Below are positions 1 through 64,000 of a stretch of DNA of 64,000 nt, piece after piece. A program made the translations under genes and the position numbers. The notes beneath the pieces were generated by a model that saw only the letters and a list, made by a program, of their open reading frames with translations, had not been told where the DNA came from and did no database searches. The stretch is from a virus. The DNA lies in IMG/VR virus record IMGVR_UViG_3300001679_000053, positions 38,519 through 102,518 of that record, one strand, 5' to 3'. Numbering within the stretch: the first letter of the stretch is position 1; each line of letters starts with the position of its first letter.

Positions 1-410
1 AGCGTCTGGAGTGCTTCCTTCATCAATATGTGGTGACCATGGGCAACATCTACGCAGATAAAGCTGGCACCTATTGCGCGCATCACAGAGGCACGATTAA
101 GGAAATCTCCACTGACCCCTACAGCAGCACCGACGCGTGCGGAGGGACCTATCTCTTCTATCGCGCTGGAAACCATGACTGTTTGTTGTTCAATGGTATT
201 ATACCTATGAATTACCGAACAGGCGCCGGCGGCCGCCAAGCTGACTGCCATCTCTTTTTCAGAGATTGTGTCCATCGGCGACGAAAGGAGGGGCAACTCT
301 AAAGCTAATCCGTTTCCAAGATCTGTGTCAGTCTCTATTTCACTCCGAGATCGGATGTCAGAGTACTGTGGAACGAGAAGTACATCATCGTAAGCTAAGG
401 AACGCTTCAT
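1..410 (-). CDS. IMP dehydrogenase/GMP reductase-like enzyme, C-terminus outside window
   Basis: Only the first 136 codons are inside the window; the gene continues past base 1. The translation starts MKRSLAYDDVLLVPQYS and shows the IMPDH/GMPR TIM-barrel signatures YDDVLLVPQ (residues 7-15), SSPMDTIS (43-50), VIHRYNT (66-72), VGAAVGV (93-99) and CVDVAHGHH (119-127). IMPDH oxidises IMP to XMP in guanine nucleotide synthesis; GMPR does the reverse salvage step. The segment from VIHR to VGAAVGV is too short to hold the CBS (Bateman) pair of typical IMPDH. The catalytic Cys loop that would separate the two activities lies outside. The ATG overlaps the stop of the thioredoxin-like gene upstream (TAATG) and is preceded by GGGAG, so translation is probably coupled. 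Confidence 0.85.
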   Translation of the reverse strand, partial: MKRSLAYDDVLLVPQYSDIRSRSEIETDTDLGNGLALELPLLSSPMDTISEKEMAVSLAAAGACSVIHRYNTIEQQTVMVSSAIEEIGPSARVGAAVGVSGDFLNRASVMRAIGASFICVDVAHGHHILMKEALQT

Positions 411-775
411 TATCGCTCCCTTTCAATAAAGTCAATGATTTCGGAACTTCGATACCACGTCAACTTATGCGGGTTCTCAGGATCTTCTAGGATTCGGATT
501 CTTTTCTTGGGGATCCCAACTTTCATTAACGAAAGAGTGGGTACCCCATTAAAGCCTAAAGCTTTTTCAATCAGGGGATGTTCGTCGATATTGAATGCAA
601 AAAAGTGAATGTCTGCGAATTCCTCCCTTTCTGCAATTGCTTCGTAGTATTCTTGCAGGTTGTGGCAAAGGTCGCAGGTGTTAGAATAAAATTTAATAAC
701 ACACGTTGCTGGCTCCCGAACTTGGCCGGCCATTATCTTATCCAGTGCTTGTTTCGATATTTTCTTTACTGACAT
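410..775 (-). CDS. Thioredoxin-like protein
   Basis: 121 residues with a thioredoxin fold signature: a hydrophobic strand leading to the redox pair C34-D-L-C37, and the cis-proline loop GVPTL at about 77-81. Thioredoxin-type proteins reduce disulfides; a natural partner here is the class II ribonucleotide reductase at 11.2-13.2 kb, whose C-terminal Cys pair needs reduction, but that link is inference. The active site CDLC is not the classical CGPC, so redox potential and substrate may differ (glutaredoxin-like or a specialised reductant). The ATG at 775 has AGGAGG nine bases upstream. The start overlaps the end of the zinc-motif gene upstream by 38 bases, and the stop overlaps the next ATG. 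Confidence 0.8.
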   Translation of the reverse strand: MSVKKISKQALDKIMAGQVREPATCVIKFYSNTCDLCHNLQEYYEAIAEREEFADIHFFAFNIDEHPLIEKALGFNGVPTLSLMKVGIPKKRIRILEDPENPHKLTWYRSSEIIDFIERER

Positions 776-1010
776 TTTCTAAAGCCTCCTGTGTCTTTTT
801 TATGCAGTGTGGGCAGAATAGCCTCACTACTTCTTGCTTGACTACAACACTCCACGATTGTATCATATCTTTGTCTTTCTTGTCAAATGGCTCATGACAA
901 GCATCACATTTCTGTGGCATTCTTCCGAACTGAGCAACTTTATCGGCGATGTCCTTGGAGGCTTGCGCACCTACGCTTTTTTCCATGGTGCGGCGCTCTC
1001 GACGATTCAC
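738..1010 (-). CDS. Small zinc-motif protein of unknown function
   Basis: 90 residues, basic N-terminus beginning MNRRERR, with two CxxC knuckles: CDAC at 35-38 and CPHC at 66-69, a spacing expected for a four-Cys zinc ribbon. The start is a GTG that overlaps the TGA of the upstream gene, with GAGGAAGAG as the ribosome binding site; an in-frame ATG at 986 is the alternative start. No specific function can be assigned; small zinc ribbons in phages often contact nucleic acid or RNA polymerase, but nothing here shows this. It sits in a tight operon between an acidic-tailed protein and the thioredoxin-like protein. Confidence 0.65.
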   Translation of the reverse strand: MNRRERRTMEKSVGAQASKDIADKVAQFGRMPQKCDACHEPFDKKDKDMIQSWSVVVKQEVVRLFCPHCIKKTQEALENVSKENIETSTG

Positions 1011-1378
1011 TCTTCCTCTTCCTCAGCCGCGGTGGCAGTGTCGGCATGAACTTGCGCCACGCGGTCATATGTTCTAGAGATGCCCTCGGTCATGATCAAC
1101 TCCCCCTCTTTCTCTTCTACCTCTGGTTCTTCTTCCAGTGGGGACGCGGGAAGTGGAGGGACAGGGTATTGGTTTGCCACTTCCACAAGCGCAGGTGCAT
1201 GTTGCTGGAGTGTAATAAAAGCCCCCTCTAATTGCGCTAGTTGGAGAGAGTATTTTACAATATTTGAGGCGGTTTCGGTTGTGGATGGCTGTTTAGCAGC
1301 ATCTTTCATAAGCCCCATGATTTCATTAATTTGTGCCTGTAAGTTGTGCAGAGCAGCGGTTATAGTTTCGTGTGTCAC
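1007..1378 (-). CDS. Hypothetical protein with proline-rich linker and acidic tail
   Basis: 123 residues. Residues 1-65 look helical (amphipathic, Leu/Ala rich), followed by a proline/glutamate linker and a C-terminus ending in a run of glutamates. I do not recognise a family. The start is GTG with AGGAG nine bases upstream; the stop overlaps the next gene's GTG. Part of the dUTPase-methylase-thioredoxin operon. Confidence 0.55.
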   Translation of the reverse strand: MTHETITAALHNLQAQINEIMGLMKDAAKQPSTTETASNIVKYSLQLAQLEGAFITLQQHAPALVEVANQYPVPPLPASPLEEEPEVEEKEGELIMTEGISRTYDRVAQVHADTATAAEEEEE

Positions 1379-1390
1379 AATTATTTCTCC

Positions 1391-1864
1391 TTATCTGTTA
1401 ATTGCACCAAAAATTTGCTGTCGGTTGGTTCCGTCAAAAACAACCACCGCAGATGGGAAGGGGGCAGAGTTTTGACTGTCCCCAAACTTTAAGCGACCCT
1501 TCACGAAATACACTTCGTCAGCCTTCATAACGTGTTCATGCCAATACTTTGTGTCAGTACGCGCAGGAATCAGCATGGTTACGCTAGTATCCTCTTGTCG
1601 TGACTCCTGGTATGCTTTTTTAATCCACTTCTCGATGCCGCGGCCATAAGGAGGGTTAATAAAAGAATTAAAGCCCTCCCAACTTTTAGCTAGACCGTCT
1701 TCTGCTTCAGTGAAAAAATTAGCACACTTTGCATTGACGGGGCTTGCGCATGGATCGAGGGTAAAAATACCAAATCGCCAATTAAGTTTATCAAAGAAAT
1801 CTTGTGGTGTGGACCACTCGCCTGTCTTTGACGAAAACATAACCACCTGTGTGTTCTTATCCAT
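1391..1864 (-). CDS. Phage DNA N-6-adenine methyltransferase (phage Dam family)
   Basis: 157 residues resembling the compact phage Dam family. The N-terminus has the STPQDFFDKL block (18-27) and the LDPCASP motif (36-42), followed by the catalytic NPPYG (70-74), the (D/N)PPY motif of N6-adenine methylases. It would transfer a methyl group from S-adenosylmethionine to adenine in phage DNA, probably to evade restriction or mark its own DNA. The ATG at 1864 lies just inside the end of the dUTPase gene, with GGGAG upstream. It is unrelated in family to the D12-class methylase at 16.8-17.6 kb, so the phage carries two adenine methylases. No restriction gene is adjacent. Confidence 0.85.
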   Translation of the reverse strand: MDKNTQVVMFSSKTGEWSTPQDFFDKLNWRFGIFTLDPCASPVNAKCANFFTEAEDGLAKSWEGFNSFINPPYGRGIEKWIKKAYQESRQEDTSVTMLIPARTDTKYWHEHVMKADEVYFVKGRLKFGDSQNSAPFPSAVVVFDGTNRQQIFGAINR

Positions 1865-2312
1865 CGGTGCTCCCTAGGGCTCCGCTGCCGCGTCTGCTTA
1901 TAGTCATGGGGTGCATATAAATTCTTTCCTCGCTAGTCTCAATGGCCCTAAAGTGAACAACCGGAATCATTACTAATTGTGCTATTTTATTACCGGGTAG
2001 AATGACTTGCATCTCACTGCCCACATTGTGTAGGTTGATAAAGACCTCGCCGTCATATCCCGAATCGATGACACAGGCGCCGACTATGAGTGAGCGCTTG
2101 GCTGCTACACTGCTTCTATTTTTCACTTCCAACATGTAGCCATGCGGTACTCCAAATTTTAAACCAGTCTCCAGAATCTTGCTTTCACCGGGATTAATCA
2201 AGACAGTAGCAGATTCCTTTGGCGAGAAAAATACATCTAAACCTGCATCCGAGGGGTTAGCTCGCTGGGGTTCAATAACCCCTGCGTGTACTTTGGCATA
2301 CTCAAGAATCAT
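1857..2312 (-). CDS. dut: dUTP diphosphatase
   Basis: 151 residues from the ATG at 2312. All five trimeric dUTPase motifs are readable: DAGLDVF (22-28), NRSSVA (65-70), GACVIDSGYDGEV (78-90, holding the catalytic Asp and uracil-binding Tyr), GNKIAQLV (107-114) and the C-terminal Gly-rich arm RRGSGALGSTDG (140-151). The enzyme hydrolyses dUTP to dUMP and PPi, keeping uracil out of phage DNA and feeding dTMP synthesis. An in-frame TTG one codon earlier is less likely because GGAGAGG is well spaced for the ATG. The gene overlaps both neighbours. Confidence 0.95.
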   Translation of the reverse strand: MILEYAKVHAGVIEPQRANPSDAGLDVFFSPKESATVLINPGESKILETGLKFGVPHGYMLEVKNRSSVAAKRSLIVGACVIDSGYDGEVFINLHNVGSEMQVILPGNKIAQLVMIPVVHFRAIETSEERIYMHPMTISRRGSGALGSTDG

Positions 2313-2556
2313 CAACCTCTCCAGAGATCATTTCGAAGTTCTCTACAACTTCGTCAATATTGAACTTACCCTTGAAAAGACGGTAAGCCTTTACGGCGGC
2401 CCGGATCTCGTCTGTGTTAAGCCAGCCATTCTCTCGGAACTCAGAGCGTAGTTCGCGCTTTTGTTCCTGGTATGGTTCGATGCATCCCTCAATTGCTGAT
2501 AGGGAACGGATGTATTCCTTAACGTATTGCTTCTTCTCGTTGTGTGTTGTGGCCAT
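2302..2556 (-). CDS. Hypothetical small helical protein
   Basis: 84 charged residues, predicted mostly helical, with a KRELRSEFRENGW segment in the middle. The pattern is faintly reminiscent of GapR/DUF2312-type coiled-coil DNA-binding proteins, but the match is too weak to call. First gene after a consensus-like sigma70 promoter (2581-2609) with an AGGAG ribosome binding site, so it leads an early operon continuing to dUTPase and methylase. Confidence 0.6.
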   Translation of the reverse strand: MATTHNEKKQYVKEYIRSLSAIEGCIEPYQEQKRELRSEFRENGWLNTDEIRAAVKAYRLFKGKFNIDEVVENFEMISGEVDDS

Positions 2557-2580
2557 TAGGCTCTCCTTTGTTACTCTATT

Positions 2581-2609
2581 AATATAGCATCATCGGGGGA
2601 TGCTGTCAA
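2581..2609 (-). promoter_or_regulatory. Sigma70-type promoter for the dut/methylase/thioredoxin operon
   Basis: On the minus strand TTGACA (2604-2609), 17 bp spacer, TATATT (2581-2586). It lies about 25 bases upstream of the ATG at 2556 and in the gap after the J-domain gene. Confidence 0.75.
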
Positions 2610-2615
2610 GTCGTT

Positions 2616-3317
2616 TTAGACGTGAATCTTAAAAAGTTGTAAAATAAATCTTCTCACGAGAACATTCTTTTGTTCATCGGTTTCAGATTCAGAAAAAAGA
2701 TAGTTATAGGTATCTTTTTCTTTATGAATAGTTAAGTTGATTCTTTGGGATTCTCGCTTCATCCACCGAATTTGCTGTTTATAGTTGCGTGATTGTGTGA
2801 CACGGAACCGCTCTGCTAAGTCAAGCAATACAAAATATTTCTTCTCGTCGAGCGCGCTTTTAGCTTCTTTAAACAATACCAGATTTTCCATCCCCTGTTC
2901 AATAGTTACCTGTCTGCCCACTTTATCGGGGTGTAATTTTAATGCAAGCCTCTTGAATAGTTTTTTAAAAGACTCATGAATTTCTAAATCATCTTGTGTA
3001 TCGCTATATTCAGTTTCTGGCTCTTCTGATTCACCAATATAAAGGACAAGGGCGGCCGCGCTAGCATTTTCAAAATCTGGAAACTCTTCCGGAGAAATTT
3101 TTGGAGCTTTCTTGCCATACAGCTTGTCAATGATATCGCTGTTTTGGGCGTTTAATTTAGCCAAATCCAAGCCATTCTCGGCTGCAAACCTAACGTAATA
3201 CTCCTGAAACTGCGGGCCCGTCTCTTTGTTTATTTCTTCCACTAGGGACTTTTCATTATGAAGAAATCGTATTTCATTTACCATTCTCTTCCATCTTATT
3301 TTATCTGATGCAGCCAT
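2616..3317 (-). CDS. J-domain (DnaJ-like) protein
   Basis: 233 residues. Residues about 115-170 resemble a J-domain: a basic helix ending in LKLHPDK, with the HPD tripeptide at 129-131, followed by a helix with FKEAKSALDE. The HPD motif stimulates Hsp70 (DnaK) ATPase, so the protein may direct host DnaK to a phage substrate. The N-terminal 100 residues and the C-terminal basic region (after 175) match nothing I recognise. There is no Gly/Phe linker or zinc domain, so it is not a full DnaJ; similar J-domain proteins with extra domains occur in phages. It follows the ClpP-like gene in the same direction. The ribosome binding site (GGGG) is modest. Confidence 0.75.
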   Translation of the reverse strand: MAASDKIRWKRMVNEIRFLHNEKSLVEEINKETGPQFQEYYVRFAAENGLDLAKLNAQNSDIIDKLYGKKAPKISPEEFPDFENASAAALVLYIGESEEPETEYSDTQDDLEIHESFKKLFKRLALKLHPDKVGRQVTIEQGMENLVLFKEAKSALDEKKYFVLLDLAERFRVTQSRNYKQQIRWMKRESQRINLTIHKEKDTYNYLFSESETDEQKNVLVRRFILQLFKIHV

Positions 3318-3352
3318 GCTATAGAACCCCGCACCTTAAATAGCCCGCGGAC

Positions 3353-3958
3353 CTACTTAAACTCAAAATCCACGGTAGCTTTAATCTTTAGCTCTGGGAT
3401 GTGTAAATGATTGGCTAAGTTGTACTTCTTACACTCGTCTGCTTCTAAAAACCAGTCAGCGTGGCTTTTTTCATGTACAATATCTAAAAAATAATCTTTA
3501 TGGTGCCCACAGTTCTCTGCCATCATCGAATATATTTTTTGATTAAGTCGTTCTGTTTCTTCGGCCGAGGCTTTAATCTCTTCGACTTTCCCAATTTCCA
3601 TCGAGCTTACGTCGTGAATCATAAGAGTGGCGTCTGGGTCCATATATCTGTACCCCTCGGTACCGAAACTAAACAAGATAGCTCCGCATGACATTGCCTT
3701 ACCTTGCACAATGGTGGCCACTGGGATTTTTGAATGCCTGATGTCGGAAATCATCGCCATTAGACTGTAGACCTGTCCTCCGTAACTATCTATAATAACA
3801 GGGACCACAGGTTGACCCGAGTTTTGCGCTTTGCTCATCAAATTTGAAAACTCTTTAGCTGCAGGCTCATCAAACTTGCGTACTCTGATTAACGTGGGGA
3901 GGTCATCAATAAATTTAGGTTCCTTCAAGAGAGGGCTAAAATATTTCATAACGTTCAT
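3353..3958 (-). CDS. ClpP-like serine protease
   Basis: 201 residues with ClpP/crotonase-fold features: DSYGGQVYS (57-65, the glycine-rich substrate strand), the nucleophile region GKAMSCG with Ser90, MIHD with His115, and Asp168 in the HADWFLEADE segment aligning with the ClpP Asp. Ser-to-His spacing is 25, as in E. coli ClpP. ClpP forms a proteolytic barrel working with AAA+ unfoldases; no Clp ATPase is in the window, so it may use host ClpX/ClpA or alter the host protease. It could be a head maturation protease, but a separate gp21-like prohead protease is present at 52.9-53.5 kb, which argues against that. It follows DnaE by three bases. Confidence 0.85.
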   Translation of the reverse strand: MNVMKYFSPLLKEPKFIDDLPTLIRVRKFDEPAAKEFSNLMSKAQNSGQPVVPVIIDSYGGQVYSLMAMISDIRHSKIPVATIVQGKAMSCGAILFSFGTEGYRYMDPDATLMIHDVSSMEIGKVEEIKASAEETERLNQKIYSMMAENCGHHKDYFLDIVHEKSHADWFLEADECKKYNLANHLHIPELKIKATVDFEFK

Positions 3959-3961
3959 ACT

Positions 3962-6900
3962 CTATCCTAATAGCCTAAATGTTTGTCCGATAGCATAGGT
4001 TGAAAAGCCCCAGTTCTCATCATACTTTAACTTAGCCATGTAGGGTCGGTTTAAGTGAATCTTATCTTTCTCGGGTTTAACTGCCCAGCACCTAATTCTA
4101 GTTAGTTCGTTGTTAGAGTCAATCACCTCAACGATCCAATAAAGCTTTCCATTTTTGGTCTTGCGCGCTGTGATCTGGCGTGGAATAAACCAACACACCT
4201 GAAGCTCTGGATCAAACTCAGAAATTGGGGGGATAAACTTTTCTTTAAGCTTCTGGATCATCTCTGGTCCAATTACTAGGTTCATCGGGAATACTCCCGT
4301 GAGATCCGTCTTGAACTGGATGATCTCTGCTTCTGTAAAGTCCCCCTCGGGTCTATACAACTCTATGTTGTCTGCTAGCTTCTTAAGATTCTTAGGGCGG
4401 TTAACCACACAAGAAGACCAGAAGTGTTTACGTCCCGTAAAGCGATCATCTACAATCTGATCCAGCGCTCCACCTCGACACAAAGCATCTAGTGCCTTCT
4501 TATTAAGTTTGCTGTAGGATACCCCTTCGCGGAACAATAGATCCTCTGCGTTCATGAAGGGGCGATTCTCTAATACCTGTTCGATAGCTGCCATGCCAAG
4601 CCCCTTAATGGATGTAAGCGGCTGGATTAGTGTCTTTCCATCTTTGCTAATCTCCCACACAACGCCTGATTTATTGACATCAAGTGGTTCGATATTAAAT
4701 CCGTGGCTCTTGACTGTGTTGATGGCGCGTTCTTTGCGTGCTTCCGGCTCTTTGTCCAGAAACGCTGCGGCCCACTCTGCAGTATAATAAGTCCAGAGCC
4801 ATGCACACTGGTAAGAAATGATACTATATGCTGTTGCATGGTTCTTAGAGAAACCATACTTAGCAAAGCCTTCCATAAGTTCCCAGATCTCTTCTGCAGT
4901 TCTGATGGACATTCCCTTTTCGTTCGCTCCTTGAACAAACTGCTGCTTAAACTCAATCAGGAGATGTTCTTTACCTGTGCCGCGCTTGGTCAAAAGCTTG
5001 CGGATAGTATTACCATCGTCTCGGGAAATGTCCTTGCCAATCCGGTGAGTGATCTCAGAAATCTGCTCTTGGAAAATAACATGGCCATAACTCTCTTCTG
5101 TTATCTCTTTGAAGAGGGGGTGGTACCACTCGATGTCAGCATGCCCTTCCTTGGCGGCAATGTACTGTTCGTGGACCTTGGCTGACAATGGCCCGGGACG
5201 AAAGATACTGGTGACCGCGGAGATCTCCGCAATATTCGTAGGCTTTACACTCTTACAAAATTCTTGAGCCCCTGAGTTAGTGAACTGAAAAGTTCCTGCG
5301 AACTTGCCGCGATGAAAAACATTCTTATATACCTTCTGATCGTTCAAATCAATAGCGTCGGGGTGGAGCTTTTCGTTATAATACTTTTTGATATCCTCGA
5401 ACGTCGGCTCTTCTATTCCGTGATGGCGTCGAAGAATATGTTCGATGCAACCCTCAATCATCTTTAACGTTGAAAGCCCAAGCAAATCAAACTTAATGAA
5501 GCCCAGCGGCTCAAGGTGACGAACGTTCTGTCCTTCAGCCCAAGGCGACTGGCGCACTCCACCACTATTAATAAGCGGCATGTTCTCATTAAGATTCTCA
5601 GAGACGAGCAGCCCTCCTGCATGTCGTGAACATGAGCGTACCTGCCCAACCAAGCCGGCTACACGTGCAGCCACCTCGGGGTAGCGAGCCAGGTATGTCC
5701 TAAGTGTAGGAGAGAACTCCAACACCTCTTCCCATGTCGGTACATACACGCCGGCAGTGATGCCGTGGCGCTGTTTGGAGGGACCTGTGGCTTCACGCAT
5801 CATGACGCTGGTTACAGTGTTGACCTCAGTGAATGGAATCTCATACAGTTTAGAAATGTCCTTAATAAGTGAGCGTAGTTGAAGAGTATTCCAGTTGGAG
5901 ATGGGTGCTACGCGGTCGGCGCCCCACTTCTCAATCAGCCTCTCCTTCAGAGCCATGCTGTCGGATACATCGGTATCAATATCGGGGTAGTCTGTAGCGT
6001 CTGAACGCAGGAAGCGTTCGAAGGGTAGGTTATATTTGATAGGATCAATCTGGGTGATTTTCAGCACATACGCCACCAGCGATCCACATGCGCTGCCGCG
6101 GCCTGGTCCAACCAGCATAATGTCTGCAGCTTCGTCAGTGATCGCCTTCATCGTCAGGAAATATTTACTGAAGCCGCGGCCGTCAATAACGTCTAACTCA
6201 TATTTCAGTCGCTTAACATATTCAGGATTTTTATGAAGATCCATAAGTCGGAGCCCATCAATCGCATAGCGTAGAAGCGCTTCCGTAGCTGTTGCTCCCT
6301 CTGGAACTACAAAGTCTGGCAGCCGCACAGTGGCGTCTGGCATGAAGTTTTCGATTCGCTCATGAGCAATCCGATAAGTCTCCTCGATGCTCTCTAATAC
6401 CAGATCATCATCGTAACTGAAATCACTATCTTCTGTGTACTTCTGGTAACTCTCCCACATCTGATCACCGTTCTTGGGATATAGCTCATAACCAATTACG
6501 TCTACCGATTCAGGAAGTACCTCTTCTTTTTCTCCGTCAGTCTCTTGTCCTTTCTTCCATTGTGGTTTTCCCTTCCCAAGCCAGCCGAGGCGCTTATACA
6601 TCTCTCTATCTTTCCAAGCTTCAGGGTTCGGGTAATGGCTGTCTGCGGTAGAAATTAGTTTAAGGTCAAAGTCCTTTGCCATTTGAATAATGTATTGATT
6701 CAACTCATGCTGTTCTTGAATGTTGTTCCACTGTAATTCGGCGTACCATCTGTCTCCGAAAATAGATTGCATTTCCACTGTCGTTTCACGCATAGCGTTT
6801 AAAACAGCCTCTGGTCCCTTCTCGCGGTTCTCCCAGTAGTTTCCAGCGTACACCCCACCCAAGCATGCAGACGCAGCGATAACGCCTTCTGAGTGCTTCC

Positions 6901-7417
6901 GGAGCAGATCATAGTCCATTCGCGGGTACCGATAGAAATAATCATCGGTATAGCTGTGAGATATTAGCTTGAATAAATTGTTTAGTCCCGTCTGATTTTG
7001 TGCTAGGAGAATAAGGTGTCGCCGGCGCTTCAAGATCGGCTGTGCATTCTTAGTATCTCCTTCATCCTCGACTGTGGCTCCGGACTGTGTGTCCTTCTTT
7101 GCGCTGCGGGCTTTCTTCTTGTCTGCCATCTCAGTATCATACGCTTCGCGCCACTCTTTAATCGATGTGGTAAAGTATGCCTCCACCCCGAAGATGGGTT
7201 TAAAATCTCTCCCTTCCGCTTTCATCTTCTTGGCATGGAGCACCTGCCACGAAAGACCATTCATGTTTCCATGATCCGTCAGTGCTAAGGCGTCCGAGCC
7301 ATTCTCATATGCAAAATCCATATGCTCTTGCGGGTATCCCACCGCATCAAAAATAGAGCCTGCAACTGAATGTGCGTGCAGACCAACAAACTTAATCTTG
7401 GATTCTTGACGATCCAT
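3962..7417 (-). CDS. dnaE: DNA polymerase III alpha subunit (DnaE-type)
   Basis: 1151 residues, close to bacterial DnaE (about 1160). It starts with a PHP domain (HAHS at 14-17, TDHGN at 47-51, a late ADSHY at 258-262). The catalytic palm has GPGRGSACGSLVAY (437-450), PDIDTD (478-483) with two metal-binding Asps, and KFDLLGL (642-648) with the third. The RHAGG block is near 598-602, the FRPGPL and FQEQ motifs follow, then YGFSKNHATAYS, a helix-hairpin-helix region near 960, and a C-terminal OB-like domain. This is a C-family replicase, unusual in T4-like phages, which normally carry a B-family polymerase. The ATG has GGAGG upstream, and its start overlaps the stop of the nucleotidyltransferase-like gene. 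Confidence 0.95.
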   Translation of the reverse strand: MDRQESKIKFVGLHAHSVAGSIFDAVGYPQEHMDFAYENGSDALALTDHGNMNGLSWQVLHAKKMKAEGRDFKPIFGVEAYFTTSIKEWREAYDTEMADKKKARSAKKDTQSGATVEDEGDTKNAQPILKRRRHLILLAQNQTGLNNLFKLISHSYTDDYFYRYPRMDYDLLRKHSEGVIAASACLGGVYAGNYWENREKGPEAVLNAMRETTVEMQSIFGDRWYAELQWNNIQEQHELNQYIIQMAKDFDLKLISTADSHYPNPEAWKDREMYKRLGWLGKGKPQWKKGQETDGEKEEVLPESVDVIGYELYPKNGDQMWESYQKYTEDSDFSYDDDLVLESIEETYRIAHERIENFMPDATVRLPDFVVPEGATATEALLRYAIDGLRLMDLHKNPEYVKRLKYELDVIDGRGFSKYFLTMKAITDEAADIMLVGPGRGSACGSLVAYVLKITQIDPIKYNLPFERFLRSDATDYPDIDTDVSDSMALKERLIEKWGADRVAPISNWNTLQLRSLIKDISKLYEIPFTEVNTVTSVMMREATGPSKQRHGITAGVYVPTWEEVLEFSPTLRTYLARYPEVAARVAGLVGQVRSCSRHAGGLLVSENLNENMPLINSGGVRQSPWAEGQNVRHLEPLGFIKFDLLGLSTLKMIEGCIEHILRRHHGIEEPTFEDIKKYYNEKLHPDAIDLNDQKVYKNVFHRGKFAGTFQFTNSGAQEFCKSVKPTNIAEISAVTSIFRPGPLSAKVHEQYIAAKEGHADIEWYHPLFKEITEESYGHVIFQEQISEITHRIGKDISRDDGNTIRKLLTKRGTGKEHLLIEFKQQFVQGANEKGMSIRTAEEIWELMEGFAKYGFSKNHATAYSIISYQCAWLWTYYTAEWAAAFLDKEPEARKERAINTVKSHGFNIEPLDVNKSGVVWEISKDGKTLIQPLTSIKGLGMAAIEQVLENRPFMNAEDLLFREGVSYSKLNKKALDALCRGGALDQIVDDRFTGRKHFWSSCVVNRPKNLKKLADNIELYRPEGDFTEAEIIQFKTDLTGVFPMNLVIGPEMIQKLKEKFIPPISEFDPELQVCWFIPRQITARKTKNGKLYWIVEVIDSNNELTRIRCWAVKPEKDKIHLNRPYMAKLKYDENWGFSTYAIGQTFRLLG

Positions 7418-8295
7418 TATTCCTCCGAGGTATATGGTAATTTAACATGTATGTGGGGTTTTGTCAACCCCTCTTCAGGAGTATTTATTATATTGTCTGA
7501 AGATAGAAAATTACGATACCCACTCCAATTAGAGATATCGTAATGCCAATCAAGCTCTACTTTGTGAGCATTTTTATCGTCTACTGCCTCAAAAACGTCT
7601 TCCAGAGTGAAGTATCGGGCTGACCACCGGTCTTGCAGTGGTAATTTTTGGCTTGGGTACTGCTGGCCCGGTGAAGGGGGTAAATATTCCCTTGTTGTCT
7701 TTTGGTTTACTGTTCTTCGGCATAATTTAAAGTCTTCTCCTGTCATTGTAAATGAAATTGGTAAATTATTTTTAATATGGTTTTGTTTGTGAGTGAAGAA
7801 AAAATTCTTCTTTGGATCCGAGATTTCTCGGCGCCAGGTTCTCACTTGGTATACATCAAATGCCGAAAGAGGAAACGAAATATAATATTTGTCGGGTGTG
7901 ATCCATTGAGAAATATTATGAGCGACTCTCCAAGCACAGTGTATGCCATATAAAACCGACCACCCATAAGAATCACGTCTATCGCGATCCTTCGGGTGAA
8001 TCGGTACGTAGTAAATAGGTATTTCTTTTCGTTGTTCCGAACTAAATTTGGCTGGACTGTGATAATATACCGGATCATATACCCAGTCACCCACGATTTC
8101 TCTAATAACAGGAGCCAAATCATCGTTTGCCACAATCCAAATAGTATTGCATCCAGCCATGGCACACTCAAAAACTGATTTCTGAATAGCTGAAAATCCA
8201 TGACCAATAGGTAGAAGAACTTCCGGTATCGCCACCTGAAAATTAGTCTTAAGATTAGCTAAGGGTATTATGCCTGCTAGGTGCAAACGGCTCAT
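7417..8295 (-). CDS. Nucleotidyltransferase-like (GT-A fold) protein
   Basis: 292 residues. The N-terminus follows the pattern of sugar-1-phosphate nucleotidyltransferases: IIPLA, then PEVLLPIGHG, then an AGCNTIWIVAND strand; a later YGWSVLYGIHCA stretch corresponds to the region where these enzymes have GTAxAL. The glycine-rich GxGxRL signature is missing between IIPLA and PEVLLP, so catalysis is uncertain. The C-terminal third is unfamiliar. It overlaps the unknown gene upstream by ATGA and DnaE downstream by TAATG, and together with the upstream gene forms a cassette under the promoter at 9187-9215. Possible roles: nucleotide-sugar synthesis for surface or DNA modification; this is inference. 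Confidence 0.5.
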   Translation of the reverse strand: MSRLHLAGIIPLANLKTNFQVAIPEVLLPIGHGFSAIQKSVFECAMAGCNTIWIVANDDLAPVIREIVGDWVYDPVYYHSPAKFSSEQRKEIPIYYVPIHPKDRDRRDSYGWSVLYGIHCAWRVAHNISQWITPDKYYISFPLSAFDVYQVRTWRREISDPKKNFFFTHKQNHIKNNLPISFTMTGEDFKLCRRTVNQKTTREYLPPSPGQQYPSQKLPLQDRWSARYFTLEDVFEAVDDKNAHKVELDWHYDISNWSGYRNFLSSDNIINTPEEGLTKPHIHVKLPYTSEE

Positions 8296-9179
8296 AAATA
8301 TTTTAAAAATCTATCGTAGGCCACGCTAGCGGACGACAAAGAATTAAGCAAACTTTGTGTACTTTGCTTCGGAATCGTGACATTCGCTTCACTCGGTGTG
8401 GCTTCAGTTCTTTGCTGATGCGTTTGGCGTCCAATGCTAGTTGTTCTAAATTTGTAATGTTTCGGGTTTCCGGCTGTTGTGTATCCACCTGCAAATTGTC
8501 CTTTCATTCCTCTGGATTCCATTTCATGAATGGTTTTAAAGCGCGCCATTGTTTCGGAATGATCAAAATCCAATAGCTGTTGTTCTGTTAGTGTTGATAC
8601 CGCACAAGCATCTCTAACAGGAGTATTTCCATCAATACGGTCGGAAGAATAAAACCATATCTCGCTGACAAAATCATCATTTGTGCGAATATGGTCGATT
8701 TCATGCTTGCCGCCTTTATTGAATGCAATATAATCATAACATATATATGTGGTCTCGTCAAGAGATTTCTCGGTGGCCAGTCCGGCGGCTGATTGATCGC
8801 CAAAGTATAAGCACTCATTAAACTTCAATTCAAAAATCTTCGAATATTCATTAGAACAAACGAGAGTATCACCATTATAACGCATCGTGTGACACAAATT
8901 CGAAAGGGGCGCCTTGCCATCTAAAGAAAGCAAAAACAGCAACCTCTCCCACAGAACGCTTTTCGGGATGCCTATAAGTTTTTCTTCTTCAAACGTCGTT
9001 AAACTTTTAGGAGGCCGGCTGGGGGCCTTCAAAAAAGTCAAGTCTTGGCCTGGTTCCAAATAGTCAAATCTAAAGGGTCGTTGTGCCTTTGTAAAAAAAA
9101 TAGGACAGTTATTGTTGAATGCGTAAAGAACAGCGTCCAAGCAACTTCCTACCACTATTTTATCGTACTCAAATATCAA
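8292..9179 (-). CDS. Protein of unknown function paired with nucleotidyltransferase-like gene
   Basis: 295 residues, no confident family. The start has a Rossmann-like look: a beta strand then GSCLDAVLYA, then PIFFTK, reminiscent of a dinucleotide-binding beta-alpha-beta unit, but too little to assign a cofactor. The C-terminal 80 residues are polar and Ser/Thr/Gln-rich. The reading frame is closed by a stop two codons before 9179, so the earliest start is TTG at 9179, which has no Shine-Dalgarno and lies only about 7 bases from a perfect TATAAT. Translation may be leaderless, or start at a later GTG near codon 10. Its end overlaps the next gene (ATGA). Confidence 0.6.
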   Translation of the reverse strand: MIFEYDKIVVGSCLDAVLYAFNNNCPIFFTKAQRPFRFDYLEPGQDLTFLKAPSRPPKSLTTFEEEKLIGIPKSVLWERLLFLLSLDGKAPLSNLCHTMRYNGDTLVCSNEYSKIFELKFNECLYFGDQSAAGLATEKSLDETTYICYDYIAFNKGGKHEIDHIRTNDDFVSEIWFYSSDRIDGNTPVRDACAVSTLTEQQLLDFDHSETMARFKTIHEMESRGMKGQFAGGYTTAGNPKHYKFRTTSIGRQTHQQRTEATPSEANVTIPKQSTQSLLNSLSSASVAYDRFLKYL

Positions 9180-9186
9180 TTGTTAT

Positions 9187-9215
9187 ATTATAACTTAGTT
9201 GACTTTGTTTGTCAA
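9187..9215 (-). promoter_or_regulatory. Consensus sigma70 promoter
   Basis: Minus strand TTGACA (9210-9215), 17 bp spacer, TATAAT (9187-9192). Expected transcript start is about 9180, at the very beginning of the unknown gene ending at 9179. Confidence 0.85.
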
Positions 9216-9752
9216 TTATTTTTGGCGGATTCCATAAGAATCGAAACCACCATAATACCAGATAGGGTGCATTATATGATAACGTTGGCGGTAGTGTAAC
9301 CACCCTAATGCGTGGCCAAATTCGTGTTCTAACACTCGATCTTTTCGTGCATATTTAGGTAAAACAAATATTTTAGCTTTCACAATGGCACCTGTTGTCG
9401 TGTCCGTATATAAGCGTGTGGATGCCATATTAGAATTGGCAAATCCAGACTCGGGTAAAGTTATTATTATTTCTCCCATCTTGGGGTTCATACACATGCT
9501 AAAATTATCCTTTTTCACGATACCAAATTCATACCCGAGCCGGCTCCAATATTCAACCGCATTATATACCCGGGACAAAGAGACCTCAGACGTTGCACAG
9601 ACACGCACACTGGGTGGGCTTTTCCACTCCGCTTTGCGCTTGGGCTCACCCAGCGCAAAAACTTCCATAGGAATGGTATCATTTATCTTTAGAATCGCCT
9701 CTTCGTGTGTCACCAATCCCACGCAACTCAAGAAGAGAAGTATAATGCCCAT
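9216..9752 (-). CDS. Metzincin-type zinc metalloprotease
   Basis: 178 residues. The zinc motif is fully extended: H143-E-F-G-H147-A-L-G150-W-L-H153, followed by HIMHP with Met161 as the Met-turn, which is the metzincin (matrixin/astacin-like) pattern. Metzincins are secreted or surface proteases. The N-terminus (MGIILLFLSC) is short and hydrophobic with Cys10, like a minimal signal or imperfect lipobox but without the usual positive charges, so export is uncertain. The gene follows the endolysin and precedes the sigma70 promoter at 9187-9215. No Shine-Dalgarno is evident before the ATG. It might act on cell-surface protein or in virion entry or exit; that is inference. Confidence 0.75.
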   Translation of the reverse strand: MGIILLFLSCVGLVTHEEAILKINDTIPMEVFALGEPKRKAEWKSPPSVRVCATSEVSLSRVYNAVEYWSRLGYEFGIVKKDNFSMCMNPKMGEIIITLPESGFANSNMASTRLYTDTTTGAIVKAKIFVLPKYARKDRVLEHEFGHALGWLHYRQRYHIMHPIWYYGGFDSYGIRQK

Positions 9753-9762
9753 GCATTAACTA

Positions 9763-9781
9763 GAATTAAAAAATTTAATTC
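9763..9781. other. AT-rich inverted repeat at the endolysin stop codon
   Basis: GAATTAAA and TTTAATTC arms around a three-base loop form an 8 bp perfect stem spanning the endolysin stop codon and the gap to the metalloprotease. It could be a weak terminator or an mRNA-stabilising hairpin; the AT-rich stem makes termination uncertain. Confidence 0.35.
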
Positions 9782-10704
9782 TTTATCTTATCTAAGATCT
9801 CAATATCGTATTTAACCTCGTCCAACAGGTCTCTTAACTCTAGCCCAGCGCAGTCTATTTTATTTTTACTGATATGGTAGTGGCTCACAAATCCAGAATA
9901 GTTGCCATACGCCACATTTTGCTCATACTTAGTAGAGGTTTTTCCAAACTGACCAGTGGGGCATTCGTAGGGAATTCCTGTTGCTCCATGGATGGCTTTC
10001 CAGAGAGCTTGCGCTGCCTTAATCTGCTCAGGATAAAACCCAAGAAACGCGTCTAGCTGATGGCTATGGACCCAAGCCCCATCTATCACAGGGCGTGACC
10101 CGAAGCCGTGAGATTTGTACCAGTCTTGATATTTAGGGTAGTATGCATTACTAATCTCTACGCCCACGGACGGGCGGTTAGTACGAGAAGAGCCGGCATG
10201 CCATGCGGCATGTTGCATGTCAAGAGTCTGGTATATGGTGCCATCGTTATCTATCAAAAAATGAACTGAGATACCGCGTCTATCCAGAACGCTCTGACAC
10301 GACTTGGAGGATAGGCACACATCCCAATGATTAACAAAGTATCTAATCTTGCGCTTTGGGCGCCCGGAGTAATCATAGTAGTGTCCGCTTTTCGCTTGCA
10401 TCCCACCTTTTTCAGACCACAGAACAAACTTATCCCATTCAATCGGGTGGAAGTCTCCATTGTATACAATGTAATTAGAATAGTGGCAATCGTTGGGCTT
10501 GTAGTCATCGATGGCCGCTTGGCGCTCAGTCCACAAACGCCGGAATGTCATCGGACCACACAGCCCATCGCCTTTTAGTCCACGGCCTTTCTGCCATTTC
10601 TTGATGGCGCGTACTAATTTATCATCAAAGTACTTTTCGCCAAACCATCCGGGCTCCCAGCCAAGCTTCTTGGCTGATGCTTCATTATAGAAGTGTTTGT
10701 CCAT
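9775..10704 (-). CDS. Endolysin: peptidoglycan-binding domain plus N-acetylmuramoyl-L-alanine amidase
   Basis: 309 residues. Residues about 10-62 match a PG_binding_1-type domain (LVRAIKKWQKGRGLKGDG, then GPMTFRRLW). Residues about 118-290 are an Amidase_2/PGRP domain: FVNHWDV with His126, SVHFLIDNDGTIYQ (147-160), AAWHAG (166-171), SVGVEISN (179-186) and a C-terminal SHYHISKNKIDCAG segment supplying His/Lys/Cys. It cleaves the bond between N-acetylmuramic acid and L-alanine in peptidoglycan, releasing progeny. It has no signal peptide, so it would need the holin, which lies far away at 62 kb. The ATG has GGGGGT upstream. Confidence 0.92.
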   Translation of the reverse strand: MDKHFYNEASAKKLGWEPGWFGEKYFDDKLVRAIKKWQKGRGLKGDGLCGPMTFRRLWTERQAAIDDYKPNDCHYSNYIVYNGDFHPIEWDKFVLWSEKGGMQAKSGHYYDYSGRPKRKIRYFVNHWDVCLSSKSCQSVLDRRGISVHFLIDNDGTIYQTLDMQHAAWHAGSSRTNRPSVGVEISNAYYPKYQDWYKSHGFGSRPVIDGAWVHSHQLDAFLGFYPEQIKAAQALWKAIHGATGIPYECPTGQFGKTSTKYEQNVAYGNYSGFVSHYHISKNKIDCAGLELRDLLDEVKYDIEILDKIKN

Positions 10705-10729
10705 GTATCGTTGACCCCCGCTGGGTCCT

Positions 10730-11002
10730 TTATTTTATAATTCCCAGCACATAGTTATCTAATATAACGTTATAAATAGTGCCGCCGATACTAATTTCTT
10801 CGATCATAGACCGGTCCACTATAAGTTTGTCCCCTTGACCAACATCGATTCGTAAATCAGGGGCAGCCCTCAATACCGACACTTCCGCATGGCGATCAAT
10901 TTCCGGAGCATAATCTTCTGGAAGAACAATTAAAGATTCTGCGGAGGGGTCAGGGTTGTTGTTAACATCAATAAGAATGTGTCGATTAACTGGATTAAAC
11001 AT
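10730..11002 (-). CDS. GroES-like co-chaperonin
   Basis: 90 residues with the GroES layout: an opening strand NRHILIDV (6-13), a LIVLPEDY segment at 24-31 in the mobile-loop position, then an AEVSVL strand, VGQGDKLIVDR (54-64) matching the GroES VGDIVIF strand, and a final YNVILDNYVLGII that parallels EVLIMSESDILAIV. GroES caps GroEL; T4 uses gp31 for the same job when folding its capsid protein. Here it probably partners host GroEL to fold the gp23-like capsid. Length matches bacterial GroES (about 97) better than gp31 (111). Its ATG overlaps the previous gene's stop by eight bases. Confidence 0.75.
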   Translation of the reverse strand: MFNPVNRHILIDVNNNPDPSAESLIVLPEDYAPEIDRHAEVSVLRAAPDLRIDVGQGDKLIVDRSMIEEISIGGTIYNVILDNYVLGIIK

Positions 11003-11225
11003 TGCTTATCTCTCTTTCTAAAATACTGCTGTGTTGTTTATACTGTCTCTCAGACATGAATGCTTCGGTTCGGCGTCCACAATTTTTGCAATTCATTGTA
11101 ACATGATAATTATTTCCGGCGGTAGTTTGTCCGTCACCAACGGGCTGGTAATAACACTCTTTATGTCCGAGTGCGTTACATGTTCTTTTTAGTTCGCTTC
11201 TTTCTATTAAATGATTAAAATTCAT
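10995..11225 (-). CDS. Small zinc-motif protein following RNR
   Basis: 76 residues from the ATG at 11225, chosen over an upstream in-frame start (11297) because it follows the RNR stop (11236) with GAGAGA between. It has single Cys residues at about 17 and 24 and a CKNCG knuckle near 47-51, so a small zinc-binding fold is plausible. The function is not recognised. It sits between RNR and the GroES-like gene in one operon. Confidence 0.55.
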   Translation of the reverse strand: MNFNHLIERSELKRTCNALGHKECYYQPVGDGQTTAGNNYHVTMNCKNCGRRTEAFMSERQYKQHSSILEREISNV

Positions 11226-11235
11226 TTCTCTCTCG

Positions 11236-13203
11236 TTAAATTGTGCAGGTGTCGTTTGTACAGAACTTAGTTCCTTCGCCGGCTTCTTCAGTATCAATGC
11301 GCTGAATTTGAACCACTTTCTTTATTCTCTCTTCATACTCTTCTTTCGTTATTGGTTCGTATGGTGCTTGTTTGTATCCGGTTTCTTTGTATCTAAGGAA
11401 GGAGACTGCTTTAAGTCTTGTCTCATATAGTTCAAGAGCACTTTTAATTTGGCCTGCTTCCTCATCCTTAAACGTGATAGTAACAGACACGGCGTTATCG
11501 GCCCAATAATGTTGATACTGGGCAGCAATTTCAAGTTGTTCCCACATCGAGACATCCCGCTTTCCTTTGTGGAAATACGGCTCTTTGACAGGAAACTCGA
11601 CACAAGTAGTATTCGGAGAATATTCATCATCCTCCATAGTATAGCCGGCTTCTCTAATGCTGTCAAGTAATTTTGATTCTTTTGAGAACCTGATACGTCT
11701 AATATAGTATTCATCTTCTGGGAAGTGGATGCCGGGCGTGGAGCCGTTCAGCAACGACACAGTTCCCGATGGCTTAATAGAAGTTGTTCTGATCGATTTG
11801 GGAACACACAGCCAGTCTGAATATTCTTTGTCAAGTAACTGAATGTGTTCGTAAGCATCATCGCACCACTTTAACATATTACGCCGGCCATGTTTATTAA
11901 ATGCTTGGACGATGCCCGACTGTGAAAGTCCGATACGGCGGTTCTTGAGCATCATGGCGTTGGTCTCGGGCCAGTGAGTATTGACCAGCGTGACTGTCTT
12001 CCCATATAGATACGCACACTTGAGAGTTTTTAGATAGTCCTCATACGTCTCGTGCTTTGCGGGGAATGTCTCCACCAAACAACAGCATTCACCATCGTGA
12101 AGTTGCTGTTCGCTGCAGGGGTTGAATCCTGCCACATTAACGTCATCTAATCGATCATCATCCTTAAAGCGTCCCTTGGTCTGTGCGTTTCGCAACCAGA
12201 TATAGCCGGGCTCGCCGTTTTTCTTACTCTGTTCTGCGTGCCAAGTGTAGTCCATTCCAACCACCGCATTGAAGGAGTTATTGGAGCCCCATCGATGATG
12301 ATATAACTTCTCTTGATCGTTTTTCATCTCAAGGTAGCGTTTATCATCGTAGTTCCCCATCGCTAGAGCGGCCGATCGGCGGACGTTTCCGGCTACCACA
12401 CACCGACCGATAAGATTCTCTGTATCAACAATATCGACCGATGAGATAGGCTCTCCGATCTTAGAGGCGAACAGTTCTGTTAAGTTTTCGTGTAGTTCCA
12501 GCAGTGGTTCATGTCCTGACGCTGTTCCACCGAATCCATTAATTTTAGAACCGGGAGGCCGGATGGCTGTGTAGTCAAACTTTGGTACTTTGGCACCTAA
12601 AAAGAAGCCATCGAGAAGGTTATGAACCGAATTGACCCATCCTTCACGGCTGTCATCGATTATAAGTGTGTCGCCTGTGTATTCTGGCTCTTTGATGGTA
12701 AACGTATTTGCCCCAAGAGTGTCGAAACCAACACCGACACCGAGCATCAATGCGTCCATCATCCAAGCGAACAGATAGCCACCCTTGGTGGCCAACTCTT
12801 TGGTTGAACGAAAGGCACAGTTAAACAATGCAGCCCCAGTTTTCTCTTCCACAAACTTCGTCCCCATCATCCATAAGCCGCGGCCCGGAGGCGTCCATTT
12901 CAGGTTGAATAGGCGATCGTATGCGTCCTTAGCCGTCGTCTGTGCTTTCTGATCGTTCCAGCCTAGTCCCAACATAACAACATGTTGCTTCTGGACATTA
13001 AACATTCCCTCGATCACGCGGCGGCATGTCTGGTGCCATTCTTCGGTACCGGTTGCTTGTGGATCAAATTCGCTCAACCGTCTCGAATATGTGCGTTTGT
13101 ATGTGATATAGCCGATCGGGCCCCAGGGTACCTTTGCTGTTTTATATGGTTCGATAAATGTGTCCGATAATCTAAATCGGCGGATGTTCTCAATGGTTCT
13201 CAT
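11236..13203 (-). CDS. Adenosylcobalamin-dependent (class II) ribonucleotide reductase
   Basis: 655 residues resembling the monomeric class II ribonucleoside-triphosphate reductases of the Lactobacillus leichmannii type. Visible landmarks: PPGRGLWMMGT (105-115), FNC with Cys129, the active-site block N361-P-C363-S-E365 and a C-terminal redox pair Cys648-x4-Cys653 (CTNDTC). The enzyme makes deoxynucleotides using a B12-derived radical and no small subunit, so it works with or without oxygen but needs host cobalamin. Reduction of the C-terminal Cys pair requires a thioredoxin, possibly the protein at 410-775. The ATG has AAGGAA upstream, and the gene follows the helicase by six bases. Confidence 0.93.
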   Translation of the reverse strand: MRTIENIRRFRLSDTFIEPYKTAKVPWGPIGYITYKRTYSRRLSEFDPQATGTEEWHQTCRRVIEGMFNVQKQHVVMLGLGWNDQKAQTTAKDAYDRLFNLKWTPPGRGLWMMGTKFVEEKTGAALFNCAFRSTKELATKGGYLFAWMMDALMLGVGVGFDTLGANTFTIKEPEYTGDTLIIDDSREGWVNSVHNLLDGFFLGAKVPKFDYTAIRPPGSKINGFGGTASGHEPLLELHENLTELFASKIGEPISSVDIVDTENLIGRCVVAGNVRRSAALAMGNYDDKRYLEMKNDQEKLYHHRWGSNNSFNAVVGMDYTWHAEQSKKNGEPGYIWLRNAQTKGRFKDDDRLDDVNVAGFNPCSEQQLHDGECCCLVETFPAKHETYEDYLKTLKCAYLYGKTVTLVNTHWPETNAMMLKNRRIGLSQSGIVQAFNKHGRRNMLKWCDDAYEHIQLLDKEYSDWLCVPKSIRTTSIKPSGTVSLLNGSTPGIHFPEDEYYIRRIRFSKESKLLDSIREAGYTMEDDEYSPNTTCVEFPVKEPYFHKGKRDVSMWEQLEIAAQYQHYWADNAVSVTITFKDEEAGQIKSALELYETRLKAVSFLRYKETGYKQAPYEPITKEEYEERIKKVVQIQRIDTEEAGEGTKFCTNDTCTI

Positions 13204-13208
13204 TTTTA

Positions 13209-14579
13209 TTAATTCCTTCTAAATTTTTCATATTTATTTTTAAGCAACCCTTTTTGCATTGTAGCGGTTAAGGCAACGGGGGTTCCTGGTATTATTCCAT
13301 TGGTGACAGGAGATCTGGGGAGTATCTTAATACTGACATTGGATGTGTCCATAAATATGTTAAACACCATGCCATCTGGTCCGTTCCTATTCTTGGCAAT
13401 AAAAATTTTGCCTTTATTGTTTTGTTTATCCTCAATTGTTCGTGATACCGAAAAGATAAAGTCCGCAACGAAGCATTTGTTAAAGGCTTCTGATATTTGT
13501 TCCATCGTAATCACCTCTGCACTAAGTCCTGCTCGATTTGTTTGTGAAGCGGTCCAGATAGGGCACTGGAACTCTGTCGAGATAGCTCTTAACTCCTCAT
13601 AAATAGATCCTAACTCGTCGCGCTTTTCTTTGCGGACAATAACTGGCCTTAAAAGATCAGCATAATCTACAATTATCAGCCCGGGCTTGATGCCGCGTTT
13701 AACAAGGCGCGAAAGATGGGAACGGATAGTATTGGTAGTAGCAGACTTCGTAGGATACTCCTTGATGATCAGTTTACCATCAATGTCCTTGATTTGTTCA
13801 TATATTTCGTCTTTAAAAGTACGTAAATCAGAAAGAGGATACCCGGTAATACAACTATCGTAGCGATTTGCAATGACTGTGTCCTGCAGTTCTAGTGTAT
13901 AATGTACTACCACCTTCCCTTCGATCACAGCATTTGATCCTAGATGTACGAGGACCATAGACTTTCCAGCGCCGGTCGGAGCAATTACTACCCCCAACTC
14001 ACTTTTACCTAATCCTCCACCTACAATACCATCAATATCTTTCCACCCAGTAGTAACCGGATTTCGGTGTTTAATTTCATATCTTTTTTCAAAGTCTGTG
14101 ATATATTCATAGCCAAAGTTATTATCCGATCCCAGTTTAAGCGCTTCATTTATTGTACTGGAAATTTCGTCAAAGGAACAGCTCTGCAGGAGTCCCACAG
14201 ATTTTAGCATGGCCTCTTTAAGATTCTGCTTACGGCAAAAGTCCAAAGAAGCTTCTTTAATATACTCAATATCTTGAATCTCCCGCGTGTGAATTCTAAC
14301 AAAATAATCCCTTACCTGTTTTTGAATTACACCGTCTTCACCTTCTAACTCGGTACGGAGTATGGTAGTGACCGCATCCACAGATGGATGCTTGTTATAC
14401 CTGTCCCGATAGTCCAGTATTTTCGTAATAAAAACACGTAGATACTCTAGTTCAAGAAAGCCAACATCTAGAACTTCCGTTATCTGATCCGCGAACGGAC
14501 GATCCTCGAAAATTAGTTGTACTAGTCCCTCTTGGAAGCTCTTTCCATACCTTCCAAAATTTACATTATCTGGCGACAT
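13209..14579 (-). CDS. DnaB-type replicative helicase (T4 gp41-like)
   Basis: 456 residues. A helical N-terminal domain (1-150) precedes a RecA-fold motor with Walker A APTGAGKS (200-207), a HYTLEL strand and Walker B LIIVDYADLL (about 303-312), followed by ASQTNR, the Q/R sensor motif of DnaB helicases. It unwinds the replication fork as a hexamer on the lagging strand. No primase is visible in this window. It has its own sigma70 promoter (14607-14634), and a GAGG site precedes the ATG. Confidence 0.92.
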   Translation of the reverse strand: MSPDNVNFGRYGKSFQEGLVQLIFEDRPFADQITEVLDVGFLELEYLRVFITKILDYRDRYNKHPSVDAVTTILRTELEGEDGVIQKQVRDYFVRIHTREIQDIEYIKEASLDFCRKQNLKEAMLKSVGLLQSCSFDEISSTINEALKLGSDNNFGYEYITDFEKRYEIKHRNPVTTGWKDIDGIVGGGLGKSELGVVIAPTGAGKSMVLVHLGSNAVIEGKVVVHYTLELQDTVIANRYDSCITGYPLSDLRTFKDEIYEQIKDIDGKLIIKEYPTKSATTNTIRSHLSRLVKRGIKPGLIIVDYADLLRPVIVRKEKRDELGSIYEELRAISTEFQCPIWTASQTNRAGLSAEVITMEQISEAFNKCFVADFIFSVSRTIEDKQNNKGKIFIAKNRNGPDGMVFNIFMDTSNVSIKILPRSPVTNGIIPGTPVALTATMQKGLLKNKYEKFRRN

Positions 14580-14606
14580 GAATCCTCACTTCTAGCCCTA
14601 GTAGTA

Positions 14607-14634
14607 AGTATAGCGCAGCCACCCTTAAAGTCAA
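14607..14634 (-). promoter_or_regulatory. Sigma70-type promoter of the helicase-RNR operon
   Basis: Minus strand TTGACT (14629-14634), 16 bp spacer, TATACT (14607-14612), in the gap before the helicase ATG. Confidence 0.7.
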
Positions 14635-14649
14635 CCGAAAAACTGTACA

Positions 14650-15639
14650 TTATTTAAGTGCCAGGGCTGCAGCGTCAACACAATCCCTCGTGATCTTATT
14701 TAAGTGTGTACGTAAATCATCCCAATTTAACTCACCAAAGCCGTCCTCTCGCATAAGCTTTATTACTTCAGTTTTGTTGAAAGTGCATTCAAAATTTTCT
14801 AAAGAATAGTTAACATGATCTTTTGCTTGAATAGACATTTGAGGACTGTAAAGTTGCATCATCTTATAATTGTGTTCGATCACGTCGCGGCCCTCCACGA
14901 TGTTGGTAAAAAACTTAAGATTGGTACCTGAGTTCTCACAAAATTCTAAAACCTCATCTATGGTGTAATCTTTTTCGGAAGACAAGAATGACAGACGATT
15001 CTTTACCGACGTAAACCCGGCGCCGCGGATGCCTGGAAGGTTGTCGGAGGTATCTCCAATAATTGAGCGCGCCAGAGCCATGTTCGTTGGATGTACACCG
15101 GTCTGCTCTATGATCCTTCTGACGTTTAGAAGCTCTTTCTTTACTGGGCGCCATAAAATTGTCTCGTCATCGCACAGCTGCATAAAGTCTTTATCATTGG
15201 ATACAATAATCTTTTGCCAGCCGTCATAATAACTTGAAGTAGTTAGGTGTGCAATAACATCGTCTGCCTCTATTTTTTCTATCATAAACTGGATGATAGG
15301 CATGCTGTTGAAATATTCAATGACTCGGCTTTGCTGCCAAATCTTATTTTGCAATTCCTCGTTCTCAGTTAGATTATGGAAGGCGCGGTTAAGGCGGATT
15401 GGTTTTCTGCCGGCCTTATAGTTCTTGTCCATGTCTTTGCGCTTACGGGAACCATCTGGTCCGTCCCACACAATTACAATCTGATTGGGATTGGTTTCTC
15501 TTACGAGCTTTTGGAGAATCTTCATGAAGCCCTTGAGCCCACCAATGGGTTGACCATTAGAAGACAATGAGGGGTCTACAATATATGCTCTCAGATATGC
15601 GTTTAGCGCATCTACTATTAATACTCTTTTATTCTTCAC
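14650..15639 (-). CDS. 5'-3' exonuclease / RNase H-like flap nuclease
   Basis: 329 residues of the PolI-N/T4 RNase H (FEN) family. Acidic metal ligands are recognisable in VLIVDALNAY (near 6-15), VIVWDGPDG (56-64), IEADDVIA (about 123-130), SNDKDF and GDTSDNLPG, the last followed by the helix-hairpin-helix GIRGAG. It removes RNA primers and 5' flaps from Okazaki fragments, complementing the polymerases, neither of which carries its own 5' nuclease. The start is GTG with AAAGG upstream, just after the RecA/UvsX gene stop. Confidence 0.9.
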   Translation of the reverse strand: MKNKRVLIVDALNAYLRAYIVDPSLSSNGQPIGGLKGFMKILQKLVRETNPNQIVIVWDGPDGSRKRKDMDKNYKAGRKPIRLNRAFHNLTENEELQNKIWQQSRVIEYFNSMPIIQFMIEKIEADDVIAHLTTSSYYDGWQKIIVSNDKDFMQLCDDETILWRPVKKELLNVRRIIEQTGVHPTNMALARSIIGDTSDNLPGIRGAGFTSVKNRLSFLSSEKDYTIDEVLEFCENSGTNLKFFTNIVEGRDVIEHNYKMMQLYSPQMSIQAKDHVNYSLENFECTFNKTEVIKLMREDGFGELNWDDLRTHLNKITRDCVDAAALALK

Positions 15640-15643
15640 TTTA

Positions 15644-16786
15644 CTATGCCTTTACTGGAACTGTGAGATCTGCAGGATCTTCATAAAAAGCTTTTGCGTC
15701 ACCCTGGCGCTTATCAAACTTCTGAATTATCTCCTCATCCATTAGTGCAGTAACATGCTCTCTAAACTCTGCGTCTTCATTTACCAACTCGGTCCACTTA
15801 GAAGGCTGGAACTTCTTTTCATAGCCGTCGGCTGTCTTAATGGTGTACCATGCGCCGGCACTGGTGAGACATGAAGAGCCCTTGATCGCATCGAACCACG
15901 ACTCTTCATCGCGGATGCCCACTTCGTTCCCCCACAGAATGCGGAAAGCACATGAGCGCCCTTGTGTGCCAAAGCGAGACTTCTCCAGTTTCACCTTAAC
16001 CTCGGATCCAATACGGAATCCCTTCTCGTCTTCAATAAAGGAAGCCTTTGCCTTGCGCCCAGTCAACCAGATGCGGAGAGAATAGGAATAATGCATTGCC
16101 TTTCCTCCCGGTGTCATATACGGAGTCGTCATAGCAATGATGCGAGCGTTTGGTCCGCTGGGAATGTTAGTCTTCAACTGATTGAGGACCAGGAACGTAG
16201 CCTGTTTGTCGGCAATCGGAATAATCAGCTTGGACATTCCCTTGGCCAAAATGCGCGCCTTCACTGCCATCGATGATTGGGGATTAAAGTCTCCCTCAAC
16301 ATCAGATACAGAAGGTGTAAGTGCGAGTGAATCCCAGATGAACAGTAGTTGATCTTCGGCTGCTCCCAGCAGTTCTTCTACAGTCTCCAATACAAACTCC
16401 ACAGAGGAAGCCTGGATGTACATTAGTCGCTCTAGGTCACATCCTGCCTGCTCCAAGAAGCGTGGGTCGATGGCTGACTCAGAATCGAAGTAGACGATAA
16501 GCTTGCCCGTTTTCTGAGCGTTTGCGGCTATTTGCGCGGCCATGTAAGATTTGCCTGTGGATTCAAGTCCTGCAATCTCCGTCACCTTTCCTACTGGAAC
16601 GCCGGCACGGTGGCCCTTGCTGATGATTGAGTCCAGCCAGCGGGAGCCGGTGGGGATCCATTCCTTTACTGACGTGGGATTTTCTCCCGTCAGATCGTGT
16701 GCGACATTCCTGCCGGCTTTCTTGTTAACCATTTTCATTAGGTCTTGTATTGCTACACGACCAGCTTTTGCTTTAGCTTTAGCCAT
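15644..16786 (-). CDS. uvsX: RecA/UvsX-like recombinase
   Basis: 380 residues. Walker A GLESTGKS (73-80), the YFDSESAID strand, Walker B LLFIWDSLAL and a later PGGKAMHYSYS segment match RecA/UvsX. It forms filaments on ssDNA and drives strand exchange for recombination-dependent replication and repair. The N-terminal 45 residues are basic, and the C-terminal region after 290 is longer than in E. coli RecA, as seen in phage enzymes. A good sigma70 promoter (16805-16833) and a GGAG site lie just upstream, so it leads an operon with the 5' nuclease. Confidence 0.93.
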   Translation of the reverse strand: MAKAKAKAGRVAIQDLMKMVNKKAGRNVAHDLTGENPTSVKEWIPTGSRWLDSIISKGHRAGVPVGKVTEIAGLESTGKSYMAAQIAANAQKTGKLIVYFDSESAIDPRFLEQAGCDLERLMYIQASSVEFVLETVEELLGAAEDQLLFIWDSLALTPSVSDVEGDFNPQSSMAVKARILAKGMSKLIIPIADKQATFLVLNQLKTNIPSGPNARIIAMTTPYMTPGGKAMHYSYSLRIWLTGRKAKASFIEDEKGFRIGSEVKVKLEKSRFGTQGRSCAFRILWGNEVGIRDEESWFDAIKGSSCLTSAGAWYTIKTADGYEKKFQPSKWTELVNEDAEFREHVTALMDEEIIQKFDKRQGDAKAFYEDPADLTVPVKA

Positions 16787-16804
16787 TTGCTCTCCTTATA
16801 TGTT

Positions 16805-16833
16805 ATTATAACACATGCCCTGTGTTATGGCAA
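16805..16833 (-). promoter_or_regulatory. Sigma70-type promoter of the recombinase gene
   Basis: Minus strand TTGCCA (16828-16833), 17 bp spacer, TATAAT (16805-16810). The -35 element overlaps the last codons of the D12 methylase gene. Confidence 0.8.
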
Positions 16834-17649
16834 GTTAGTAATGATGATTTCTGAAGATTTCTTTGATCTATTCATTCCGTATGTCCACTCTGCTTCGTGT
16901 ATATCGAAGTCTCGATAAAGTGAACGGATCTCGTCGCAATCATTATATGATAAGATCCAGTTGGCTCGTTCTCTCAGCATAGAGAAGAGCGCAAGGTGAG
17001 GAAAGAATGCGTGCATGTCTCCCTCGTCTCCGTAAAGTTTGCATCGTGCAGCCTCCAAAAAGTATGGAGGGTCAAGATATAGGCAACAGTCATGCCTTTT
17101 GATAGAGTCTTTAAAGTCGGCATGCTTCACCGTGAGGTTGTCCACCTTAAAGTTCCTAATATATTCTATTTGTGAGTCTGTAAACCTTGCATATGATGCT
17201 CTTTCAGAGAACCCACCTGCAAGGGTAGCACCCGAAAAACTGCTGCGATTAATAGCATATACTTTTGCTGCAGCTTCGTATGAAAAGGGGTGACCAGAGC
17301 GCAGGGCAAATCTAATTTCATCCCTGAATCGATCGAAGTCTCTCTGTAGAAGCCCTCTCGCTTTATATTCTTTATCTTGATAGATATACTTCTTCTTAGA
17401 TTTGGTGCGAGCGAGGTCTGCTAGTGTGGCCAAGCGCTCAGGATCTTTTAAGAGAGCCTGCCAGAACCATACAATCGGCTTGAACCCGTCATATGCATGG
17501 ACCTTTATTCCTTTCTCAGCGAGCGCTAACTCTATTGAACCACCCCCTAGAAAGGGGGAGCAAAGCTCCCCACAATCTTCGGGAATGAATTCCATTAGCG
17601 TCTTCACTGCCCGGGATTTACCTCCCGGATATCGCAGTGGAGTTTTCAT
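16825..17649 (-). CDS. D12-class DNA N6-adenine methyltransferase
   Basis: 274 residues of the Dam/D12 class: RYPGGKSR (6-13) and PFLGGGSIELAL for SAM binding, a YAINRSSFSG segment, and the catalytic LYLDPPYF near 195-202. It methylates adenine N6 in double-stranded DNA; the target is probably short, but GATC cannot be proved from sequence. It overlaps the ParB-like gene upstream by ATGA, so both are co-translated and may form one functional unit. It is unrelated in family to the other methylase at 1391-1864. Confidence 0.92.
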   Translation of the reverse strand: MKTPLRYPGGKSRAVKTLMEFIPEDCGELCSPFLGGGSIELALAEKGIKVHAYDGFKPIVWFWQALLKDPERLATLADLARTKSKKKYIYQDKEYKARGLLQRDFDRFRDEIRFALRSGHPFSYEAAAKVYAINRSSFSGATLAGGFSERASYARFTDSQIEYIRNFKVDNLTVKHADFKDSIKRHDCCLYLDPPYFLEAARCKLYGDEGDMHAFFPHLALFSMLRERANWILSYNDCDEIRSLYRDFDIHEAEWTYGMNRSKKSSEIIITNLP

Positions 17650-18803
17650 CAGTATTTGGCCACACTAACAAGTGAATCGCTCTCAAGATCATGACTATCA
17701 GCAATCTGTGGGCAGGCACCAATAATATTAAATGGCTTCTCGGCGTCACCAATAGATTTGCCAGTTGCTTTCAAGAGCCCATCGAGATTCAGCCCGGCTG
17801 CAGCTAGCTGACTTTTTACTAGTTCATATGACATGGCGTAAAGCTGATTCAGCTTGGTGATCGACTTCGATAGCGCCTCGCGTGCTTCCGGAGGACGGTA
17901 GAGGCTAGTGTAGAAGATAATATCTACTGGATCAGTACCCTTAATAATGGCTGGCAGAATAGTTTCACACCAGACACGTTGAATATAGGTATCGCAGGAT
18001 GCCAGAGATGCATTAACCAGTACATAGTCTTTCTTACGTAACTCAAGGTTACGCTTAATCCAAGAGTGCCAATCTTTAGTGGCCTTGCGAAGAATCAATG
18101 ATTCATCACGTGTGCTAACTTCAATAATCTTATCACGCATTTTGGTGATTTGACCGGTCTTGAAGTGCAACTCCACCTGGAGGTCACGAAGCCAGCTGTC
18201 AATATCCGCAACAGTTGGCTCAAGCTCACCCAAGTTGATCAAGTGAACACCGCCGTTTACAATATCCTCGTAAGTTGCGGGAGAGTTCGGAAGATCGTCC
18301 AAGTTCTCAATGAATGCGTTTGTGAGCGTATTCTTTAGCGACGTGTCTTCGCGGCTATATACCGCAGTTGGCAACCAACGTTCGTCGTTGTTAATGGCGG
18401 CGGAGGCGCGCCCTCGGCCTCCAAGCCATGCACCATTGGAGTCACGACTAGGCGGCCACTCAGTTATAACAAAGCCGCGTTGTGAAAAGGATACCTCAAG
18501 TCCATCAATACGATCGTTTGCATCAAACTCATTACGAATACCTAAATTCGCAAAATTTTCGTCATCTAAATCGACCGTATGGAGATCAAGAAATTCAAAA
18601 TGACTGAACGTGCAGCTTTTGAATTTGATTGGTACCAGTCCGCTGCTTTTCACCAACTTGTCGAATTCATCAAGGTTAATTGTACCTTGAGTGTTGAACC
18701 CTGGGCGGACACGGGGGTTGTTATTGTGAATGTCAACGACCTTAACTTCGTTGGTGTTCATGATGCTGGTTGTGGTGTCAGCGGCACCTTTTTTGTTTGA
18801 CAT
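17649..18803 (-). CDS. ParB/sulfiredoxin-like protein co-operonic with adenine methylase
   Basis: 384 residues from the ATG at 18803, which has a perfect AGGAG five bases away (an in-frame ATG at 18827 does not). A segment near 95-135 (ending GGRGRASAAINNDERWLP) resembles the GxGxxR.A box of ParB/Srx-fold nucleases, in a context like DGLEVSFSQRGF. The C-terminal 180 residues are helical and unknown. ParB-like proteins bind DNA or act as CTP-dependent switches or nucleases; here the link to an adenine methylase suggests a DNA-modification role, which is inference. A sigma70 promoter (18896-18923) with an 85-90 base leader drives it. Confidence 0.6.
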   Translation of the reverse strand: MSNKKGAADTTTSIMNTNEVKVVDIHNNNPRVRPGFNTQGTINLDEFDKLVKSSGLVPIKFKSCTFSHFEFLDLHTVDLDDENFANLGIRNEFDANDRIDGLEVSFSQRGFVITEWPPSRDSNGAWLGGRGRASAAINNDERWLPTAVYSREDTSLKNTLTNAFIENLDDLPNSPATYEDIVNGGVHLINLGELEPTVADIDSWLRDLQVELHFKTGQITKMRDKIIEVSTRDESLILRKATKDWHSWIKRNLELRKKDYVLVNASLASCDTYIQRVWCETILPAIIKGTDPVDIIFYTSLYRPPEAREALSKSITKLNQLYAMSYELVKSQLAAAGLNLDGLLKATGKSIGDAEKPFNIIGACPQIADSHDLESDSLVSVAKY

Positions 18804-18895
18804 TTTTTCTCCTTTGCAAATTCGCATATTAATGTCTGAACCTCAAGTGCCGAAGCGGTAGAGATTCGTATCTATCTTCCATTGAAGATGTCTTT

Positions 18896-18923
18896 ATTAT
18901 AACACCTTGATTTTAAATGTCAA
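18896..18923 (-). promoter_or_regulatory. Consensus sigma70 promoter of the ParB-like/methylase operon
   Basis: Minus strand TTGACA (18918-18923), 16 bp spacer, TATAAT (18896-18901). The 18804-18978 gap therefore holds this promoter, the leader, and the terminator immediately upstream. Confidence 0.85.
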
Positions 18924-18929
18924 GGATTA

Positions 18930-18964
18930 TTTTAAAATGGCGGCAGACTTTACACCGGTCTGCC
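18930..18964 (-). terminator. Rho-independent-like terminator after the small membrane protein
   Basis: On the minus strand GGCAGAC and GTCTGCC form a 7 bp perfect stem (18958-18964 with 18942-18948) followed by GCCATTTTAAAATAA. It ends transcripts just before the promoter at 18896-18923. Confidence 0.6.
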
Positions 18965-18978
18965 AGCGGCTGGGGGGA

Positions 18979-19212
18979 CTACTGAGTCTCGGTGGTAGTG
19001 CCGGTAGTTGTCTCAGTGGTAGTCTCGGTGGTCGAGGACACCGGGACGGTTTCACCAGCAGTTGCTGGCTCTGTGAATGTCGGAGTTGCCTCCGAAACGG
19101 TGGGGGGCTCGACTGAACATGTACCGTATGCAGTGGCGATAACAAGAACGCCTCCTACAACACTAACATGCACCTTCCAGCGCGCCCACGCGGACTTTAA
19201 CCATTCTAACAT
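18979..19212 (-). CDS. Small membrane protein with threonine-rich tail
   Basis: 77 residues: a basic/aromatic N-terminus (MLEWLKSAWARWKVH), one membrane span (about 14-33) and a C-terminal 45 residues almost entirely Thr/Glu/Pro/Ser, ending in repeats of TTET. The positive charges before the helix suggest the tail faces the periplasm. A strong AGGAG precedes the ATG, and hairpins lie on both sides, so it is a self-contained unit. It might be an inner-membrane effector (for example superinfection exclusion), but nothing shows this. A 72-residue frame overlapping it on the same strand is a shadow. Confidence 0.6.
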   Translation of the reverse strand: MLEWLKSAWARWKVHVSVVGGVLVIATAYGTCSVEPPTVSEATPTFTEPATAGETVPVSSTTETTTETTTGTTTETQ

Positions 19213-19231
19213 TATATGTCTCCTTCTGTTG

Positions 19232-19270
19232 ATTAAAAGTGCGGCAGAGTATTTGTATGCCCGCTCTGCC
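19232..19270 (-). terminator. Probable rho-independent terminator after the ssDNA-binding protein gene
   Basis: Minus strand GGCAGAG and CTCTGCC pair as a 7 bp stem (19264-19270 with 19243-19249), then GCACTTTTAATC. The loop is 14 bases and the T-run short, so strength is uncertain. Confidence 0.45.
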
Positions 19271-19296
19271 AGCGGCCATTATAAACAAGCTTGAGA

Positions 19297-20076
19297 TTAA
19301 CCTGACATTAGTTCATCAAATGCACGGTCCACGTCATTCTTTCCACCCTTATTTTGGTGGTTGTATGACGTTGTCTCAGACGAGCGCGCTTCAGCGGTTT
19401 TTTCGCCGGCTAACTGCTCATCGAGAATCACATCTACCTGCTCTGGAGTAAGGCGCTCAAAAAGAGAATCAAACTCTGGAATACCATCTAGGAGGGCGGG
19501 GACGGCTTCATTATCCTTAAGCAGTGGCGAAGTGTTTCTACGCATCTTCAGGCTTGTTTGTGGGTACGCGCCCGGCTTATTGGGCTTCGTATAGGTTAGG
19601 GTGATATCGGTGCCCTCTTGCACATCAGTGACATCACCGTATTCAGGATCAAGAATATACCCGAGCAAAAGTTCATACGCCTGCTTTCCGTAGCCGTAAA
19701 TCTTCGCTCCCTCATCCTCTCGACCTCGTACAACGACTGGTGAGAAGTACCGAGTGCGCACAAAGAGTGACTTTGCTAGCTTCTTGGTTTCCTCATCGTT
19801 TGTGTCTGTTCCTTCACGCCACAACTGTGAGGCAAAATCGCAGATGGGGCAGCGTTCTCCGTAGTTTCGCTTCGGACACACAACACCTCCCCTATGATCT
19901 CCCACGTTATAGTGGAAGAACATTTCCTTCAACGGATCTCCATCCGCTGTTGGTACAATACGGATATCCGTATCTCCCTCGTCTGGCTTGAACCAGTGTG
20001 AAGTTCCGTCAGAACCTCTTCCGTCACCGCGCAAATTTGCGAGCTTGCGGCGCATAAGCTCCATGTTGATTCCCAT
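19297..20076 (-). CDS. ssDNA-binding protein (T4 gp32-like)
   Basis: 259 residues with gp32-type organisation: a basic N-terminus (MRRKLANLRG), a core holding a zinc-type cluster CPKRNYGERCPICDF preceded by His, aromatic OB-fold strands, and an acidic C-terminal tail ending VDRAFDELMSG. It coats single-stranded DNA at forks and recombination intermediates, working with the recombinase, helicase and polymerases nearby. It has its own promoter (20100-20127), a strong AGGAG site and a downstream terminator, consistent with the high expression this class needs. Confidence 0.85.
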   Translation of the reverse strand: MGINMELMRRKLANLRGDGRGSDGTSHWFKPDEGDTDIRIVPTADGDPLKEMFFHYNVGDHRGGVVCPKRNYGERCPICDFASQLWREGTDTNDEETKKLAKSLFVRTRYFSPVVVRGREDEGAKIYGYGKQAYELLLGYILDPEYGDVTDVQEGTDITLTYTKPNKPGAYPQTSLKMRRNTSPLLKDNEAVPALLDGIPEFDSLFERLTPEQVDVILDEQLAGEKTAEARSSETTSYNHQNKGGKNDVDRAFDELMSG

Positions 20077-20099
20077 AATGTTTCTCCTTTATGATGGGT

Positions 20100-20127
20100 A
20101 TTATAACACTCTATTCAAGATTGTCAA
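20100..20127 (-). promoter_or_regulatory. Consensus sigma70 promoter of the ssDNA-binding protein gene
   Basis: Minus strand TTGACA (20122-20127), 16 bp spacer, TATAAT (20100-20105); the -35 lies within the last codons of the upstream gene. Confidence 0.85.
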
Positions 20128-20971
20128 GAGTATTTGTTTGAATTGCGTTAGTGTGGGCAACGCAGAGCCCAAAATCTTGCTCATGAAAAGTTTCATAGAT
20201 TGCATATGAATGGCGTAAATAGGCGTTTGAATTCTTTCTTTTCAGACTTTCAACAATACGCTTATGTAATCCTCCATCGCTCTCTAATTTTTTATCATTT
20301 ACACATAGATAATAACATATTTCACGAGGGTTGTCAAGCTGAAAGAACCATTTTTCTTGAAGTTTTTCTACGGTGGCAAATCCTATCGCCCTGATCCTGT
20401 TTATTTCTTGGGGGCGAGACACATTGCCAATCTCCGGTTCGTTGTGAGTGAAATAGTTGATAAAATGAATGGCTGAAACAATGGTTTTGTTTAGAGAATC
20501 ATAAAAATTCTTAATGGGAACCGTATTTCCCATGGCCAGTTCTACAAATTCGTTGGAAATTATAGTGAGACTGTGAAGTAAGCCTGAGCGAGCATATTCC
20601 TGTAGGATCCCTCCTACTACCTTTTCTATCTTTGCGGGAGTGTCAGCTAATAGGTCGGTGTCGGGCTTTATATAGAATACATCTACTTTCTTATCTTGGA
20701 GTTGTTCTAAAATTCCTAATGAGTAATTAGAACTTAATGAGGATCCCATAATAAAAACCTGCATGTGTTTGTCAGCATCTTTAAAAAACTTTTTTAAATT
20801 AGGAATATTGTCTTCGTATTCTTCTGGACTGTCGAAAGTCTTAAGTTTAAAGTTCCCCTTGCTGTTCTTTTTAACTTTGTCATTTAAACAGTAAATATTA
20901 TATTGAGAATGTTCTTTAAATCTCGCGGCGATGGCGCTGGCGCCGTTGCCGATGCCCACTACCGACATCAT
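20111..20971 (-). CDS. Possible divergent tubulin/FtsZ-like protein
   Basis: 286 residues. The order of segments parallels FtsZ: VVGIGNGASAIAARF at 4-18 (FtsZ GxGGGGSN loop), NIYCLND at 25-31 (FtsZ INTD), VFIMGSSLSSNYSLG at 72-86 in the place of the GGGTGTG signature, VDVFYIKPDTDLL at 96-108 (FtsZ VTKPF), SLTIISNEF at 134-142 (FtsZ IVIPND) and a long helix FYDSLNKTIVSAI at 156-168. The signature glycines are lost, so GTP binding or assembly may be altered or absent. The C-terminal half is less clear. This is a pattern-based inference, not a firm assignment. It overlaps the family A polymerase gene upstream and precedes the ssDNA-binding protein gene. Confidence 0.45.
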   Translation of the reverse strand: MMSVVGIGNGASAIAARFKEHSQYNIYCLNDKVKKNSKGNFKLKTFDSPEEYEDNIPNLKKFFKDADKHMQVFIMGSSLSSNYSLGILEQLQDKKVDVFYIKPDTDLLADTPAKIEKVVGGILQEYARSGLLHSLTIISNEFVELAMGNTVPIKNFYDSLNKTIVSAIHFINYFTHNEPEIGNVSRPQEINRIRAIGFATVEKLQEKWFFQLDNPREICYYLCVNDKKLESDGGLHKRIVESLKRKNSNAYLRHSYAIYETFHEQDFGLCVAHTNAIQTNTLDNLE

Positions 20972-22155
20972 AGTTTTAGCTCGTTCAGATCTAAGTAATT
21001 TGGGCCCGCAGACATATTGACCAGATAGCGTCCCAACTGGTTATTCGCAAAAATCTCTTTGATCTCGGGTACGAGATGTCTTTCTTTACTATCTAAATCT
21101 ATCACGATTTCATCATGTACTATATGGGAGATAAATGAACTCTTATCCTTCAATAATTCCGAAATTCGGCAAGCGCGTTCTAACACCAAATCAGAGGTGG
21201 TGCTCTGGATCAAATAATTTAAGGCGCGCCGGCGATCCACTTTAATTTCCCTTCCGAATATAGTACTAATATATCCTTCTGAGTACCATTTGTCAAGTAC
21301 TTTTTCTCGATCATAGTATTCAGTATTAATTGCCTTAGAATCAGGATTATAGAGCCATGCAAAGAAAATGGTCTTAGCTTCTTCTCTGGGAATATCGGCG
21401 CGCTCAAGAACGTTCTTCAGATTCCACGAATGAATATCTTCTGGCGGCTGTGGTATACCACTGAGGGCCAACAGGGTGCGTACTTCTGCTCCGTTATAGT
21501 CCAGCGACAGGAACCAGTCATTGCGAGGCTTTATAAGCCTCCTAAGCTCTTTTCTCATTGTCAGTATAGGGAATGAGTGGGTCCTCGTGGTAAGACGCCC
21601 TGTGACGGTACCAAACAGGTTATAGTCAATATAGTTTTGCTTATTAAGATACTTTTGCGCTTCTTTACGGAGAGCGCTCTTTACAAAAATTTCGCGGCAC
21701 TCCTCATTATTTAAATTGAGCGTTTGATACTTGATCTGGTGAAGGAGTGTTTGTACGTCGCTTAAGAACGTATAGTTAGAGGGTTTATCGCATGTTTGAA
21801 AAACATGTTCGGTGATCTTATTTTTTATTTCTAAGAATCTCACGATAAAATCATGTGGCACCAAATCAAAAAAGCAGTGTTCATATAGATCCACTTTAGC
21901 CAGTTCAAAAGAGCGTCGGTAAGCCCTCATTTTTTTGGCTGATGCGGCATACTCTTCTTTAAGTGATTCCGGGCATGCAGCCTCCAAAGAAATACCACCA
22001 CAATATAGCCATGCGTATTCCGCTGCGGTACCCTCTAGCGTACCTGAATACTTCCAAGTTCGATCTAAATTAGAGGGAATCTGGTCAAAGAGGAGCTTAC
22101 CATCCTGATAAACCCCTACACACTCTTTCTTGTCGTCGATCGTTTGGAAGTACAT
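20968..22155 (-). CDS. Compact family A DNA polymerase
   Basis: 395 residues, well short of PolI. The palm/fingers motifs are in order: FGTVTGRLTT, motif A LDYNGAEVR (usual DYSQIELR) near 218-226, motif B as R-x3-K-x3-F-x3-Y (in REEAKTIFFAWLYN), a later LNYLIQSTTSDLV helix, and motif C HDEIV near 344-348. Both catalytic Asps are present, so polymerisation is plausible. There is no recognisable 3'-5' exonuclease or 5' nuclease domain; the latter is a separate gene. With a DnaE replicase in the same genome, this enzyme may serve repair, gap filling or a special replication step. The stop overlaps the next ATG. Confidence 0.85.
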   Translation of the reverse strand: MYFQTIDDKKECVGVYQDGKLLFDQIPSNLDRTWKYSGTLEGTAAEYAWLYCGGISLEAACPESLKEEYAASAKKMRAYRRSFELAKVDLYEHCFFDLVPHDFIVRFLEIKNKITEHVFQTCDKPSNYTFLSDVQTLLHQIKYQTLNLNNEECREIFVKSALRKEAQKYLNKQNYIDYNLFGTVTGRLTTRTHSFPILTMRKELRRLIKPRNDWFLSLDYNGAEVRTLLALSGIPQPPEDIHSWNLKNVLERADIPREEAKTIFFAWLYNPDSKAINTEYYDREKVLDKWYSEGYISTIFGREIKVDRRRALNYLIQSTTSDLVLERACRISELLKDKSSFISHIVHDEIVIDLDSKERHLVPEIKEIFANNQLGRYLVNMSAGPNYLDLNELKL

Positions 22156-22160
22156 TAGCC

Positions 22161-23456
22161 TTACTTTTCTAAATCAATTCTATCGAACTTACTCTTAATA
22201 TAGCTTAAAGAGCCCATATAGTCAAACGTTTTATTTAAAATTCTTTCAAAAATGTCGACAGCTGCCCGGGGTTTCCTTCGAAACACCTCCATACAATCAT
22301 CAATCAATAACGTTTTTTCATTATTTGTATAAGGGCTCTCTTCTTCCATAAATCTGATTGTACAGTATAGCCTAAAGAAAAACAACTCACTATATCGCTC
22401 TTTGAAAATTTGGGGGGGATATTCTATCGGCCTGGTGGTCTTTACTGTTGGTGCCTTAGAGCTATTACACGTAACTGCCTTAAAGGAGGGATATTTAACC
22501 TGATTATAAAAGCGGAGCATTATATTTCTAAAGTCTCGATAATATCCTCGGTGTGCTGGCGTATATGCTCCACGTAAAACCCTGTCGGTGCTACCCATGT
22601 TATATGTTGCAGCCTTTCGCAGCATAGGACTAGAGGCGATATCAGCTACAAGGCGGCCAGGATATAGTTTGTCCACCATAAAGCCATAACTACGACAGGC
22701 ATTTAGATAATACTCCCAATTTGAACTATAGGTGAGTTTGAGTATTTTTTCTACATCGGCGGCGGGTGAAATATCTGCGATTTCTATGACGAGACCAGAG
22801 ACATGAACGGGGCAATAGTTGCTTTTTATGAATGCGGGAAAAGTGAAGGGTTGCTTTCGGGCAGTCTTTTTAAGGTAGGGTAAAAGTTTAGCTAGAAAGT
22901 CATCAAAACTTATAATCGATTCATTATCATCTTTAAAAATTGAGTCGATTGCATCTTTGTATATTCTCAAGTGATCATAGTAAAGTTTATGTGGGTTTTC
23001 ATAGGCTTTATATACCTGAAGCTCCGATAAATAGGGATCGGCGGCACTAATTTTCTTAGACATCACAGATTTTCTAAATTGGTATGTCATTTCATTGAAA
23101 TTTTCTTCTACAAAGTTTAAAGCCTTAAAATCACCCTCCGTTTTACTTCCTCTGATATTTACAATTTGTGTGTTGGGGTCGCTAACAACCATAGGGACAA
23201 ATAGCCGGCTGGTGCGCCCATATAGATGTTTCTCAGCAAAATTGAAATCTACCACGTTAGAATAATCTTCTGTGGCTATCGCGACTTCATTTTTATACCG
23301 AAGGCGCTTGTTGTATAGATTCTTGGTTGTGTTATCTGCATACAAGCTTTCTATGTATAGATCACTCATATTGGTTGGAGTGCTATCACCGGCCTGTGCA
23401 TCCGTGTCTGAAGGAGCTTCACTTTGACGGTAAATAATATTATCAGAAGATGCCAT
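22161..23456 (-). CDS. Unknown protein between tail and replication modules
   Basis: 431 residues, no recognised family. The first 30 residues are polar and low complexity; the rest is rich in aromatic and charged residues with mixed helix and strand propensity, no membrane span and no enzyme motif that I can name. It follows the 1171-residue hub-like protein by 24 bases, so it could be the last baseplate gene, or the first of the replication set. The ribosome binding site (GAGAAA) is weak. Confidence 0.6.
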   Translation of the reverse strand: MASSDNIIYRQSEAPSDTDAQAGDSTPTNMSDLYIESLYADNTTKNLYNKRLRYKNEVAIATEDYSNVVDFNFAEKHLYGRTSRLFVPMVVSDPNTQIVNIRGSKTEGDFKALNFVEENFNEMTYQFRKSVMSKKISAADPYLSELQVYKAYENPHKLYYDHLRIYKDAIDSIFKDDNESIISFDDFLAKLLPYLKKTARKQPFTFPAFIKSNYCPVHVSGLVIEIADISPAADVEKILKLTYSSNWEYYLNACRSYGFMVDKLYPGRLVADIASSPMLRKAATYNMGSTDRVLRGAYTPAHRGYYRDFRNIMLRFYNQVKYPSFKAVTCNSSKAPTVKTTRPIEYPPQIFKERYSELFFFRLYCTIRFMEEESPYTNNEKTLLIDDCMEVFRRKPRAAVDIFERILNKTFDYMGSLSYIKSKFDRIDLEK

Positions 23457-23480
23457 TTGGTTTCTCTATTGTGTTGAAAT

Positions 23481-26400
23481 TCATTGTCCGGGGGCCTCGC
23501 CCACCGTGTCGCCGGGCTCGTCTTTCTTTCCTCTTTCGGTACCCGCGGTCGAGTATACCCCCTTGATGAAGCTACACTTAGTTTGCCTCTCTATCGCTTT
23601 GCCTTCGGCATCCACCGTATCGTATCTATCACTTCCTGTTTCGGATTTTTGGTCGCCACCAATGGAAGCAACCCACACTGCGTCTATACGCGTGTTTGCG
23701 ATGCCGGGTCCAAATGAATGTGCGCTTCGGACAATCATGTAGTATCCACCAATTCCATAAGTGCTCAAATCTCGTGCACTTAACTTATCGGGGTCGATTT
23801 TAGAGCTAAATGTCATATTAGGGGCTAATCCTAGAGGATTTACAAAAATGTAGGAGCCAGGGAAAGCACTCACATTCGCATATGTATCAATTGTAACGTT
23901 ATACACTTCGCGCAGCTGGGCTAACCCATCATATCCATCTTGTTCGAAGCGAACCTCTTTGAGGCCCGGGGCTTCCGTTTTTGTAAATTTTATAGTCTTC
24001 ACTATACCGGCGTCTTTGCCTGCTGTGTAATGCATCACTCCGCGTGCCATGTCTTCATAAGGATCTCCATTCATTCTTTCATTCGGTGAGTTTCGTCCTG
24101 CATAATAACAAATATAATTTATTTCACGGGATAAGCCGCGCGAAGTGACCGGGCTGCCGGGGGGGCCAGAGACTTCTAGAATTGGCCACCGATCAATAGG
24201 GCGCCAACTGGCAGTGTTGTCTTGACCGGCATCGTGATAATAAAGATGCAAGCGATTCGTATCGTGACTCGTACGTTCTTTGGTCCGCACTCTATATTCA
24301 GCTAGCATCTCACTAAAAACGTCAGATGTATTTTCTTGTCTATTATATGCTGTTATCGCCGTCTGGCATAGTGTAGTTTTCTGTTTAGACTGTCCTGTCC
24401 CTCGCTTAAAACATTCTCCATCATTAACAAAGCCCTTTATCAATCCATTAATAAAATCATTTAAAAAAGCAGAGATGGGATAGTAGGGGCGATCTTTAGC
24501 TAGCGTGCGGCCCGTGAGCCATTCCATAAAGTACTTATATGATATTGGCAGATCCCCTATGTTCACCGACAACGATTCGCCCGGATTAGCCATATTTAAT
24601 ATTTCTATGGGGCCAAAGACTGCCCGATACCTTCGGAAATTTTCACGCAATCGAACCGCACGATATAGATCACCCTGAACTTCAGCGGAATGGCCGGCGT
24701 CCAGCGCATTATTGAGGGCGGTTTTCTGGAGTGCGGTAAGGGCGCCATAATTTGCCGGTGAGTAATTATCAGCCAATTCCGCGGACTTCCAGGCTTTTTT
24801 CATCTTAGAGTGCATGCTTGCGTCATCAAAATCCCCCTCGGCGCCGCCGCTGTTTACACGTTTTGTATAAAATTCTACAGCAGCATCCAAATTGTTATCT
24901 ATGGATTTTAATATAATATCAATTAAATCGCTAACATAGAAATATACCAAAGCAACTTGCTGTGTGCTGTTTGCATTTTTTTTGTCTGTATGTCCTTGTC
25001 CCTTAGCTGTGGGGTTATCTTTATATTCTTTAACGGCCGCGGCTAAGCCATTCTTTAACCCTTTTTTGGCATCTCGTAAATTGTTAATGTCAAGGGCTTC
25101 CTCTTCGGCTTTCTTTAAGTTAAAATAAGCAGGATTCTCTGAGTATTTTCGGAGAGAACTGTATTTAAGATTAATATATCTTAAGTTAGTGCCTTCTTGT
25201 AGCAAACTCCAGATACTGGCCCGGGCATCGGATAATTCTTTTAGCACCTCTTCGTGTTGATCTTCTTTAAATTTAGATAATGCATCCGAGTCGCACGTGT
25301 CCGCAATCATCCTATATCGTAATTCTCTCTCTTTTTGAGCCTCTAACGACTTGTAATCGCTAAAGATGCTGTAAGATGGTTCATCAAAGAAGTCGTCTAT
25401 GTACGCCAGGTACTGAATTTTGAAGGTGACTCTCCCCATCTCATCAAAGTCAAAGGTGTGGATGGTGGGGGTCAAGTTTATAGTTACGAATGACGAGCTT
25501 AGTGTGTTGGCAATTGCTGGGCTTGAGAGCCCTTGTACACCGGGAGGTCTTGACCATCCCACAACTGCCTTGAGTCTAAAATTAAGCTTTGAAAGATTAT
25601 ATCGCTTGGCTTTGTCGTTGGGACTAAGGTTGTTGCCGTGGGCTGCGTCAAAGCTGTCTAAAGACGACATTCCGCCGGTTTTAAGTGCCAAGTCAATATA
25701 GGAGTACCCCCCTCGGTCGCGTGTAAGTTCATCAAATGTGTTGGCAAAAATAGTTAGTTCGGCACTAATGCTTTTTTTCAATGCGAATGGATTGCTGGCC
25801 TCATAATTGACATTAAAGCTTTTGATGCCGGCTCCGAATCCGCGTTTGCCCGTGGGCTTCATAAATTCCTCAAGATCCTGTCGGGTGGTAGAGGTGTCGA
25901 ACAGCATTTCTGTTGAGTTTTCTTCAAGCTGGGTCGTCGATGCGTTCCGGGTTTCGGTCACTCGGAAAAGACGTATTTGTGGCTGCAGCTGAGATAGATC
26001 TGCAGTAGGCAGATCAATAAACGTTTGTTGGTCTGGATATTGTGTTAGGCGGTTTATAAATGCGTATGGAGTGAGAGCATCTATCATTATGCTGCTATTG
26101 GTGGGGACTACATTTTTCGGGTCCGAGGACGGCCCCACAGTTTGCCCCTCGTCTATATAAGGAAGATTTTTATGTTCATCTTCATTTTCATTGAGGACAT
26201 CAACTCTGTGTTGTACAATATGAAAAATTTGTGATAAGAGAAAACATTGCTCTCGATACTCAACAGTGTCATATGCTATGCCAGCGCGGGAAATCTTGGA
26301 TGTTGGAGTGTCAGGGGGGGTTGCGGCTTTCGCTTCCTCTTCCTTCTCCCGCTCCATTAGATTTCCAGTGAGCATGTTCTGGTTACCGTCTTTAGTGGAG

Positions 26401-26996
26401 CCGGCGGATAGTGTGTTGGCAATTTTGTCTTCACCATTCTGATTACTGGTGTCTCTAAGGTGAATTTTGAGCTTCTCGAATACTACGGTGGCGCCGAATT
26501 TCGGGTGGCCGGCAGCTATCCTCGTCGTACCTTTGAAATATTCGCCCTCGTACGCGTATTCATCAAACTCCTCGTCGGTCATCTGTTCCCATGCATTAAT
26601 ACCATCAGTTGTAAGGCGCGCCGCTATCCCGCTTCGGTTGGCCGCGGCATCCATGTAACCCTCTGCCCATTCGGAGGACGTATCAGCAGCGTGACCGTCG
26701 GCTTCGGCGGCTGCTATCAAAATAGCCATGGCTTCCCTGCCACCTACATCCCCCGAAGTAGTCGTGGTCAGGGTGCCATCATCACCGACGCCTTCTGAAG
26801 CGCTTAAACTACCGTATCGAGTTGACCACAGATCATCACCTGGCCAGGACTCATCGAAGAGGCCGTCATCATCATAAGCATAGACGTCACCCCACTCTGA
26901 TTGCAGCCCCCCCCAGTTCTGGTTCATGCGCGCCTTGTAGGCTGCTATCACGGCGGCGCGATGAGTTTGCCTCTCTTCTGAAGTTAACTCCGGCAT
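23481..26996 (-). CDS. Large tail/baseplate hub-like structural protein
   Basis: 1171 residues. The N-terminus is acidic and low complexity; the C-terminal 150 residues have the look of a hub/tail-tip beta domain (SYIFVNPLGLAPN, then GIGGYYMIVRSAHSFGPG, then TRIDAVWVASIGG), a pattern seen in phage hub proteins carrying a tube-like module. Middle parts contain beta strands (LRLFRVTETR) and long helices (600-700). No lysozyme motif was seen. Position directly after the gp53-like and gp48-like genes supports a baseplate hub or wedge role. The exact T4 equivalent is unclear. Confidence 0.65.
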   Translation of the reverse strand: MPELTSEERQTHRAAVIAAYKARMNQNWGGLQSEWGDVYAYDDDGLFDESWPGDDLWSTRYGSLSASEGVGDDGTLTTTTSGDVGGREAMAILIAAAEADGHAADTSSEWAEGYMDAAANRSGIAARLTTDGINAWEQMTDEEFDEYAYEGEYFKGTTRIAAGHPKFGATVVFEKLKIHLRDTSNQNGEDKIANTLSAGSTKDGNQNMLTGNLMEREKEEEAKAATPPDTPTSKISRAGIAYDTVEYREQCFLLSQIFHIVQHRVDVLNENEDEHKNLPYIDEGQTVGPSSDPKNVVPTNSSIMIDALTPYAFINRLTQYPDQQTFIDLPTADLSQLQPQIRLFRVTETRNASTTQLEENSTEMLFDTSTTRQDLEEFMKPTGKRGFGAGIKSFNVNYEASNPFALKKSISAELTIFANTFDELTRDRGGYSYIDLALKTGGMSSLDSFDAAHGNNLSPNDKAKRYNLSKLNFRLKAVVGWSRPPGVQGLSSPAIANTLSSSFVTINLTPTIHTFDFDEMGRVTFKIQYLAYIDDFFDEPSYSIFSDYKSLEAQKERELRYRMIADTCDSDALSKFKEDQHEEVLKELSDARASIWSLLQEGTNLRYINLKYSSLRKYSENPAYFNLKKAEEEALDINNLRDAKKGLKNGLAAAVKEYKDNPTAKGQGHTDKKNANSTQQVALVYFYVSDLIDIILKSIDNNLDAAVEFYTKRVNSGGAEGDFDDASMHSKMKKAWKSAELADNYSPANYGALTALQKTALNNALDAGHSAEVQGDLYRAVRLRENFRRYRAVFGPIEILNMANPGESLSVNIGDLPISYKYFMEWLTGRTLAKDRPYYPISAFLNDFINGLIKGFVNDGECFKRGTGQSKQKTTLCQTAITAYNRQENTSDVFSEMLAEYRVRTKERTSHDTNRLHLYYHDAGQDNTASWRPIDRWPILEVSGPPGSPVTSRGLSREINYICYYAGRNSPNERMNGDPYEDMARGVMHYTAGKDAGIVKTIKFTKTEAPGLKEVRFEQDGYDGLAQLREVYNVTIDTYANVSAFPGSYIFVNPLGLAPNMTFSSKIDPDKLSARDLSTYGIGGYYMIVRSAHSFGPGIANTRIDAVWVASIGGDQKSETGSDRYDTVDAEGKAIERQTKCSFIKGVYSTAGTERGKKDEPGDTVGEAPGQ

Positions 26997-26997
26997 A

Positions 26998-27336
26998 TTA
27001 TAGTCCTAAAATTTCCAATACGCTGGAGGCATTGACCGGAATGCTAATTTGATCCCCTGGGAAGATGTCTGCTTCCGTCGGTGTTCCATTATACCATGCA
27101 ATGATCCACCATAGGCGAGAGTCTCCATAGTATTGATGGGCCATCTGGTAAAACCGATCACCATACTTCCAAATGTAGGCGTTAGTCGTTAAACTTGCGC
27201 GGGCATTGACGCCCGGGTTAATCAGTCGAGGTGTGGCGTACTGGATTATGCGCTTCTTATCGTTTCTTTTCTTGCGCAAAAATGAGTAATAATCGCTAGC
27301 ATTAATAAGGCGCCTTGTGTCTTGATATCTTCCCAT
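26998..27336 (-). CDS. Baseplate wedge protein, gp53-like with LysM-type domain
   Basis: 112 residues. The C-terminal half (WKYGDRFYQMAHQYYGD, then LWWIIAWYN, then IFPGDQISIP) is a LysM-like fold as found in the gp53 family of baseplate wedge proteins: an aromatic GD..Y.iA..yyGd..lWw.Ia..N pattern ending in PG..l.IP. In T4, gp53 joins wedges around the hub. Ribosome binding site AAGGA; tight spacing to neighbours on both sides. Confidence 0.75.
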   Translation of the reverse strand: MGRYQDTRRLINASDYYSFLRKKRNDKKRIIQYATPRLINPGVNARASLTTNAYIWKYGDRFYQMAHQYYGDSRLWWIIAWYNGTPTEADIFPGDQISIPVNASSVLEILGL

Positions 27337-27345
27337 AGTTTATCC

Positions 27346-28479
27346 TTATTTGTCCCAGCCCGCAAAGCCGTCGTCGGCGGGTATGGCGCCAAGGCCGGCT
27401 CTGCGTTCTATTTCGGACCACTCCTTTTCTGCATAGTTGCCTCTTAGTGCAGACTCTTCATATGCATTGAGATCTCCGTCTTTGAGTGCGCTTAAATCAC
27501 TCCCTAAACGCCCTCGACCTATACCAAATGGACCAGATGTTCCAAACATGCCGCCATAACGTGCCTCTGCGTCGTCAAGCTGCTGCTGTCGTACATCGCG
27601 CATTTCACGTGCTTTTTCAGCGAGCGTTGCTTTCATGTCAAATGACAGGCTCTCGGATCCGGTGTCCCAGGGCTCCTCCAAGACCACATTGTATGGAAAC
27701 CCGGGTGCTAGTTCATTACCAGAGGAGTCGAAGCCGATGGTTTGTTCATGAATGCAATTAAAGGTTACCGATACATCAATCAATTTGGGCAAAACAGTAT
27801 TAAAGCCTTTTTCCAGAACACCTTCTTTTTCCAAGTTATGGTCTATCTGAACCGATGAAATTACACCAAGTATACCTTGATTGGCTATATTGGTGGACTT
27901 ATATTGGTCGAAAAGGGCTGAGCCGCTCATGGTACGGGCTATGACGTGGTGATTCTGTGCCCACAGCGCGTGGGAACGGCCGTAGGGGTCACCGCTGGCC
28001 GGCCCAAGTTGTGCCAAGTTCATTACTTTCATGCGAACAAGAGGCGACTGCCCAATGATTCGTCCGCCGCCTTCGTCGTCGATATACGTAGGATATAAGT
28101 ACTGAGTTAATTTCTGTACTCTGCCTAAGTTTTCGTATGCTTCGCCTTCTGAGAATGCGGGTACTTTAAAGTTTAACGAGATCTGGCGTTGGGTGCCTTT
28201 AAACATGTAAATTGGATCGGTGCGTCCATATACTGTATCTGATGCCCAATCGCTATTAAACGTTTCGTTATAGGCGACAATGAAGGCTTTGAAATATACA
28301 GCCTTTTGGCTCGGGACGTGGAAGAATGACAATTGCATCCCTCGGATACCATCAGAACTCGCATAAGCATCAGACGGATCGACCTCGATAACAGGCATAC
28401 CAGTGCCCTTGACACCAGTTGTGGTCTTGCCATATTTTCCGCTTCTAAATTGATCTGTCCAGTTTTGCCAGTCTGCCAT
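27346..28479 (-). CDS. Tail tube initiator / baseplate-tube junction protein (gp48/gp54-like)
   Basis: 377 residues. Residues about 55-150 look like a tail-tube-type beta domain (VYFKAFIVAYNETFNSDW, YMFKGTQRQISLNFKVPAFS, then LTQYLYPTY), and 200-250 add ISSVQIDHNLEKEGV and DVSVTFNCIHEQ, the second half of the fold. Such proteins cap the hub and nucleate tube polymerisation. The C-terminal 90 residues are charged, low complexity and probably flexible. It lies directly downstream of the tape measure, the usual place. AAAGGA precedes the ATG. Confidence 0.75.
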   Translation of the reverse strand: MADWQNWTDQFRSGKYGKTTTGVKGTGMPVIEVDPSDAYASSDGIRGMQLSFFHVPSQKAVYFKAFIVAYNETFNSDWASDTVYGRTDPIYMFKGTQRQISLNFKVPAFSEGEAYENLGRVQKLTQYLYPTYIDDEGGGRIIGQSPLVRMKVMNLAQLGPASGDPYGRSHALWAQNHHVIARTMSGSALFDQYKSTNIANQGILGVISSVQIDHNLEKEGVLEKGFNTVLPKLIDVSVTFNCIHEQTIGFDSSGNELAPGFPYNVVLEEPWDTGSESLSFDMKATLAEKAREMRDVRQQQLDDAEARYGGMFGTSGPFGIGRGRLGSDLSALKDGDLNAYEESALRGNYAEKEWSEIERRAGLGAIPADDGFAGWDK

Positions 28480-28510
28480 TTGTACTGTTTCCTTTTAAAT
28501 TATATACCGG

Positions 28511-31135
28511 TCAATGGCCGGCCATACCTTGGTAGCTAACAGCGCCCAGTCGACCGTCTACTATCTCGGTTACTACTGTACCTAGTTGGTCCTTGCCAAT
28601 ACTGATCGGAATACTTACTTGAGTTGTTTGTGGACCGCCTCCTGCGCCGGCGGTAGTGGTGCCCATAGCACTAGCTACTTGATCGAGTAGTCCGGTGGCG
28701 CCGAACATATCTGCTAACGGAGTCATCGCGCTTCGGACACGTTCTGCTGCGTCAGCCTTTAATTCGTCCATGGAGACCTGTCCGGCTTTCAGGCGACCAA
28801 GAGTGACGCCGGCTTGGTCGGGAACACCCGCATAAACCTCGTCGACGAGAGCCGGCATCTTGGCGGCTACTGACTGCATCGGTTGCACGAATGTCGGATC
28901 GATAACCTCTCGCATCATCTTTTCGGATGGTGAGGATATTTCCATTTCTGTTTTGATACCCGTTACCGACTCAGCCCATTCGCCCGGGAGCCACTTAACA
29001 AACTTGCTTACATTATCCTTAATGCCGTCGAAATTGAAGGTTTCTGCGAACAAGTGTCCGAGTTTACCAAGTAGGTTACCAAGCATTATAATTGGAGACA
29101 TTAAAAGCTTAAATGCTGACGCTGCGGTTTTTAAGCTTTTTGCTAGCATCCCTCCTGTAAAGAGATCCAGGAAGCTCGGGGAATTTTTCTTTTTGACGAT
29201 TCCCATAACCTCTCCAAGCCACAGGACAAGATGGGTGAGAGCGTAGACGAGCAACCCAATGGGGGCGTACACGAGCGCCAGGGCCGCGCCGATGCCGATC
29301 ATGACGTACATCATGGCTTTACCAGCCATTATAATCATGTCCTTGTTTTCTTTAAACCAATCCGAAAGCTCGCCAAGCTTGTCAACAAAATATATAATTT
29401 TCTCCGGGAGGGCTTTCATGCCCGGCAACATTGCAGTCTCCATAAGTAATGCAAAGCTATCTCCTAATTTTTGCAGCGGCCCTTCGCCCTTAGCAAAAGC
29501 CTCCAACATATCCTGAAGTGGCTTCTGCATTTTTTTCATTGTGGGGAGAAAGGAGGCTAACGTATTTTTAAGAAGGTCCATTGTGGATTGCCAGTTTTTA
29601 GCCTTTGCTCGTTGCTTTTCAAAGTCTTTTGATGTCTGTCCAATACTTCCATCTAATGCGTTAAAGTCTCCGGACATCATCGCCGCCAATTCACCCACAT
29701 CTTTCAAGCCTGCGGCATTCGCATAGAATTTCTTCTGATAATAACTCATCTCGTTAAAGGATCCAACGGTGTCCATAATGCTGTCCTTGATCATGCTAAA
29801 GCGCTCGACAGGATCGGTCGTCATCATAAGATCCATCGCATTAACCATATTACCACCAATTGCTGCATTCAGCATACCGGCTTGTTTTGCGGCGCCTTCG
29901 AAGGTGTCAAATTTCTCTGTGATTGCAAGAATACGACCGATCTCCATTCCCGTAACCTTGGAAACCATCGCAAGTCTCTTAAACACTCTTTCGCCGTCGC
30001 TGCCAAAACGCTTAAGCTCGTCTGCGCTAGCGGCAAAGTCTTCCATCATCTTGCTGATTGGCACGCCGATATCGGATGCGTGGGCAGATAGCCCTAACAG
30101 AAGTTCGTCTGCACCACCGATACCTATTCCCAGCCCCTTGGTAGCTGCTTGCGCGATTTTAGCGGAGGTTTCTACACTTACACCAAACTCACCCATGAGG
30201 GCGGTTGTTTTGTAAAGATCATCGCGAGCTTTTCCTGAAGCCATCGTATAGTCAGTTGTGCTCTTGTAAAGCGCTCCCTGCGCTGCAGTCGCCTCTTCCA
30301 TGGAAACACCTACTGCGCGCATATTGTACTCTAAGTCTGGTATCGCTTTGCCGAATTTTGCGGCTGCACCGGTGGATCGTTGAAAGGCTACTGTAGCATC
30401 TCTGGTTTTTACTGCGAGCATGATGGTGAATTCGATGAGTTTCGCGATGGCGGCCACCACCAACAGAATAATACCAATGCCGAGTGCAGCGGTCAGCATC
30501 GAGGCGGAGACCGCGCCGGCTCGGAGGGCTTTCGTCAGATTGCCGGCCAATTTCCACATGCTGTGTAGTCCTTTTCCGCCCTTCAGAATTGCAGAACCAA
30601 TTTTGGACTGCCCGAGTGCTTGGGCGCCCAAGTTTTTAAGCATCGATTTGCCTTGCTCAATACCTTTGAGTCCGTTTTCTAAGTTTTCTTTTTCGGTCTT
30701 GATGTTTCTTTTATTTTGCTTTAGTTTGCTAACCATACCCTTAAGCGTCTCTTGGGAAACGGATTTATCTTTTGTTGCGAGCGCTAGTCTCTTCTCATCT
30801 AGACTCAAGCTATCTTGCAGAAGAGCAATCCTATCCTGAGCTATTTTTTCGTGGTGTTCCGTCTTCTTCAAAAAATTAAACATCGAAACATTCTTCTTCT
30901 CAAGGAGGGTAAGCTCCGCCTCCTGCTGTTTCAAAGCCTCATTTTGGGCGCCGATTGACTTTTTCTGGTCGGCTGTTCTTTCCTGCAGGCGTTTCGCCTC
31001 GTGGGCGGCTGCATCTTCTTGGTCCTTGCGAATCTCCTTGACGATCTTTAGGTTTTTTTCGTTGAGGGCAATACCTTCGCGGATAAGCTCATTTTCTGCC
31101 GCTAGGTCCGCTGCGCTTTTTCCGTCGTCTGCCAA
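28511..31135 (-). CDS. Tail tape measure protein
   Basis: 874 residues. A long charged coiled-coil N-terminus (1-160) is followed by a hydrophobic stretch near 215-245 (ALGIGIILLVVAAIAKLI), a mostly helical middle, a second hydrophobic cluster near 600-640 (YVMIGIGAALALVYAPIGLL) and a Gly-rich tail. This is the typical layout of tape measure proteins, which set tail length and may help DNA cross the membrane. The start is TTG with GAGG eight bases upstream; no ATG lies near. It follows a terminator-like hairpin (31173-31200). Confidence 0.85.
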   Translation of the reverse strand: MADDGKSAADLAAENELIREGIALNEKNLKIVKEIRKDQEDAAAHEAKRLQERTADQKKSIGAQNEALKQQEAELTLLEKKNVSMFNFLKKTEHHEKIAQDRIALLQDSLSLDEKRLALATKDKSVSQETLKGMVSKLKQNKRNIKTEKENLENGLKGIEQGKSMLKNLGAQALGQSKIGSAILKGGKGLHSMWKLAGNLTKALRAGAVSASMLTAALGIGIILLVVAAIAKLIEFTIMLAVKTRDATVAFQRSTGAAAKFGKAIPDLEYNMRAVGVSMEEATAAQGALYKSTTDYTMASGKARDDLYKTTALMGEFGVSVETSAKIAQAATKGLGIGIGGADELLLGLSAHASDIGVPISKMMEDFAASADELKRFGSDGERVFKRLAMVSKVTGMEIGRILAITEKFDTFEGAAKQAGMLNAAIGGNMVNAMDLMMTTDPVERFSMIKDSIMDTVGSFNEMSYYQKKFYANAAGLKDVGELAAMMSGDFNALDGSIGQTSKDFEKQRAKAKNWQSTMDLLKNTLASFLPTMKKMQKPLQDMLEAFAKGEGPLQKLGDSFALLMETAMLPGMKALPEKIIYFVDKLGELSDWFKENKDMIIMAGKAMMYVMIGIGAALALVYAPIGLLVYALTHLVLWLGEVMGIVKKKNSPSFLDLFTGGMLAKSLKTAASAFKLLMSPIIMLGNLLGKLGHLFAETFNFDGIKDNVSKFVKWLPGEWAESVTGIKTEMEISSPSEKMMREVIDPTFVQPMQSVAAKMPALVDEVYAGVPDQAGVTLGRLKAGQVSMDELKADAAERVRSAMTPLADMFGATGLLDQVASAMGTTTAGAGGGPQTTQVSIPISIGKDQLGTVVTEIVDGRLGAVSYQGMAGH

Positions 31136-31172
31136 AGTGATTACCTCGCTATAGAATAATTAGTATGAATAC

Positions 31173-31200
31173 AAAAAAGGCAAGAGTTCTATCTCTTACC
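31173..31200 (-). terminator. Rho-independent terminator before the tape measure gene
   Basis: Minus strand GGTAAGAG, loop ATAGAA, CTCTTGCC, then TTTTTTGT. The stem begins in the stop region of the small gene at 31196. It probably reduces rather than blocks tape measure transcription. Confidence 0.7.
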
Positions 31201-31426
31201 TTTTCTTGGGGGCATTCATGCCTTTGGGCTGGTTATGCGATGACAACGTCTGGCTTGAAGATCCGCCTCGTTGTGAATCTTTCATGGCTGCATTTTCGTC
31301 TTCGATCTGCCTTGCCAAGCGTTCTGTGAACCACAGTCTAAGCCCAACGGGCAAATTATAGGATTCAGTAAGCGACCATCCGCCGGCGTATTTTAGGAAG
31401 AAGAACTGCTCATAGACGTTTCGCAT
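31196..31426 (-). CDS. Small tail assembly protein (putative)
   Basis: 76 residues: an aromatic N-terminal half (VYEQFFFLKYAGGWSLTE, then YNLPVGLRLWF) and a polar, basic, probably disordered tail. Its place between the gp26-like gene and the tape measure gene is where tail assembly chaperones sit in T4-like phages, so that role is inferred from context. No frameshift signal of the lambda G/GT type is evident. Confidence 0.6.
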   Translation of the reverse strand: MRNVYEQFFFLKYAGGWSLTESYNLPVGLRLWFTERLARQIEDENAAMKDSQRGGSSSQTLSSHNQPKGMNAPKKR

Positions 31427-31430
31427 ATAC

Positions 31431-32294
31431 TCATCGGTCAGGCCAAAAAAAGTCCGCTGTCAACGGCACCTCCATTTCCTGTTCGTGATCGCACTCAGAG
31501 CATGCAAACTCTTGTGTCAGATCCAGGTCCGGATTAGTGGCTTTGTATGCGTTTCGCAGATATCGAGAGTCAAGCGATGGAAGGTTTTCAACTACATAAG
31601 AAATGAGTTTAGGATCGTCATCACCATTGACCTGTGCGATAATTGTTTTAAGCTGTTGAGTAATATTGTGCTCGCCGTCCTTCGAACGCTTTGAGCTTTC
31701 GAGAAGCTTTAAAAGCCTCTTCTCTTCGCGGCCGGTCATTAAACCAAAGGTAATGTCTATCTCAGTGCGAGGAAGAGCAACGTTAAACGTACCGTCCCCG
31801 TTATCGACTACGCCAGCATCTTTAGCTTCATCAGCCGTATCCTTTGCTTCACACTCATTCAAATCAAACATAAACTCTTGATTAACGCCGCATGCAGGGC
31901 ACGTAACATTGGTTGTGTACTCGTTGCCATAGCCCGAAACACGGGTTGCAACAACAATTGCGTTTTTATCTCCAATAAGAAGACTACTGACTTCAATGCG
32001 CTTATCAACAATAACGTTACGCAAAACCCTATCGAGGGCAATTCCCTTTTTAAGCAAAGATCTCGAAGTCAGAATATCTTCCTCTTTCGCAGTCATCTGC
32101 TTGATTTCAATGGTGGACTCGTTATGCAGGGGGTGACCCTCCACATAAAAGCGCCCCTCAGATGGTAGATCCACAAACTCTGTAGGAACAACGAAGGAAA
32201 AGGGTGATTCCTGCGCCCCTTCTGCTACTTGTGGAACGGGCGGATCAGCATGTGTTTGCTTTGTGCCGCCAACACGTTCTCTATTTCTTGACAA
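31431..32294 (-). CDS. gp26-like baseplate hub assembly protein with zinc ribbon
   Basis: 287 residues. The N-terminal half carries VPTEFVDLPSEGRFY and IKQMTAKEEDILTS (about 70-83), a pattern I associate with T4 gp26-type baseplate hub proteins. Cys pairs CPACG (near 138) and CSECDHE (near 269) are spaced for one zinc site formed from both halves. It is probably an assembly factor for the hub or tape measure rather than a major virion part. The start is TTG, with GAGAGG upstream. Confidence 0.7.
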   Translation of the reverse strand: MSRNRERVGGTKQTHADPPVPQVAEGAQESPFSFVVPTEFVDLPSEGRFYVEGHPLHNESTIEIKQMTAKEEDILTSRSLLKKGIALDRVLRNVIVDKRIEVSSLLIGDKNAIVVATRVSGYGNEYTTNVTCPACGVNQEFMFDLNECEAKDTADEAKDAGVVDNGDGTFNVALPRTEIDITFGLMTGREEKRLLKLLESSKRSKDGEHNITQQLKTIIAQVNGDDDPKLISYVVENLPSLDSRYLRNAYKATNPDLDLTQEFACSECDHEQEMEVPLTADFFWPDR

Positions 32295-32325
32295 TATACA
32301 CCTCTCAAATTATGGATTGTCTGTT

Positions 32326-32919
32326 TTATACACCGAAGAATTCGTTTCCGCCACCAGCAACTGCTGCAGAAGCATTCGCTGTTTCGACACGGGCCCAATC
32401 ATATTTAAGTGTAACGCTCAACTCAGTCAACTCATCTTCGCCATAGGAAAGATCGCCGAACTTAAGATCTGTAATGAAAGCATTCCACAGTGTCCAGGTT
32501 TCAAGCGGCTTGCCATCGGAGTCAATCTGTGTAATGTAGACTGTTCCAAGTGCGCCGGCGGCTTTAGCCTTAGACATGGTACCCATTTGTTCTGCAGTAG
32601 CATCGGTAGGTGGTGAATACCCTGATTGTACCACAATATCAGAAAGGGTTGCAGTCATATCTGGGTTTACTGGGTCGACAAGCGTAATTGCCGTCTCGTT
32701 CCAAGTGACAGAACCAGGATATTGGAAAGTATGGTTTAGATACTTGTGCTCTGCAGTACTAATACTGAAGGAGGGCTTTTGAACTGACTTTGCATACCAA
32801 AGTGTGGCGCCATTCCCCATAGGATCCTGAATTCCCGTGAATTCTACTGTAAATCTAAAAGATCTTTTTGGATCTTTCAGTGAAGTGTCTTCTCCAAAGT
32901 TTGTTGACCAGAATGGCAT
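32326..32919 (-). CDS. Tail tube protein (gp19-like)
   Basis: 197 residues, the right size for a T4-like tube subunit (163 in T4). It starts MPFWSTNFGEDTSLKDPKR, continues with beta strands FRFTVEFTGI, WYAKSVQKPSFSIST and YPGSVTWNETAITLVDP, and ends ELSVTLKYDWARVE, the order of strands and insertion typical of gp19-family tubes. It polymerises inside the sheath as the DNA conduit. It directly follows the sheath gene; GGGAG precedes the ATG. Confidence 0.88.
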   Translation of the reverse strand: MPFWSTNFGEDTSLKDPKRSFRFTVEFTGIQDPMGNGATLWYAKSVQKPSFSISTAEHKYLNHTFQYPGSVTWNETAITLVDPVNPDMTATLSDIVVQSGYSPPTDATAEQMGTMSKAKAAGALGTVYITQIDSDGKPLETWTLWNAFITDLKFGDLSYGEDELTELSVTLKYDWARVETANASAAVAGGGNEFFGV

Positions 32920-32965
32920 TTTAAGTAATCTCCCTTAATATTGTAACTAGTTGGTTCATAATTTA

Positions 32966-35900
32966 TTAGTCGTCAAAAGACGCTCCAGTTGATGCGATAA
33001 CAAAGTCAATCGCAATGAACTCGATGGCACGTGCCGGCTTGACCATAATCTTCGCATACATGATGTTCTGATCAATCAAGTCAGGGGTGGTGGTGGTTTC
33101 GTCGAGAATCAACTTGTAGTCAGTGATACCAAAGGTAACCTTGACGTTTGCGAGGAATGGCTCGACTAACGAACGGAAGCGGTTCCAAGTGGCCTGTACG
33201 TTCTGCTCGAAGAGAATCTTGGACGAGATGATGGAGATTTGCTTCTTCAAGTAAATCACCAAGCGGCGTACGTTGATTCTGTCCAGTGCAGACTGGCGCT
33301 GTTGGAGGGTCTTCTGTCCGAAGACCACAATTCCAGTAGATGGGAAGGACGCAATCGGATTGATGCGCGCTTCGTATAGAATGTCGCGCTCCTTAGAAGT
33401 TAATCGCTGGGTCACATTCAGAACTGGAAGTCCTGCTGCACCCTCGGTAAGTCCGCCGCGGTTAAAGCCTGCGGGAGCGAACCAAAGTTGCGACTTCTTC
33501 TGTGAGCTAGCAAGAACGCCCATCATGGCGACAGTTGGCGGAATCCAGAGGAGTCGACCTGTTCCCTCATCGCGGGTCTGAACCCACGGATAGAAGGTAG
33601 CGCCGTAGCTTGTATCAATCTTGCGATCTCGAAGCGAGATTGCTGTTTGAGTTGGAGTTGAAGCAAGGCGGTCTGCCTTGTTGGCTTTATAAATCTCGTG
33701 AGTTGGCAAATATACATTCGCTAAGTCAATGAGAGCCAGAGCATCGCCTCGGGCTGCACAGATGTCCATCGCTTTCTCGGTTAATTGATTGTTTGTAAGT
33801 CCGGGTGCACAGAGCATGTTCATATCTATTGCTTCAGGATCCGCAACGCTGTCCATTGCGCGGGCCCAAGTGTGATAGATATAGTCATTGTCCTCAGTAG
33901 ACGATCCAGGTGTCATCCCCTTATTATATGCGGGATCTGGTTTCGTAATATCCCAGCCATCGAATGCACCCCAAAGTGGTACTGTAAACTTGTTGTATCC
34001 AGCATCCAGAATAGCCTTCCAGCTACCAGTTGTGTAGGATTGTTCTCGGGCACGAGAGCCGGAAGCGTAGTAGAATACACCGGTTGAGCCTGAGATAACA
34101 TCGTCCAAGGAGAAAACATACCCCCATCCGTTATATCCGCGCGCACCGATATCACCTGCGGTGGCTGGTGCAGTTGGATCATCCGGCCAGTTTTTGGACC
34201 ACATTCTGTGCATTTCACCAATCCCAGGGGTTGAGATGGTACTGTTTATTCCGCGAGATGTTTGCATACCGAAGTAAGCATTTCGAGGGTCAGTAAGACC
34301 TCCAGCAGAAGCTGAATATCTAAGGCGCGCCTTCGGGAACTCCATTTTGAGAGCAAAGTAATCAAGAGCACCACTACCTATGGACATTCCATGCCTTGGA
34401 CTACGTCCGCCGCCGTGGTCGTAGGCGGCGCCGCCCTGGCGCCAAGAGCCTGTTGCCGGTACCGAGAAGCCTGGCGTGGCGGTACCGCCGGGGGTGTAAC
34501 CGTTGGCTCCAAAAGTTGAACCGGAGCCAGCAAATGACACGTAGGTTCCAGACACACTATTGACACTATCGCTAGTGCCGTGGCCATAGGTACCGCCGGG
34601 ACCGGTATTCAGCCCCAGGCGCCGGCATGTGGCGCCGGAGACATCCAGAAGTTTTGGAGGACCAAAATATCCAAAGGGAAGTGTAACTGCATCAATGGCG
34701 CCTGCTTCGACGTCGGCGTTCATTTGAATATACACAAATTTGGAATTGTTGTCGTATTCGCCATAGCGACGGAGTCTCTTCTCCTTGGCATCCCACTTAA
34801 CATACATATCGCCGATCTTTCGGGCGACAAAGTTGGGGCTAGCTGGGTTGAGGGTACATTCGTCATAACGCTCAAGGACAACAACATCATTATCTGAGTC
34901 GTTCATATCGCGAAGGATGACCGAGAATGTTCCGTAATCGCTAACGGAGCTGTTAGATTGGCGAACATTACTAATTGAAATCTTAACATTGTCCATAAGC
35001 CATTCGCCATGGCCGCGGCCCACGAGGCGGAAAAGCTTCTGTATACCTGGAGCATAATATTCGTCTGCGGCTCCTAGATCCTGTCCAATGATCCAACTTG
35101 TACGCCCCTCTGTAGAAGCTACTTGCTTCATTTGGGCTGGTGTGTTATCTGTATCGACGCTTGTTTTTGTCTTAGAATCAGTTAACGTATTGTATCCTAT
35201 AGCAGTAATCATTCCCACCACATTCTTGTTGGTGGCTAAACCTTTATCAAGGAGATCCTGATCGAAAGTCTCGCCTAAGAAGTAGTTAACTTCGGTAGCA
35301 GACGGGTAGAAATCGCCGGCGGTCGCCAGTTGTGGATTCGTATTAAGCTTCTTGCGAATGTAGTTTTCGGAAGAGTCATTAAGGTTGAACTTAATTTTCT
35401 TGCTGACTCCGGAGGCAGAATAAATAAGAGTGAAAAGACCTGTTGTAGAATTAGCCTTAATCAGAGTGTTAATTCCTTGAACGCCAGCTTTTCCTTCTTC
35501 ACCCGTCGTGCCGCCGGTGGCGGACTCGGTCCCGTATAGGGAACCCGACAGAAGAGGAACGCCCTGCTGTGTATAAATAATAGCAGCAAGAGAGGCTGTT
35601 GCAGCCGCTCCAGAAATGATGCCGCGCAGAGTGCCGCCGGCCGAGGTCTGGGCTGCCGATGCGGATGGAAAGACCCAAAGTCCCCATGCTCCGCCAGTTG
35701 TGCCCATGACAGCCGTAGGTCCAGCATTCGTTGTAGCCCAACCTGCGGCGGCGGCGCCACCAGCAGTTCGGCCTGCATCAGTTTGTTGTCCGAGAAGTCG
35801 CACGTAAGTAACAGGTGCGACGTTAGAGCGGAGGAAAGCCTTGGCAGCGTAGCCACCATACATAGGGGAAGTATAGTTGCCCTCGCGGTAAATATCGCTA

Positions 35901-36103
35901 TTTCCGCCGCCGGCTACAGTGTCTCCAAACATCTCAACAAATTTTGAGTATGATTCCACCTTAACGGGGGTCATTGCCAGGCCGCGGCGCGCGCGGCCAA
36001 CGACTACTGGTCCAATCTCTGGAGCGTTTCTTGGTATAAAGGAATTATCAATCTCATTGATGAAAACTCCTGGAGATACAAATTTAAAATTCTTTACCGA
36101 CAT
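32966..36103 (-). CDS. Contractile tail sheath protein (gp18-like), oversized
   Basis: 1045 residues; T4 gp18 has 659. The N-terminus (VSPGVFINEIDNS, then GPVVVGRARRGLAMTPV and a YSKFVEMFGD segment) and the C-terminal core (ERDILYEARINPIASFPST, FGQKTLQQRQSALDRINVRR, WNRFRSLVEPFL) are classic sheath. The extra mass is in the middle (roughly 100-650), a Gly/Ala/Ser/Thr-rich region that probably decorates the sheath surface. Contraction drives the tube into the host envelope. Upstream lie an ACTATTTA box (36159-36166) and a weak sigma70-like TTGACA/TTTAAA pair (36124-36151). Confidence 0.92.
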   Translation of the reverse strand: MSVKNFKFVSPGVFINEIDNSFIPRNAPEIGPVVVGRARRGLAMTPVKVESYSKFVEMFGDTVAGGGNSDIYREGNYTSPMYGGYAAKAFLRSNVAPVTYVRLLGQQTDAGRTAGGAAAAGWATTNAGPTAVMGTTGGAWGLWVFPSASAAQTSAGGTLRGIISGAAATASLAAIIYTQQGVPLLSGSLYGTESATGGTTGEEGKAGVQGINTLIKANSTTGLFTLIYSASGVSKKIKFNLNDSSENYIRKKLNTNPQLATAGDFYPSATEVNYFLGETFDQDLLDKGLATNKNVVGMITAIGYNTLTDSKTKTSVDTDNTPAQMKQVASTEGRTSWIIGQDLGAADEYYAPGIQKLFRLVGRGHGEWLMDNVKISISNVRQSNSSVSDYGTFSVILRDMNDSDNDVVVLERYDECTLNPASPNFVARKIGDMYVKWDAKEKRLRRYGEYDNNSKFVYIQMNADVEAGAIDAVTLPFGYFGPPKLLDVSGATCRRLGLNTGPGGTYGHGTSDSVNSVSGTYVSFAGSGSTFGANGYTPGGTATPGFSVPATGSWRQGGAAYDHGGGRSPRHGMSIGSGALDYFALKMEFPKARLRYSASAGGLTDPRNAYFGMQTSRGINSTISTPGIGEMHRMWSKNWPDDPTAPATAGDIGARGYNGWGYVFSLDDVISGSTGVFYYASGSRAREQSYTTGSWKAILDAGYNKFTVPLWGAFDGWDITKPDPAYNKGMTPGSSTEDNDYIYHTWARAMDSVADPEAIDMNMLCAPGLTNNQLTEKAMDICAARGDALALIDLANVYLPTHEIYKANKADRLASTPTQTAISLRDRKIDTSYGATFYPWVQTRDEGTGRLLWIPPTVAMMGVLASSQKKSQLWFAPAGFNRGGLTEGAAGLPVLNVTQRLTSKERDILYEARINPIASFPSTGIVVFGQKTLQQRQSALDRINVRRLVIYLKKQISIISSKILFEQNVQATWNRFRSLVEPFLANVKVTFGITDYKLILDETTTTPDLIDQNIMYAKIMVKPARAIEFIAIDFVIASTGASFDD

Positions 36104-36158
36104 CTTTTGGTCCCTTCCTCTCTTTTAAAGTAATTTGAGTATGACTGTCAATCATCTG

Positions 36159-36166
36159 TAAATAGT
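36159..36166 (-). promoter_or_regulatory. ACTATTTA box upstream of sheath (putative late promoter)
   Basis: Minus strand ACTATTTA, 56 bases before the sheath ATG. The 36104-36222 gap holds this box and nothing else that I can identify apart from the weak TTGACA/TTTAAA pair. Confidence 0.5.
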
Positions 36167-36222
36167 ATTTTCAACTTCAAAAGTCTTGAAGAGAATTAAT
36201 AAAATCTATTTTACTTCCTGAA

Positions 36223-37098
36223 CTACTTCTCAAAAAAGCCATCATTGCCAGGAACAGGTGCGAGTTCGCGTGGAAACGTGACTTCAACAGTATTTTCGTC
36301 GAGGCGCACAATAGGTCGGTCATCATTCACCCCCTCCCCTATCAGGTATCCTAAAACCCGAATTCCAACCTCTGTGGTATACATACGCATTTCTTCTTGC
36401 ATATCATCCACGTTGTTGGTTTGTGCAAAGTCTTGATTGATAAAAGCTTCGTATAAATGTCCGTTTCTTTTCAAAGTAAAAGCATTGATTTGACCTGTTC
36501 TCGCAATAAAAGGCGCCACCAAGCTGTTCATCTGTTCCTGATATTCGGATTTCAAGATAATCTTATATTCTAGGTTAATATAAACCGGAATGGGAATAGA
36601 CAAAGACTGAATTACTACTTTTCTATTCACGCGAGGGTAATAAGGCTGCCCGGGCTCACCCACTATTTTTCTCATGCTCGCAGCGACGGCAAAGTTTCGC
36701 GTTTTATCTTGCACAATCTTCTTTGCAATAACAATGCGTCCAGTTCTGCCATCTTTATTGTGAGAATAGAGATTTGCTTGAAATGATCCTTTGCGGGTGG
36801 GATCTTTAGCAATAGAAGTGCGCGTAATGCTAACGATCGGAAGTTTAAGGGCGCCTCCATCATCCCGAAGAGACTTTTCGTGCTTAATCTGATACGATCT
36901 TTCTGGTGCTTGCCACAACACAGGAACCTTCGTGAACCCTTCATTTGTGCGAGCGGATAAGTCGAGATCTTCTTTTAGCCATGAAGTAATTGCATAGTCA
37001 ATGCTTTCGATACTAGATCCAAGCATTCCTATATCTTCTAGTGTTCCCTCTTTGAAATCAGGGGGAAGCATGGCAAAATCAAAATTTTCAGGTAGCAT
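36223..37098 (-). CDS. Neck/tail-completion structural protein (putative)
   Basis: 291 residues from the ATG at 37098, which overlaps the previous gene by 11 bases; an earlier in-frame start at 37164 would overlap far more. It begins MLPENFDFAMLPPDF and contains a VPVLWQAPERSYQIKHEK segment and beta strands through the C-terminal half (NRKVVIQSLSIPIPVYINLE). I do not recognise the family with certainty. Its place between neck genes and the sheath suggests a tail terminator or completion role (T4 gp15/gp3 position). Confidence 0.6.
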   Translation of the reverse strand: MLPENFDFAMLPPDFKEGTLEDIGMLGSSIESIDYAITSWLKEDLDLSARTNEGFTKVPVLWQAPERSYQIKHEKSLRDDGGALKLPIVSITRTSIAKDPTRKGSFQANLYSHNKDGRTGRIVIAKKIVQDKTRNFAVAASMRKIVGEPGQPYYPRVNRKVVIQSLSIPIPVYINLEYKIILKSEYQEQMNSLVAPFIARTGQINAFTLKRNGHLYEAFINQDFAQTNNVDDMQEEMRMYTTEVGIRVLGYLIGEGVNDDRPIVRLDENTVEVTFPRELAPVPGNDGFFEK

Positions 37099-37576
37099 CG
37101 AATAGTCCCTTTCTTGCGCGGCGACAGCGGCCGGAAATCTCAAAACCATGCTCAACTTGACCAAACAGTTTTGTATCTTCGCTTAACTTAACTATCTCGT
37201 AATAATAATCTCCGTACAAAACAAAGTCACCTTCTCGAACATACATGTCTTGATCTTGTTCTAAGCGTCGTTTATGGAAGTGAACATTAATCTCCCAAGT
37301 CTTATCAATTCCAGCGTCTGCTAAATAATCAGTGGAGAACTCTGTGAATTCAACCAGTGCGTAAATGCGGATTGGTGGGAGGTAGGTTTTTTCTATAGCC
37401 TCTCCATATAAACCGTGAAAGTCAGTTCTTTCAATGTCGACGGGGTAATAGAGCAATTGCTGCCCGATGACCTTTTCGATTAACTCATCATTAACCTGTT
37501 TGACCAGATCACGCTCTTTCTTGCCAAAGAAAAGCGGAGGTGGTGGATTTTTAGGTCTGTTCCATTCGTTCGCCAT
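37088..37576 (-). CDS. Neck/connector protein (putative gp14-like)
   Basis: 162 residues beginning MANEWNRPKNPPPPLFFGKK, with charged helices at 20-40 and a beta-rich rest (YALVEFTEF, INVHFHKRRL, GDFVLYGDYYYEIVKL). The small beta-barrel look and the position in the neck cluster suggest a head-to-tail connector part; assignment to T4 gp14 is by context only. A GGGGTAAC stretch lies just before the ATG. Confidence 0.6.
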   Translation of the reverse strand: MANEWNRPKNPPPPLFFGKKERDLVKQVNDELIEKVIGQQLLYYPVDIERTDFHGLYGEAIEKTYLPPIRIYALVEFTEFSTDYLADAGIDKTWEINVHFHKRRLEQDQDMYVREGDFVLYGDYYYEIVKLSEDTKLFGQVEHGFEISGRCRRARKGLFDAT

Positions 37577-37581
37577 CTAAG

Positions 37582-38853
37582 TTACCCCACAAATATCGGC
37601 AGTGGGGAATTCTTAAAGGTTGTGGCCACAGCCTCGGTCTTCTCGCTATCTTGTTTGGCGAGGGCGCCGTACTCCATCTCTTTTAACATCTCTACTAGCT
37701 TATCTTTAAGCTCTGTTTGCTCTTCTTTTGCTTGCGAAAGCAATTCGCTGTGGTTTAGCGTTACACTGTCCCCAGGAATGGGCATCGTGGTAAATTTACC
37801 TCGAATCTGCCCCAACATCTCTTTACAAAGCGCAAGACAATACTTTCTAATCCACTGTTTACCCATGGAATTGATATTTTTATAAGGTAGGTTACTGAAT
37901 GGCAGTGTATTCACGTTGTTAACGCCTTCGGTGCCGTCTACCATGTTTGAATTACTATCCCACGCATCTGGCATGACATAAAATCTTAACCACATGCGAT
38001 CCATGTCGGAAATATCCCAGTGGCCCGGAGTGGGGTAAAGTCTAAGTTTATTATCGATTAGCTCATAAGAATAGTGTGATGTGCGAGTGAATAAGGAATC
38101 CTCATACATAATCGCCTGCATCTTGTTCTGCCATGTCGGGATCACCTCAAAAGTAGAGTCATCTGCATACTGTCCGTATGTCGCCATGTTTCCGACGACG
38201 CCCATACCACCATAATAGCCGTAAAACCTCCACATAGCTCTCGGAGACTTATAAAAGACTTTAGTGACATAGACACGCTTGCCCTCGACTGATCCGGAGA
38301 ATGGAACAGGCTTTCCTCGATCGTCATGTCCGGCAGCACTCGCACTATTGATGATTGTTTGAATATCGTAGTCTTGTTGTTTTGCTTTGGGCTTAAAGGA
38401 CGCCGAATATTCCGGTATAGTGCCACCAAAACCAGCAATTGCAGACAATCCATCGCCAACACGCTTGGCATAGGTCATCTGGAACCGCGGGAAGCGTAAG
38501 CTGCTGCCTGACGGTCCATCTACTTGTTCACCTTGGTGGTTAAACGTACCAGTGGTGTTTCCTAGCGCATCCGAAAGGATATTTTTGCCTTGGTGCAAGT
38601 TAAGAATATAAGAATATTCTAACACTGCCTCTTCATAGGCAGAATAGACATTAGAGGGTGTTAGTTCGATGTCTACGACGTCCCCACCAAGCTTTTTATA
38701 GACGTAGGCTACCTGGGTTGAGGCACCGCTCAAAAATTCGTTAGAGCCGGTATAAATACCAAATGGTACAGCGGCAGCAACTAGGGCAGCACTGCCGGTA
38801 CTGGTTAGAATGACTGTGCTAGTGTTTGATTTCGGATTAAGTTGTGTGGGCAC
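37582..38853 (-). CDS. Neck structural protein (putative gp13-like)
   Basis: 423 residues, with a start at GTG 38853 preceded by AGGAGG. The middle has aromatic beta segments (MWRFYGYYGGMG, MWLRFYVMPDAWD) and the C-terminal third has a helix-rich segment (SMGKQWIRKYCLALCKEML) followed by a charged coiled coil (EEQTELKDKLVEMLKEME). This pattern and position fit the T4-like neck protein that joins the portal to the tail. Clear separation from gp14-like function is not possible from sequence alone. Confidence 0.6.
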   Translation of the reverse strand: MPTQLNPKSNTSTVILTSTGSAALVAAAVPFGIYTGSNEFLSGASTQVAYVYKKLGGDVVDIELTPSNVYSAYEEAVLEYSYILNLHQGKNILSDALGNTTGTFNHQGEQVDGPSGSSLRFPRFQMTYAKRVGDGLSAIAGFGGTIPEYSASFKPKAKQQDYDIQTIINSASAAGHDDRGKPVPFSGSVEGKRVYVTKVFYKSPRAMWRFYGYYGGMGVVGNMATYGQYADDSTFEVIPTWQNKMQAIMYEDSLFTRTSHYSYELIDNKLRLYPTPGHWDISDMDRMWLRFYVMPDAWDSNSNMVDGTEGVNNVNTLPFSNLPYKNINSMGKQWIRKYCLALCKEMLGQIRGKFTTMPIPGDSVTLNHSELLSQAKEEQTELKDKLVEMLKEMEYGALAKQDSEKTEAVATTFKNSPLPIFVG

Positions 38854-38872
38854 CCAAAAGCCCTCCTAGGAA

Positions 38873-38880
38873 TAAATAGT
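38873..38880 (-). promoter_or_regulatory. ACTATTTA box upstream of gp13-like gene
   Basis: Minus strand ACTATTTATT, about 20 bases before the GTG start and abutting its AGGAGG. If this were a -10 element the transcript would begin inside the ribosome binding site, so the spacing is tight. Confidence 0.4.
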
Positions 38881-38924
38881 AAAGACGCGTACAAAACTCA
38901 AATCAATGCGCAGAAACGTTTATT

Positions 38925-39263
38925 TTATGTGTTTGCGTCAATTGTTTTGGTTTTTGTGGCCTTTCTACGTGGTTTACGAGTGGTGGACCTCTTTTTGAAG
39001 GTAGTCTTCGTGGTTGTTTTTGCTTTCAACTCTGGCACAGTTGCTTCTACCTCTTTCGGTGGTACAACTGGCGCTGCCTCCAGAACTGGGGCCACTTCAA
39101 CTTTTGCAACCGTCTTAGGTGTGGGGGCTACAACTTTTATTACTGGCTCTTTAGTAACAGTTTCAGTTTCAGACGCTGCTAAAATTGCTCGCATTCTCGG
39201 ATGGTTGCTGTGTTTAGCTGCAAACTTTTTAGTTGCGGACAACATTCTTCTTTTCTTTCCCAT
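38925..39263 (-). CDS. Histone H1-like basic, Ala/Pro/Lys-rich protein
   Basis: 112 residues. The N-terminus (MGKKRRMLSATKKFAAKHS) is strongly basic; the middle is a Val/Ala/Pro/Glu low-complexity linker; the C-terminus (KKRSTTRKPRRKATKTK) is Lys/Arg-rich like H1 or Hc1 tails. Such composition suggests nonspecific binding to DNA. Adjacent to capsid genes and with its own late box, it could be an internal head protein or a nucleoid-remodelling protein; both are inference. AGGAG-like spacing (GAGGAGTTCCCATG) supports the ATG. Confidence 0.65.
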   Translation of the reverse strand: MGKKRRMLSATKKFAAKHSNHPRMRAILAASETETVTKEPVIKVVAPTPKTVAKVEVAPVLEAAPVVPPKEVEATVPELKAKTTTKTTFKKRSTTRKPRRKATKTKTIDANT

Positions 39264-39291
39264 GGGAACTCCTCTATGTTTAGTTCAGTAG

Positions 39292-39299
39292 TAAATAGT
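39292..39299 (-). promoter_or_regulatory. ACTATTTA box upstream of histone-like gene
   Basis: Minus strand AACTATTTAC, 29 bases before the ATG at 39263. The 39264-39437 gap holds this box and the terminator at 39380-39411; the rest (about 39310-39375) is AT-rich with nothing recognised. Confidence 0.5.
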
Positions 39300-39379
39300 T
39301 GATATCTCGCCTAAACGAAAAAAAAGGAAAATCTCAAAAAATGGGCGCCGGAAAAAATTTGGCAGATCGACATTTTGAA

Positions 39380-39411
39380 GAAAAACCCCCCAACCCAAAA
39401 GGGAAGGGGGG
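39380..39411 (-). terminator. Rho-independent terminator after the 144-residue beta protein gene
   Basis: Minus strand CCCCCC (39406-39411) pairs with GGGGGG (39386-39391), the arms extended by CCC/GGG, followed by TTTTTC. Confidence 0.85.
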
Positions 39412-39437
39412 AAAATAAAAATATATTTTAAATCAGA

Positions 39438-39872
39438 TTAACTAGCAGACCATGATCCGGCTGCGGCGGTATATCCCGATGCATACCAATTAGTTCCATC
39501 AGAAACTAACTCTAACCAGTCACCAGCCACAGCGCTTGTCGAAATAACGATGGTCTGTCCAGCCATCGAAATTCCGGTGCCAGCATCTGCGGCGATTTCA
39601 CCCAGAATAACTGATGTGGTGGCTGCAATATCCGACTGAGTGGTGCTATTTTTCAAACAAAACTTGAAGTTTAACCCCGCCTCTCCAACTGCCGGCAATG
39701 TTACATCTACTTGCGCCGTTGTATCCATGATAATGACTTTACCGCTGTCGGCCGCCGTTAAAGTTGTATCAGCTGTTAAAGTTCTAACAGCTACATTGCG
39801 TCGACGCAAATCATTTTGGTTTTCGTTAATCAGGCTACGAATTCGTGCCCAACCTACTCTTTTTGTTCCCAT
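39438..39872 (-). CDS. Beta-rich virion decoration/fibre-type protein
   Basis: 144 residues. After a basic N-terminus (MGTKRVGWARIRSLINEN), the rest is a beta-rich module (TLTAADSGKVIIMD, VTLPAVGEAGLNFKFCLK) ending DGTNWYASGYTAAAGSW. This module, with its closing D/SGTNW signature, recurs at the C-termini of the fibre-like proteins at 43.1-50.2 kb, so it is probably a small paralogue used as head decoration or fibre end. It lies just downstream of the capsid gene and has its own late box (39938) and terminator (39380-39411). Confidence 0.65.
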   Translation of the reverse strand: MGTKRVGWARIRSLINENQNDLRRRNVAVRTLTADTTLTAADSGKVIIMDTTAQVDVTLPAVGEAGLNFKFCLKNSTTQSDIAATTSVILGEIAADAGTGISMAGQTIVISTSAVAGDWLELVSDGTNWYASGYTAAAGSWSAS

Positions 39873-39937
39873 AATATATGTTCTCCTTATAAAATATTAA
39901 TCAGGTCAATTAACGAAAGGATTTCTCCTCTCGCACA

Positions 39938-39945
39938 TAAGTAGT
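39938..39945 (-). promoter_or_regulatory. ACTACTTA variant box upstream of decoration-type gene
   Basis: Minus strand ACTACTTA, 66 bases before the ATG at 39872, just downstream of the capsid terminator. The 39873-40014 gap holds only these two elements. Confidence 0.45.
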
Positions 39946-39953
39946 TCTACCCA

Positions 39954-39986
39954 AAATGAAAGCCCCCGTTAAAAAACGGAGGCTTT
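39954..39986 (-). terminator. Rho-independent terminator of the major capsid gene
   Basis: Minus strand AAAGCCTCCGTT, loop TTTT, AACGGGGGCTTT, then CATTTT. Nearly perfect stem 28 bases past the capsid stop. Confidence 0.88.
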
Positions 39987-40014
39987 GCATTATAGTAGGT
40001 TACTAAGCTATTGT

Positions 40015-41805
40015 TTAGCTAGTAGCGCCGGCTTCGCCGAGCATACCGCGCACAACAACAAGTCCATACATATCAGGACGAACCATCTTCTTCGCGTAAC
40101 GAGTCATCACGCCCTTGCGAGGCACGAAGTCTTCCGGTCCGAAGATCGTAGGTGTGGTCTGCAGTGGAACGTACGGTGCGTACACGTATCCGCTTTCAAG
40201 GAAAGAGGAACCGCGACGGCCGATGAGGACCACATTGCGGAGGAAGTACGGGTCAACAATGACATCGAACTTCTTGCTCAAGGAACCAACCTTGACTGAA
40301 CCAATACTACCCTTATCGTCGTCAGCAGTGACGGAAGCACGGAATCCAGCGGTGAACTCAAGGACGTTAGCAACTTCAGGTCCGCAGACAACAAAGTTAG
40401 CTCCGCCGCGAAGAGTCTTGCGGTGAATCTGTGCAGACACATCATTGATGGTCTCAACGAGAGTCTCGTACCACTCGGATACTGTACCGGTGAAGTCGGG
40501 AGCCGCAGAAGCAGCACCGATCTCAACGCCAGTAACCTTGTTCAAGAACAAGCCAGGTGAACGCGACCAGTAGTAGGTAGCAGCGGAAGCGCCATTAACA
40601 AGGTCACCAATGATCTCGCGATCAATCTCAAGAGCAATCTGCTCAGAGAGGATACTTGTAAGCTCAACCTCGGCATCAAGGTTGTGGTAGGCGTTAAGGT
40701 CTTGACCTAACTCCGGAGTCCACTTAGCCTTGAGCTTCTTGGTACTAGCGGTGACAGCCACGGAATCGACTTTGATGTCAATCTCGGGGATATCAGCGTT
40801 GTTCTCAAGTCCCCACTCGGCAGCACCAACGACAGCACCAATGGCGCTAGCAGCGTTGAAGTTGTCACGAATTGGAACCTGAACCGTGGTACCAGCCAAT
40901 GAAATGGTAGTAGACGCAGAAACTGCGATAGAAACCAGACGGACAGCAGAACCAGTGGCGGTATTAGCCTCAGTCGAGTCAACAAGCTGAGTTAAGCGAC
41001 GAATTTGACGCCATCCAGCAACACCCATGGCAACAGCAGTGTTCGCGGGGCTAACCGTAAACGCACCAAGGTTGTCGAAATCAGCATCTTGCTGAACATA
41101 ACTTGTCTTATCAGTATCCCAAACACAAACTTTGTAGTTTGTGCCTGAACCCGACAGGGCAAGAATATCAGGGTCGAAAACAATGAGCTTCTTCTGAGCC
41201 TCAGTTGCTGAATTAACAGCAAACTGAGCCTTGATGACACCAGTGTTTGCGTGTGCAGCACAAGCGACGGAACCGGTTGGGGAACCATAGGCATAACCGC
41301 GAGCAGAAACGGTACGAGGACCAGAAAGGTCAATACCAGAACTACTGAGCAGGTTAAGTCCGCCGGTCAACTGTGAACCAACCTTGTCACCACCATAGAT
41401 GGAGCCAGTGCCAGCAACGTTGCCGAAGCGACGGGTTTGTGCACCCTCGGTACCACCGAGATCTCCTGAGAACGTGAAGTCCAGGAAGAAGATGAGACCG
41501 CTTGGCAGACTCATCGGCTGAACACTAACAAGATCGTTAGCGATCAGACCCGCGAAGACACGGCGAACGATGGGGAATGCGACGGCAGCAAAGCCCTCAA
41601 CATCTCCAGCGGCCATGGAAGAACCCTCACGGAGAAGCTCTTTTGCTTGATTTTCAAGCAAACGAGCCATAGCTTGGCGGGATCGATCCTTTTCTATTCC
41701 TTCGAGTAGACCAGTCTTCTCCCACTTACTTAATAGTGCGTGCCCTTCTGCACGCATATCTCTGTTGACCATACCTTCGGTCAACCTTTCAACAATACCA
41801 GACAT
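40015..41805 (-). CDS. Major capsid protein (gp23-like)
   Basis: 596 residues. The N-terminus resembles a T4-type propeptide followed by FPIVRRVFAGLIANDLVSVQPM (residues about 78-99), the signature block of gp23 capsid proteins (T4 has VRRAIPNLIAFDICGVQPM), then PSGLIFFLDF. Later blocks include LKAKWTPELGQDL and ALEIDREIIGDL, also typical of the gp23 HK97 fold. It is likely to be cleaved by the gp21-like protease near residue 60. AGGAGG precedes the ATG. Between the conserved halves there is a Thr/Val-rich insertion. It is co-transcribed with the scaffold gene upstream and ended by a strong terminator. Confidence 0.95.
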   Translation of the reverse strand: MSGIVERLTEGMVNRDMRAEGHALLSKWEKTGLLEGIEKDRSRQAMARLLENQAKELLREGSSMAAGDVEGFAAVAFPIVRRVFAGLIANDLVSVQPMSLPSGLIFFLDFTFSGDLGGTEGAQTRRFGNVAGTGSIYGGDKVGSQLTGGLNLLSSSGIDLSGPRTVSARGYAYGSPTGSVACAAHANTGVIKAQFAVNSATEAQKKLIVFDPDILALSGSGTNYKVCVWDTDKTSYVQQDADFDNLGAFTVSPANTAVAMGVAGWRQIRRLTQLVDSTEANTATGSAVRLVSIAVSASTTISLAGTTVQVPIRDNFNAASAIGAVVGAAEWGLENNADIPEIDIKVDSVAVTASTKKLKAKWTPELGQDLNAYHNLDAEVELTSILSEQIALEIDREIIGDLVNGASAATYYWSRSPGLFLNKVTGVEIGAASAAPDFTGTVSEWYETLVETINDVSAQIHRKTLRGGANFVVCGPEVANVLEFTAGFRASVTADDDKGSIGSVKVGSLSKKFDVIVDPYFLRNVVLIGRRGSSFLESGYVYAPYVPLQTTPTIFGPEDFVPRKGVMTRYAKKMVRPDMYGLVVVRGMLGEAGATS

Positions 41806-41832
41806 TTAAAATTACCTCCTTAAATTTAATGA

Positions 41833-43062
41833 TTATTTTATTCCAGCTAATCTTTTCATCCGTTCTTGTAATGGATCGGATGAAGGCGTCTCTTTACGAG
41901 AAGCCCTGATTGTAGAAGACCGGCGACTGATTACTTCGCTAAGTGATTGTGGGCTACGTTTTGGTGTGGCCACCACTGTGCTTTGAAGTGTTTCAAAGAT
42001 CGTCCTTGCTTCTGGGGCTGAACCGGCGTTGGAAATCGCTTCGACAATTTTATCTTTTTGTCGCTCATTTAAGGAGGTATTTCGTAAAATACGGTTCGTA
42101 TAAAGCAAACGAGCATTTGAAAGATTTACGTCATGAAGACCTTCTTTCAATTCTTGCACCGCTAGCTTATATTGTGTGTTTTGCTCATTGAGTTGTTTAT
42201 TTTCGAAAACCAACTCTTCTTGAGCTTTCTTTAAAGTTTCTAAATCGTCTTGTAGATCGGTGCTGCGGCGGTGGGCGATTTCTTTTTCCATCTCCCACTT
42301 CATGCTCTCGGATGAGCGGCCGGCCCAGCCCGATAGGGTAGCTCCCATGTCTACAGTAAGTTTTTCTATGATGGCATCAGTAAGGGAGTCAATATCGAAC
42401 TTCTCTTCCAAGCCTTTTTGTGCAGCATCGGTGGCTGCAATACCTGAAGCTGACGCCGTTTCCGCTTCGGCACTAGATGAACCTTCGTCATCTTCATCAT
42501 CGTCGTCGTCGTCGGTGTCGCCTGACTCTTGTGTGTCAAATAGGTTATCTTCTGGCGCGCTGAGGCCGGCTACTTCGACAATCTCGTCGTCCTCGTCCTC
42601 GTCATCGGCGCAATCATCGCCCTCTTCCGAAAGTATGTTTGCAATATCGTCGGCTGTGATGTCAAACTCTTGGTTCTCATTTATTTCATCACCTAACGCA
42701 GCAACAGCCTCTTGGAGAGCGCCTAAATCAATAGTAACGTCTATTTGCTCGCCTTGGTGGGGGAAGTCTTTTAAATTTTTGCCCTCTAAGTCCGAAAAAT
42801 CATCCGTGGCGGCCAGAGGGATCTCATTATCCTCATCAATTGTGTCTTCGGTTCCAGGCTCGGCAGGTTCGGTACCAAGATCAGGCATTTCACCACCCAG
42901 ATCAGGCATTTCGCCACCCAGATCGTCTTGCTCCAACAAATTATCCAAAGTTTCTTTAACTTCTTGCGAGTATTTTTCAATAACCGCAGTTTCGGCGTTC
43001 TTTAAGGCTGCTTCGCGCAGTGCCTTGGCGTCGATGATTGCTTCACTGAGCAAAGTAGACAT
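41833..43062 (-). CDS. Prohead core scaffolding protein (gp22-like)
   Basis: 409 residues from the ATG at 43062 (AGGAG upstream; an earlier in-frame start at 43092 is unlikely). Very acidic centre (Asp/Glu runs at about 140-200, with a duplicated GGEMPDL unit near 57-70), long charged coiled coil (270-340), and a helical C-terminal block (LLYTNRILRNTSLNERQKDK). These are features of T4-like prohead scaffolds, which are cleaved to peptides after assembly. The C-terminus LQERMKRLAGIK resembles the end of the WW-domain protein. It sits directly before the capsid gene. Confidence 0.8.
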   Translation of the reverse strand: MSTLLSEAIIDAKALREAALKNAETAVIEKYSQEVKETLDNLLEQDDLGGEMPDLGGEMPDLGTEPAEPGTEDTIDEDNEIPLAATDDFSDLEGKNLKDFPHQGEQIDVTIDLGALQEAVAALGDEINENQEFDITADDIANILSEEGDDCADDEDEDDEIVEVAGLSAPEDNLFDTQESGDTDDDDDDEDDEGSSSAEAETASASGIAATDAAQKGLEEKFDIDSLTDAIIEKLTVDMGATLSGWAGRSSESMKWEMEKEIAHRRSTDLQDDLETLKKAQEELVFENKQLNEQNTQYKLAVQELKEGLHDVNLSNARLLYTNRILRNTSLNERQKDKIVEAISNAGSAPEARTIFETLQSTVVATPKRSPQSLSEVISRRSSTIRASRKETPSSDPLQERMKRLAGIK

Positions 43063-43095
43063 GAATTGACTCCTAATATGACAATAGTTCACAAA

Positions 43096-43103
43096 TAAGT
43101 AGT
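43096..43103 (-). promoter_or_regulatory. ACTACTTA variant box upstream of scaffold and capsid genes
   Basis: Minus strand ACTACTTATT, 34 bases before the scaffold ATG. It would drive the scaffold-capsid operon, the most expressed late unit. Confidence 0.5.
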
Positions 43104-43139
43104 ATTACTGTGTGGTAAAGCCCATTTTTAATAATATGT

Positions 43140-45722
43140 CTACCACGTACTAATCGCCACCTTCTTCCATGTATCGGTAGCGACACAAACATAAATATAG
43201 CCCGCATCCCATCTAATCTCACCTTGGACTCCAAAGTCAGATGCGCTTGAAGGGGTACTGGCTGTTCGAATTCGAATTGTGTTATCGTTGATATCCAGTT
43301 TTACAAGAGGTGTATCAGTGTTAATTCCTATCTTGTCTGCAGATCCATCCACGTATAACATATGGGTGTTGTTATCACTCTCGACGCGGAAGTCAACAAG
43401 AGAATCAGATGTTTGATTGACAACGACTTCAGGGACGGCGCCGTCTAGACGAAAGCCTTCACGAATGGTTCCGTTATCATTTGCCTTCAAGACGATATGT
43501 TTGTTGGTAGTATTATTTTGAATTAAAAGGTTATCTGAAGAATTATAGCCCATCTGGCCGAGGCCGGCGCCATCACTGCCGCTAAATTGGAGGGTGGGCT
43601 CTATGTCCTGCAGGATGAGGCTACCTGAAGCGAAGACCTGTCCGCTTCCGCTTACATAGAAGGCGGGATTTTTAGTGTCACTTTTAAGAGAAATTAGTTG
43701 ATCACTCTTCGAGCCGCTTACATTTAACTTGGCATCAAGATGTGCGCCGCCAACTACAACCTTACCCGATCCGGTGATCGCCAGTAAAATTGGGTTTGCA
43801 GGAGTTTCGAAAATTGCTAAAACCGAACTATTCGCACCGCTGACATGGAGTTTTGCATTGGAATCGATCTCGGGGCCAATGTCAACGGTGCCGGCAATAT
43901 TTAAATCCGCATTCACCTGAGTTTCTACAGAGGCAGTTATTGTGTTGGTTAGGCCGTCCAACCTAAGATACTCAGTACCGGTGGTTCCCCCCGTTGTTAC
44001 TTCGAATAGCATATAGCCGGATTCGCTAGTGTTGGTGGGGGATCCTATTTTAGTACTTATCTTACTGTATTGTGTGCGGTTGGTGGCTGAGTCGTTGGCT
44101 TTGAACATGACGCCCCCCACAAAATCATCAACTGCACCAGCGGAGCCGGCGCGCGTATTCTGTAAAATAGCAACCCCTCCATAAGCGTCGTCGGCCACGT
44201 TAGAAACCTCGATTATCGGGTTCACGCTGCTTTGTACAGCCAAGGTGGCTCCATCAAAAGTAAGGTTGGCTTCTCCGTTAATGGAACCAGCGCCAGCAGA
44301 GGTCAAGACATAATTATCAGTCGCGTTGTTATAAGCGGTGACAATTTCTGCTGCGCCATTTGCAGCCGATGTCAAGCGACCTTGCGCGTCCACTGTTATG
44401 TCTGCCTTAATATAACTTCCCGCCGAAACTGCGGTATTGTCCAAAGTAAGTGTGACAGTATCAGTAGCGGCTGCTAGTGAAGTTAAACCTGTGCCGCCGG
44501 CCACGGTGAGAGTGTTTCCATTATCAACTGTTTGTGTTCCACTGTCGCCGGCTAAAGTAAATGAGGGAGTACCGCTTGCAGCTGAAGTGAGGCGCCCTTG
44601 TGCATCTACCGTTATTGCAGAAAAAGTATAAGATCCAGCGCTAACAGAAGTATTATCAAGCGCAAGCGTCACGGTATCTGTGGCTGCGGCGGTCGAAGTA
44701 AGACCAGTTCCACCTGCCACGGTGAGCGTATTGCCATTATCGATGGCCTGGGAAGAGCCACCATCGGCTGCTAATGTAAAGGATGGGGTGCCGCTTGCAG
44801 CTGAAGTAAGGCGACCTTGGGCATCAACAGTTATGGCTGAAAAGGTATATGAGCCTGCGCTAACAGCCGTATTATCAAGCGCAATCGACACAGTGTCTGT
44901 GGCCGCGGCAGTTGTAGTTAATCCTGTGCCGCCTGCAACCGTCAAAGTATTACCGTCTGCGATTGCTTGCGAAGAGCCACCGTCTCCAGCTAATGTAAAA
45001 CCAGACATGGTGCCCACTCCGGAGAGATTTGCTCCATTTCCGTAAAAAGCAGAACCAGAAACATTTCCGGAGGCAGAAATTGCTCCAGTCACAGCCAAAA
45101 TGGTACCGTTATATGTTAGGGTGGTAGTCCCTTGTGCTGTGTTGGCGTCACTCCAGCGTGCAATTTGGTTTGCAACAGGTGTGCCGCTAGCGTCCACCAG
45201 CGTGCTTCCCCATACGCGTGAGTCAACCTCATCAGTTAAGAGAGTGCTGCCATTATAAACCACGACAGTGTTATCTGTTCCGGCTGCCACATTCGGAATA
45301 TTAACCGTGGCAGCGTTAATCGTCACACTATCGCCGCTAGCATCTCCAAGAGTAGTGTTACCTGTAGATGATAGCCCTGCGACTGCTAGCGACGTCCCAT
45401 CAAAGGTCATGTTAGAAGAACCGGCTAGGGCTCCTCCATTATTATACTGAACCTGGGTGGTTGACCCTGCCGGCGAGATACCGGCTGCGGGCACTCCTGT
45501 GATCCCGGCGCCGTCACCGGTGAAGGTTCCGGCATAAATGCCGGCAGAAGCTGAAAAAATCACCGATGCGGTAATAGCGGAAGAAGAAACAATCAGTCGC
45601 TGAATGTTATTGGTTTTAAGTGCAATAAAATCGTCTTCGAAATCAATCTGGGTTTCTGCGGGATCTCCGTCGTAATGAATATCCCCGAAGTTCTGTGTGC
45701 CTTTGTTGCTATTATAAGCCAT
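43140..45722 (-). CDS. Large fibre-like protein with tandem repeats
   Basis: 860 residues, start MAYNSNKGTQ. Residues about 240-465 hold three consecutive copies of a 73-residue unit (FTLAGDGGSSQAI, NTLTVAGGTGLT, VSAGSYTFSAITVDAQGRL). The rest is a series of beta modules typical of marine phage fibres. The C-terminus (DAGYIYVCVATDTWKKVAI) resembles the end of trimeric beta-structured tail fibres. It is the largest of a run of paralogues starting MAYN or MAYK. It is probably a receptor-binding or virion decoration fibre; which one is not clear. Confidence 0.75.
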   Translation of the reverse strand: MAYNSNKGTQNFGDIHYDGDPAETQIDFEDDFIALKTNNIQRLIVSSSAITASVIFSASAGIYAGTFTGDGAGITGVPAAGISPAGSTTQVQYNNGGALAGSSNMTFDGTSLAVAGLSSTGNTTLGDASGDSVTINAATVNIPNVAAGTDNTVVVYNGSTLLTDEVDSRVWGSTLVDASGTPVANQIARWSDANTAQGTTTLTYNGTILAVTGAISASGNVSGSAFYGNGANLSGVGTMSGFTLAGDGGSSQAIADGNTLTVAGGTGLTTTAAATDTVSIALDNTAVSAGSYTFSAITVDAQGRLTSAASGTPSFTLAADGGSSQAIDNGNTLTVAGGTGLTSTAAATDTVTLALDNTSVSAGSYTFSAITVDAQGRLTSAASGTPSFTLAGDSGTQTVDNGNTLTVAGGTGLTSLAAATDTVTLTLDNTAVSAGSYIKADITVDAQGRLTSAANGAAEIVTAYNNATDNYVLTSAGAGSINGEANLTFDGATLAVQSSVNPIIEVSNVADDAYGGVAILQNTRAGSAGAVDDFVGGVMFKANDSATNRTQYSKISTKIGSPTNTSESGYMLFEVTTGGTTGTEYLRLDGLTNTITASVETQVNADLNIAGTVDIGPEIDSNAKLHVSGANSSVLAIFETPANPILLAITGSGKVVVGGAHLDAKLNVSGSKSDQLISLKSDTKNPAFYVSGSGQVFASGSLILQDIEPTLQFSGSDGAGLGQMGYNSSDNLLIQNNTTNKHIVLKANDNGTIREGFRLDGAVPEVVVNQTSDSLVDFRVESDNNTHMLYVDGSADKIGINTDTPLVKLDINDNTIRIRTASTPSSASDFGVQGEIRWDAGYIYVCVATDTWKKVAISTW
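44340..45005 (-). repeat. Three tandem ~219 bp coding repeats in the large fibre gene
   Basis: Three protein-level copies of about 73 residues, each with FTLA, NTLTVAGGTGLT, TDTV and ITVDAQGRLTSAA. The copies differ at many synonymous sites, so the duplication is not recent. Confidence 0.8.
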
Positions 45723-45752
45723 TGTGTTGTATTTCCTTTATATTAATTAGTC

Positions 45753-46880
45753 TCACGTTCCTTTAGCTCCTATTATCCACCAGTTCTCTCCATCGGACTG
45801 CAAGCTGCGGGATGCATAATTAGTTTTTAGAATAATTTCATCTTTACTATCAATTGTGCCCTCCACTGCTCTTATCCGAATGGGATAGGAACGAAGATTT
45901 TCTGTGTCTGTGTTGGCTTTTTTTATATTTAAGACGCGGCCTACACTATTACACGCCGGTGGTAACGTAATAGTTATAGACGTTGCAACGGTGTCACACA
46001 CCAGGGTGTAATCTGTAGGACTTACTTCGTAGGATTTTAAGGAGACTTTTGATATATTTTTGATTACTTTACCAGTGCACTTCAGTTCCCCTTCAATAAG
46101 GGCTGCTGTGGCTATTACTTTACCTTCAACCTTCAAAGCCTCTTTGGTAGTACAGTAGGACAGCTTAGGAGAAGAGGAAAAGCCACGCTTGCCTTTAAGT
46201 TGAATTTCAGAGATGGCGCCGGCGGGGTGAGGTATCTTGTTGCTCATATAATTGTCATATAGATTCGAGAGTGTGGTGTGCCAGATGCCAGCGCGGTCAG
46301 CATCCCCAACCAAGATGACGTCTTGATCGCTCAGATTCTGCCCACCAGTAGTAATGGATGGTGATTTATTGGTATCCAGAATTAATTTATTATCTTTAAC
46401 ACTTATACCACTATTAACGCCCAAGTTGATACTAAGTCCCTCCTCGTCGTTTTGAAGAGCGCCATCAACTTTCGGCTGGAGGGATCCCCCTACCACATGC
46501 AGACCGGGGCCCAGCTTTAAATGGTCTCCGGAGATTAACCCGTTGAAATTATCCGATGGTATATCTGTAAGTTCTGCTCCTGAGCCGCTATAGCTTTCAG
46601 CACAAACATGTTTAGCGTTTAATGAGTTTCCATCATAAGTCAGTGTGTGATAAACTTTTGCTGTGTTGTCGCCGTTAAGGGTCAACACACCATTTTTCGT
46701 GGCGCCGATAACTGTAGTTATGGCAACATCTTTGAGGGTAGCACACGGGCTTTGCGCGTCGGTATCATAAAATACGCTAGCGCTTATGGTATTTTTAAAA
46801 ACCTTTATGCCGTCGATTTCTTGATCTGCGTGTTGGTCGACTGACCCCTCTACCGTACCCTTTAGAACATTATAAGCCAT
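45753..46880 (-). CDS. Fibre-like paralogue (MAYN family)
   Basis: 375 residues beginning MAYNVLKGTVEG. It has beta modules (TKNGVLTLNGDNTAKVYHTLTYDG...) related to its neighbours and ends DGENWWIIGAKGT, the recurrent closing signature (D/S-G-x-x-W/Y-x-hydrophobic). AGGGGGAG lies before the ATG. It is a virion fibre or decoration protein by family resemblance. Confidence 0.7.
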   Translation of the reverse strand: MAYNVLKGTVEGSVDQHADQEIDGIKVFKNTISASVFYDTDAQSPCATLKDVAITTVIGATKNGVLTLNGDNTAKVYHTLTYDGNSLNAKHVCAESYSGSGAELTDIPSDNFNGLISGDHLKLGPGLHVVGGSLQPKVDGALQNDEEGLSINLGVNSGISVKDNKLILDTNKSPSITTGGQNLSDQDVILVGDADRAGIWHTTLSNLYDNYMSNKIPHPAGAISEIQLKGKRGFSSSPKLSYCTTKEALKVEGKVIATAALIEGELKCTGKVIKNISKVSLKSYEVSPTDYTLVCDTVATSITITLPPACNSVGRVLNIKKANTDTENLRSYPIRIRAVEGTIDSKDEIILKTNYASRSLQSDGENWWIIGAKGT

Positions 46881-46892
46881 TTGTGCTCCCCC

Positions 46893-47120
46893 TTACCGTG
46901 AAATGCGTGTCTTATCTATAACTATGAGACTGCCAAAGTTAGTATAGTTTTCCGGATAATAAGTAAAGTTATGTTGTGTTAGTGTCTCTGTCACTATTGC
47001 TTTCATTGTACTTGAATTACCTGTTATAATTCTCATTGGCCCATCGTTTAAAAGAACAAAATTCTCTACATTCCTTTGTACCGCCTCGTGATACATCCCA
47101 TGCAGATCTAATGTTTTCAT
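46893..47120 (-). CDS. Small Smr-domain protein
   Basis: 75 residues from the ATG at 47120, chosen because it has GGAG upstream and follows a terminator and late box; longer in-frame starts run through these. It begins MKTLDLHGMYHEAVQRNVEN, the LDLHG motif of Smr domains, and has a PMRIITGNSSTMKAIV segment, matching the IxxGxGxxS loop. Smr domains nick or bind DNA or RNA; in bacteria a lone Smr (SmrB) rescues collided ribosomes. The family's role in a phage late region is unknown. Confidence 0.7.
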   Translation of the reverse strand: MKTLDLHGMYHEAVQRNVENFVLLNDGPMRIITGNSSTMKAIVTETLTQHNFTYYPENYTNFGSLIVIDKTRISR

Positions 47121-47135
47121 TGTAGTCTCCGCAAG

Positions 47136-47143
47136 TAAATAGT
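47136..47143 (-). promoter_or_regulatory. ACTATTTA box between terminator and Smr gene
   Basis: Minus strand GACTATTTAC, 16 bases before the Smr ATG and four bases after the T-run of the terminator at 47147-47180. Confidence 0.5.
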
Positions 47144-47146
47144 CAC

Positions 47147-47180
47147 AAAAAAAAGGATGCCCCCCAAAAGAGGGACATCC
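47147..47180 (-). terminator. Rho-independent terminator after the 453-residue fibre-like gene
   Basis: Minus strand GGATGTCCCTC, loop TTTT, GGGGGGCATCC, then eight T. Strong and correctly oriented. Confidence 0.9.
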
Positions 47181-47218
47181 AGTAAATAAAGGCAATCTTG
47201 TAAAGACGAATAATCGAC

Positions 47219-48580
47219 TTATGTGATTAACCACTTGTCGGAACCGACATAGGTGAACGATACACCAGCATTCGGGGAAGCTAAGACCACGGTGTCTTGA
47301 CCATCAATGGTTTGAGAGCCAGCTTTCGAAACAGTGAGCGCATAGGTGTGGGCGTTTGTAGGCGCCTTAACCGTGATAACATCACCAGCGTCCGGAGAAG
47401 CAGGAAGCGTCCAAATGCGAGCAGCTGAGAATACAGCTGAACTCCAGTTCATACCTTCCACAAGGGTAGCCGCAGCATCACCGTGAGAGGTAGGAGTCGG
47501 AGAAGCGTCCGAAGAGAAAACTCCGTTGGTAGCGGTAATACCGGCACCAGCCATCGCAGTCGCAAGTTGAGCAAAGGTGTTTCTCTGAGAGCTATTGTCC
47601 GTCGCGTCGAGCCAAACGAAACTGTCGGCCGAAACGGCAAGAGTTGCAGCAGTCGGAAGTTCATTCACATCCAATGCCAAGACACCAGAAGCTGCAGACA
47701 GACCAACACCACCTAAGCCAGTAGCAACGTCGTCATTGATCATTGCATCAGTAACTTTGGTTGCACCGATTGAGATGACACCAGCGTTTAAAGTGGCGTC
47801 ACCACTCATTGCGACATATGCCGTATCAGTACCATCAGATTGAAGGAACGTGCTAGCAGCACCTTTTGCAAGAGCAGAAGGATTACCAGAAGCGTCACCA
47901 ATGATGATGGAAGCTCTAGTGAGAGCAGCCATCTTGGCAAGAGAAACAGCATCATCAGCAAGTTTTGCAGTTGTAACTGCGAGGTTGCCAATAGTTAACG
48001 CACCGCCAGAAGCGAGCGTAGCATCACCAGACAGAGCGACTTCTTCGTAGTCACTGCCGTCAGCGACAAGTAACTTGCCGGAAGTAACGTCAGGCATAAC
48101 GAAAGTAGTAGCCGTCAAAGTGGTTGCTGTAACAGCAGCCGGTGTTCCACCACCGATTGCGCCAGGGACAGCCATTGTGGCGCCACCAAGCGTAGAAGCG
48201 TTAAGGTTAGCGACAACAGTAGTTGAAGCCACCGTGAACGGTGCAGTGCCAGTTGCTTGATCCGACTCGAAAGTCAGGGCGCGCATCTCGTAAGCACCAA
48301 TGTCAAGGTTAGCAGTTGCCGTTAAGGCATCCACCGTAGCAGTGGTAAAAGTACCAGCCGCCTTGGTTTCGCCACCGATGACACAGTTATCTAACTCGCC
48401 GCCGGAAATGTAAGCAGATCCGGGATCAGCGTCTGTACCAAGCTGATCGATGTATGCGATACCGTCGATGTAGATATCTTTCCATTGCGCTGCAGCGATA
48501 CCAAGATCGAATGCATCGTCGTTTTGAGGAGAAATAGCACCACTAAGGATAGCTAACTCCGATTGAAATTTATAAGCCAT
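47219..48580 (-). CDS. Fibre-like paralogue (MAYK family)
   Basis: 453 residues beginning MAYKFQSELAILSGAISPQND. A repeated beta pattern (GDATLASGGALTIG, GDATLNAGVISIG; KMAALTRASIIIGD) fills the body, and the end (GVSFTYVGSDKWLIT) is the shared closing signature of this protein group. Probable trimeric fibre or head decoration subunit. It has its own terminator (47147-47180) downstream. Confidence 0.7.
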   Translation of the reverse strand: MAYKFQSELAILSGAISPQNDDAFDLGIAAAQWKDIYIDGIAYIDQLGTDADPGSAYISGGELDNCVIGGETKAAGTFTTATVDALTATANLDIGAYEMRALTFESDQATGTAPFTVASTTVVANLNASTLGGATMAVPGAIGGGTPAAVTATTLTATTFVMPDVTSGKLLVADGSDYEEVALSGDATLASGGALTIGNLAVTTAKLADDAVSLAKMAALTRASIIIGDASGNPSALAKGAASTFLQSDGTDTAYVAMSGDATLNAGVISIGATKVTDAMINDDVATGLGGVGLSAASGVLALDVNELPTAATLAVSADSFVWLDATDNSSQRNTFAQLATAMAGAGITATNGVFSSDASPTPTSHGDAAATLVEGMNWSSAVFSAARIWTLPASPDAGDVITVKAPTNAHTYALTVSKAGSQTIDGQDTVVLASPNAGVSFTYVGSDKWLIT

Positions 48581-48626
48581 GTTTAAAAACCCTCCATATT
48601 ATATAAGTTTTATGTTTTGGCGGATA

Positions 48627-48664
48627 GCAAAAAAGGTACGCGCTCCCATAAATGAGAACACGCA
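48627..48664 (-). terminator. Probable rho-independent terminator
   Basis: Minus strand GCGTGTTCTC, loop ATTTAT, GGGAGCGCGT (ten pairs including G-U wobbles), then ACCTTTTTT. It lies between two fibre-like genes; the 48581-48712 gap otherwise holds the box at 48685-48692. Confidence 0.6.
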
Positions 48665-48684
48665 ACAGTCCCGCCATCCGCTTA

Positions 48685-48692
48685 TAAATAGG
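48685..48692 (-). promoter_or_regulatory. CCTATTTA box, weak match to late element
   Basis: Minus strand CCTATTTATAAG, upstream of the terminator at 48627-48664. It differs from the others at the first base, and a transcript starting here would meet the terminator before the next gene. Confidence 0.25.
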
Positions 48693-48712
48693 CTCTTCGT
48701 CCTTCTTTCGCG

Positions 48713-49462
48713 TCAATAAATAAAGTATTTGGTGGCGCCATCACAATATAGCTGGAGTGCTGCATAAGGTGACCCTAAAACAACTGTATTTTGACCATCA
48801 ATTTTATCGGCGCCAGAGCCGGAAATGGTGATTGCGTTGGTGTCTGAGTTGCCACCTTCGTCTTTCAAAACCAGAGTTTGTCCGCTAGTGAGAGCAGCTG
48901 CATTTGGGAGAGTAATTTTTACTGTTCCGCCGGTTGTATCTACACCTATGTAATAGTCTGTTATGGAGATGGTATAATCGCCTGTGACTGTGTGGCGCTT
49001 ATGAATTAATGCTCCACTTAAAAAACTACCGCCCACTACTGATAAAGTGGCTGGCGCTGTGCCGGAGGCGCCCACCTTTATACTACTCGTAGTGTAAGCA
49101 TTGCTAGGGGAAGTTTCTCTGAAGATGCCGGCGCCGGTGGCTCCACCGGGAAGATTTGTTAAACGGCTGCCGTCCCCTTCAAAATAAGATGCGGACACGG
49201 ACACGGACGCGGTGAGATCGCCGGTAACGACCAGGGACCCTCCATCGAATGTTAAATTCGACTCACAGACAAGGGTGTTTGCATCGCCGCTCACATTGGT
49301 TATAAGTGCGTTATTTGTCGCATTGGAAACCCGCGGAATATTGATTAAATTAGCACCATCTGAAGTGCTCAAATTACCGGAAACTATATTTCCTACAACT
49401 AAATCGCCAGGAATATAGTTCTGCGCAGCTATTAACGTTCCAGATACTGCATTATACGCCAT
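48713..49462 (-). CDS. Fibre-like paralogue (MAYN family)
   Basis: 249 residues beginning MAYNAVSGTLIAAQNYIPGD. Beta-rich; the C-terminal 90 residues (VTGDYTISITDYYIGVDTT, then IDGQNTVVLGSPYAALQLY, ending CDGATKYFIY) match the module that closes the neighbouring fibre proteins. A GAGGGA site precedes the ATG. Confidence 0.7.
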   Translation of the reverse strand: MAYNAVSGTLIAAQNYIPGDLVVGNIVSGNLSTSDGANLINIPRVSNATNNALITNVSGDANTLVCESNLTFDGGSLVVTGDLTASVSVSASYFEGDGSRLTNLPGGATGAGIFRETSPSNAYTTSSIKVGASGTAPATLSVVGGSFLSGALIHKRHTVTGDYTISITDYYIGVDTTGGTVKITLPNAAALTSGQTLVLKDEGGNSDTNAITISGSGADKIDGQNTVVLGSPYAALQLYCDGATKYFIY

Positions 49463-49482
49463 CTGTAGGATCCCTCACATAA

Positions 49483-49537
49483 TTAGTTTTATAAAGCCTC
49501 TAAGCTAATATTAGTTTTATAAAGTCTCTAAGCTAAT
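49483..49537. repeat. Tandem direct repeat of 27 bp in the gap between paralogues
   Basis: Two copies (49483-49509 and 49511-49537) differing at one base (AAAGCCTC vs AAAGTCTC). The second copy reaches the stop codon of the fibre-like gene at 49537. Confidence 0.9.
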
Positions 49538-50187
49538 TAGAAGACAAACCAATTGGTGCCGTTAGAATATAAACTAATTGCAGGCATTGACCCAGTTAAA
49601 GTGTAGGAGTTGGCGCCATCGATAGTCGTACCATACGCAGCCGAAAGAATAATATTAGTTCCAGCGCGAGAAGTAGCTTCGTCTTTTACAATTAAAAGCG
49701 CTCCGCCGAGATAAGTAGAAGCGCTTGGAATCTCAATACGAACATTGTTTACGTTGGTGACGCCCATTATGTAACTCGGGGCGCTAGCAGTATAGCTGAC
49801 TGTGGAAACCGCTTCGTAAAGACCACGAAACCCTCTCACCTGTACAGCTTCAGTAGTATTATCGACGCGCAGAATAAGCGTATCGTCAGATTTGCCAACC
49901 TGCAGACTTCCTGTCCTAATATGGACATCGTCATTGGTATCCCCAAAGAATGTGGAGCCGCTAGCATCGATCTCGGTCACATTCTTGATATGGTAGTGAC
50001 TGGCACTGATGGTGCCTGAGACGTTGAGTGTTCCCGTTAGATGAAGGGTGTTCGTTCCTGTTGTGAACATAAATCGAGCGGAGCCGCTCGTCGCGTTAGT
50101 TCCTGTTAGAAACTGCACCGATCCTATTGGGCCGGCCATCGACGTGGAGCCCGAACAATCTACATATGCCCAACGAAATCGTGCCAC
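49537..50187 (-). CDS. Fibre-like paralogue with terminal beta module
   Basis: 216 residues from GTG 50187, chosen because AGGGG lies ten bases upstream and the GTG follows the previous gene's TAA; a TTG at 50217 would overlap that gene. Sequence: VARFRWAYVDCSGS, then SAYFM-like beta strands, with the closing module (VSYTASAPSYIMGVTNVNN, IDGANSYTLTGSMPAISLYS) ending GTNWFVF. Same module as the neighbouring fibre proteins. Confidence 0.65.
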   Translation of the reverse strand: MARFRWAYVDCSGSTSMAGPIGSVQFLTGTNATSGSARFMFTTGTNTLHLTGTLNVSGTISASHYHIKNVTEIDASGSTFFGDTNDDVHIRTGSLQVGKSDDTLILRVDNTTEAVQVRGFRGLYEAVSTVSYTASAPSYIMGVTNVNNVRIEIPSASTYLGGALLIVKDEATSRAGTNIILSAAYGTTIDGANSYTLTGSMPAISLYSNGTNWFVF

Positions 50188-50189
50188 TA

Positions 50190-50630
50190 TTAACCGACCC
50201 CTATGGAGCCCGACCAACTAGGTCCAAGTGAACCACTTGTTTTGTTCTTGTTGATGCTGGTGAGTCCCGCGACAACTTGAACACTTGTAGCTTGTGCGGG
50301 TGAATAAAGCCAAATTTCCGAAACCTTCAGTTCAAGCCGGCCGCTACTTGTTTGTCCACCATTAGTTGCGTCCGCTTTAGGAATTGTAAAAAAGTAGCTA
50401 TTTGAAACGTGGCTTCCGCTCACTCCGTTTTCTGAAAACCCCACTCGTACGGGCTGTGCGCTAGTGTTTATAATCTGCACCCAGCGTGTAACAAGCGGAA
50501 ACTCTACCTTTTGTGCGGTAGATGCGTTAATGTTGCCACTAGCGAATGGGCGGCCGCTTACCTCATAGGCACCCACATGATTGATACCTACTTCTGCTGG
50601 CCAGCGCATTGTGGGACTATTATTTGCCAT
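50190..50630 (-). CDS. Beta-rich virion protein (head/tail decoration, putative)
   Basis: 146 residues with no enzyme motif: predominantly beta (RWVQIINTSAQPVRVGFS, SYFFTIPKADATN, LELKVSEIWLYS). Its C-terminus is Ser/Gly-rich. It starts the fibre-like run and has an AAAGGAG site and a late box. Likely a small decoration or fibre-attachment protein, by context. Confidence 0.6.
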   Translation of the reverse strand: MANNSPTMRWPAEVGINHVGAYEVSGRPFASGNINASTAQKVEFPLVTRWVQIINTSAQPVRVGFSENGVSGSHVSNSYFFTIPKADATNGGQTSSGRLELKVSEIWLYSPAQATSVQVVAGLTSINKNKTSGSLGPSWSGSIGVG

Positions 50631-50663
50631 AATTCAAAACTCCTTTAATTTTTAGCTTTACTA

Positions 50664-50671
50664 TAAATAGT
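50664..50671 (-). promoter_or_regulatory. ACTATTTA box upstream of beta-rich virion gene
   Basis: Minus strand ACTATTTATAGT, a near-palindrome, 34 bases before the ATG at 50630 and inside the short gap after the bS21 gene. Confidence 0.5.
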
Positions 50672-50673
50672 GT

Positions 50674-50907
50674 CTATTTTTTTCTATTGCGTCTTTGTTG
50701 TAGTCTTAGATGTTTTTGTTCATCTCGGATCCGGCGGCGTTCTGCTTTTTGGCGCTTTTGGCGCTTAGCATCAGATGGCTTGGTATACCTTCTACGTTCC
50801 TTCACCTCTTCAACAATCTTCTCTTTCTTTGTCTTCTTGATAAATCTCTTGATCATTCTCTCATGATTTCCACGGCATTCTTTTGCGCGGACAACAACAT
50901 TAGCCAT
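50674..50907 (-). CDS. rpsU: Ribosomal protein bS21
   Basis: 77 residues from the ATG at 50907 (AGGAA upstream). The translation (MANVVVRAKECRGNHERMIK...) follows the bS21 pattern: an N-terminal strand, an ERMIKRFIKK helix, then VEEVKERRRYTKPSDAKRQK, matching the bacterial block (EVRRREFYEKPxxxRKR), and an all-basic C-terminal helix. bS21 sits near the anti-Shine-Dalgarno end of 16S rRNA and helps initiation; a phage copy could replace the host protein and bias ribosomes to phage messages. Phage-encoded bS21 is known from marine and large phages. It lies in the late region, between a head-type gene and the fibre array. Confidence 0.88.
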   Translation of the reverse strand: MANVVVRAKECRGNHERMIKRFIKKTKKEKIVEEVKERRRYTKPSDAKRQKRQKAERRRIRDEQKHLRLQQRRNRKK

Positions 50908-50912
50908 TATTC

Positions 50913-51332
50913 CTACTTCATTGCGTTCCACACATGTGAAGCGCCTCCTACTAGTGAACTAATGTCAACACCCGCATCCCGGGAGCTTCCTAGATCGACT
51001 GAGCCGGCTGCTGTGCCAGCGTTTTCTTCTCTGGACATAGGCGCTGTGCCTTCAAATAAATCCATCCCATTGTATGCATCTTTGCCAATGGAGTCCATTA
51101 ACTCTTGACGGCGAGCATTCATCTTTTGGCGCGACTCTTTCATCTTGCGAGCCTCTGCAGCGCGATTTGGTGGTGTCGGGGTGGCGGCACGTGACTCCAC
51201 TAGTGGCTTTGCTTGCATGCCTTGAACTACTTCGGATACAATGTTCGATAACATTCCTTCCTCTATAAGAACTTCATGTATGCATTCTTTTACTAGTGGT
51301 TTGATTAGTTGTTTTAAATCTGATTTTTTCAT
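50913..51332 (-). CDS. Unknown protein with N-terminal LKQLI tag
   Basis: 139 residues. The N-terminus MKKSDLKQLIKPLVKECI resembles the tags of the proteins at 60456, 62190 and 62381. The middle is basic and helical (ARKMKESRQKMNARRQELM); the end is Gly/Ser-rich and probably disordered. Perhaps a head-packaged protein. No family recognised. Confidence 0.55.
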   Translation of the reverse strand: MKKSDLKQLIKPLVKECIHEVLIEEGMLSNIVSEVVQGMQAKPLVESRAATPTPPNRAAEARKMKESRQKMNARRQELMDSIGKDAYNGMDLFEGTAPMSREENAGTAAGSVDLGSSRDAGVDISSLVGGASHVWNAMK

Positions 51333-52885
51333 AATACTCTCTTGTTAATTCCTGCGATCGTTTGCCAACGATCATATGTTTCTTGAAGTGGTCCCGTGGG
51401 TCCCCGGTTTTGTGTACCGATTCGGGGAGTTGTTCGGGTCGCGCGCGGGCGGCTAGCCAGTTCGGAAGGCGCGGCGGAGCCGGGCTCAGGGGAATCCGCT
51501 GGATCCGTGGGGGGTGGCGCGCCAAGATCATTACGCACCCATGCAACGGCCGCCTTGAGCGCTTCCACACCTGCTTTAATTGTAGGAGATGGCGCATGTT
51601 CAAGCACCTCCAAAACAACATCTATATAGTTCTTCCCGTCGTCATTCTTGGCGTAGACAGCGGTGCGGATATATTCTTCGGGAACGTGTTCATAGAGTTC
51701 CTTCACACCGTTAACGGCTTTACCAGCTTTGAGAGCTTTGAATCCCTTGTCCCCGACTGCCATGGCTTTTGTGGCGGTAGCAAGTGCTTTTCCTGTTTTC
51801 CCAGTGGTTGCAACAGTTTTAGCTATCTTGCCTAGCCTTCCAAGTTTAGCAAATTTACCGACCACCGGAACTAAGGCAATTAAATCCAACATAGCCCAAC
51901 CTATTTTCTTCTGGTATAGATTTAAACCCAGGCTGGCAAGCGTAGCAGCAGACGGTATGAGGGTTGCTTCTGCGCCAGGGAACAGACCGGCGGCGCCGAC
52001 TATGTCCAATGTCGATCCCATTATCGCTAATGCTTTTTCCTTCATGGGGGATTCTTCATCTTCTTCCTCGGCTTCATCGGCAGGTGTGTCGGGCTCCTCT
52101 TCTCCGGTTTGTCCTGGGAGATTCCAAGTTGGTTGCTCAGTATCTTTGTTCCAATAAAAGGGTGTGCCGTCGGCGGATGCCCACTCTTCCCAGGTATCAT
52201 TCAGATGTCCCACAAAGGTCTCGCCGTTTGGACCGGTCAAGTACACCGGTTCTGGCTCAGGGCCAGGTCCGAGGGCATCGCCACCAATAGTGGTCGACTC
52301 TTCATCGGGAGGCTCGTCGGAGGTGGCGGTGGCACCCTGTGATACGTCATCACGGGGATCAGTGGTGTTGACAACCGAAGTGGCGGCTACAGGAGGAGCA
52401 GTAAACTTAACTGAATTAACGCGGCCCCAATAGTTTAAAGCTTTTATAAGAGCGGTGTTCTCTGCATCTGGGAGATTCCAGCCGGCTATTGTCTTCAGTA
52501 TCAGTGCTGTTCCTGCTGAGTCAATGATGCGATCCTGTTCGCTATTTAGTCCCTTTAAGCTTAATTCTAGCATGATGCCTTCATCACCGGCAATCTGAGC
52601 TATCACATCAATTAATGCTTGGATGTATTCCGGGTCTAAGGGGGGAGTAAGCCGGCCAAGAACCTGTTTCAAGGAATCCCGCTTGTATTCAGAGTTTAGA
52701 CCGGTGCTCACGTCTGGGTAATCGCTAGCTTGTGGGTCTTCTTCGGGTTCCTCCCAGTGATCTTCAGTATCATAGCCACTATCTCTCAGCCTCTGTGCGA
52801 GCGCGCTGGTCTCCTCAGACAAAAAGTTACGCCAATTTTCGTGGAGCAATTGCTGTCCTTCAAAGCTTGACCAGCTTTTAGTCAT
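51329..52885 (-). CDS. WW-domain protein with hydrophobic helical region
   Basis: 518 residues from the ATG at 52885 (GAGG upstream, overlap of eight bases with the protease gene). After LLHENWRNFLSEE (13-25) and a helical domain (80-160), a low-complexity Pro/Glu linker leads to a WW domain: W232, D239-G240, F243-Y244, N246, T249, W254 and P257, the exact W-x21-W-x2-P spacing. Residues about 285-390 are hydrophobic and Gly/Ala-rich (AMLDLIALVPVVGKFAKLG), resembling membrane-active or pretoxin-type segments. The Pro-rich C-terminus ends WQTIAGINKRVL. It lies between prohead protease and scaffold genes, so it may be head-packaged. WW domains bind Pro-rich ligands and are rare outside eukaryotes. 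Confidence 0.7.
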   Translation of the reverse strand: MTKSWSSFEGQQLLHENWRNFLSEETSALAQRLRDSGYDTEDHWEEPEEDPQASDYPDVSTGLNSEYKRDSLKQVLGRLTPPLDPEYIQALIDVIAQIAGDEGIMLELSLKGLNSEQDRIIDSAGTALILKTIAGWNLPDAENTALIKALNYWGRVNSVKFTAPPVAATSVVNTTDPRDDVSQGATATSDEPPDEESTTIGGDALGPGPEPEPVYLTGPNGETFVGHLNDTWEEWASADGTPFYWNKDTEQPTWNLPGQTGEEEPDTPADEAEEEDEESPMKEKALAIMGSTLDIVGAAGLFPGAEATLIPSAATLASLGLNLYQKKIGWAMLDLIALVPVVGKFAKLGRLGKIAKTVATTGKTGKALATATKAMAVGDKGFKALKAGKAVNGVKELYEHVPEEYIRTAVYAKNDDGKNYIDVVLEVLEHAPSPTIKAGVEALKAAVAWVRNDLGAPPPTDPADSPEPGSAAPSELASRPRATRTTPRIGTQNRGPTGPLQETYDRWQTIAGINKRVL

Positions 52886-53486
52886 TGTCCAACACCTCAT
52901 TTAGCAGTCTGTTAATTTTATCTGCTTTGGTGAGGATATTAGTGGGCTGTAAATCTTTTGCCTCCTTCATCATGAAGGCGTTCGGGGTAGATGGCTCGGA
53001 TACAAAGTCAAAACAAATCAATTGGAAGTCATCTTCTACGATGGTCTGCCCTTGTTGCTCAGTCACGGAGCCCATGCCTCGCGAGGAGATCCCTAGTTTA
53101 ACACCCGACTCTACTAAGGAGCGAAGAATGCCACCAGAAGGTGTGTTAAGTACTTTTACTTTGCCCATAACATTTTTGTTATCCCACCAAACTTCAGTAA
53201 TAAGGTGAGATGCATTTTTCAAATTGATCACTGAATCATCGGGATGGTCTAATTCACCAAGGGCGCGCTGTTCGTTTACCAGTTTGGTATAATTCTTCAT
53301 CTCGCGCATTAAAATTTTATGCGGATAAACTCTTCCGTTTCCATTTTGAACATCTGCCTCTTGAAGTTTGCCGCTTAAAATCATGCCTCCGTCGGCGACA
53401 TATCGTTTTTCGGCCTCGTTCAAAAGATCCTGACAGACGCCGCCTTCGCATAGCTCATAATACTCTCTTAAAAGTTTCTGACCCAT
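52878..53486 (-). CDS. Prohead core protease (gp21-like)
   Basis: 202 residues. The phage prohead protease fold is evident: NGNGRVYPHKIL (48-59), GELDHPD with catalytic His81, INLKNASHLI (87-96), and the nucleophile motif GISSRGMGS (132-140, Ser134/135). It matures the capsid by cleaving scaffold and capsid precursors; substrates are probably the gp22-like and gp23-like proteins. The order protease, scaffold, capsid is conserved with T4, with the WW-domain gene and the fibre block inserted between. Confidence 0.9.
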   Translation of the reverse strand: MGQKLLREYYELCEGGVCQDLLNEAEKRYVADGGMILSGKLQEADVQNGNGRVYPHKILMREMKNYTKLVNEQRALGELDHPDDSVINLKNASHLITEVWWDNKNVMGKVKVLNTPSGGILRSLVESGVKLGISSRGMGSVTEQQGQTIVEDDFQLICFDFVSEPSTPNAFMMKEAKDLQPTNILTKADKINRLLNEVLDND

Positions 53487-53531
53487 AGCTAACTTCCCTT
53501 ACAGCAGTGACGGACTGGCTGCAGCATCCAC

Positions 53532-53840
53532 TTATTTGTCCAAATGTTTGTGTTCATATTTAACTCCGTGGTCTCCAAAGACCATATTTAAAATGTAAGA
53601 TGTTCCTGACGACACCCATCCAAGTAGGAAAAAGTTAACGACGGAAACGTCATAGCTAAATAGTTCCGTAAAGGGAGAAAGTAGCATTAAAAACCAACCT
53701 ACATGAAATCCCATGCACATCGGACATTTAAAAAGCTTTCCTAGCCTTCCTTTGGCGGGCCTTATTCTATCGAATATTGTACCATATACAATGATTTGTG
53801 TTAAGCCGTAAGCGCACAGTATGAATGTTAGTAATTCCAT
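53532..53840 (-). CDS. Small membrane protein (DUF1360-like)
   Basis: 102 residues with three hydrophobic stretches (about 2-20, 46-62, 66-84) and the motif CPMCMGFHVGW (39-49), reminiscent of the CPxCxGFWVG motif of DUF1360 phage membrane proteins. The function of that family is not established. The ATG overlaps the previous stop (TAATG). Confidence 0.65.
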   Translation of the reverse strand: MELLTFILCAYGLTQIIVYGTIFDRIRPAKGRLGKLFKCPMCMGFHVGWFLMLLSPFTELFSYDVSVVNFFLLGWVSSGTSYILNMVFGDHGVKYEHKHLDK

Positions 53841-54298
53841 TATTTTTTAACCGCGTGCTGGTTAAACTTGCTACCTAAAAATGCTTGCAGTTCATCATCC
53901 ACTACCGGTATAGGATCTGTGGGTTGAGCACTCTCTAATGAGGCAATCAAATCATTTAAAAATGCGGTCTCAACATTATCATCAACAATAGCCGATATAT
54001 CATCGTTCACATTTAACAAGTCCAGCCCCGTGTTGCTCTTAAACCCATCATCTGCTCCATATAATTTTTTCATAATATCGCGGGCGTCTTTGGCGCCCTG
54101 CCATAAAGAATAAATATTGCTTATGCCCGGGACTTGCTGGATAGCTACATCCGCGGCCATCTTTCCTGCTTCTTTACCTGCTTCTTTGGCTCTGTAAATT
54201 TTTATGGCTTTTCTCAGGTCACCGACTGTCGTAATCTTAGTTTCTTCGGTAACAACAAACTTGTCCCAGTTTTCCATTATAACTTTCATTTCGGACAT
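53840..54298 (-). CDS. Unknown protein with N-terminal ENW motif
   Basis: 152 residues. MSEMKVIMENWDKFVVTEE at the start shares the ENW-x2-F element with the WW-domain protein. A short helical basic part (KAIKIYRAKEAGKEAGK), an Ala/Val hydrophobic segment and a C-terminal LDLLNVNDDISAIVDDNVE helix follow. A head-region neighbour of the portal and protease; function unknown. AGGAG precedes the ATG. Confidence 0.55.
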   Translation of the reverse strand: MSEMKVIMENWDKFVVTEETKITTVGDLRKAIKIYRAKEAGKEAGKMAADVAIQQVPGISNIYSLWQGAKDARDIMKKLYGADDGFKSNTGLDLLNVNDDISAIVDDNVETAFLNDLIASLESAQPTDPIPVVDDELQAFLGSKFNQHAVKK

Positions 54299-54307
54299 GG
54301 GTAACTC

Positions 54308-54847
54308 CTATACTGTATACAAATAATTCGCGCCGTACGAGTTACGAACGTATCCAGGTCTGATCGATCCCTTCTCTACATTTTGTGGTACATCGCCAAG
54401 TTCAGTAGAATCAGCCTTGTCAGGGTGAAGGAGTTCGTCGTCTGTCATAGAGATAATTGCATCCGTGCTTTCAAAGTAGGGGCGTTCTTCATCAATAAAA
54501 TTTGATATGTTAATAAGCGTGAGTTTTGCGGGGCTAATCTTTTCAGAAGCGGACTCTTGCATTGTTGCTTCAAAAGAACCAAAGAAGGAGCCAGCCTTAA
54601 TTGACTCTGGGACAATCAGTCCGCGCTTTTGAAGATGGGTAAAGAGTCGGTTTTGTGCACCATACACCATATCGGTAATAACATCTTTTGGAAAAGCAAT
54701 AACTTTATTAGCTGATGGGGATAACACAATATCAATATCTCCGTGATCAAATACCATCACATCTCCGCTAATACTCTTTCGGGCGTCGAGTTCAAGTCTA
54801 ACTTTCTTTTCGTTTGACTTCTCGCCAACTTTAATTATTATGGCCAT
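54308..54847 (-). CDS. Portal-adjacent structural protein of unknown function
   Basis: 179 residues. Begins MAIIIKVGEKSNEKKVRLEL, with beta strands to about 60, then a helix and a polar C-terminal half ending RPGYVRNSYGANYLYTV. No family recognised. Overlaps the gene upstream by 17 bases. Likely virion- or prohead-associated from position only. Confidence 0.55.
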   Translation of the reverse strand: MAIIIKVGEKSNEKKVRLELDARKSISGDVMVFDHGDIDIVLSPSANKVIAFPKDVITDMVYGAQNRLFTHLQKRGLIVPESIKAGSFFGSFEATMQESASEKISPAKLTLINISNFIDEERPYFESTDAIISMTDDELLHPDKADSTELGDVPQNVEKGSIRPGYVRNSYGANYLYTV

Positions 54848-55664
54848 CAGTAGACATCTCCTTTGCTAGTTTTTGGGTTTTTAGGATAGTCGTGAGCATC
54901 TTTTCGTTCATTCCCGCTTGGGCATATGAATCAAGTATGGTCAAAACCTGCTTGCTTTTCTCCACCATATCAGGATCTTCCTTAACATATTTACTCTGGC
55001 GTGCTGCAGCCATGATATCTTTCAGGCGTGAGATCTCTTCATTTAAAAACGTTTTTAACCCCAGCGCATTGTCAGAAAAAGAAGCGATGTAATGAGCTAA
55101 AAGTTCTTTTTGCTCGTCTAACAGTTCTCCTTCATATTTGTCATTAAACTTCTTAACAAAAGTTCTATAAACAACATTGTCTATTTGTTCTGCAATCTGT
55201 GATGGGTCTCTCTTTTCTCGCATCTCTGCAATCACCTGATTCTCTAAAATGACGCGCTGTTTTGGTGTGGTCGTATCAGAGAAGATTTGTGCTATAGTCG
55301 CAAGAGTCTTGTAATTGGGAACGAAGTTCTTAAAAATAGAAGGAGAGAGAGATTTATTTACCTCATGGATAAGTGCGGTCTGTGCCGCAAATAATTCCTG
55401 TGTAGGAATTAGCGCTCGTTGGCGCTTGCACTCTTTTAAAATCTTTTGGTGTGTCTCGGTATCTAGATCCTGATTTTCATACAATGAACGATAACACTCT
55501 AGTTCTTTCTTTAAAGAAGTGTTGACAGAAAAATGTTTCTTGACAATCTCTATAATTGTCTTTTGAGTCTTGGCGTCACCTCTGAGAATAGCTACTGTAT
55601 TTTCTCGAATGAGTGCCTCATATACAAATGCGGTGTTACGCTTTTTGTTGTGTCTTATCTTCAT
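54831..55664 (-). CDS. Helical portal-adjacent protein of unknown function
   Basis: 277 residues, almost wholly helical and charged, starting MKIRHNKKRNTAFVYEALIR. The first basic residues followed by a long helix suggest binding to DNA or another head protein. I cannot assign it; position immediately after the portal gene (overlap 29 bases) fits a scaffold-type or internal head protein. Confidence 0.55.
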   Translation of the reverse strand: MKIRHNKKRNTAFVYEALIRENTVAILRGDAKTQKTIIEIVKKHFSVNTSLKKELECYRSLYENQDLDTETHQKILKECKRQRALIPTQELFAAQTALIHEVNKSLSPSIFKNFVPNYKTLATIAQIFSDTTTPKQRVILENQVIAEMREKRDPSQIAEQIDNVVYRTFVKKFNDKYEGELLDEQKELLAHYIASFSDNALGLKTFLNEEISRLKDIMAAARQSKYVKEDPDMVEKSKQVLTILDSYAQAGMNEKMLTTILKTQKLAKEMSTDGHNN

Positions 55665-57627
55665 CTTCTTTCTCCGTTAAAGTTTTGTTACTAGCATCCA
55701 AATCATTCAAAAGGTTTCGGACGGACTCGTTGATTTGGAAAACCTTATCCTCCTCATCCATCTCTCGCTGTTTATAAGTAGAGTGGTCGTATTCATTAAT
55801 ACCTATTCCAATACCAGAGCCATTTTTCAAAGTGCTGATGTCTGTAAGTCCGGGCACTATATTGCGTAGCGTATTGCTACTCTTCTCCTTAGCGTACTTG
55901 GATGCAATAGAGCGAGTTCGGGCGCCAGCATCGCGTCGATCGACCTTTTTGGGATGGTATACCTTTCCTTTAGCACCGGGCGTTAATCGTGGTGCGTTAC
56001 GGGAGCCGGGGGGTACTGCTAGGAGCGCGGACTCATCGCCGCCGCCTTCATCCGCTCCGGCATCACCGGCTGGCATTTCTTCTGGTCCGGCGAGGTCACC
56101 GCCTAAGTCACCGCCTAAGTCGCCGCCAAGGTCGCCACCTAGATCTCCGCCTAGACCACCACCAGCTTCGCCGGCGGCTGCAGCTTCTGCAACCGCTTGG
56201 AGAGCAGCATCGTGTTCTCTATCATAATACATTTCGCGCTGGTTCCGTGTGAACTCTTCATTAGACATCGCAAAAACGTGTTCAGCAACCCAGCGCCGTG
56301 AGAAAAATCCTTCGGTAGCTGAGCCAGCGATATCAAACTTCGTCTTCCAGTGCTCAAGCTCTTGAAGCTCTGCGATTTTGGATGGGTTGTTAAGGCTCAG
56401 ATCAAATCCCAACAGGTCGTCGCCGCGGAATCCGAGGGTATACAGGTGTATGATACTGATCTTAGTTAACTCAGCGATGATAACACGCTGCAACCGCTGT
56501 ACGGTGCGCGAGAAACGAATGTCTTTCTGGGCCAACGTTGTCTTGTCTTCTGCCGCGCCCTCGCCCATTGAAAGATAAGCTTGAGGAATTTTGAGAGCAG
56601 AGAACAGCTTGTCGCGAAGGTATTTGATATCATCAATTTGAGTAATGTTTTGTGCTCCTGCGAGGCTTTCGATTGTTGTCGCAGAGCCGGGTCGAACTGG
56701 TAGAAAGTAGTCTTCTTCAATAGACATGGGGTTATATCGTAAATCAACACGGCCAGTCTTATTATCAATAACAGAGTGGCGCTTGAGGTTCGACACAACC
56801 TTTTGCATGTATTGTTCCACATCCTGTGGGGGGATGGCTCCCACGTCAATCTTAAAGACTCGCCGCTCAGAAGAACGCACCACACGATAAGCCATCATGG
56901 CGTCCTCCATAAGAGTGAGTTGGCGCCAGATGCGGCGGGCGGGCTCAAGGATTGAGGTTCCATAGGGAGCGTACTTATCATTTCCAAGAATTCTAAAGTG
57001 TGCCACCTGCCAGTTTTCGAAGGTCATGCCGCCTGAGTTCCACTGGTATTGAACGTAATTTGGGTTTGTGGAGTCTAAGCCTTCGAGCCTTTCGATCTCA
57101 TTCGACGGAAGGGCAATAACAGATTGGACACCATATTTTTCATCAATGTCCAGATAAAGAAAGAAGTCCCCGTATTTGCACATGGTGCGGGCCCAACCAA
57201 AAAGATTGTATTTAAGGTTAAGGATGTTATCAAATAAAATAGCTAGGACAGCTTTAATCTCTTCATTCGGGCACTTGATCTTTAACATCGGACGCAAATC
57301 CGAATAGGTAGTCATCTCGTCGGCATATATGTCCATTGAGGACGCAATCTCTGGTGTGTATTCCATCTGATCAAAGTCCACATAGCGCTCTGCGCGTGCT
57401 TGATTTTGCATCGCGTTGGTAGCAATGATATCTAAAGGGTTATACAGTGTCTTCTTAAACTGCTGACCAGAAGCCGTCTGGAAGCGTGAAGAGAACTTAT
57501 CCAAATGTTGGCGTCGGATTCTTCTTCCCGACTGAGATCTGTAACTAATGATCGGTCCGGAGAATAATCTCGTTAAAGCTTTGAATAAGCTATTTTGTTT
57601 ATTTGCTGGGTTGTTGTCTAAGGGCAT
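55636..57627 (-). CDS. Portal protein (gp20-like)
   Basis: 663 residues. Typical gp20 features: the N-terminal MPLDNNPANKQNS, the core strand/helix blocks RAERYVDFDQMEYTPEIASS, MYADE-type stem (IYADEMTTYSD), CKYGDFFLYLDID, and the VYSSERRVFKIDVG-type clip segment (VVRSSERRVFKIDVG). The C-terminal 200 residues carry a repeated GGDL unit (about 490-510) and a Pro/Glu/Ala linker, then a second helical segment. The portal is the DNA gate of the head and the nucleus of prohead assembly. It follows terminase with an eight-base gap. Confidence 0.9.
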   Translation of the reverse strand: MPLDNNPANKQNSLFKALTRLFSGPIISYRSQSGRRIRRQHLDKFSSRFQTASGQQFKKTLYNPLDIIATNAMQNQARAERYVDFDQMEYTPEIASSMDIYADEMTTYSDLRPMLKIKCPNEEIKAVLAILFDNILNLKYNLFGWARTMCKYGDFFLYLDIDEKYGVQSVIALPSNEIERLEGLDSTNPNYVQYQWNSGGMTFENWQVAHFRILGNDKYAPYGTSILEPARRIWRQLTLMEDAMMAYRVVRSSERRVFKIDVGAIPPQDVEQYMQKVVSNLKRHSVIDNKTGRVDLRYNPMSIEEDYFLPVRPGSATTIESLAGAQNITQIDDIKYLRDKLFSALKIPQAYLSMGEGAAEDKTTLAQKDIRFSRTVQRLQRVIIAELTKISIIHLYTLGFRGDDLLGFDLSLNNPSKIAELQELEHWKTKFDIAGSATEGFFSRRWVAEHVFAMSNEEFTRNQREMYYDREHDAALQAVAEAAAAGEAGGGLGGDLGGDLGGDLGGDLGGDLAGPEEMPAGDAGADEGGGDESALLAVPPGSRNAPRLTPGAKGKVYHPKKVDRRDAGARTRSIASKYAKEKSSNTLRNIVPGLTDISTLKNGSGIGIGINEYDHSTYKQREMDEEDKVFQINESVRNLLNDLDASNKTLTEKEDEDKTQQKA
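56085..56165 (-). repeat. GGDL tandem repeat in portal protein
   Basis: Five consecutive GGDL units coded by 12 bp repeats, giving a flexible Gly/Asp linker. Codon usage differs between units. Confidence 0.8.
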
Positions 57628-57635
57628 TTATTTTC

Positions 57636-59222
57636 TCACTTTATAATCCATTTATATTGACTATATAAATCTTCTGCTTGATTCATTTTATCAAAGATGC
57701 TATCTTTTTTATAGCCATCTTGTCCTTTAATTTGAGTATTCATACTAGTTTTTGTGGTATATATCGCATCCACAAAGGCTTTTTGATAGTTTAACTCTCT
57801 AGCATTTGACTGTAAGGCCGTGTCTCTGACCCAACACGCAATCGCTAAAGCCATGATAAGGTCATCATGGTAGCCTTTCATTGCTTGCGGCTTACCGTTC
57901 CTCCAAATAAAAGTTTTCATTTCGTTAAGAGTACGAGATGAATATACCTTAATTAGTTTGTTTCTGATGAATTCTTCTAGTTTTGCAACAATCAATGGGC
58001 GCGTTTTCATTGTTGTGGAGAATCCGGGGACTGCGCTGTTTATAACTTCTGCTTGATACTGCTCTATATATTCGTGCGTAGATTTAACTGAATGATAAAC
58101 ATTCGGGTATCGATGATCATTGATGAGCTTATCCAAAACTGAATACCCAATATTGTTGTTTTCCACTACAAGCATGCAATTACCAAATTCTCTTCCCACT
58201 TGGTTCAGCAAGTTAGCATACATATCTAATGTTGGTTTTCCTTGGTATTCTCCCACTATTTCTAGCGTCTCAAGCTTGACAATGTGAAAAGTTGAAAAGT
58301 CGGCGCCGTCGCCGCGGGCCACATCAGCAACCATTAAATAATTGCACGTAGGATCAAATTCCTCCCAGATCCAGAAGTTACGGTCAAATCCGGTTCGGTA
58401 CTTCGGCTCTTTTATGTTAGAGGCTAACCATTCCATACACCCTGAATCTATAACTGTCTCGCCGGATGTGTTGAAGTTGCATGCTAACTCTTGTGCAATT
58501 TGTCGTTTAGACATATTTCTGGTTTCTTTATCATACCAAATTTTATCTCTATCCGGGTGGACGTCCCACGCTAACGTGGTTAGGTTAAAATTGTTAGCAC
58601 CAGCTTCCGCGTCGACGCAAGCTTTGTGGAACCAGTTACCGACACCGTTCGGAGTAGAGAGCGCGATGCATCGACCACCCGTTGACAGCGTGGGATATAA
58701 GCCAGTCCATAATTCTTCGAGCCCTTCAATATGTGCGGCCTCGTCGAGTACTAAGAGAGACAATGCTTCAGAACGACCAGCATCACCAGATGTGGATGTG
58801 GCTTTTATCGAAGAACCATTCGAAAGTTCAAAAGAGGTGCGGTTATCCACACTGATAGTGGCTATCTTCATCCAGTCGGGAAGGTTACGCATAATGTTCT
58901 TAACTTTTTTGACCAAGTTTCCAGCCGTTGCAAACTTAGTTGCCATAACCAAGATTGCTTTATCGCGATGGAATAGCATAAGCCAGACAACATACCCAGC
59001 CGTTATCGTGGAGATTCCAAGTTGGCGCGCTTTCAAGATAACGTTAAACCTATAATCATTAAAGTCTTTTAACAGTTCATCTTGAAAGTCATAGGTATCA
59101 AAAAGAATTAACCCATGCATCGGGTGAGATATTCTGGCATAGGTTTTAAGAAAATATGAGGGCTCTTTACCGCACTTTAATATTTCTTTGACTCTTTGCT
59201 TTTTGTCTAATTGGAAGCTCAT
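57636..59222 (-). CDS. Terminase large subunit (gp17-like)
   Basis: 528 residues. ATPase domain: Walker-A-like KARQLGIST (64-72), Walker B LLVLDEAAH (156-164), coupling motif near STPNG (about 200). Nuclease domain: VADVARGDGADFS (about 300) and later acidic residues (VVENNNIGYSV region and a YHDDLIMALAIA helix with Asp pair). It pumps and cuts DNA during headful packaging. The ATG overlaps the previous gene's stop (ATGA). No separate small terminase subunit was recognised; the acidic gene upstream is a candidate by position only. Confidence 0.92.
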   Translation of the reverse strand: MSFQLDKKQRVKEILKCGKEPSYFLKTYARISHPMHGLILFDTYDFQDELLKDFNDYRFNVILKARQLGISTITAGYVVWLMLFHRDKAILVMATKFATAGNLVKKVKNIMRNLPDWMKIATISVDNRTSFELSNGSSIKATSTSGDAGRSEALSLLVLDEAAHIEGLEELWTGLYPTLSTGGRCIALSTPNGVGNWFHKACVDAEAGANNFNLTTLAWDVHPDRDKIWYDKETRNMSKRQIAQELACNFNTSGETVIDSGCMEWLASNIKEPKYRTGFDRNFWIWEEFDPTCNYLMVADVARGDGADFSTFHIVKLETLEIVGEYQGKPTLDMYANLLNQVGREFGNCMLVVENNNIGYSVLDKLINDHRYPNVYHSVKSTHEYIEQYQAEVINSAVPGFSTTMKTRPLIVAKLEEFIRNKLIKVYSSRTLNEMKTFIWRNGKPQAMKGYHDDLIMALAIACWVRDTALQSNARELNYQKAFVDAIYTTKTSMNTQIKGQDGYKKDSIFDKMNQAEDLYSQYKWIIK

Positions 59223-59899
59223 ACATCTTTCATGGCCGCTAATACCTCTTCTCTATTGGTGAGGTCTCCTTCGCCATCAAGCACAATCATTTCTTCAAGT
59301 CCATCTTTCCAAGCTTGATCAACTATCTGCGCATCAGACATCTTGCTAAATCCGTGAGGATCTCGTGTATCATACATTTCATAATCGTGGTAGTCGTCGA
59401 GGGCTTCGCGAATAAGTTCCATTAAATTTTCTAATTGGAAGCCAGCAACTGGTCGACCTTCAGCACCGGGGGAATAGAGGGTCTCTTCGTCTGGGTAATC
59501 TTCGTCGCCGGGCCTAGATAATTCAACACCAGGAATCTTTTCAAAAACTGTTTGAAAAAGTTCCGCTACTGATTCTGGATCCATGCCTTGGATTAAAGCA
59601 GTTAGTTGGTCCTCGGCGCCGGGCCCGGAGTCATTCTGGAACCCTTGGTATTCGCTCTCTGGAGCGTCGTCACTTGGGACGTCCATCGGGTAAGTATTGC
59701 TTGACGTCGCGTCGTCAGTCCCTGGGACTTCCGGTGGAGCCGGGACCGTATCATCGTCCTGGCCGGCCCATTCTGGCTTCTCTCCACCCTGAACCCATGC
59801 AAGTAGATCGTCCACCTTGTCTTCTGTTATAACTATGCCTTCTTCTGCGGCATACTCTTCTATAATGAGGCGATATAGTTCGGCGCGGGAGACATCCAT
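59219..59899 (-). CDS. Acidic protein upstream of terminase (possible small subunit)
   Basis: 226 residues, strongly acidic (Asp/Glu/Pro-rich middle). N-terminus MDVSRAELYRLIIEEYAAEE is a short amphipathic helix reminiscent of the other tags in this region. The C-terminal half (LENLMELIREALDDYHD, then MSDAQIVDQAWKDGLEE) is helical. Position before the large subunit fits a gp16-like terminase partner, but no helix-turn-helix is visible and the charge is wrong for a DNA-binding protein, so I leave it unassigned. Confidence 0.5.
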   Translation of the reverse strand: MDVSRAELYRLIIEEYAAEEGIVITEDKVDDLLAWVQGGEKPEWAGQDDDTVPAPPEVPGTDDATSSNTYPMDVPSDDAPESEYQGFQNDSGPGAEDQLTALIQGMDPESVAELFQTVFEKIPGVELSRPGDEDYPDEETLYSPGAEGRPVAGFQLENLMELIREALDDYHDYEMYDTRDPHGFSKMSDAQIVDQAWKDGLEEMIVLDGEGDLTNREEVLAAMKDV

Positions 59900-59904
59900 T
59901 GGTT

Positions 59905-60456
59905 TTACTTTCCTGAATTCTTAGGTCGAGTATCGTTGGATGGGCGCGGTCCATCCCAGCCGCCTTGATCAAGGAAAGTTTTCCAGCCCTCTTCAACGGT
60001 GTTAACAGAGCCGCTGTTGTCGTCGCTCATGTCAGAGGACAGCCCCCCAACCTTGTAATGCATCTTGGCTGTAACCCAAGAGCGAACTCGTGAAGAATTT
60101 TCAACACGCACATCGATCTCCCCCTCTTCGGTGAGAGCGACTGTGCGGCCTGTGATCTTCTTGTATTCTTTCTTGAGGAATCCTGCGATGTCTGCTACAC
60201 GTTGTGAAATTTCGTCTTCAAATCCTTGTGCGTAAACCTCTTTAAGTCTAATCTCAGACTGGTATCCAAGACACATCATGTCTCCGTAAAACTTTACATT
60301 GAAACCATCCATGACTCTTTGATCAATAAGGGCATCGCCCTCTTCACGGCGTAGAACGCCAGTCTTTGTGGTGGACTGGTCTTCACCAAGTGCCCCATCA
60401 TATGCATTTGCGGCGGCTTGGGAAAGCCCCTGTACTATTTCGTAAACTGTTGCCAT
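59905..60456 (-). CDS. Conserved-looking protein of unknown function
   Basis: 183 residues, starting MATVYEIVQGLSQAAANAYD, with a central YQSEIRLKEVYAQGF helix and mixed strands (VRSWVTAKMHYKVGGLS). Not recognised by family. AGGAG precedes the ATG; the stop overlaps the next region. Probable structural or packaging protein by neighbourhood. Confidence 0.5.
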   Translation of the reverse strand: MATVYEIVQGLSQAAANAYDGALGEDQSTTKTGVLRREEGDALIDQRVMDGFNVKFYGDMMCLGYQSEIRLKEVYAQGFEDEISQRVADIAGFLKKEYKKITGRTVALTEEGEIDVRVENSSRVRSWVTAKMHYKVGGLSSDMSDDNSGSVNTVEEGWKTFLDQGGWDGPRPSNDTRPKNSGK

Positions 60457-60785
60457 TATTGTGCTTCTCCTTGTTGTGGTTGCTCTATTGATTTAGCAGC
60501 TTGCTGTTGTAAAAGTTTAAGTACCCTCTGTAAAAGGGGTCTGAATTTTGTTAGATCAACTCCCGGCTTTGCAGCCATGTCTGAGATGAACTTCTCTAGT
60601 TGATCGATGATATTTCTTTCTTGATTTGTGAATTCTTCTGCGCCGCCGGAGATGCGGTCTCGGGCGCCCTTAATTCTTGCGCCGGTGGACATAGAGCCGG
60701 CTTTAATCTTAGTGGGATCTTGCTCAACTTCTTCATTAATTACTTGACGAATCATTTCTTTAAGTGTTTCTTTATTTATTTTCAC
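60456..60785 (-). CDS. Unknown protein with N-terminal helix tag
   Basis: 109 residues from GTG 60785 (GGAG upstream). The start MKINKETLKEMIRQVINEEV matches the tag found in three other small proteins nearby; the rest is helical and polar with a Gln-rich end. Function unknown; the tag suggests head targeting (see findings). Confidence 0.5.
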   Translation of the reverse strand: MKINKETLKEMIRQVINEEVEQDPTKIKAGSMSTGARIKGARDRISGGAEEFTNQERNIIDQLEKFISDMAAKPGVDLTKFRPLLQRVLKLLQQQAAKSIEQPQQGEAQ

Positions 60786-61167
60786 TTGGTCTCCATCCCT
60801 CTTTCCATCTATCCTCTCTTCCTTCTACATATTGAATGTAACATCTATTGCAGCAATCAAATTTTAGAAGACAAACATCATCCATCGATTTCTTTGGGAA
60901 TTTCCCGCAGACAGGACATGTTCTTAGAGATTCTCTATTAAGTAGTTTTTTTGTAGCCTTTATGCCATTAACGTTTATTTTATCTTGCCACTTTTCCTTT
61001 AGGCTTTTAGCTTTATAAAAATCCTTCATCTGCTCAATATAATCTTTTTCCTTTTCTTTATCCCATTGGCTGCGTGGGTTTTGGATTGTCTCTTTTCCAT
61101 ATTTTTGAGAAATTGCTTTCTCAAACGCCGCGATCCGATCCAGTTCTTTCGTATTTTTATCTTTCAT
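60772..61167 (-). CDS. Small protein with C-terminal zinc ribbon
   Basis: 131 residues. A charged helical N-terminal part precedes CPVCGKFPKKSMDDVCLL and FDCCNRCYIQYVEG, a CxxC...CxxC pattern fitting one zinc ribbon (about 84-115). Not assigned to a named family. The start overlaps the stop of the coiled-coil membrane protein gene. Confidence 0.6.
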   Translation of the reverse strand: MKDKNTKELDRIAAFEKAISQKYGKETIQNPRSQWDKEKEKDYIEQMKDFYKAKSLKEKWQDKINVNGIKATKKLLNRESLRTCPVCGKFPKKSMDDVCLLKFDCCNRCYIQYVEGREDRWKEGWRPSENK

Positions 61168-61579
61168 TTATCGCCCTATATGCGCCATATGAGCCCGCAG
61201 TACCAATGAGGATCCCACCAGCAAAATATAACCATTTGTGACGGGGTGAAGTTTTTTTTAATGAATCTGCGAGTATATTAATTTCTTTATCTTTCTGCAT
61301 TATAAACAAATCATATTCATCTGTTAAGGCTTTATGCTCAATTCTTAGATCTTCTAACTTAAACTCATACTTTTCCTTTTGAATCTTCAGTTGGTAATCA
61401 GTCTTTATGTCGTAAGCATACATGGCAAGATCATAATCTGCCAACATCTTTGCCATGGCTTTCTCATCGAAGAGAACGCCGGCAAATGGTGCGGGCGCTT
61501 TATACTCCAATATGGAAAATTTGGCGGGCTCAGTTGCATTCGCCGAAAGGCTCAACATCAAAAGAAGATTAAGGAACAT
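61157..61579 (-). CDS. Signal-peptide protein with coiled coil and C-terminal membrane span
   Basis: 140 residues from ATG 61579; a TTG four codons earlier is the alternative, and neither has a strong ribosome binding site. Layout: hydrophobic leader MFLNLLLMLSLSANA (cleavage probably after SANA), a periplasmic charged coiled coil (about 60-110), and a C-terminal membrane span (YFAGGILIGTAGSYGAY). It follows the Rz-like gene with an 11 base overlap, the place of an outer-membrane spanin, but it lacks a lipobox and has a second membrane segment, so it is atypical. Confidence 0.55.
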   Translation of the reverse strand: MFLNLLLMLSLSANATEPAKFSILEYKAPAPFAGVLFDEKAMAKMLADYDLAMYAYDIKTDYQLKIQKEKYEFKLEDLRIEHKALTDEYDLFIMQKDKEINILADSLKKTSPRHKWLYFAGGILIGTAGSYGAYRAINER

Positions 61580-61952
61580 ATTCAATACCAAACTTTGTCT
61601 CTATATCTTTAATTAGTGCCTGCTTATCATGTCTGAATTTTCTTTTATATTCATTATTCTTTTTCTCTCGAAGCACATCGAGTTCTTCTTGGGCCTTCTC
61701 ATACTCTTCTTCGATTGCTGCAATTGACTCTAAGAAGCTTTCCATCAACAACTGCTTCTCTTCTATTTCTCGCTTGTGTATTTCTTTTAAGCCTTCGATT
61801 TGTGCCTCATGAGATTCTATTTGGGTTTCGTACGCAGTTTGCATGAGCTTATAGTCGCGGCTATTCTTCAGGGCTATAACGGCTAAAAGCAACACTATTA
61901 GTATTGCTTTCCAGTTCTTCAGAGCAAATTCTAATATCTTCTGCTTAATCAT
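61569..61952 (-). CDS. Rz-like inner-membrane spanin
   Basis: 127 residues: N-terminal membrane span (WKAILIVLLLAVIAL, about 14-28) followed by a long charged coiled coil (35-115), the Rz (i-spanin) plan. Spanins fuse or disrupt the outer membrane at the last step of lysis. It follows the holin gene and precedes the atypical second protein, giving a compact lysis cassette; the endolysin is about 52 kb away at 10 kb. Confidence 0.65.
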   Translation of the reverse strand: MIKQKILEFALKNWKAILIVLLLAVIALKNSRDYKLMQTAYETQIESHEAQIEGLKEIHKREIEEKQLLMESFLESIAAIEEEYEKAQEELDVLREKKNNEYKRKFRHDKQALIKDIETKFGIEYVP

Positions 61953-62145
61953 TATATCCTTTTAGTCTAGCGATGCCATCAATAATTGTTTGGCCTCCAA
62001 TATAAATTGCTGAAATGATTACCCAGTCCTCGCTAGTGACATGTCCTGTAAATGTTAGCCCCGTGGCTGTAAGCCAGACCATCAACTTACGAGAGGTAAG
62101 CTTTGCTAGCCATGTATCCACAAATGCTTTTGTTGTTGCCATCAT
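61945..62145 (-). CDS. Holin-like small membrane protein
   Basis: 66 residues with two hydrophobic segments (about 21-33 and 40-53) and an amphipathic N-terminus (MATTKAFVDTWLAKLTS). Size and topology fit a class II holin, releasing or triggering the endolysin. GGAG precedes the first ATG (two adjacent ATG codons); overlaps the spanin gene by eight bases. Confidence 0.6.
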   Translation of the reverse strand: MMATTKAFVDTWLAKLTSRKLMVWLTATGLTFTGHVTSEDWVIISAIYIGGQTIIDGIARLKGYND

Positions 62146-62189
62146 TTATCACTCCAATGTTGGGTCCGACCGGACTCCTCTTTCTCTGG

Positions 62190-62384
62190 TCAACCATCTT
62201 CTTCTATTTTTGAGGTGCACATCTCTTCTGCTTCATCTGCTGAGAGACTATCGGCACGTTCACTTGCGGGTTTATCTTTTTGTGCACAGGCCCAACGGCG
62301 CTGTTTTTCAGAGGATACTTCATCTAATACCGTCTTAAGCTCTTCTTTGATGATCTGCTTAAGTTGGGATTTGGTGATTTTCAT
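62190..62384 (-). CDS. Small tagged protein
   Basis: 64 residues from the ATG at 62384, which overlaps the previous stop (ATGA) and has GGAAGGGA upstream. The first 16 residues (MKITKSQLKQIIKEEL) are almost identical to the start of the gene immediately upstream. Two Cys near 33 and 56; no family recognised. Probably a tag carrier or head-packaged peptide. Confidence 0.5.
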   Translation of the reverse strand: MKITKSQLKQIIKEELKTVLDEVSSEKQRRWACAQKDKPASERADSLSADEAEEMCTSKIEEDG

Positions 62385-62908
62385 CTTCCCTTCCACCATT
62401 TTGTCTTTTTCTTCTCGGGTGCACACTTAGTTCCTGCGGGACACCACTTATATATATTGGAGAGATAGCCGCTAAGTTCTTCTTTGATGATCTCTGTAAG
62501 CTGAGCTTTGCTCATTCTTCCTTCCTTAACAGCTTGGGAGCCACCGGTTAGCTGAGCAAGCTCTTGAGGGGTGAAAGTCTTTGCTCTACATTCGGTTTCG
62601 CTACACAGGGTTCCAAATCCGGATTCCGTATCTACGTTCCATGTATCACCATTGGCGTCGGTAACCTTAACTTTCCCAGATTCCTCGGCTTGCTGGGAGG
62701 ACGGGGTGGTGCGCCAGTCATCGAAGGAGTCGCCGGCATGAGCAGTTGCGGGTGCACCGACACCGGCTAACGTACCAGCGAGTGCGGCGCGTGCGCCCCA
62801 CTTCTTAAGGGCTCTCGGAAGAATCTCTTCGATTTGCTGCTCAGTTAGTTCAAGTCCTTCCAATTCTTCTCGGATGATTTGTTTAAGTTGGGACTTGGTG
62901 ATTTTCAT
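62381..62908 (-). CDS. Tagged protein with second internal tag
   Basis: 175 residues. It starts MKITKSQLKQIIREELEGL and has an internal GRMSKAQLTEIIKEELSGYL (about 132-151), a second copy of the tag. The middle (RALKKWGARAALAGTLAGVG) resembles an Ala/Gly hydrophobic segment, and Cys near 109 and 114 may pair. The two tags suggest a duplicated targeting or binding helix. Function unknown. Confidence 0.5.
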   Translation of the reverse strand: MKITKSQLKQIIREELEGLELTEQQIEEILPRALKKWGARAALAGTLAGVGAPATAHAGDSFDDWRTTPSSQQAEESGKVKVTDANGDTWNVDTESGFGTLCSETECRAKTFTPQELAQLTGGSQAVKEGRMSKAQLTEIIKEELSGYLSNIYKWCPAGTKCAPEKKKTKWWKGR

Positions 62909-62909
62909 T

Positions 62910-63197
62910 TTAGAGTTTTCCTGCCATCTTAGCTGCGACTACGGAGTGGGCGGCTTTGAAATCGGTGATGGATTCACGGATGCTCTCTTCATTGCACGGT
63001 CCGGCGTACCATTCTTCGAAAAGCTCTAAGCCATTAACCTTCTTAACATGCTTTGATACACCCGCTTCTCGCAATACACGCAGAAAGATCTCTGCGCAGC
63101 ATCCATCTTCTTCCTCTACAATCACAGCCGTAACTGTAGCCGGGGTTGTCGTGGTGTTGCCACTTATCCATCCTGTTATTGTATTCCATAAACTCAT
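62910..63197 (-). CDS. Hypothetical protein
   Basis: 95 residues: Thr-rich N-terminus, acidic EEEDGCC segment with adjacent Cys, then a helical half (FLRVLREAGVSKHVKKVNG). Not recognised. AGGAAT precedes the ATG. Confidence 0.45.
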   Translation of the reverse strand: MSLWNTITGWISGNTTTTPATVTAVIVEEEDGCCAEIFLRVLREAGVSKHVKKVNGLELFEEWYAGPCNEESIRESITDFKAAHSVVAAKMAGKL

Positions 63198-63210
63198 TTC
63201 ATTATTCCTT

Positions 63211-63510
63211 TTATTTCCTTACGAGATATTTGAGATCTTCTTCAATCCGACGCAACATGCCCATTTGCTCGTTTGCGTTGGCCGCGTTGATCATGTCCAG
63301 AATACGAGCCCAAACAGTCGGAAAATCGGTGTTTGGATCCACTTCGGCTGCTCCGGGAGCGGCATGCTCTGGCCCGGGCAGCTGCTCCGGGTCAGTATAG
63401 CCCAGTCTTCTTTGGTAGTCGGTCACCTCTTCTTCAATCTCATCTCTGTTTGTCGTCTCGTGTAAAAAATACCGAGGGTCAATTCTCTTCTTGTTTTTTC
63501 TTATAGCCAT
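63211..63510 (-). CDS. Hypothetical protein
   Basis: 99 residues, basic start (MAIRKNKKRIDPRYFL) and helical, charged C-terminus. Pro-rich linker near 44-58. No family recognised; AAAGGA precedes the ATG. Neighbour of the small tagged genes. Confidence 0.45.
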   Translation of the reverse strand: MAIRKNKKRIDPRYFLHETTNRDEIEEEVTDYQRRLGYTDPEQLPGPEHAAPGAAEVDPNTDFPTVWARILDMINAANANEQMGMLRRIEEDLKYLVRK

Positions 63511-63523
63511 TATATTATTCCTT

Positions 63524-64000
63524 TCATGTTGCTAATCCATTCATACTTAGTATCGCAATCAATCCGGGCACATTCTTTCGGACGTAAACGCCCGAGAAAA
63601 GTGTCTCGCATCGGCCGCCGACATAAGCGATTGCCGACTCAATGTTTTTACTGATCTTTGGATCAGCCACCATCTCTTCCGACACAACCAGAATGAGCGA
63701 ACCTGCGGCGGCCTTACCTTTCGGTGGAGGACATGCAGAACGATTCATGCAGTTATGAAGGATCACCGATCCAAGCTTTCCAGTATTTGGATCCTTTATC
63801 ATAGTTGAGCCCATAAAGGCTCGTCCATCATTGCCCAAGCATGTTTCCAAATCCTTGCTATCGAAAGATTGGATCGGTGAATCCTCGGTGGAGAGTTTTA
63901 AAACTTGAGCTAATGATTTAGCAAATTGTGTGTTGGCGACAGGATACATGCCAAGCATGCCGATTCTGCCGCGGAGTAAGCGTGTTGCTCGTTCGTTGTC
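63524..64000 (-). CDS. Unknown protein, probably beginning beyond the window
   Basis: The frame stays open from its first ATG (63958) to the window end, and the 14 extra codons (DNERATRLLRGRIG) look coding, so the true start probably lies past 64000. The visible 144+ residues are Ala/Ile/Val-rich with Cys near 40, 70 and 77 and a CMNRSACPPPKGK segment. No family recognised. If the ATG at 63958 is the start, the protein is 144 residues. Confidence 0.5.
   Translation of the reverse strand, partial: DNERATRLLRGRIGMLGMYPVANTQFAKSLAQVLKLSTEDSPIQSFDSKDLETCLGNDGRAFMGSTMIKDPNTGKLGSVILHNCMNRSACPPPKGKAAAGSLILVVSEEMVADPKISKNIESAIAYVGGRCETLFSGVYVRKNVPGLIAILSMNGLAT

What the first reader, a model, noticed from the sequence alone, without database searches (positions are those of the whole stretch)
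20111..20971. Possible degenerate tubulin/FtsZ-like protein next to a DNA polymerase
The strand order and loop positions (GIGNGAS, the CLND loop, MGSSLSSNYS in the signature place, KPDTDLL, IISNE) mirror FtsZ from start to about residue 170, but the GGGTGTG glycines are replaced. A phage cytoskeletal or regulatory protein with a lost GTPase signature, co-translated with a DNA polymerase, would be new. PhuZ of giant phages is a known phage tubulin, but it keeps the signature.
Basis: inference. Interest (0 to 1): 0.75.

Follow-up and report, generated by a model that had tools for sequence, protein, structure and literature searches.

The report
Signature-less phage tubulin paired with polymerase
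A widespread group of T4-like ocean viruses makes a tubulin/FtsZ-shaped protein that has lost the GTP-binding signature, translates it together with a DNA polymerase, and also carries an ordinary-looking tubulin, which suggests an uncharacterised two-tubulin system tied to phage DNA replication.

Summary
The 286-aa protein at 20111-20971 (-) is predicted with high confidence (pLDDT 88.8, pTM 0.88) to have the whole two-domain FtsZ/tubulin fold. Foldseek's 50 best PDB matches are all FtsZ, TubZ or tubulin (best E 3e-11, TM about 0.6-0.7); no sequence method detects this. Across 91 distinct homologues the phosphate loop GGGTGTG is replaced by a nearly fixed G-S-S-[YF]-S-S-N-Y and the catalytic T7 residues are gone: the pocket is remodelled and conserved, not decaying. 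At least 589 related stretches exist in viral contigs; none were found in 84,980 prokaryote genomes or among named phages. The gene overlaps a small, catalytically intact family A DNA polymerase by 4 bp in 94 of 95 measured loci, and gp32 always follows. New here: the same viruses encode a second, signature-bearing tubulin beside an SbcC/gp46-like gene; its C-terminal 158 residues lie at the window edge (63524-64000 -). Both genes occur in both near-190-kb contigs. Best reading: a pseudo-GTPase tubulin made with PolA as a replication-module subunit, plausibly partnering the intact tubulin. Fold and operon are well supported; function is inferred.

The parts
20111..20971 (-). Target: tubulin/FtsZ-fold protein without GTPase signature, 286 aa
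20933..20956 (-). T1-like loop, residues 6-13 (GIGNGASA)
   Evidence: G6 and G8 in 91/91, S12 in 87/91
20723..20746 (-). Loop in the place of the FtsZ T4 signature, residues 76-83 (GSSLSSNY)
   Evidence: nearly invariant GSS[YF]SSNY in 91 distinct sequences
20444..20515 (-). H7-like core helix, residues 153-176
   Evidence: AlphaFold2 model; N161 in 91/91
20402..20440 (-). Loop in the place of T7, residues 178-190 (EPEIGNVSRPQEI), without the catalytic Asn/Asp set
   Evidence: loop equivalence assigned by hand
20968..20971 (-). ATGA overlap of polA stop and target start
   Evidence: -4 bp offset in 94 of 95 unique loci
20968..22155 (-). Small family A DNA polymerase (395 aa), motifs A, B and C intact
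   Evidence: PF00476; D219, R257, K261, F265, H347-D348-E349 in 101/101 and Y269 in 99/101; fold match to KlenTaq
19297..20076 (-). gp32-like single-strand DNA-binding protein
   Evidence: PF08804; directly downstream of the target in 86/86 loci
22161..23456 (-). Conserved upstream neighbour of unknown function, 431 aa
15644..16786 (-). UvsX/RecA-like recombinase
14650..15639 (-). 5'-3' exonuclease
13209..14579 (-). DnaB-like replicative helicase
3962..7417 (-). DnaE-type (family C) DNA polymerase
   Evidence: PF07733 and others
63524..64000 (-). C-terminal 158 aa of a second, signature-type tubulin/FtsZ protein, cut by the end of the record
   Evidence: 89% identical to residues 224-380 of the 383-aa protein in L283

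Best explanation
The gene encodes a tubulin/FtsZ-fold pseudo-GTPase that is a core part of the replication module of an uncultured lineage of marine T4-like myoviruses. Shown by computation: the fold (predicted), loss of the T4 GTPase signature and of the T7 catalytic residues, conservation of the remodelled pocket loop, strict 4-bp coupling to a catalytically intact family A polymerase with gp32 following, and a second, signature-bearing tubulin in the same viruses. Inferred: the protein is made in step with PolA and binds it, acting as a non-hydrolysing scaffold or adaptor that ties the polymerase and single-strand binding protein to a phage-built tubulin structure. The intact tubulin, encoded beside an SbcC/gp46-like gene, would supply the dynamic filament; the pseudo-tubulin would be its cap, nucleator or cargo adaptor, placing replicating phage DNA in the cell much as PhuZ does in phiKZ-type phages. 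My estimates: fold 0.9, loss of FtsZ-type GTPase activity 0.85, replication-module role (PolA partner) 0.6, direct partnership with the second tubulin 0.35.
For: AlphaFold2 pLDDT 88.8, pTM 0.88 without templates. Foldseek: FtsZ/TubZ/tubulin fill the 50 best PDB matches, E from 3.3e-11, full length; phage FtsZ and tubulin entries lead the viral list. T4 and T7 changed in all 91 distinct sequences. polA-target offset -4 bp in 94/95, gp32 downstream 86/86. PolA motifs invariant. Second tubulin over the PF00091 cut-off, with T1, T4, T6 and T7 intact, after an SbcC-like gene, and present at the window edge. Target and second tubulin together in ten contigs including both near-190-kb ones.
Against: No sequence-level link to FtsZ or to the second tubulin. 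No interface was modelled. Target and PolA do not co-diverge more than other pairs (partial r 0.21; polA-gp32 0.53). The huge phage LR756508 has the same cluster without a tubulin, so the PolA of that cluster does not need one. Twelve contigs with the second tubulin lack the target, although the ten of them that were checked also lack polA and uvsX and may be fragments.
Confidence: 0.42

Rival explanations
1. It is a dedicated subunit of the small PolA only. The tubulin fold was exapted as a processivity, fidelity or structural subunit of an exonuclease-less polymerase and has nothing to do with filaments or the second tubulin.
For: Strict 4-bp coupling to polA only; PolA is 395 aa with no recognisable exonuclease domain; the second tubulin is far away in the genome; the predicted C-domain has a reduced H8/H9 region, where FtsZ makes part of its filament contact (inference).
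Against: LR756508 PolA does without it; a tubulin fold in a virus that also makes a real tubulin would be a coincidence; weak co-divergence with PolA.
Confidence: 0.3
2. It is a decoy that mimics FtsZ, caps host FtsZ filaments and stops host division during infection.
For: Whole FtsZ-like fold with altered T4 and T7 loops would make a chain-terminating subunit (inference).
Against: Fixed position between polA and gp32 in about 90 diverse loci; host-takeover genes are usually variable in position and presence (general knowledge); slow, pocket-centred conservation.
Confidence: 0.1
3. It is a ligand-binding sensor or enzyme that uses the remodelled pocket (Ser/Asn-rich loop) for another phosphate-bearing ligand, for example a nucleotide that reports replication status.
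For: Loops around the former nucleotide site are among the most conserved parts (T4-like loop, T1, T5 P103/D104, N140, N161).
Against: No known ligand motif found; conservation is as high in the H5 end and in the C-domain strands, so it need not mark a ligand site.
Confidence: 0.12
4. The fold match is a modelling artefact: a Rossmann-like protein that AlphaFold2 drew as FtsZ.
For: No sequence-level support; RMSD to FtsZ 4.3-5.9 A in nearly all listed matches; shallow alignment (Neff about 2).
Against: High pLDDT and pTM without templates; both domains and the connecting helix in order; E 3e-11 to FtsZ, with 726 PDB matches at E<=0.001; a divergent homologue with FtsZ-like T1 spacing, GIGDAGCNVV.
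Confidence: 0.06

Closest known systems
FtsZ (bacterial/archaeal cell-division GTPase; for example PDB 3vo8, 2vaw, 9v7v)
   Same: Predicted two-domain fold over the whole length, order of strands and core helix H7, T6-like Asn and H7 aromatic/Asn spacing.
   Different: No GGGTGTG, no T7 catalytic residues, 8-14% identity, C-domain with reduced H8/H9, no PF00091 match, next to a DNA polymerase.
PhuZ / TubZ (phage and plasmid tubulins)
   Same: Tubulin fold, carried by a phage, TubZ structures among the 50 best matches.
   Different: PhuZ and TubZ are GTP-using filaments (PMC3678025, PMC4244570); the target lacks the signature and has no hit to the PhuZ family phrog_4733. The phage is T4-like, not phiKZ-like.
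'FtsZ Cell division GTPase' A0A6J5RW92, uncultured Caudovirales phage (BFVD)
   Same: Best viral structural match, E 2.1e-11, TM 0.76 normalised by the query.
   Different: 452 aa, 11% identity.
FtsZ paralogues that lack GTPase motifs (archaea, mentioned in PMC2875224)
   Same: Precedent for superfamily members without the motifs.
   Different: Cellular, not phage, not tied to a polymerase; no direct comparison was made.
Second tubulin of the same viruses (L283:1297-2448)
   Same: Same superfamily, same genomes, also directly after a DNA-processing gene (SbcC/gp46-like).
   Different: About 383 aa, keeps T1, T4, T6 and T7, N-terminal extension, 81-90% identical between viruses against about 60% for the target.

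Membership tests
FtsZ/tubulin superfamily (fold) | Two-domain tubulin fold with core helix H7 | tested here: met
   AlphaFold2 model and Foldseek; prediction, not experiment
FtsZ/tubulin superfamily (sequence) | Detectable by profile (PF00091, FtsZ profile) | tested here: not met
   No Pfam match; hhalign and hmmsearch not significant
FtsZ/tubulin GTPase | T4 loop GGGTG[ST]G | tested here: not met
   GSS[YF]SSNY in 91 distinct sequences
FtsZ/tubulin GTPase | T7 catalytic NxDxxD/E | tested here: not met
   EPEIGxVSxPxEI instead; loop equivalence assigned by hand
FtsZ/tubulin GTPase | Glycine-rich T1 with guanine-contacting Asn | tested here: inconclusive
   GxGxxxS kept; the Asn position is mostly Ala and is Asn only in a few members such as L361, L046 and L073
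FtsZ/tubulin GTPase | Binds and hydrolyses GTP, polymerises | not testable with these tools
   Needs purified protein
PhuZ/TubZ | Match to the PhuZ family phrog_4733 | tested here: not met
   Only a weak match to phrog_11015
Second tubulin as FtsZ/tubulin-superfamily GTPase | PF00091 over cut-off; T1, T4, T6 and T7 present | tested here: met
   42 bits against cut-off 33; motifs conserved in 46 sequences. In this window only the C-terminal part from T6 on is visible
Family A DNA polymerase (neighbour) | Motif A Asp, motif B R...K...F...Y, motif C HDE | tested here: met

The most novel reading that the evidence does not exclude
These marine T4-like phages run a two-component tubulin system. A GTPase-competent tubulin, encoded beside the SbcC-like gene, forms the filament; a non-hydrolysing pseudo-tubulin, co-translated with PolA, is a dedicated second subunit that docks the replication machinery on it. 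This would be a heterotypic phage cytoskeleton outside the nucleus-forming phages.
Probability: 0.3. Interest if true: 0.9.

Novelty: new variant of a known kind. Interest (0 to 1): 0.74.

Why it matters
Phage tubulins are known mainly as GTP-using filaments of a few jumbo phages. A conserved tubulin-fold protein that has dropped the defining GTPase signature, is locked to a DNA polymerase in hundreds of ocean viral contigs, and sits in a genome with a signature-bearing tubulin would show that phages evolve tubulin pairs with divided labour. It would also suggest that T4-like phages may build a tubulin-based replication structure. Both proteins are small enough to test directly in vitro.

Tried and rejected
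Pfam and PHROGs on the target: nothing significant. tblastn in named phages: no real match (the nine weak E 0.7-9 matches fall on unrelated polymerase or hypothetical genes or unannotated stretches). GTDB genome scans for the target and for the second tubulin: none. hhalign and hmmsearch against FtsZ, the second tubulin and a combined profile: not significant. A scan of viral contigs with E. coli FtsZ found nothing; a GGGTGTG DNA-pattern scan found many ordinary FtsZ genes of about 310 aa in viral contigs, none beside this cluster, and these served only to build an FtsZ profile. Proteins of the baseplate region of Flavobacterium phage immuto showed no detectable homologue. A co-divergence test of target and PolA was inconclusive. 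A host-takeover reading was considered and put low because of the strict replication-cluster position. The lack of the target in 12 of 16 contigs with the second tubulin was checked for ten of them: these also lack polA and uvsX, so fragmentation explains the absence as well as true loss does.

Full report
What is there. Its start codon overlaps the stop of the upstream gene by 4 bp (ATGA, 20968-20971). That gene is a 395-aa family A DNA polymerase (PF00476). Downstream lies a gp32-like single-strand binding protein and, further on, UvsX, a 5'-3' exonuclease, DnaB and ribonucleotide reductase. The window is part of a 102,518-bp virus record. By terminase, portal, major head protein and tail sheath it is a T4-like myovirus, and it also encodes a DnaE-type polymerase at 3962-7417.

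Family. No relative was found in the GTDB genome collection or by tblastn in 50,697 phage records. Fetched relatives come from loci of 35.7-46.8% G+C.

Fold. AlphaFold2 with 44 sequences and no templates gives pLDDT 88.8 and pTM 0.88. The elements run S1-H1-S2 ... S4-H4-S5-H5-S6-H6-H7(153-176), then a C-domain with S7, S8, H10, S9 and S10. Foldseek against the PDB gives 726 matches at E<=0.001; the fifty shown are FtsZ, TubZ and tubulin over the whole length, E from 3.3e-11, TM 0.62-0.72 normalised by the query. The leading viral matches include 'FtsZ Cell division GTPase', 'Cell division protein' and 'Tubulin' of uncultured phages. Sequence comparison does not see this: hhalign probability is 1-2% and hmmsearch is near decoy level. 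The homology claim therefore rests on predicted structure, with a hint from one divergent member (L361) whose first loop, GIGDAGCNVV, has the spacing of FtsZ GVGGGGGNAV.

Active site. Among 91 distinct sequences the position of GGGTGTG reads G-S-S-[YF]-S-S-N-Y: G76 in 91, S80 and S81 in 88, N82 and Y83 in 89. The T7 catalytic set is absent. T5 P103 and D104 are fixed, T6 N140 is in 90, H7 N161 in 91, and an aromatic is at 157 in 90. The presumed pocket loops as a group are somewhat more conserved than the rest (p=0.02). So the protein has very probably lost FtsZ-type GTPase chemistry but keeps a selected, remodelled pocket. Loop equivalences were assigned by hand from strand order, because model coordinates could not be read.

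Operon. In 94 of 95 measured unique loci the polA-target overlap is exactly 4 bp; polA is directly upstream in 94/96 and gp32 downstream in 86/86. In L240 and L246 other genes stand directly before the target (pentapeptide-repeat genes in L246); L240 still carries polA, while L246 is a short fragment that does not reach it. PolA motifs A, B and C are intact in 101 sequences, and its model matches Klenow-type polymerases. Target and PolA diverge at a similar rate, faster than gp32 and UvsX (median identity 59% and 57.5% against 77.5% and 84%), but their residual co-divergence is weak (0.21). The huge phage LR756508 has a similar cluster with a larger PolA and no tubulin in the slot, so the association belongs to this lineage.

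A second tubulin. A PF00091 search of relatives found, in three long contigs, another superfamily member of about 383 aa above the family cut-off. It has GVGGGG, GGGGGTGSS, DNER and SFDSKDLE and lies directly after an SbcC/gp46-like gene, in L283 and L284 with a 4-bp overlap. Its C-terminal 158 aa are in this window at 63524-64000 (-), cut by the record end. It is 81-90% identical between viruses, was not found in GTDB genomes at this sensitivity, and is matched in named phages only by a weak stretch of Bacillus phage G. Target and second tubulin co-occur in ten contigs, including both near-190-kb ones. Ten contigs with the second tubulin but no target were checked and all also lack polA and UvsX, which fits fragments but does not exclude loss.

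Mechanism. Best reading: a pseudo-GTPase tubulin, made in step with PolA, serves as a non-hydrolysing scaffold or adaptor in the replication module, and plausibly caps, nucleates or loads cargo on filaments of the second tubulin. Shown: fold (predicted), motif loss, conserved pocket, coupling, co-occurrence. Inferred: binding to PolA, partnership with the second tubulin, positioning of phage DNA. Rivals are a PolA-only subunit, a host FtsZ decoy, a ligand sensor and a modelling artefact.

Comparison. The target lies in the fold space of FtsZ/tubulin but fails two defining GTPase features, so it should be filed as a tubulin-fold pseudo-GTPase and not as an FtsZ or PhuZ. PhuZ positions phage DNA in phiKZ-type phages (PMC4244570, PMC13282480), and jumbo-phage tubulins correlate with HSP60 (PMC7824862); this T4-like virus also encodes a GroEL-like protein. 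FtsZ paralogues lacking motifs are mentioned for archaea (PMC2875224). My literature searches found no description of a signature-less phage tubulin or of this pair, but the library is open-access only.

Noticed in passing
window 63524-64000 (-); L283:1297-2448 (+): A second tubulin/FtsZ-family protein with intact GTPase motifs lies beside an SbcC/gp46-like gene in this virus lineage; the window holds only its C-terminal part.
   Followed up: yes
window 3962-7417 (-) and 20968-22155 (-): The same virus encodes both a family C (DnaE-type) and a small family A DNA polymerase; DnaE is present in the long relatives too.
   Followed up: partly
L214:12161-13756 (-), outside the window: The virus record encodes a GroEL-like chaperonin, and a ClpP-like protease (by eye) lies nearby at L214:15499-16140; PMC7824862 reports that jumbo-phage tubulins correlate with HSP60.
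   Followed up: no
L214:17897-18541 (-), outside the window: An open frame that by eye looks like part of an IMP dehydrogenase (GTP synthesis).
   Followed up: no
L246:91-1780 (+), L240: Pentapeptide-repeat genes stand directly before the target in L246, an exception to the polA-target junction; L240 is also interrupted.
   Followed up: partly
L091-L210, for example L101:818-1822 and L148:432-1367: Many viral contigs carry ordinary FtsZ genes of about 310 aa with the full signature.
   Followed up: no
window 22161-23456 (-): A 431-aa protein with no family match is always upstream of polA in this lineage and diverges quickly (about 40% identity).
   Followed up: no
window 7417-9179 (-): Two proteins of 292 and 295 aa next to dnaE match no family.
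   Followed up: no

Follow-up and report, generated by a model that had tools for sequence, protein, structure and literature searches.

The window analyzed here is a stretch of 64,000 nucleotides, which is a part of a virus record of 102,518 bases. In this window, a gene encoding a protein of 518 amino acids (aa) sits in a T4-like head gene cluster, that is, a cluster with the genes of the terminase, the portal protein gp20 and the S77 prohead protease and, farther on, those of a gp22-like scaffold and the capsid protein gp23. These genes and the parts of the 518-aa protein are listed in Table 1. The original prediction had placed the gene between protease and scaffold genes. It does adjoin the gene of the S77 protease, but the conserved gene on its other side is no identified scaffold, and the gp22-like protein is encoded at a distance.

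Some other genes of this region were also observed. A gene for ribosomal protein bS21 (50674-50931, minus strand; Pfam Ribosomal_S21, E 5e-9) is located just past the slot described below, and Microcystis phage Mel-JY01 has a bS21 gene in the same neighbourhood (L246:16746-16973). A small membrane-like protein with weak similarity to DUF1360/PHROG 781 (53532-53840, minus strand) is kept beside the protease in most relatives. Between the slot and the scaffold gene there is a run of small fibre- or decoration-like proteins (45753-50630, minus strand), which start with MAYN or MAYK and end in similar IDGQNTVVLxSP motifs; they may be repeated genes of the virion surface.

Table 1. Positions in the window of the head genes and of the parts of the 518-aa protein.
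Feature	Position	Strand	Basis
518-aa slot-1 protein with WW domain, putative packaged internal/ejection protein	51329..52885	-	Open frame, GAGG 5' of ATG
N-terminal leader, residues 1-24, MTKSWSSFEGQQLLHENWRNFLSE, putative capsid-targeting propeptide with L-x-E protease motif at its end	52814..52885	-	Common to most slot-1 proteins
Helical domain mod1, residues 60-172	52370..52708	-	jackhmmer, AlphaFold
Exchangeable central cassette (linker, WW, linker, hydrophobic segment)	51373..52370	-	DNA homology break versus L086
Divergent WW domain, residues 230-257	52115..52198	-	Pfam WW, PDB WW sequences, shuffles
Hydrophobic/helical segment, residues 283-455, pretoxin-like by eye	51521..52039	-	Homologues in slot proteins
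C-terminal tail, residues 500-518, LQE then TYDRWQTIAGINKRVL, scaffold-like tag with putative protease site	51332..51388	-	Slot proteins and gp22-like scaffolds
Conserved gene of about 139 aa closing the slot on the 3' side	50913..51332	-	Alignment A1, 45-60% identity among relatives
S77 prohead protease (gp21-like), presumed processing enzyme	52878..53486	-	Peptidase_S77 E 3e-32; PHROG 207, head maturation protease
Second hypervariable cargo gene (slot 2), leader MSEMKVIMENWDKFVVTEE	53840..54298	-	Body unrelated in L166
gp22-like core scaffold, C terminus LQERMKRLAGIK matching the cargo tail	41833..43092	-	Directly upstream of gp23
Major capsid protein gp23	40015..41805	-	Pfam Gp23 E 1e-72
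Portal protein gp20	55636..57627	-	Pfam Portal_T4 E 1e-77
Terminase large subunit	57636..59222	-	PHROG 2 E 6e-51

Judged from the sequences, a cargo slot lies beside the S77 prohead protease gene, and the gene of the 518-aa protein is one of the states in which this slot occurs. We scanned loci of related viruses with the portal protein, the gene past the slot and the protease, and the scans contained 130 distinct protease ends. Among the 107 related viruses in which both flanking genes were present, the slot was empty in 29 and occupied by a gene in 78. The complete slot proteins (n = 76) ranged from 136 to 921 aa and could be sorted into 52 groups when a mutual coverage of 50% was required. 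That is, the part of the protein that would remain after processing is hypervariable and dispensable among the relatives.

The closest relative spanning the region, L086, shows how the content of the slot changes. The DNA around the cassette is 80-85% identical in the two viruses, but the match breaks off at 52371 and starts anew at 51372, and residues from about 172 to 504 are replaced by an unrelated sequence. L086 retains the leader, the helical domain and the tail, and has another middle in place of the WW domain and the hydrophobic segment. In the relative L166 (93-94% DNA identity around slot 2), the slot-2 protein retains its leader but has another body; in slot 1, the L166 contig ends soon after the leader. 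Throughout the relatives, the slot-2 leader SEMK(L/V)IMENWxxF(L/V)xxE is conserved and the bodies are variable. We also observed a third variable class between the DUF1360-like gene and the protease gene, with the leader MKITKxQLKQIIxEEL (for example L091:1454-1888 and L118:2175-2666). Two longer proteins of this class (L234:3884-4993 and L154:3331-4398) carry an RWxxIAGL tail at the end.

Within the 518-aa protein, jackhmmer found the helical domain mod1 in about 14 other slot proteins, and AlphaFold gave a pLDDT above 90 across most of this domain. No known fold was found for mod1, and the full model had no significant match in the PDB or in viral fold libraries. Pro/Glu-rich linkers flank the WW domain, as originally described. 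The region following them had been regarded as hydrophobic and similar to a membrane-active or pretoxin segment. A hydrophobic segment is present there, with homologues in the slot proteins of L149, L223, L135 and L018, but the profile of the pretoxin PT-TG (PF14449) did not match the protein at E values up to 10. The first half of the segment gave no confident structure model.

The WW domain is a peptide-binding module that is normally eukaryotic. Residues 232-257 of the protein (52115-52192, minus strand) read WEEWASADGTPFYWNKDTEQPTWNLP, and the full WW signature claimed for them is there exactly as described: W232 and W254 are spaced by 22, and between and after them are D239-G240, F243-Y244, N246, T249/T253 and P257. 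We take W232, Y244 and P257 to be core positions of the WW fold and F243 and W254 to be positions of the ligand groove; in the alignment all of them are occupied. The Pfam WW profile (PF00397), which had been proposed as a check, matched residues 230-257 with an E value of 0.0017 and 18.8 bits when the whole protein was searched, and with 23.2 bits and an E value of 1.1e-5 in a six-frame search of the record, both scores lying below the curated gathering cut-off of 26.9 bits. We therefore do not count the segment as a formal member of the Pfam family and call it a divergent WW domain.

When a query of 53 residues was compared by phmmer with PDB sequences, the matches were the WW domains of PRP40, FBP11 and TCERG1, with E values from 2e-7 to 1e-3 and gap-free alignments of 29-34 residues. 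Identity was 12/29 to WW1 of FBP11 (PRPF40A) and 11/29 to the WW domain of TCERG1/FBP28. Against a profile made from 15 known WW domains, the segment scored 23.8 bits, about 10 bits over the best of 20,000 shuffles (13.8 bits), which leads us to reject chance as the cause of the likeness. When this kind of profile scan was applied to all ORFs of 243 loci, the WW protein alone gave E < 1. An AlphaFold model made without an alignment placed strands at residues 232-236, 242-246 and 251-254, the expected places, at low confidence (pLDDT 61), and Foldseek returned many WW domains among its matches for this model, none of them significant. The segment shares the full signature with the WW domains of PRP40, FBP11 and TCERG1. 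It differs from them in belonging to a prokaryotic virus and in its score below the Pfam cut-off, as well as in having Phe at the groove position where Tyr is usual, and in a Trp after the aromatic pair. Taken comprehensively, these sequence comparisons confirm that the segment is a real, divergent WW domain.

WW domains had been said to be uncommon in phages, and our searches agree with this. The 518-aa protein matched no PHROG family and, by tblastn, nothing in 50,697 phage records; searching the phage records with a WW consensus also found nothing. A scan of viral contigs with the WW segment recovered an identical contig alone, and 40 related virus records had no WW domain besides one identical contig. 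No WW domain was found in 396 genomes from the phylum of a Flavobacteriaceae-titled metagenome-assembled genome (MAG) with a related protease, a search in which no control genome matched and which leaves absence unproven. Identical DNA (100%) occurs in two other sequence sets (L002, and L003 with the end of the gene only), and the protein is thus present in more than one assembly, yet belongs to one virus (three contigs). None of the other slot proteins has a WW domain, and this absence from every relative found is what the original prediction had named as evidence against itself. We attribute the absence to exchange of the cassette in a hypervariable slot, so that it does not count against the WW domain.

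We then considered the two ends of the protein. The leader of slot-1 proteins has the typical form SxWSSFExDKxxxDxWRxFLxE, and conservation stops there; in most slot proteins it terminates in the motif W-x-x-[FY]-L-x-E. Among 53 distinct leaders, the Trp was present in 51, an aromatic residue or His at +3 in all 53, Leu, Ile or Val at +4 in 47, and Glu at +6 in 41. The combination [LIV]xE at W+4 to W+6 was found in 39 of the 53 leaders, compared with a background of 1.4%. The pattern [WYF]xx[FYH][LIV]xE occurred in 68/110 of the leader set and 31/72 slot-2 N-termini, while the comparison sets gave 4 matches among 1151 other N-termini and 5 among 829 internal windows; part of this enrichment is built in, because some of the count sets were retrieved with the leader itself.

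This leader resembles the capsid-targeting sequence (CTS) of T4 internal proteins. The N-termini of T4 IPII and IPIII are MKTYQEFIAE|A. It has been reported that residues 4 and 7 of IPIII serve in targeting and residues 8 and 10 in processing, and that gp21 cleaves after L/I-x-E (PMC9026906). Position for position, Y4, F7, I8 and E10 of T4 correspond to W18, F21, L22 and E24 of the present protein, and a protease of the gp21 type is encoded in the adjacent gene. Like IPI, IPII and IPIII, which carry a CTS, the present protein thus combines a short leader (an aromatic residue, Phe/Tyr at +3, Leu/Ile at +4 and Glu at +6) and an S77/gp21 protease with hypervariable, dispensable mature parts. The differences are that the leader has about 24 residues here and 10-19 in T4, that the slot here lies between protease and capsid genes, and that the mature parts are larger and unrelated and are accompanied by an additional C-terminal tag. 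The same record, outside the window, encodes a 1191-aa protein (L085:5839-9411, minus strand) that starts with MDISTGNWFEYLREE in the same CTS-like pattern and has no family match; it is a further candidate for a packaged protein.

The additional tag is the tail R[WM]xx[LI]AGI, which about half of the slot proteins have in common. In the wider form [RK][WMLFH]xx[LIV][ASV][GN][ILV] it ends 41 of the 76 complete slot proteins. Elsewhere, when 3323 ORFs with a minimum length of 100 aa were considered, only 19 had it at their ends. These comprise scaffolds of the gp22-like type, incomplete slot proteins, and the two proteins of L234 and L154, which belong to a different tagged class encoded upstream of the protease. 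A motif [LIVM]xE was found within 16 residues upstream in 39 of 40 distinct tails, against a background of 16%. The two cultured phages, Flavobacterium phage immuto and Mel-JY01, also have this tail at the C-termini of their scaffolds (RWQKLAGIIK and RMKKLAGIVK), and the tail-bearing protein in both is the one upstream of the capsid gene.

In T4, Alt is trimmed at both ends, losing one propeptide at the N-terminus (ITE-6) and another at the C-terminus (LTE-619), and the role of the two has been stated as open (PMC5694885). Such a pair of propeptides with L/I-x-E sites, published for Alt, would be present here, too. In contrast to Alt, our protein has no ADP-ribosyltransferase domain. Moreover, the C-termini of T4 Alt and gp22, compared by eye, showed no resemblance, whereas cargo and scaffold tails match here. 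The shared tail therefore seems to belong to this lineage and not to be a general trait of T4-like phages, and as a C-terminal tag of both cargo and scaffold it appears to be new.

The order gp20/gp21/gp22/gp23 is the same here as in marine myoviruses of the Far-T4 type, immuto and Mel-JY01, and the portal protein is 38-40% identical to those of the two cultured phages; on the basis of gene order, tail and portal identity, the virus is a candidate Far-T4 phage. Both immuto and Mel-JY01 have other genes in the slot and lack a WW domain. By eye, the slot gene of Mel-JY01 (L246:16992-18158) resembles an ADP-ribosyltransferase (YRAVS, STTLNP, ESEIILP), a likeness that would make it a counterpart of T4 Alt; the Pfam and PDB sequence searches gave no support for this assignment. 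As for the host, the only contigs of genome collections with a related protease (L252 and L253) are both in MAGs labelled Flavobacteriaceae. Together with phage immuto, this gives a hint that part of the group may infect Bacteroidota, although misbinning is possible.

From these data we consider it likely that the protein is a non-essential, cleaved, packaged and probably ejected internal head protein with the WW domain in its exchangeable part. Its role would be comparable to that of the internal proteins and Alt of T4, in a T4-like marine phage. The protein would be made late together with the head genes. It would be recruited to the prohead core by the leader, in which W18 and F21 stand where T4 IPIII has Tyr4 and Phe7, and by the C-terminal tail, which either derives from the gp22-like scaffold or is common to both proteins. 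The S77 protease, whose gene lies immediately upstream, would then cut at LSE24 and probably at LQE502, yielding a mature body of about 478 residues, which may stay with the DNA and be ejected into the host. There the WW domain, of which the groove residues F243 and W254 are intact, could tether the protein to a proline-rich peptide of the host (or the phage), and the helical and hydrophobic parts could carry effector or membrane activity. The idea of packaging and delivery was already part of the original prediction, and the CTS-like leader, the scaffold-like tail, the adjacent protease and the hypervariability support it well. The proline-rich binding partner proposed with it did not emerge; the virus's own genome holds only scattered PPxY/PPLP-like strings, which are few and unconvincing, several of them in doubtful ORFs.

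Exchange of the central cassette among relatives would be expected under selection by host defence or host takeover. The injected T4 proteins IP1, IP2 and IP3 act against type IV restriction enzymes, each of them inhibiting a particular one (PMC12373910). By analogy, an anti-defence or takeover role of the ejected body is a reasonable guess, and nothing more.

Other explanations have to be weighed against this. The slot proteins might stay in the prohead as core-assembly factors like gp67 and gp68, the WW domain binding a Pro-rich part of the scaffold or of another core protein, and none of them being ejected. The tail in common with the gp22-like scaffold, the Pro/Glu-rich linkers of slot proteins and the location in the core gene cluster would agree with such a function. 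However, a slot that is often empty and bodies that are swapped between close relatives fit accessory cargo better, and the WW domain occurs in one virus only; we regard this explanation as unlikely. We give somewhat less credit still to a membrane-active ejection protein, in which, as the DNA enters, the hydrophobic segment would be part of a conduit through the inner membrane or of a lesion in it, with the WW domain serving only as a spacer or oligomerisation module. The segment is indeed conserved in four other slot proteins, but the majority of slot proteins do not have it, its first half lacks a confident model, and it has no similarity to known ejection proteins or to the pretoxin.

The likeness to WW domains might itself be convergent or accidental, that is, a Trp-rich linker that fits the signature and does not bind peptides. 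A score under the gathering cut-off, homologues in related viruses that all lack the domain, and a model of low confidence would agree with such a reading. The distance from the shuffled sequences, the significant matches to real WW domains in PDB and the complete set of core and groove residues oppose it, and we think it very unlikely.

Hypervariable internal proteins with a CTS are a known kind of protein in T4-like phages. What is new, as far as the searched libraries and the open-access literature reach, which is weak evidence, is a WW domain in an internal protein of the CTS type and the C-terminal tag of cargo and scaffold. Tentatively, and with somewhat less than even confidence, we suggest that a large marine T4-like group has a standardised cargo-loading system, in which an N-terminal capsid-targeting leader and a C-terminal tail of the scaffold kind frame hypervariable effector cassettes and the protease removes both, and that in one deep-sea virus such a cassette has gained a WW domain of the eukaryotic type, which addresses the ejected protein to a proline-rich target in the host.

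The scaffold-like tail offers a testable answer to the question why T4 Alt has two propeptides (PMC5694885), since the second may tether the cargo to the core. The paired tags also provide a sequence rule for finding packaged, probably ejected phage effectors in metagenomes, namely a protein framed by W-x-x-[FY]-L-x-E and R[WM]xx[LI]AGI. A WW domain in a bacterial virus, if true, would mean that a peptide reader of the eukaryotic type works in the conflict between phage and host, and it raises the question of which bacterial protein offers the proline-rich ligand.
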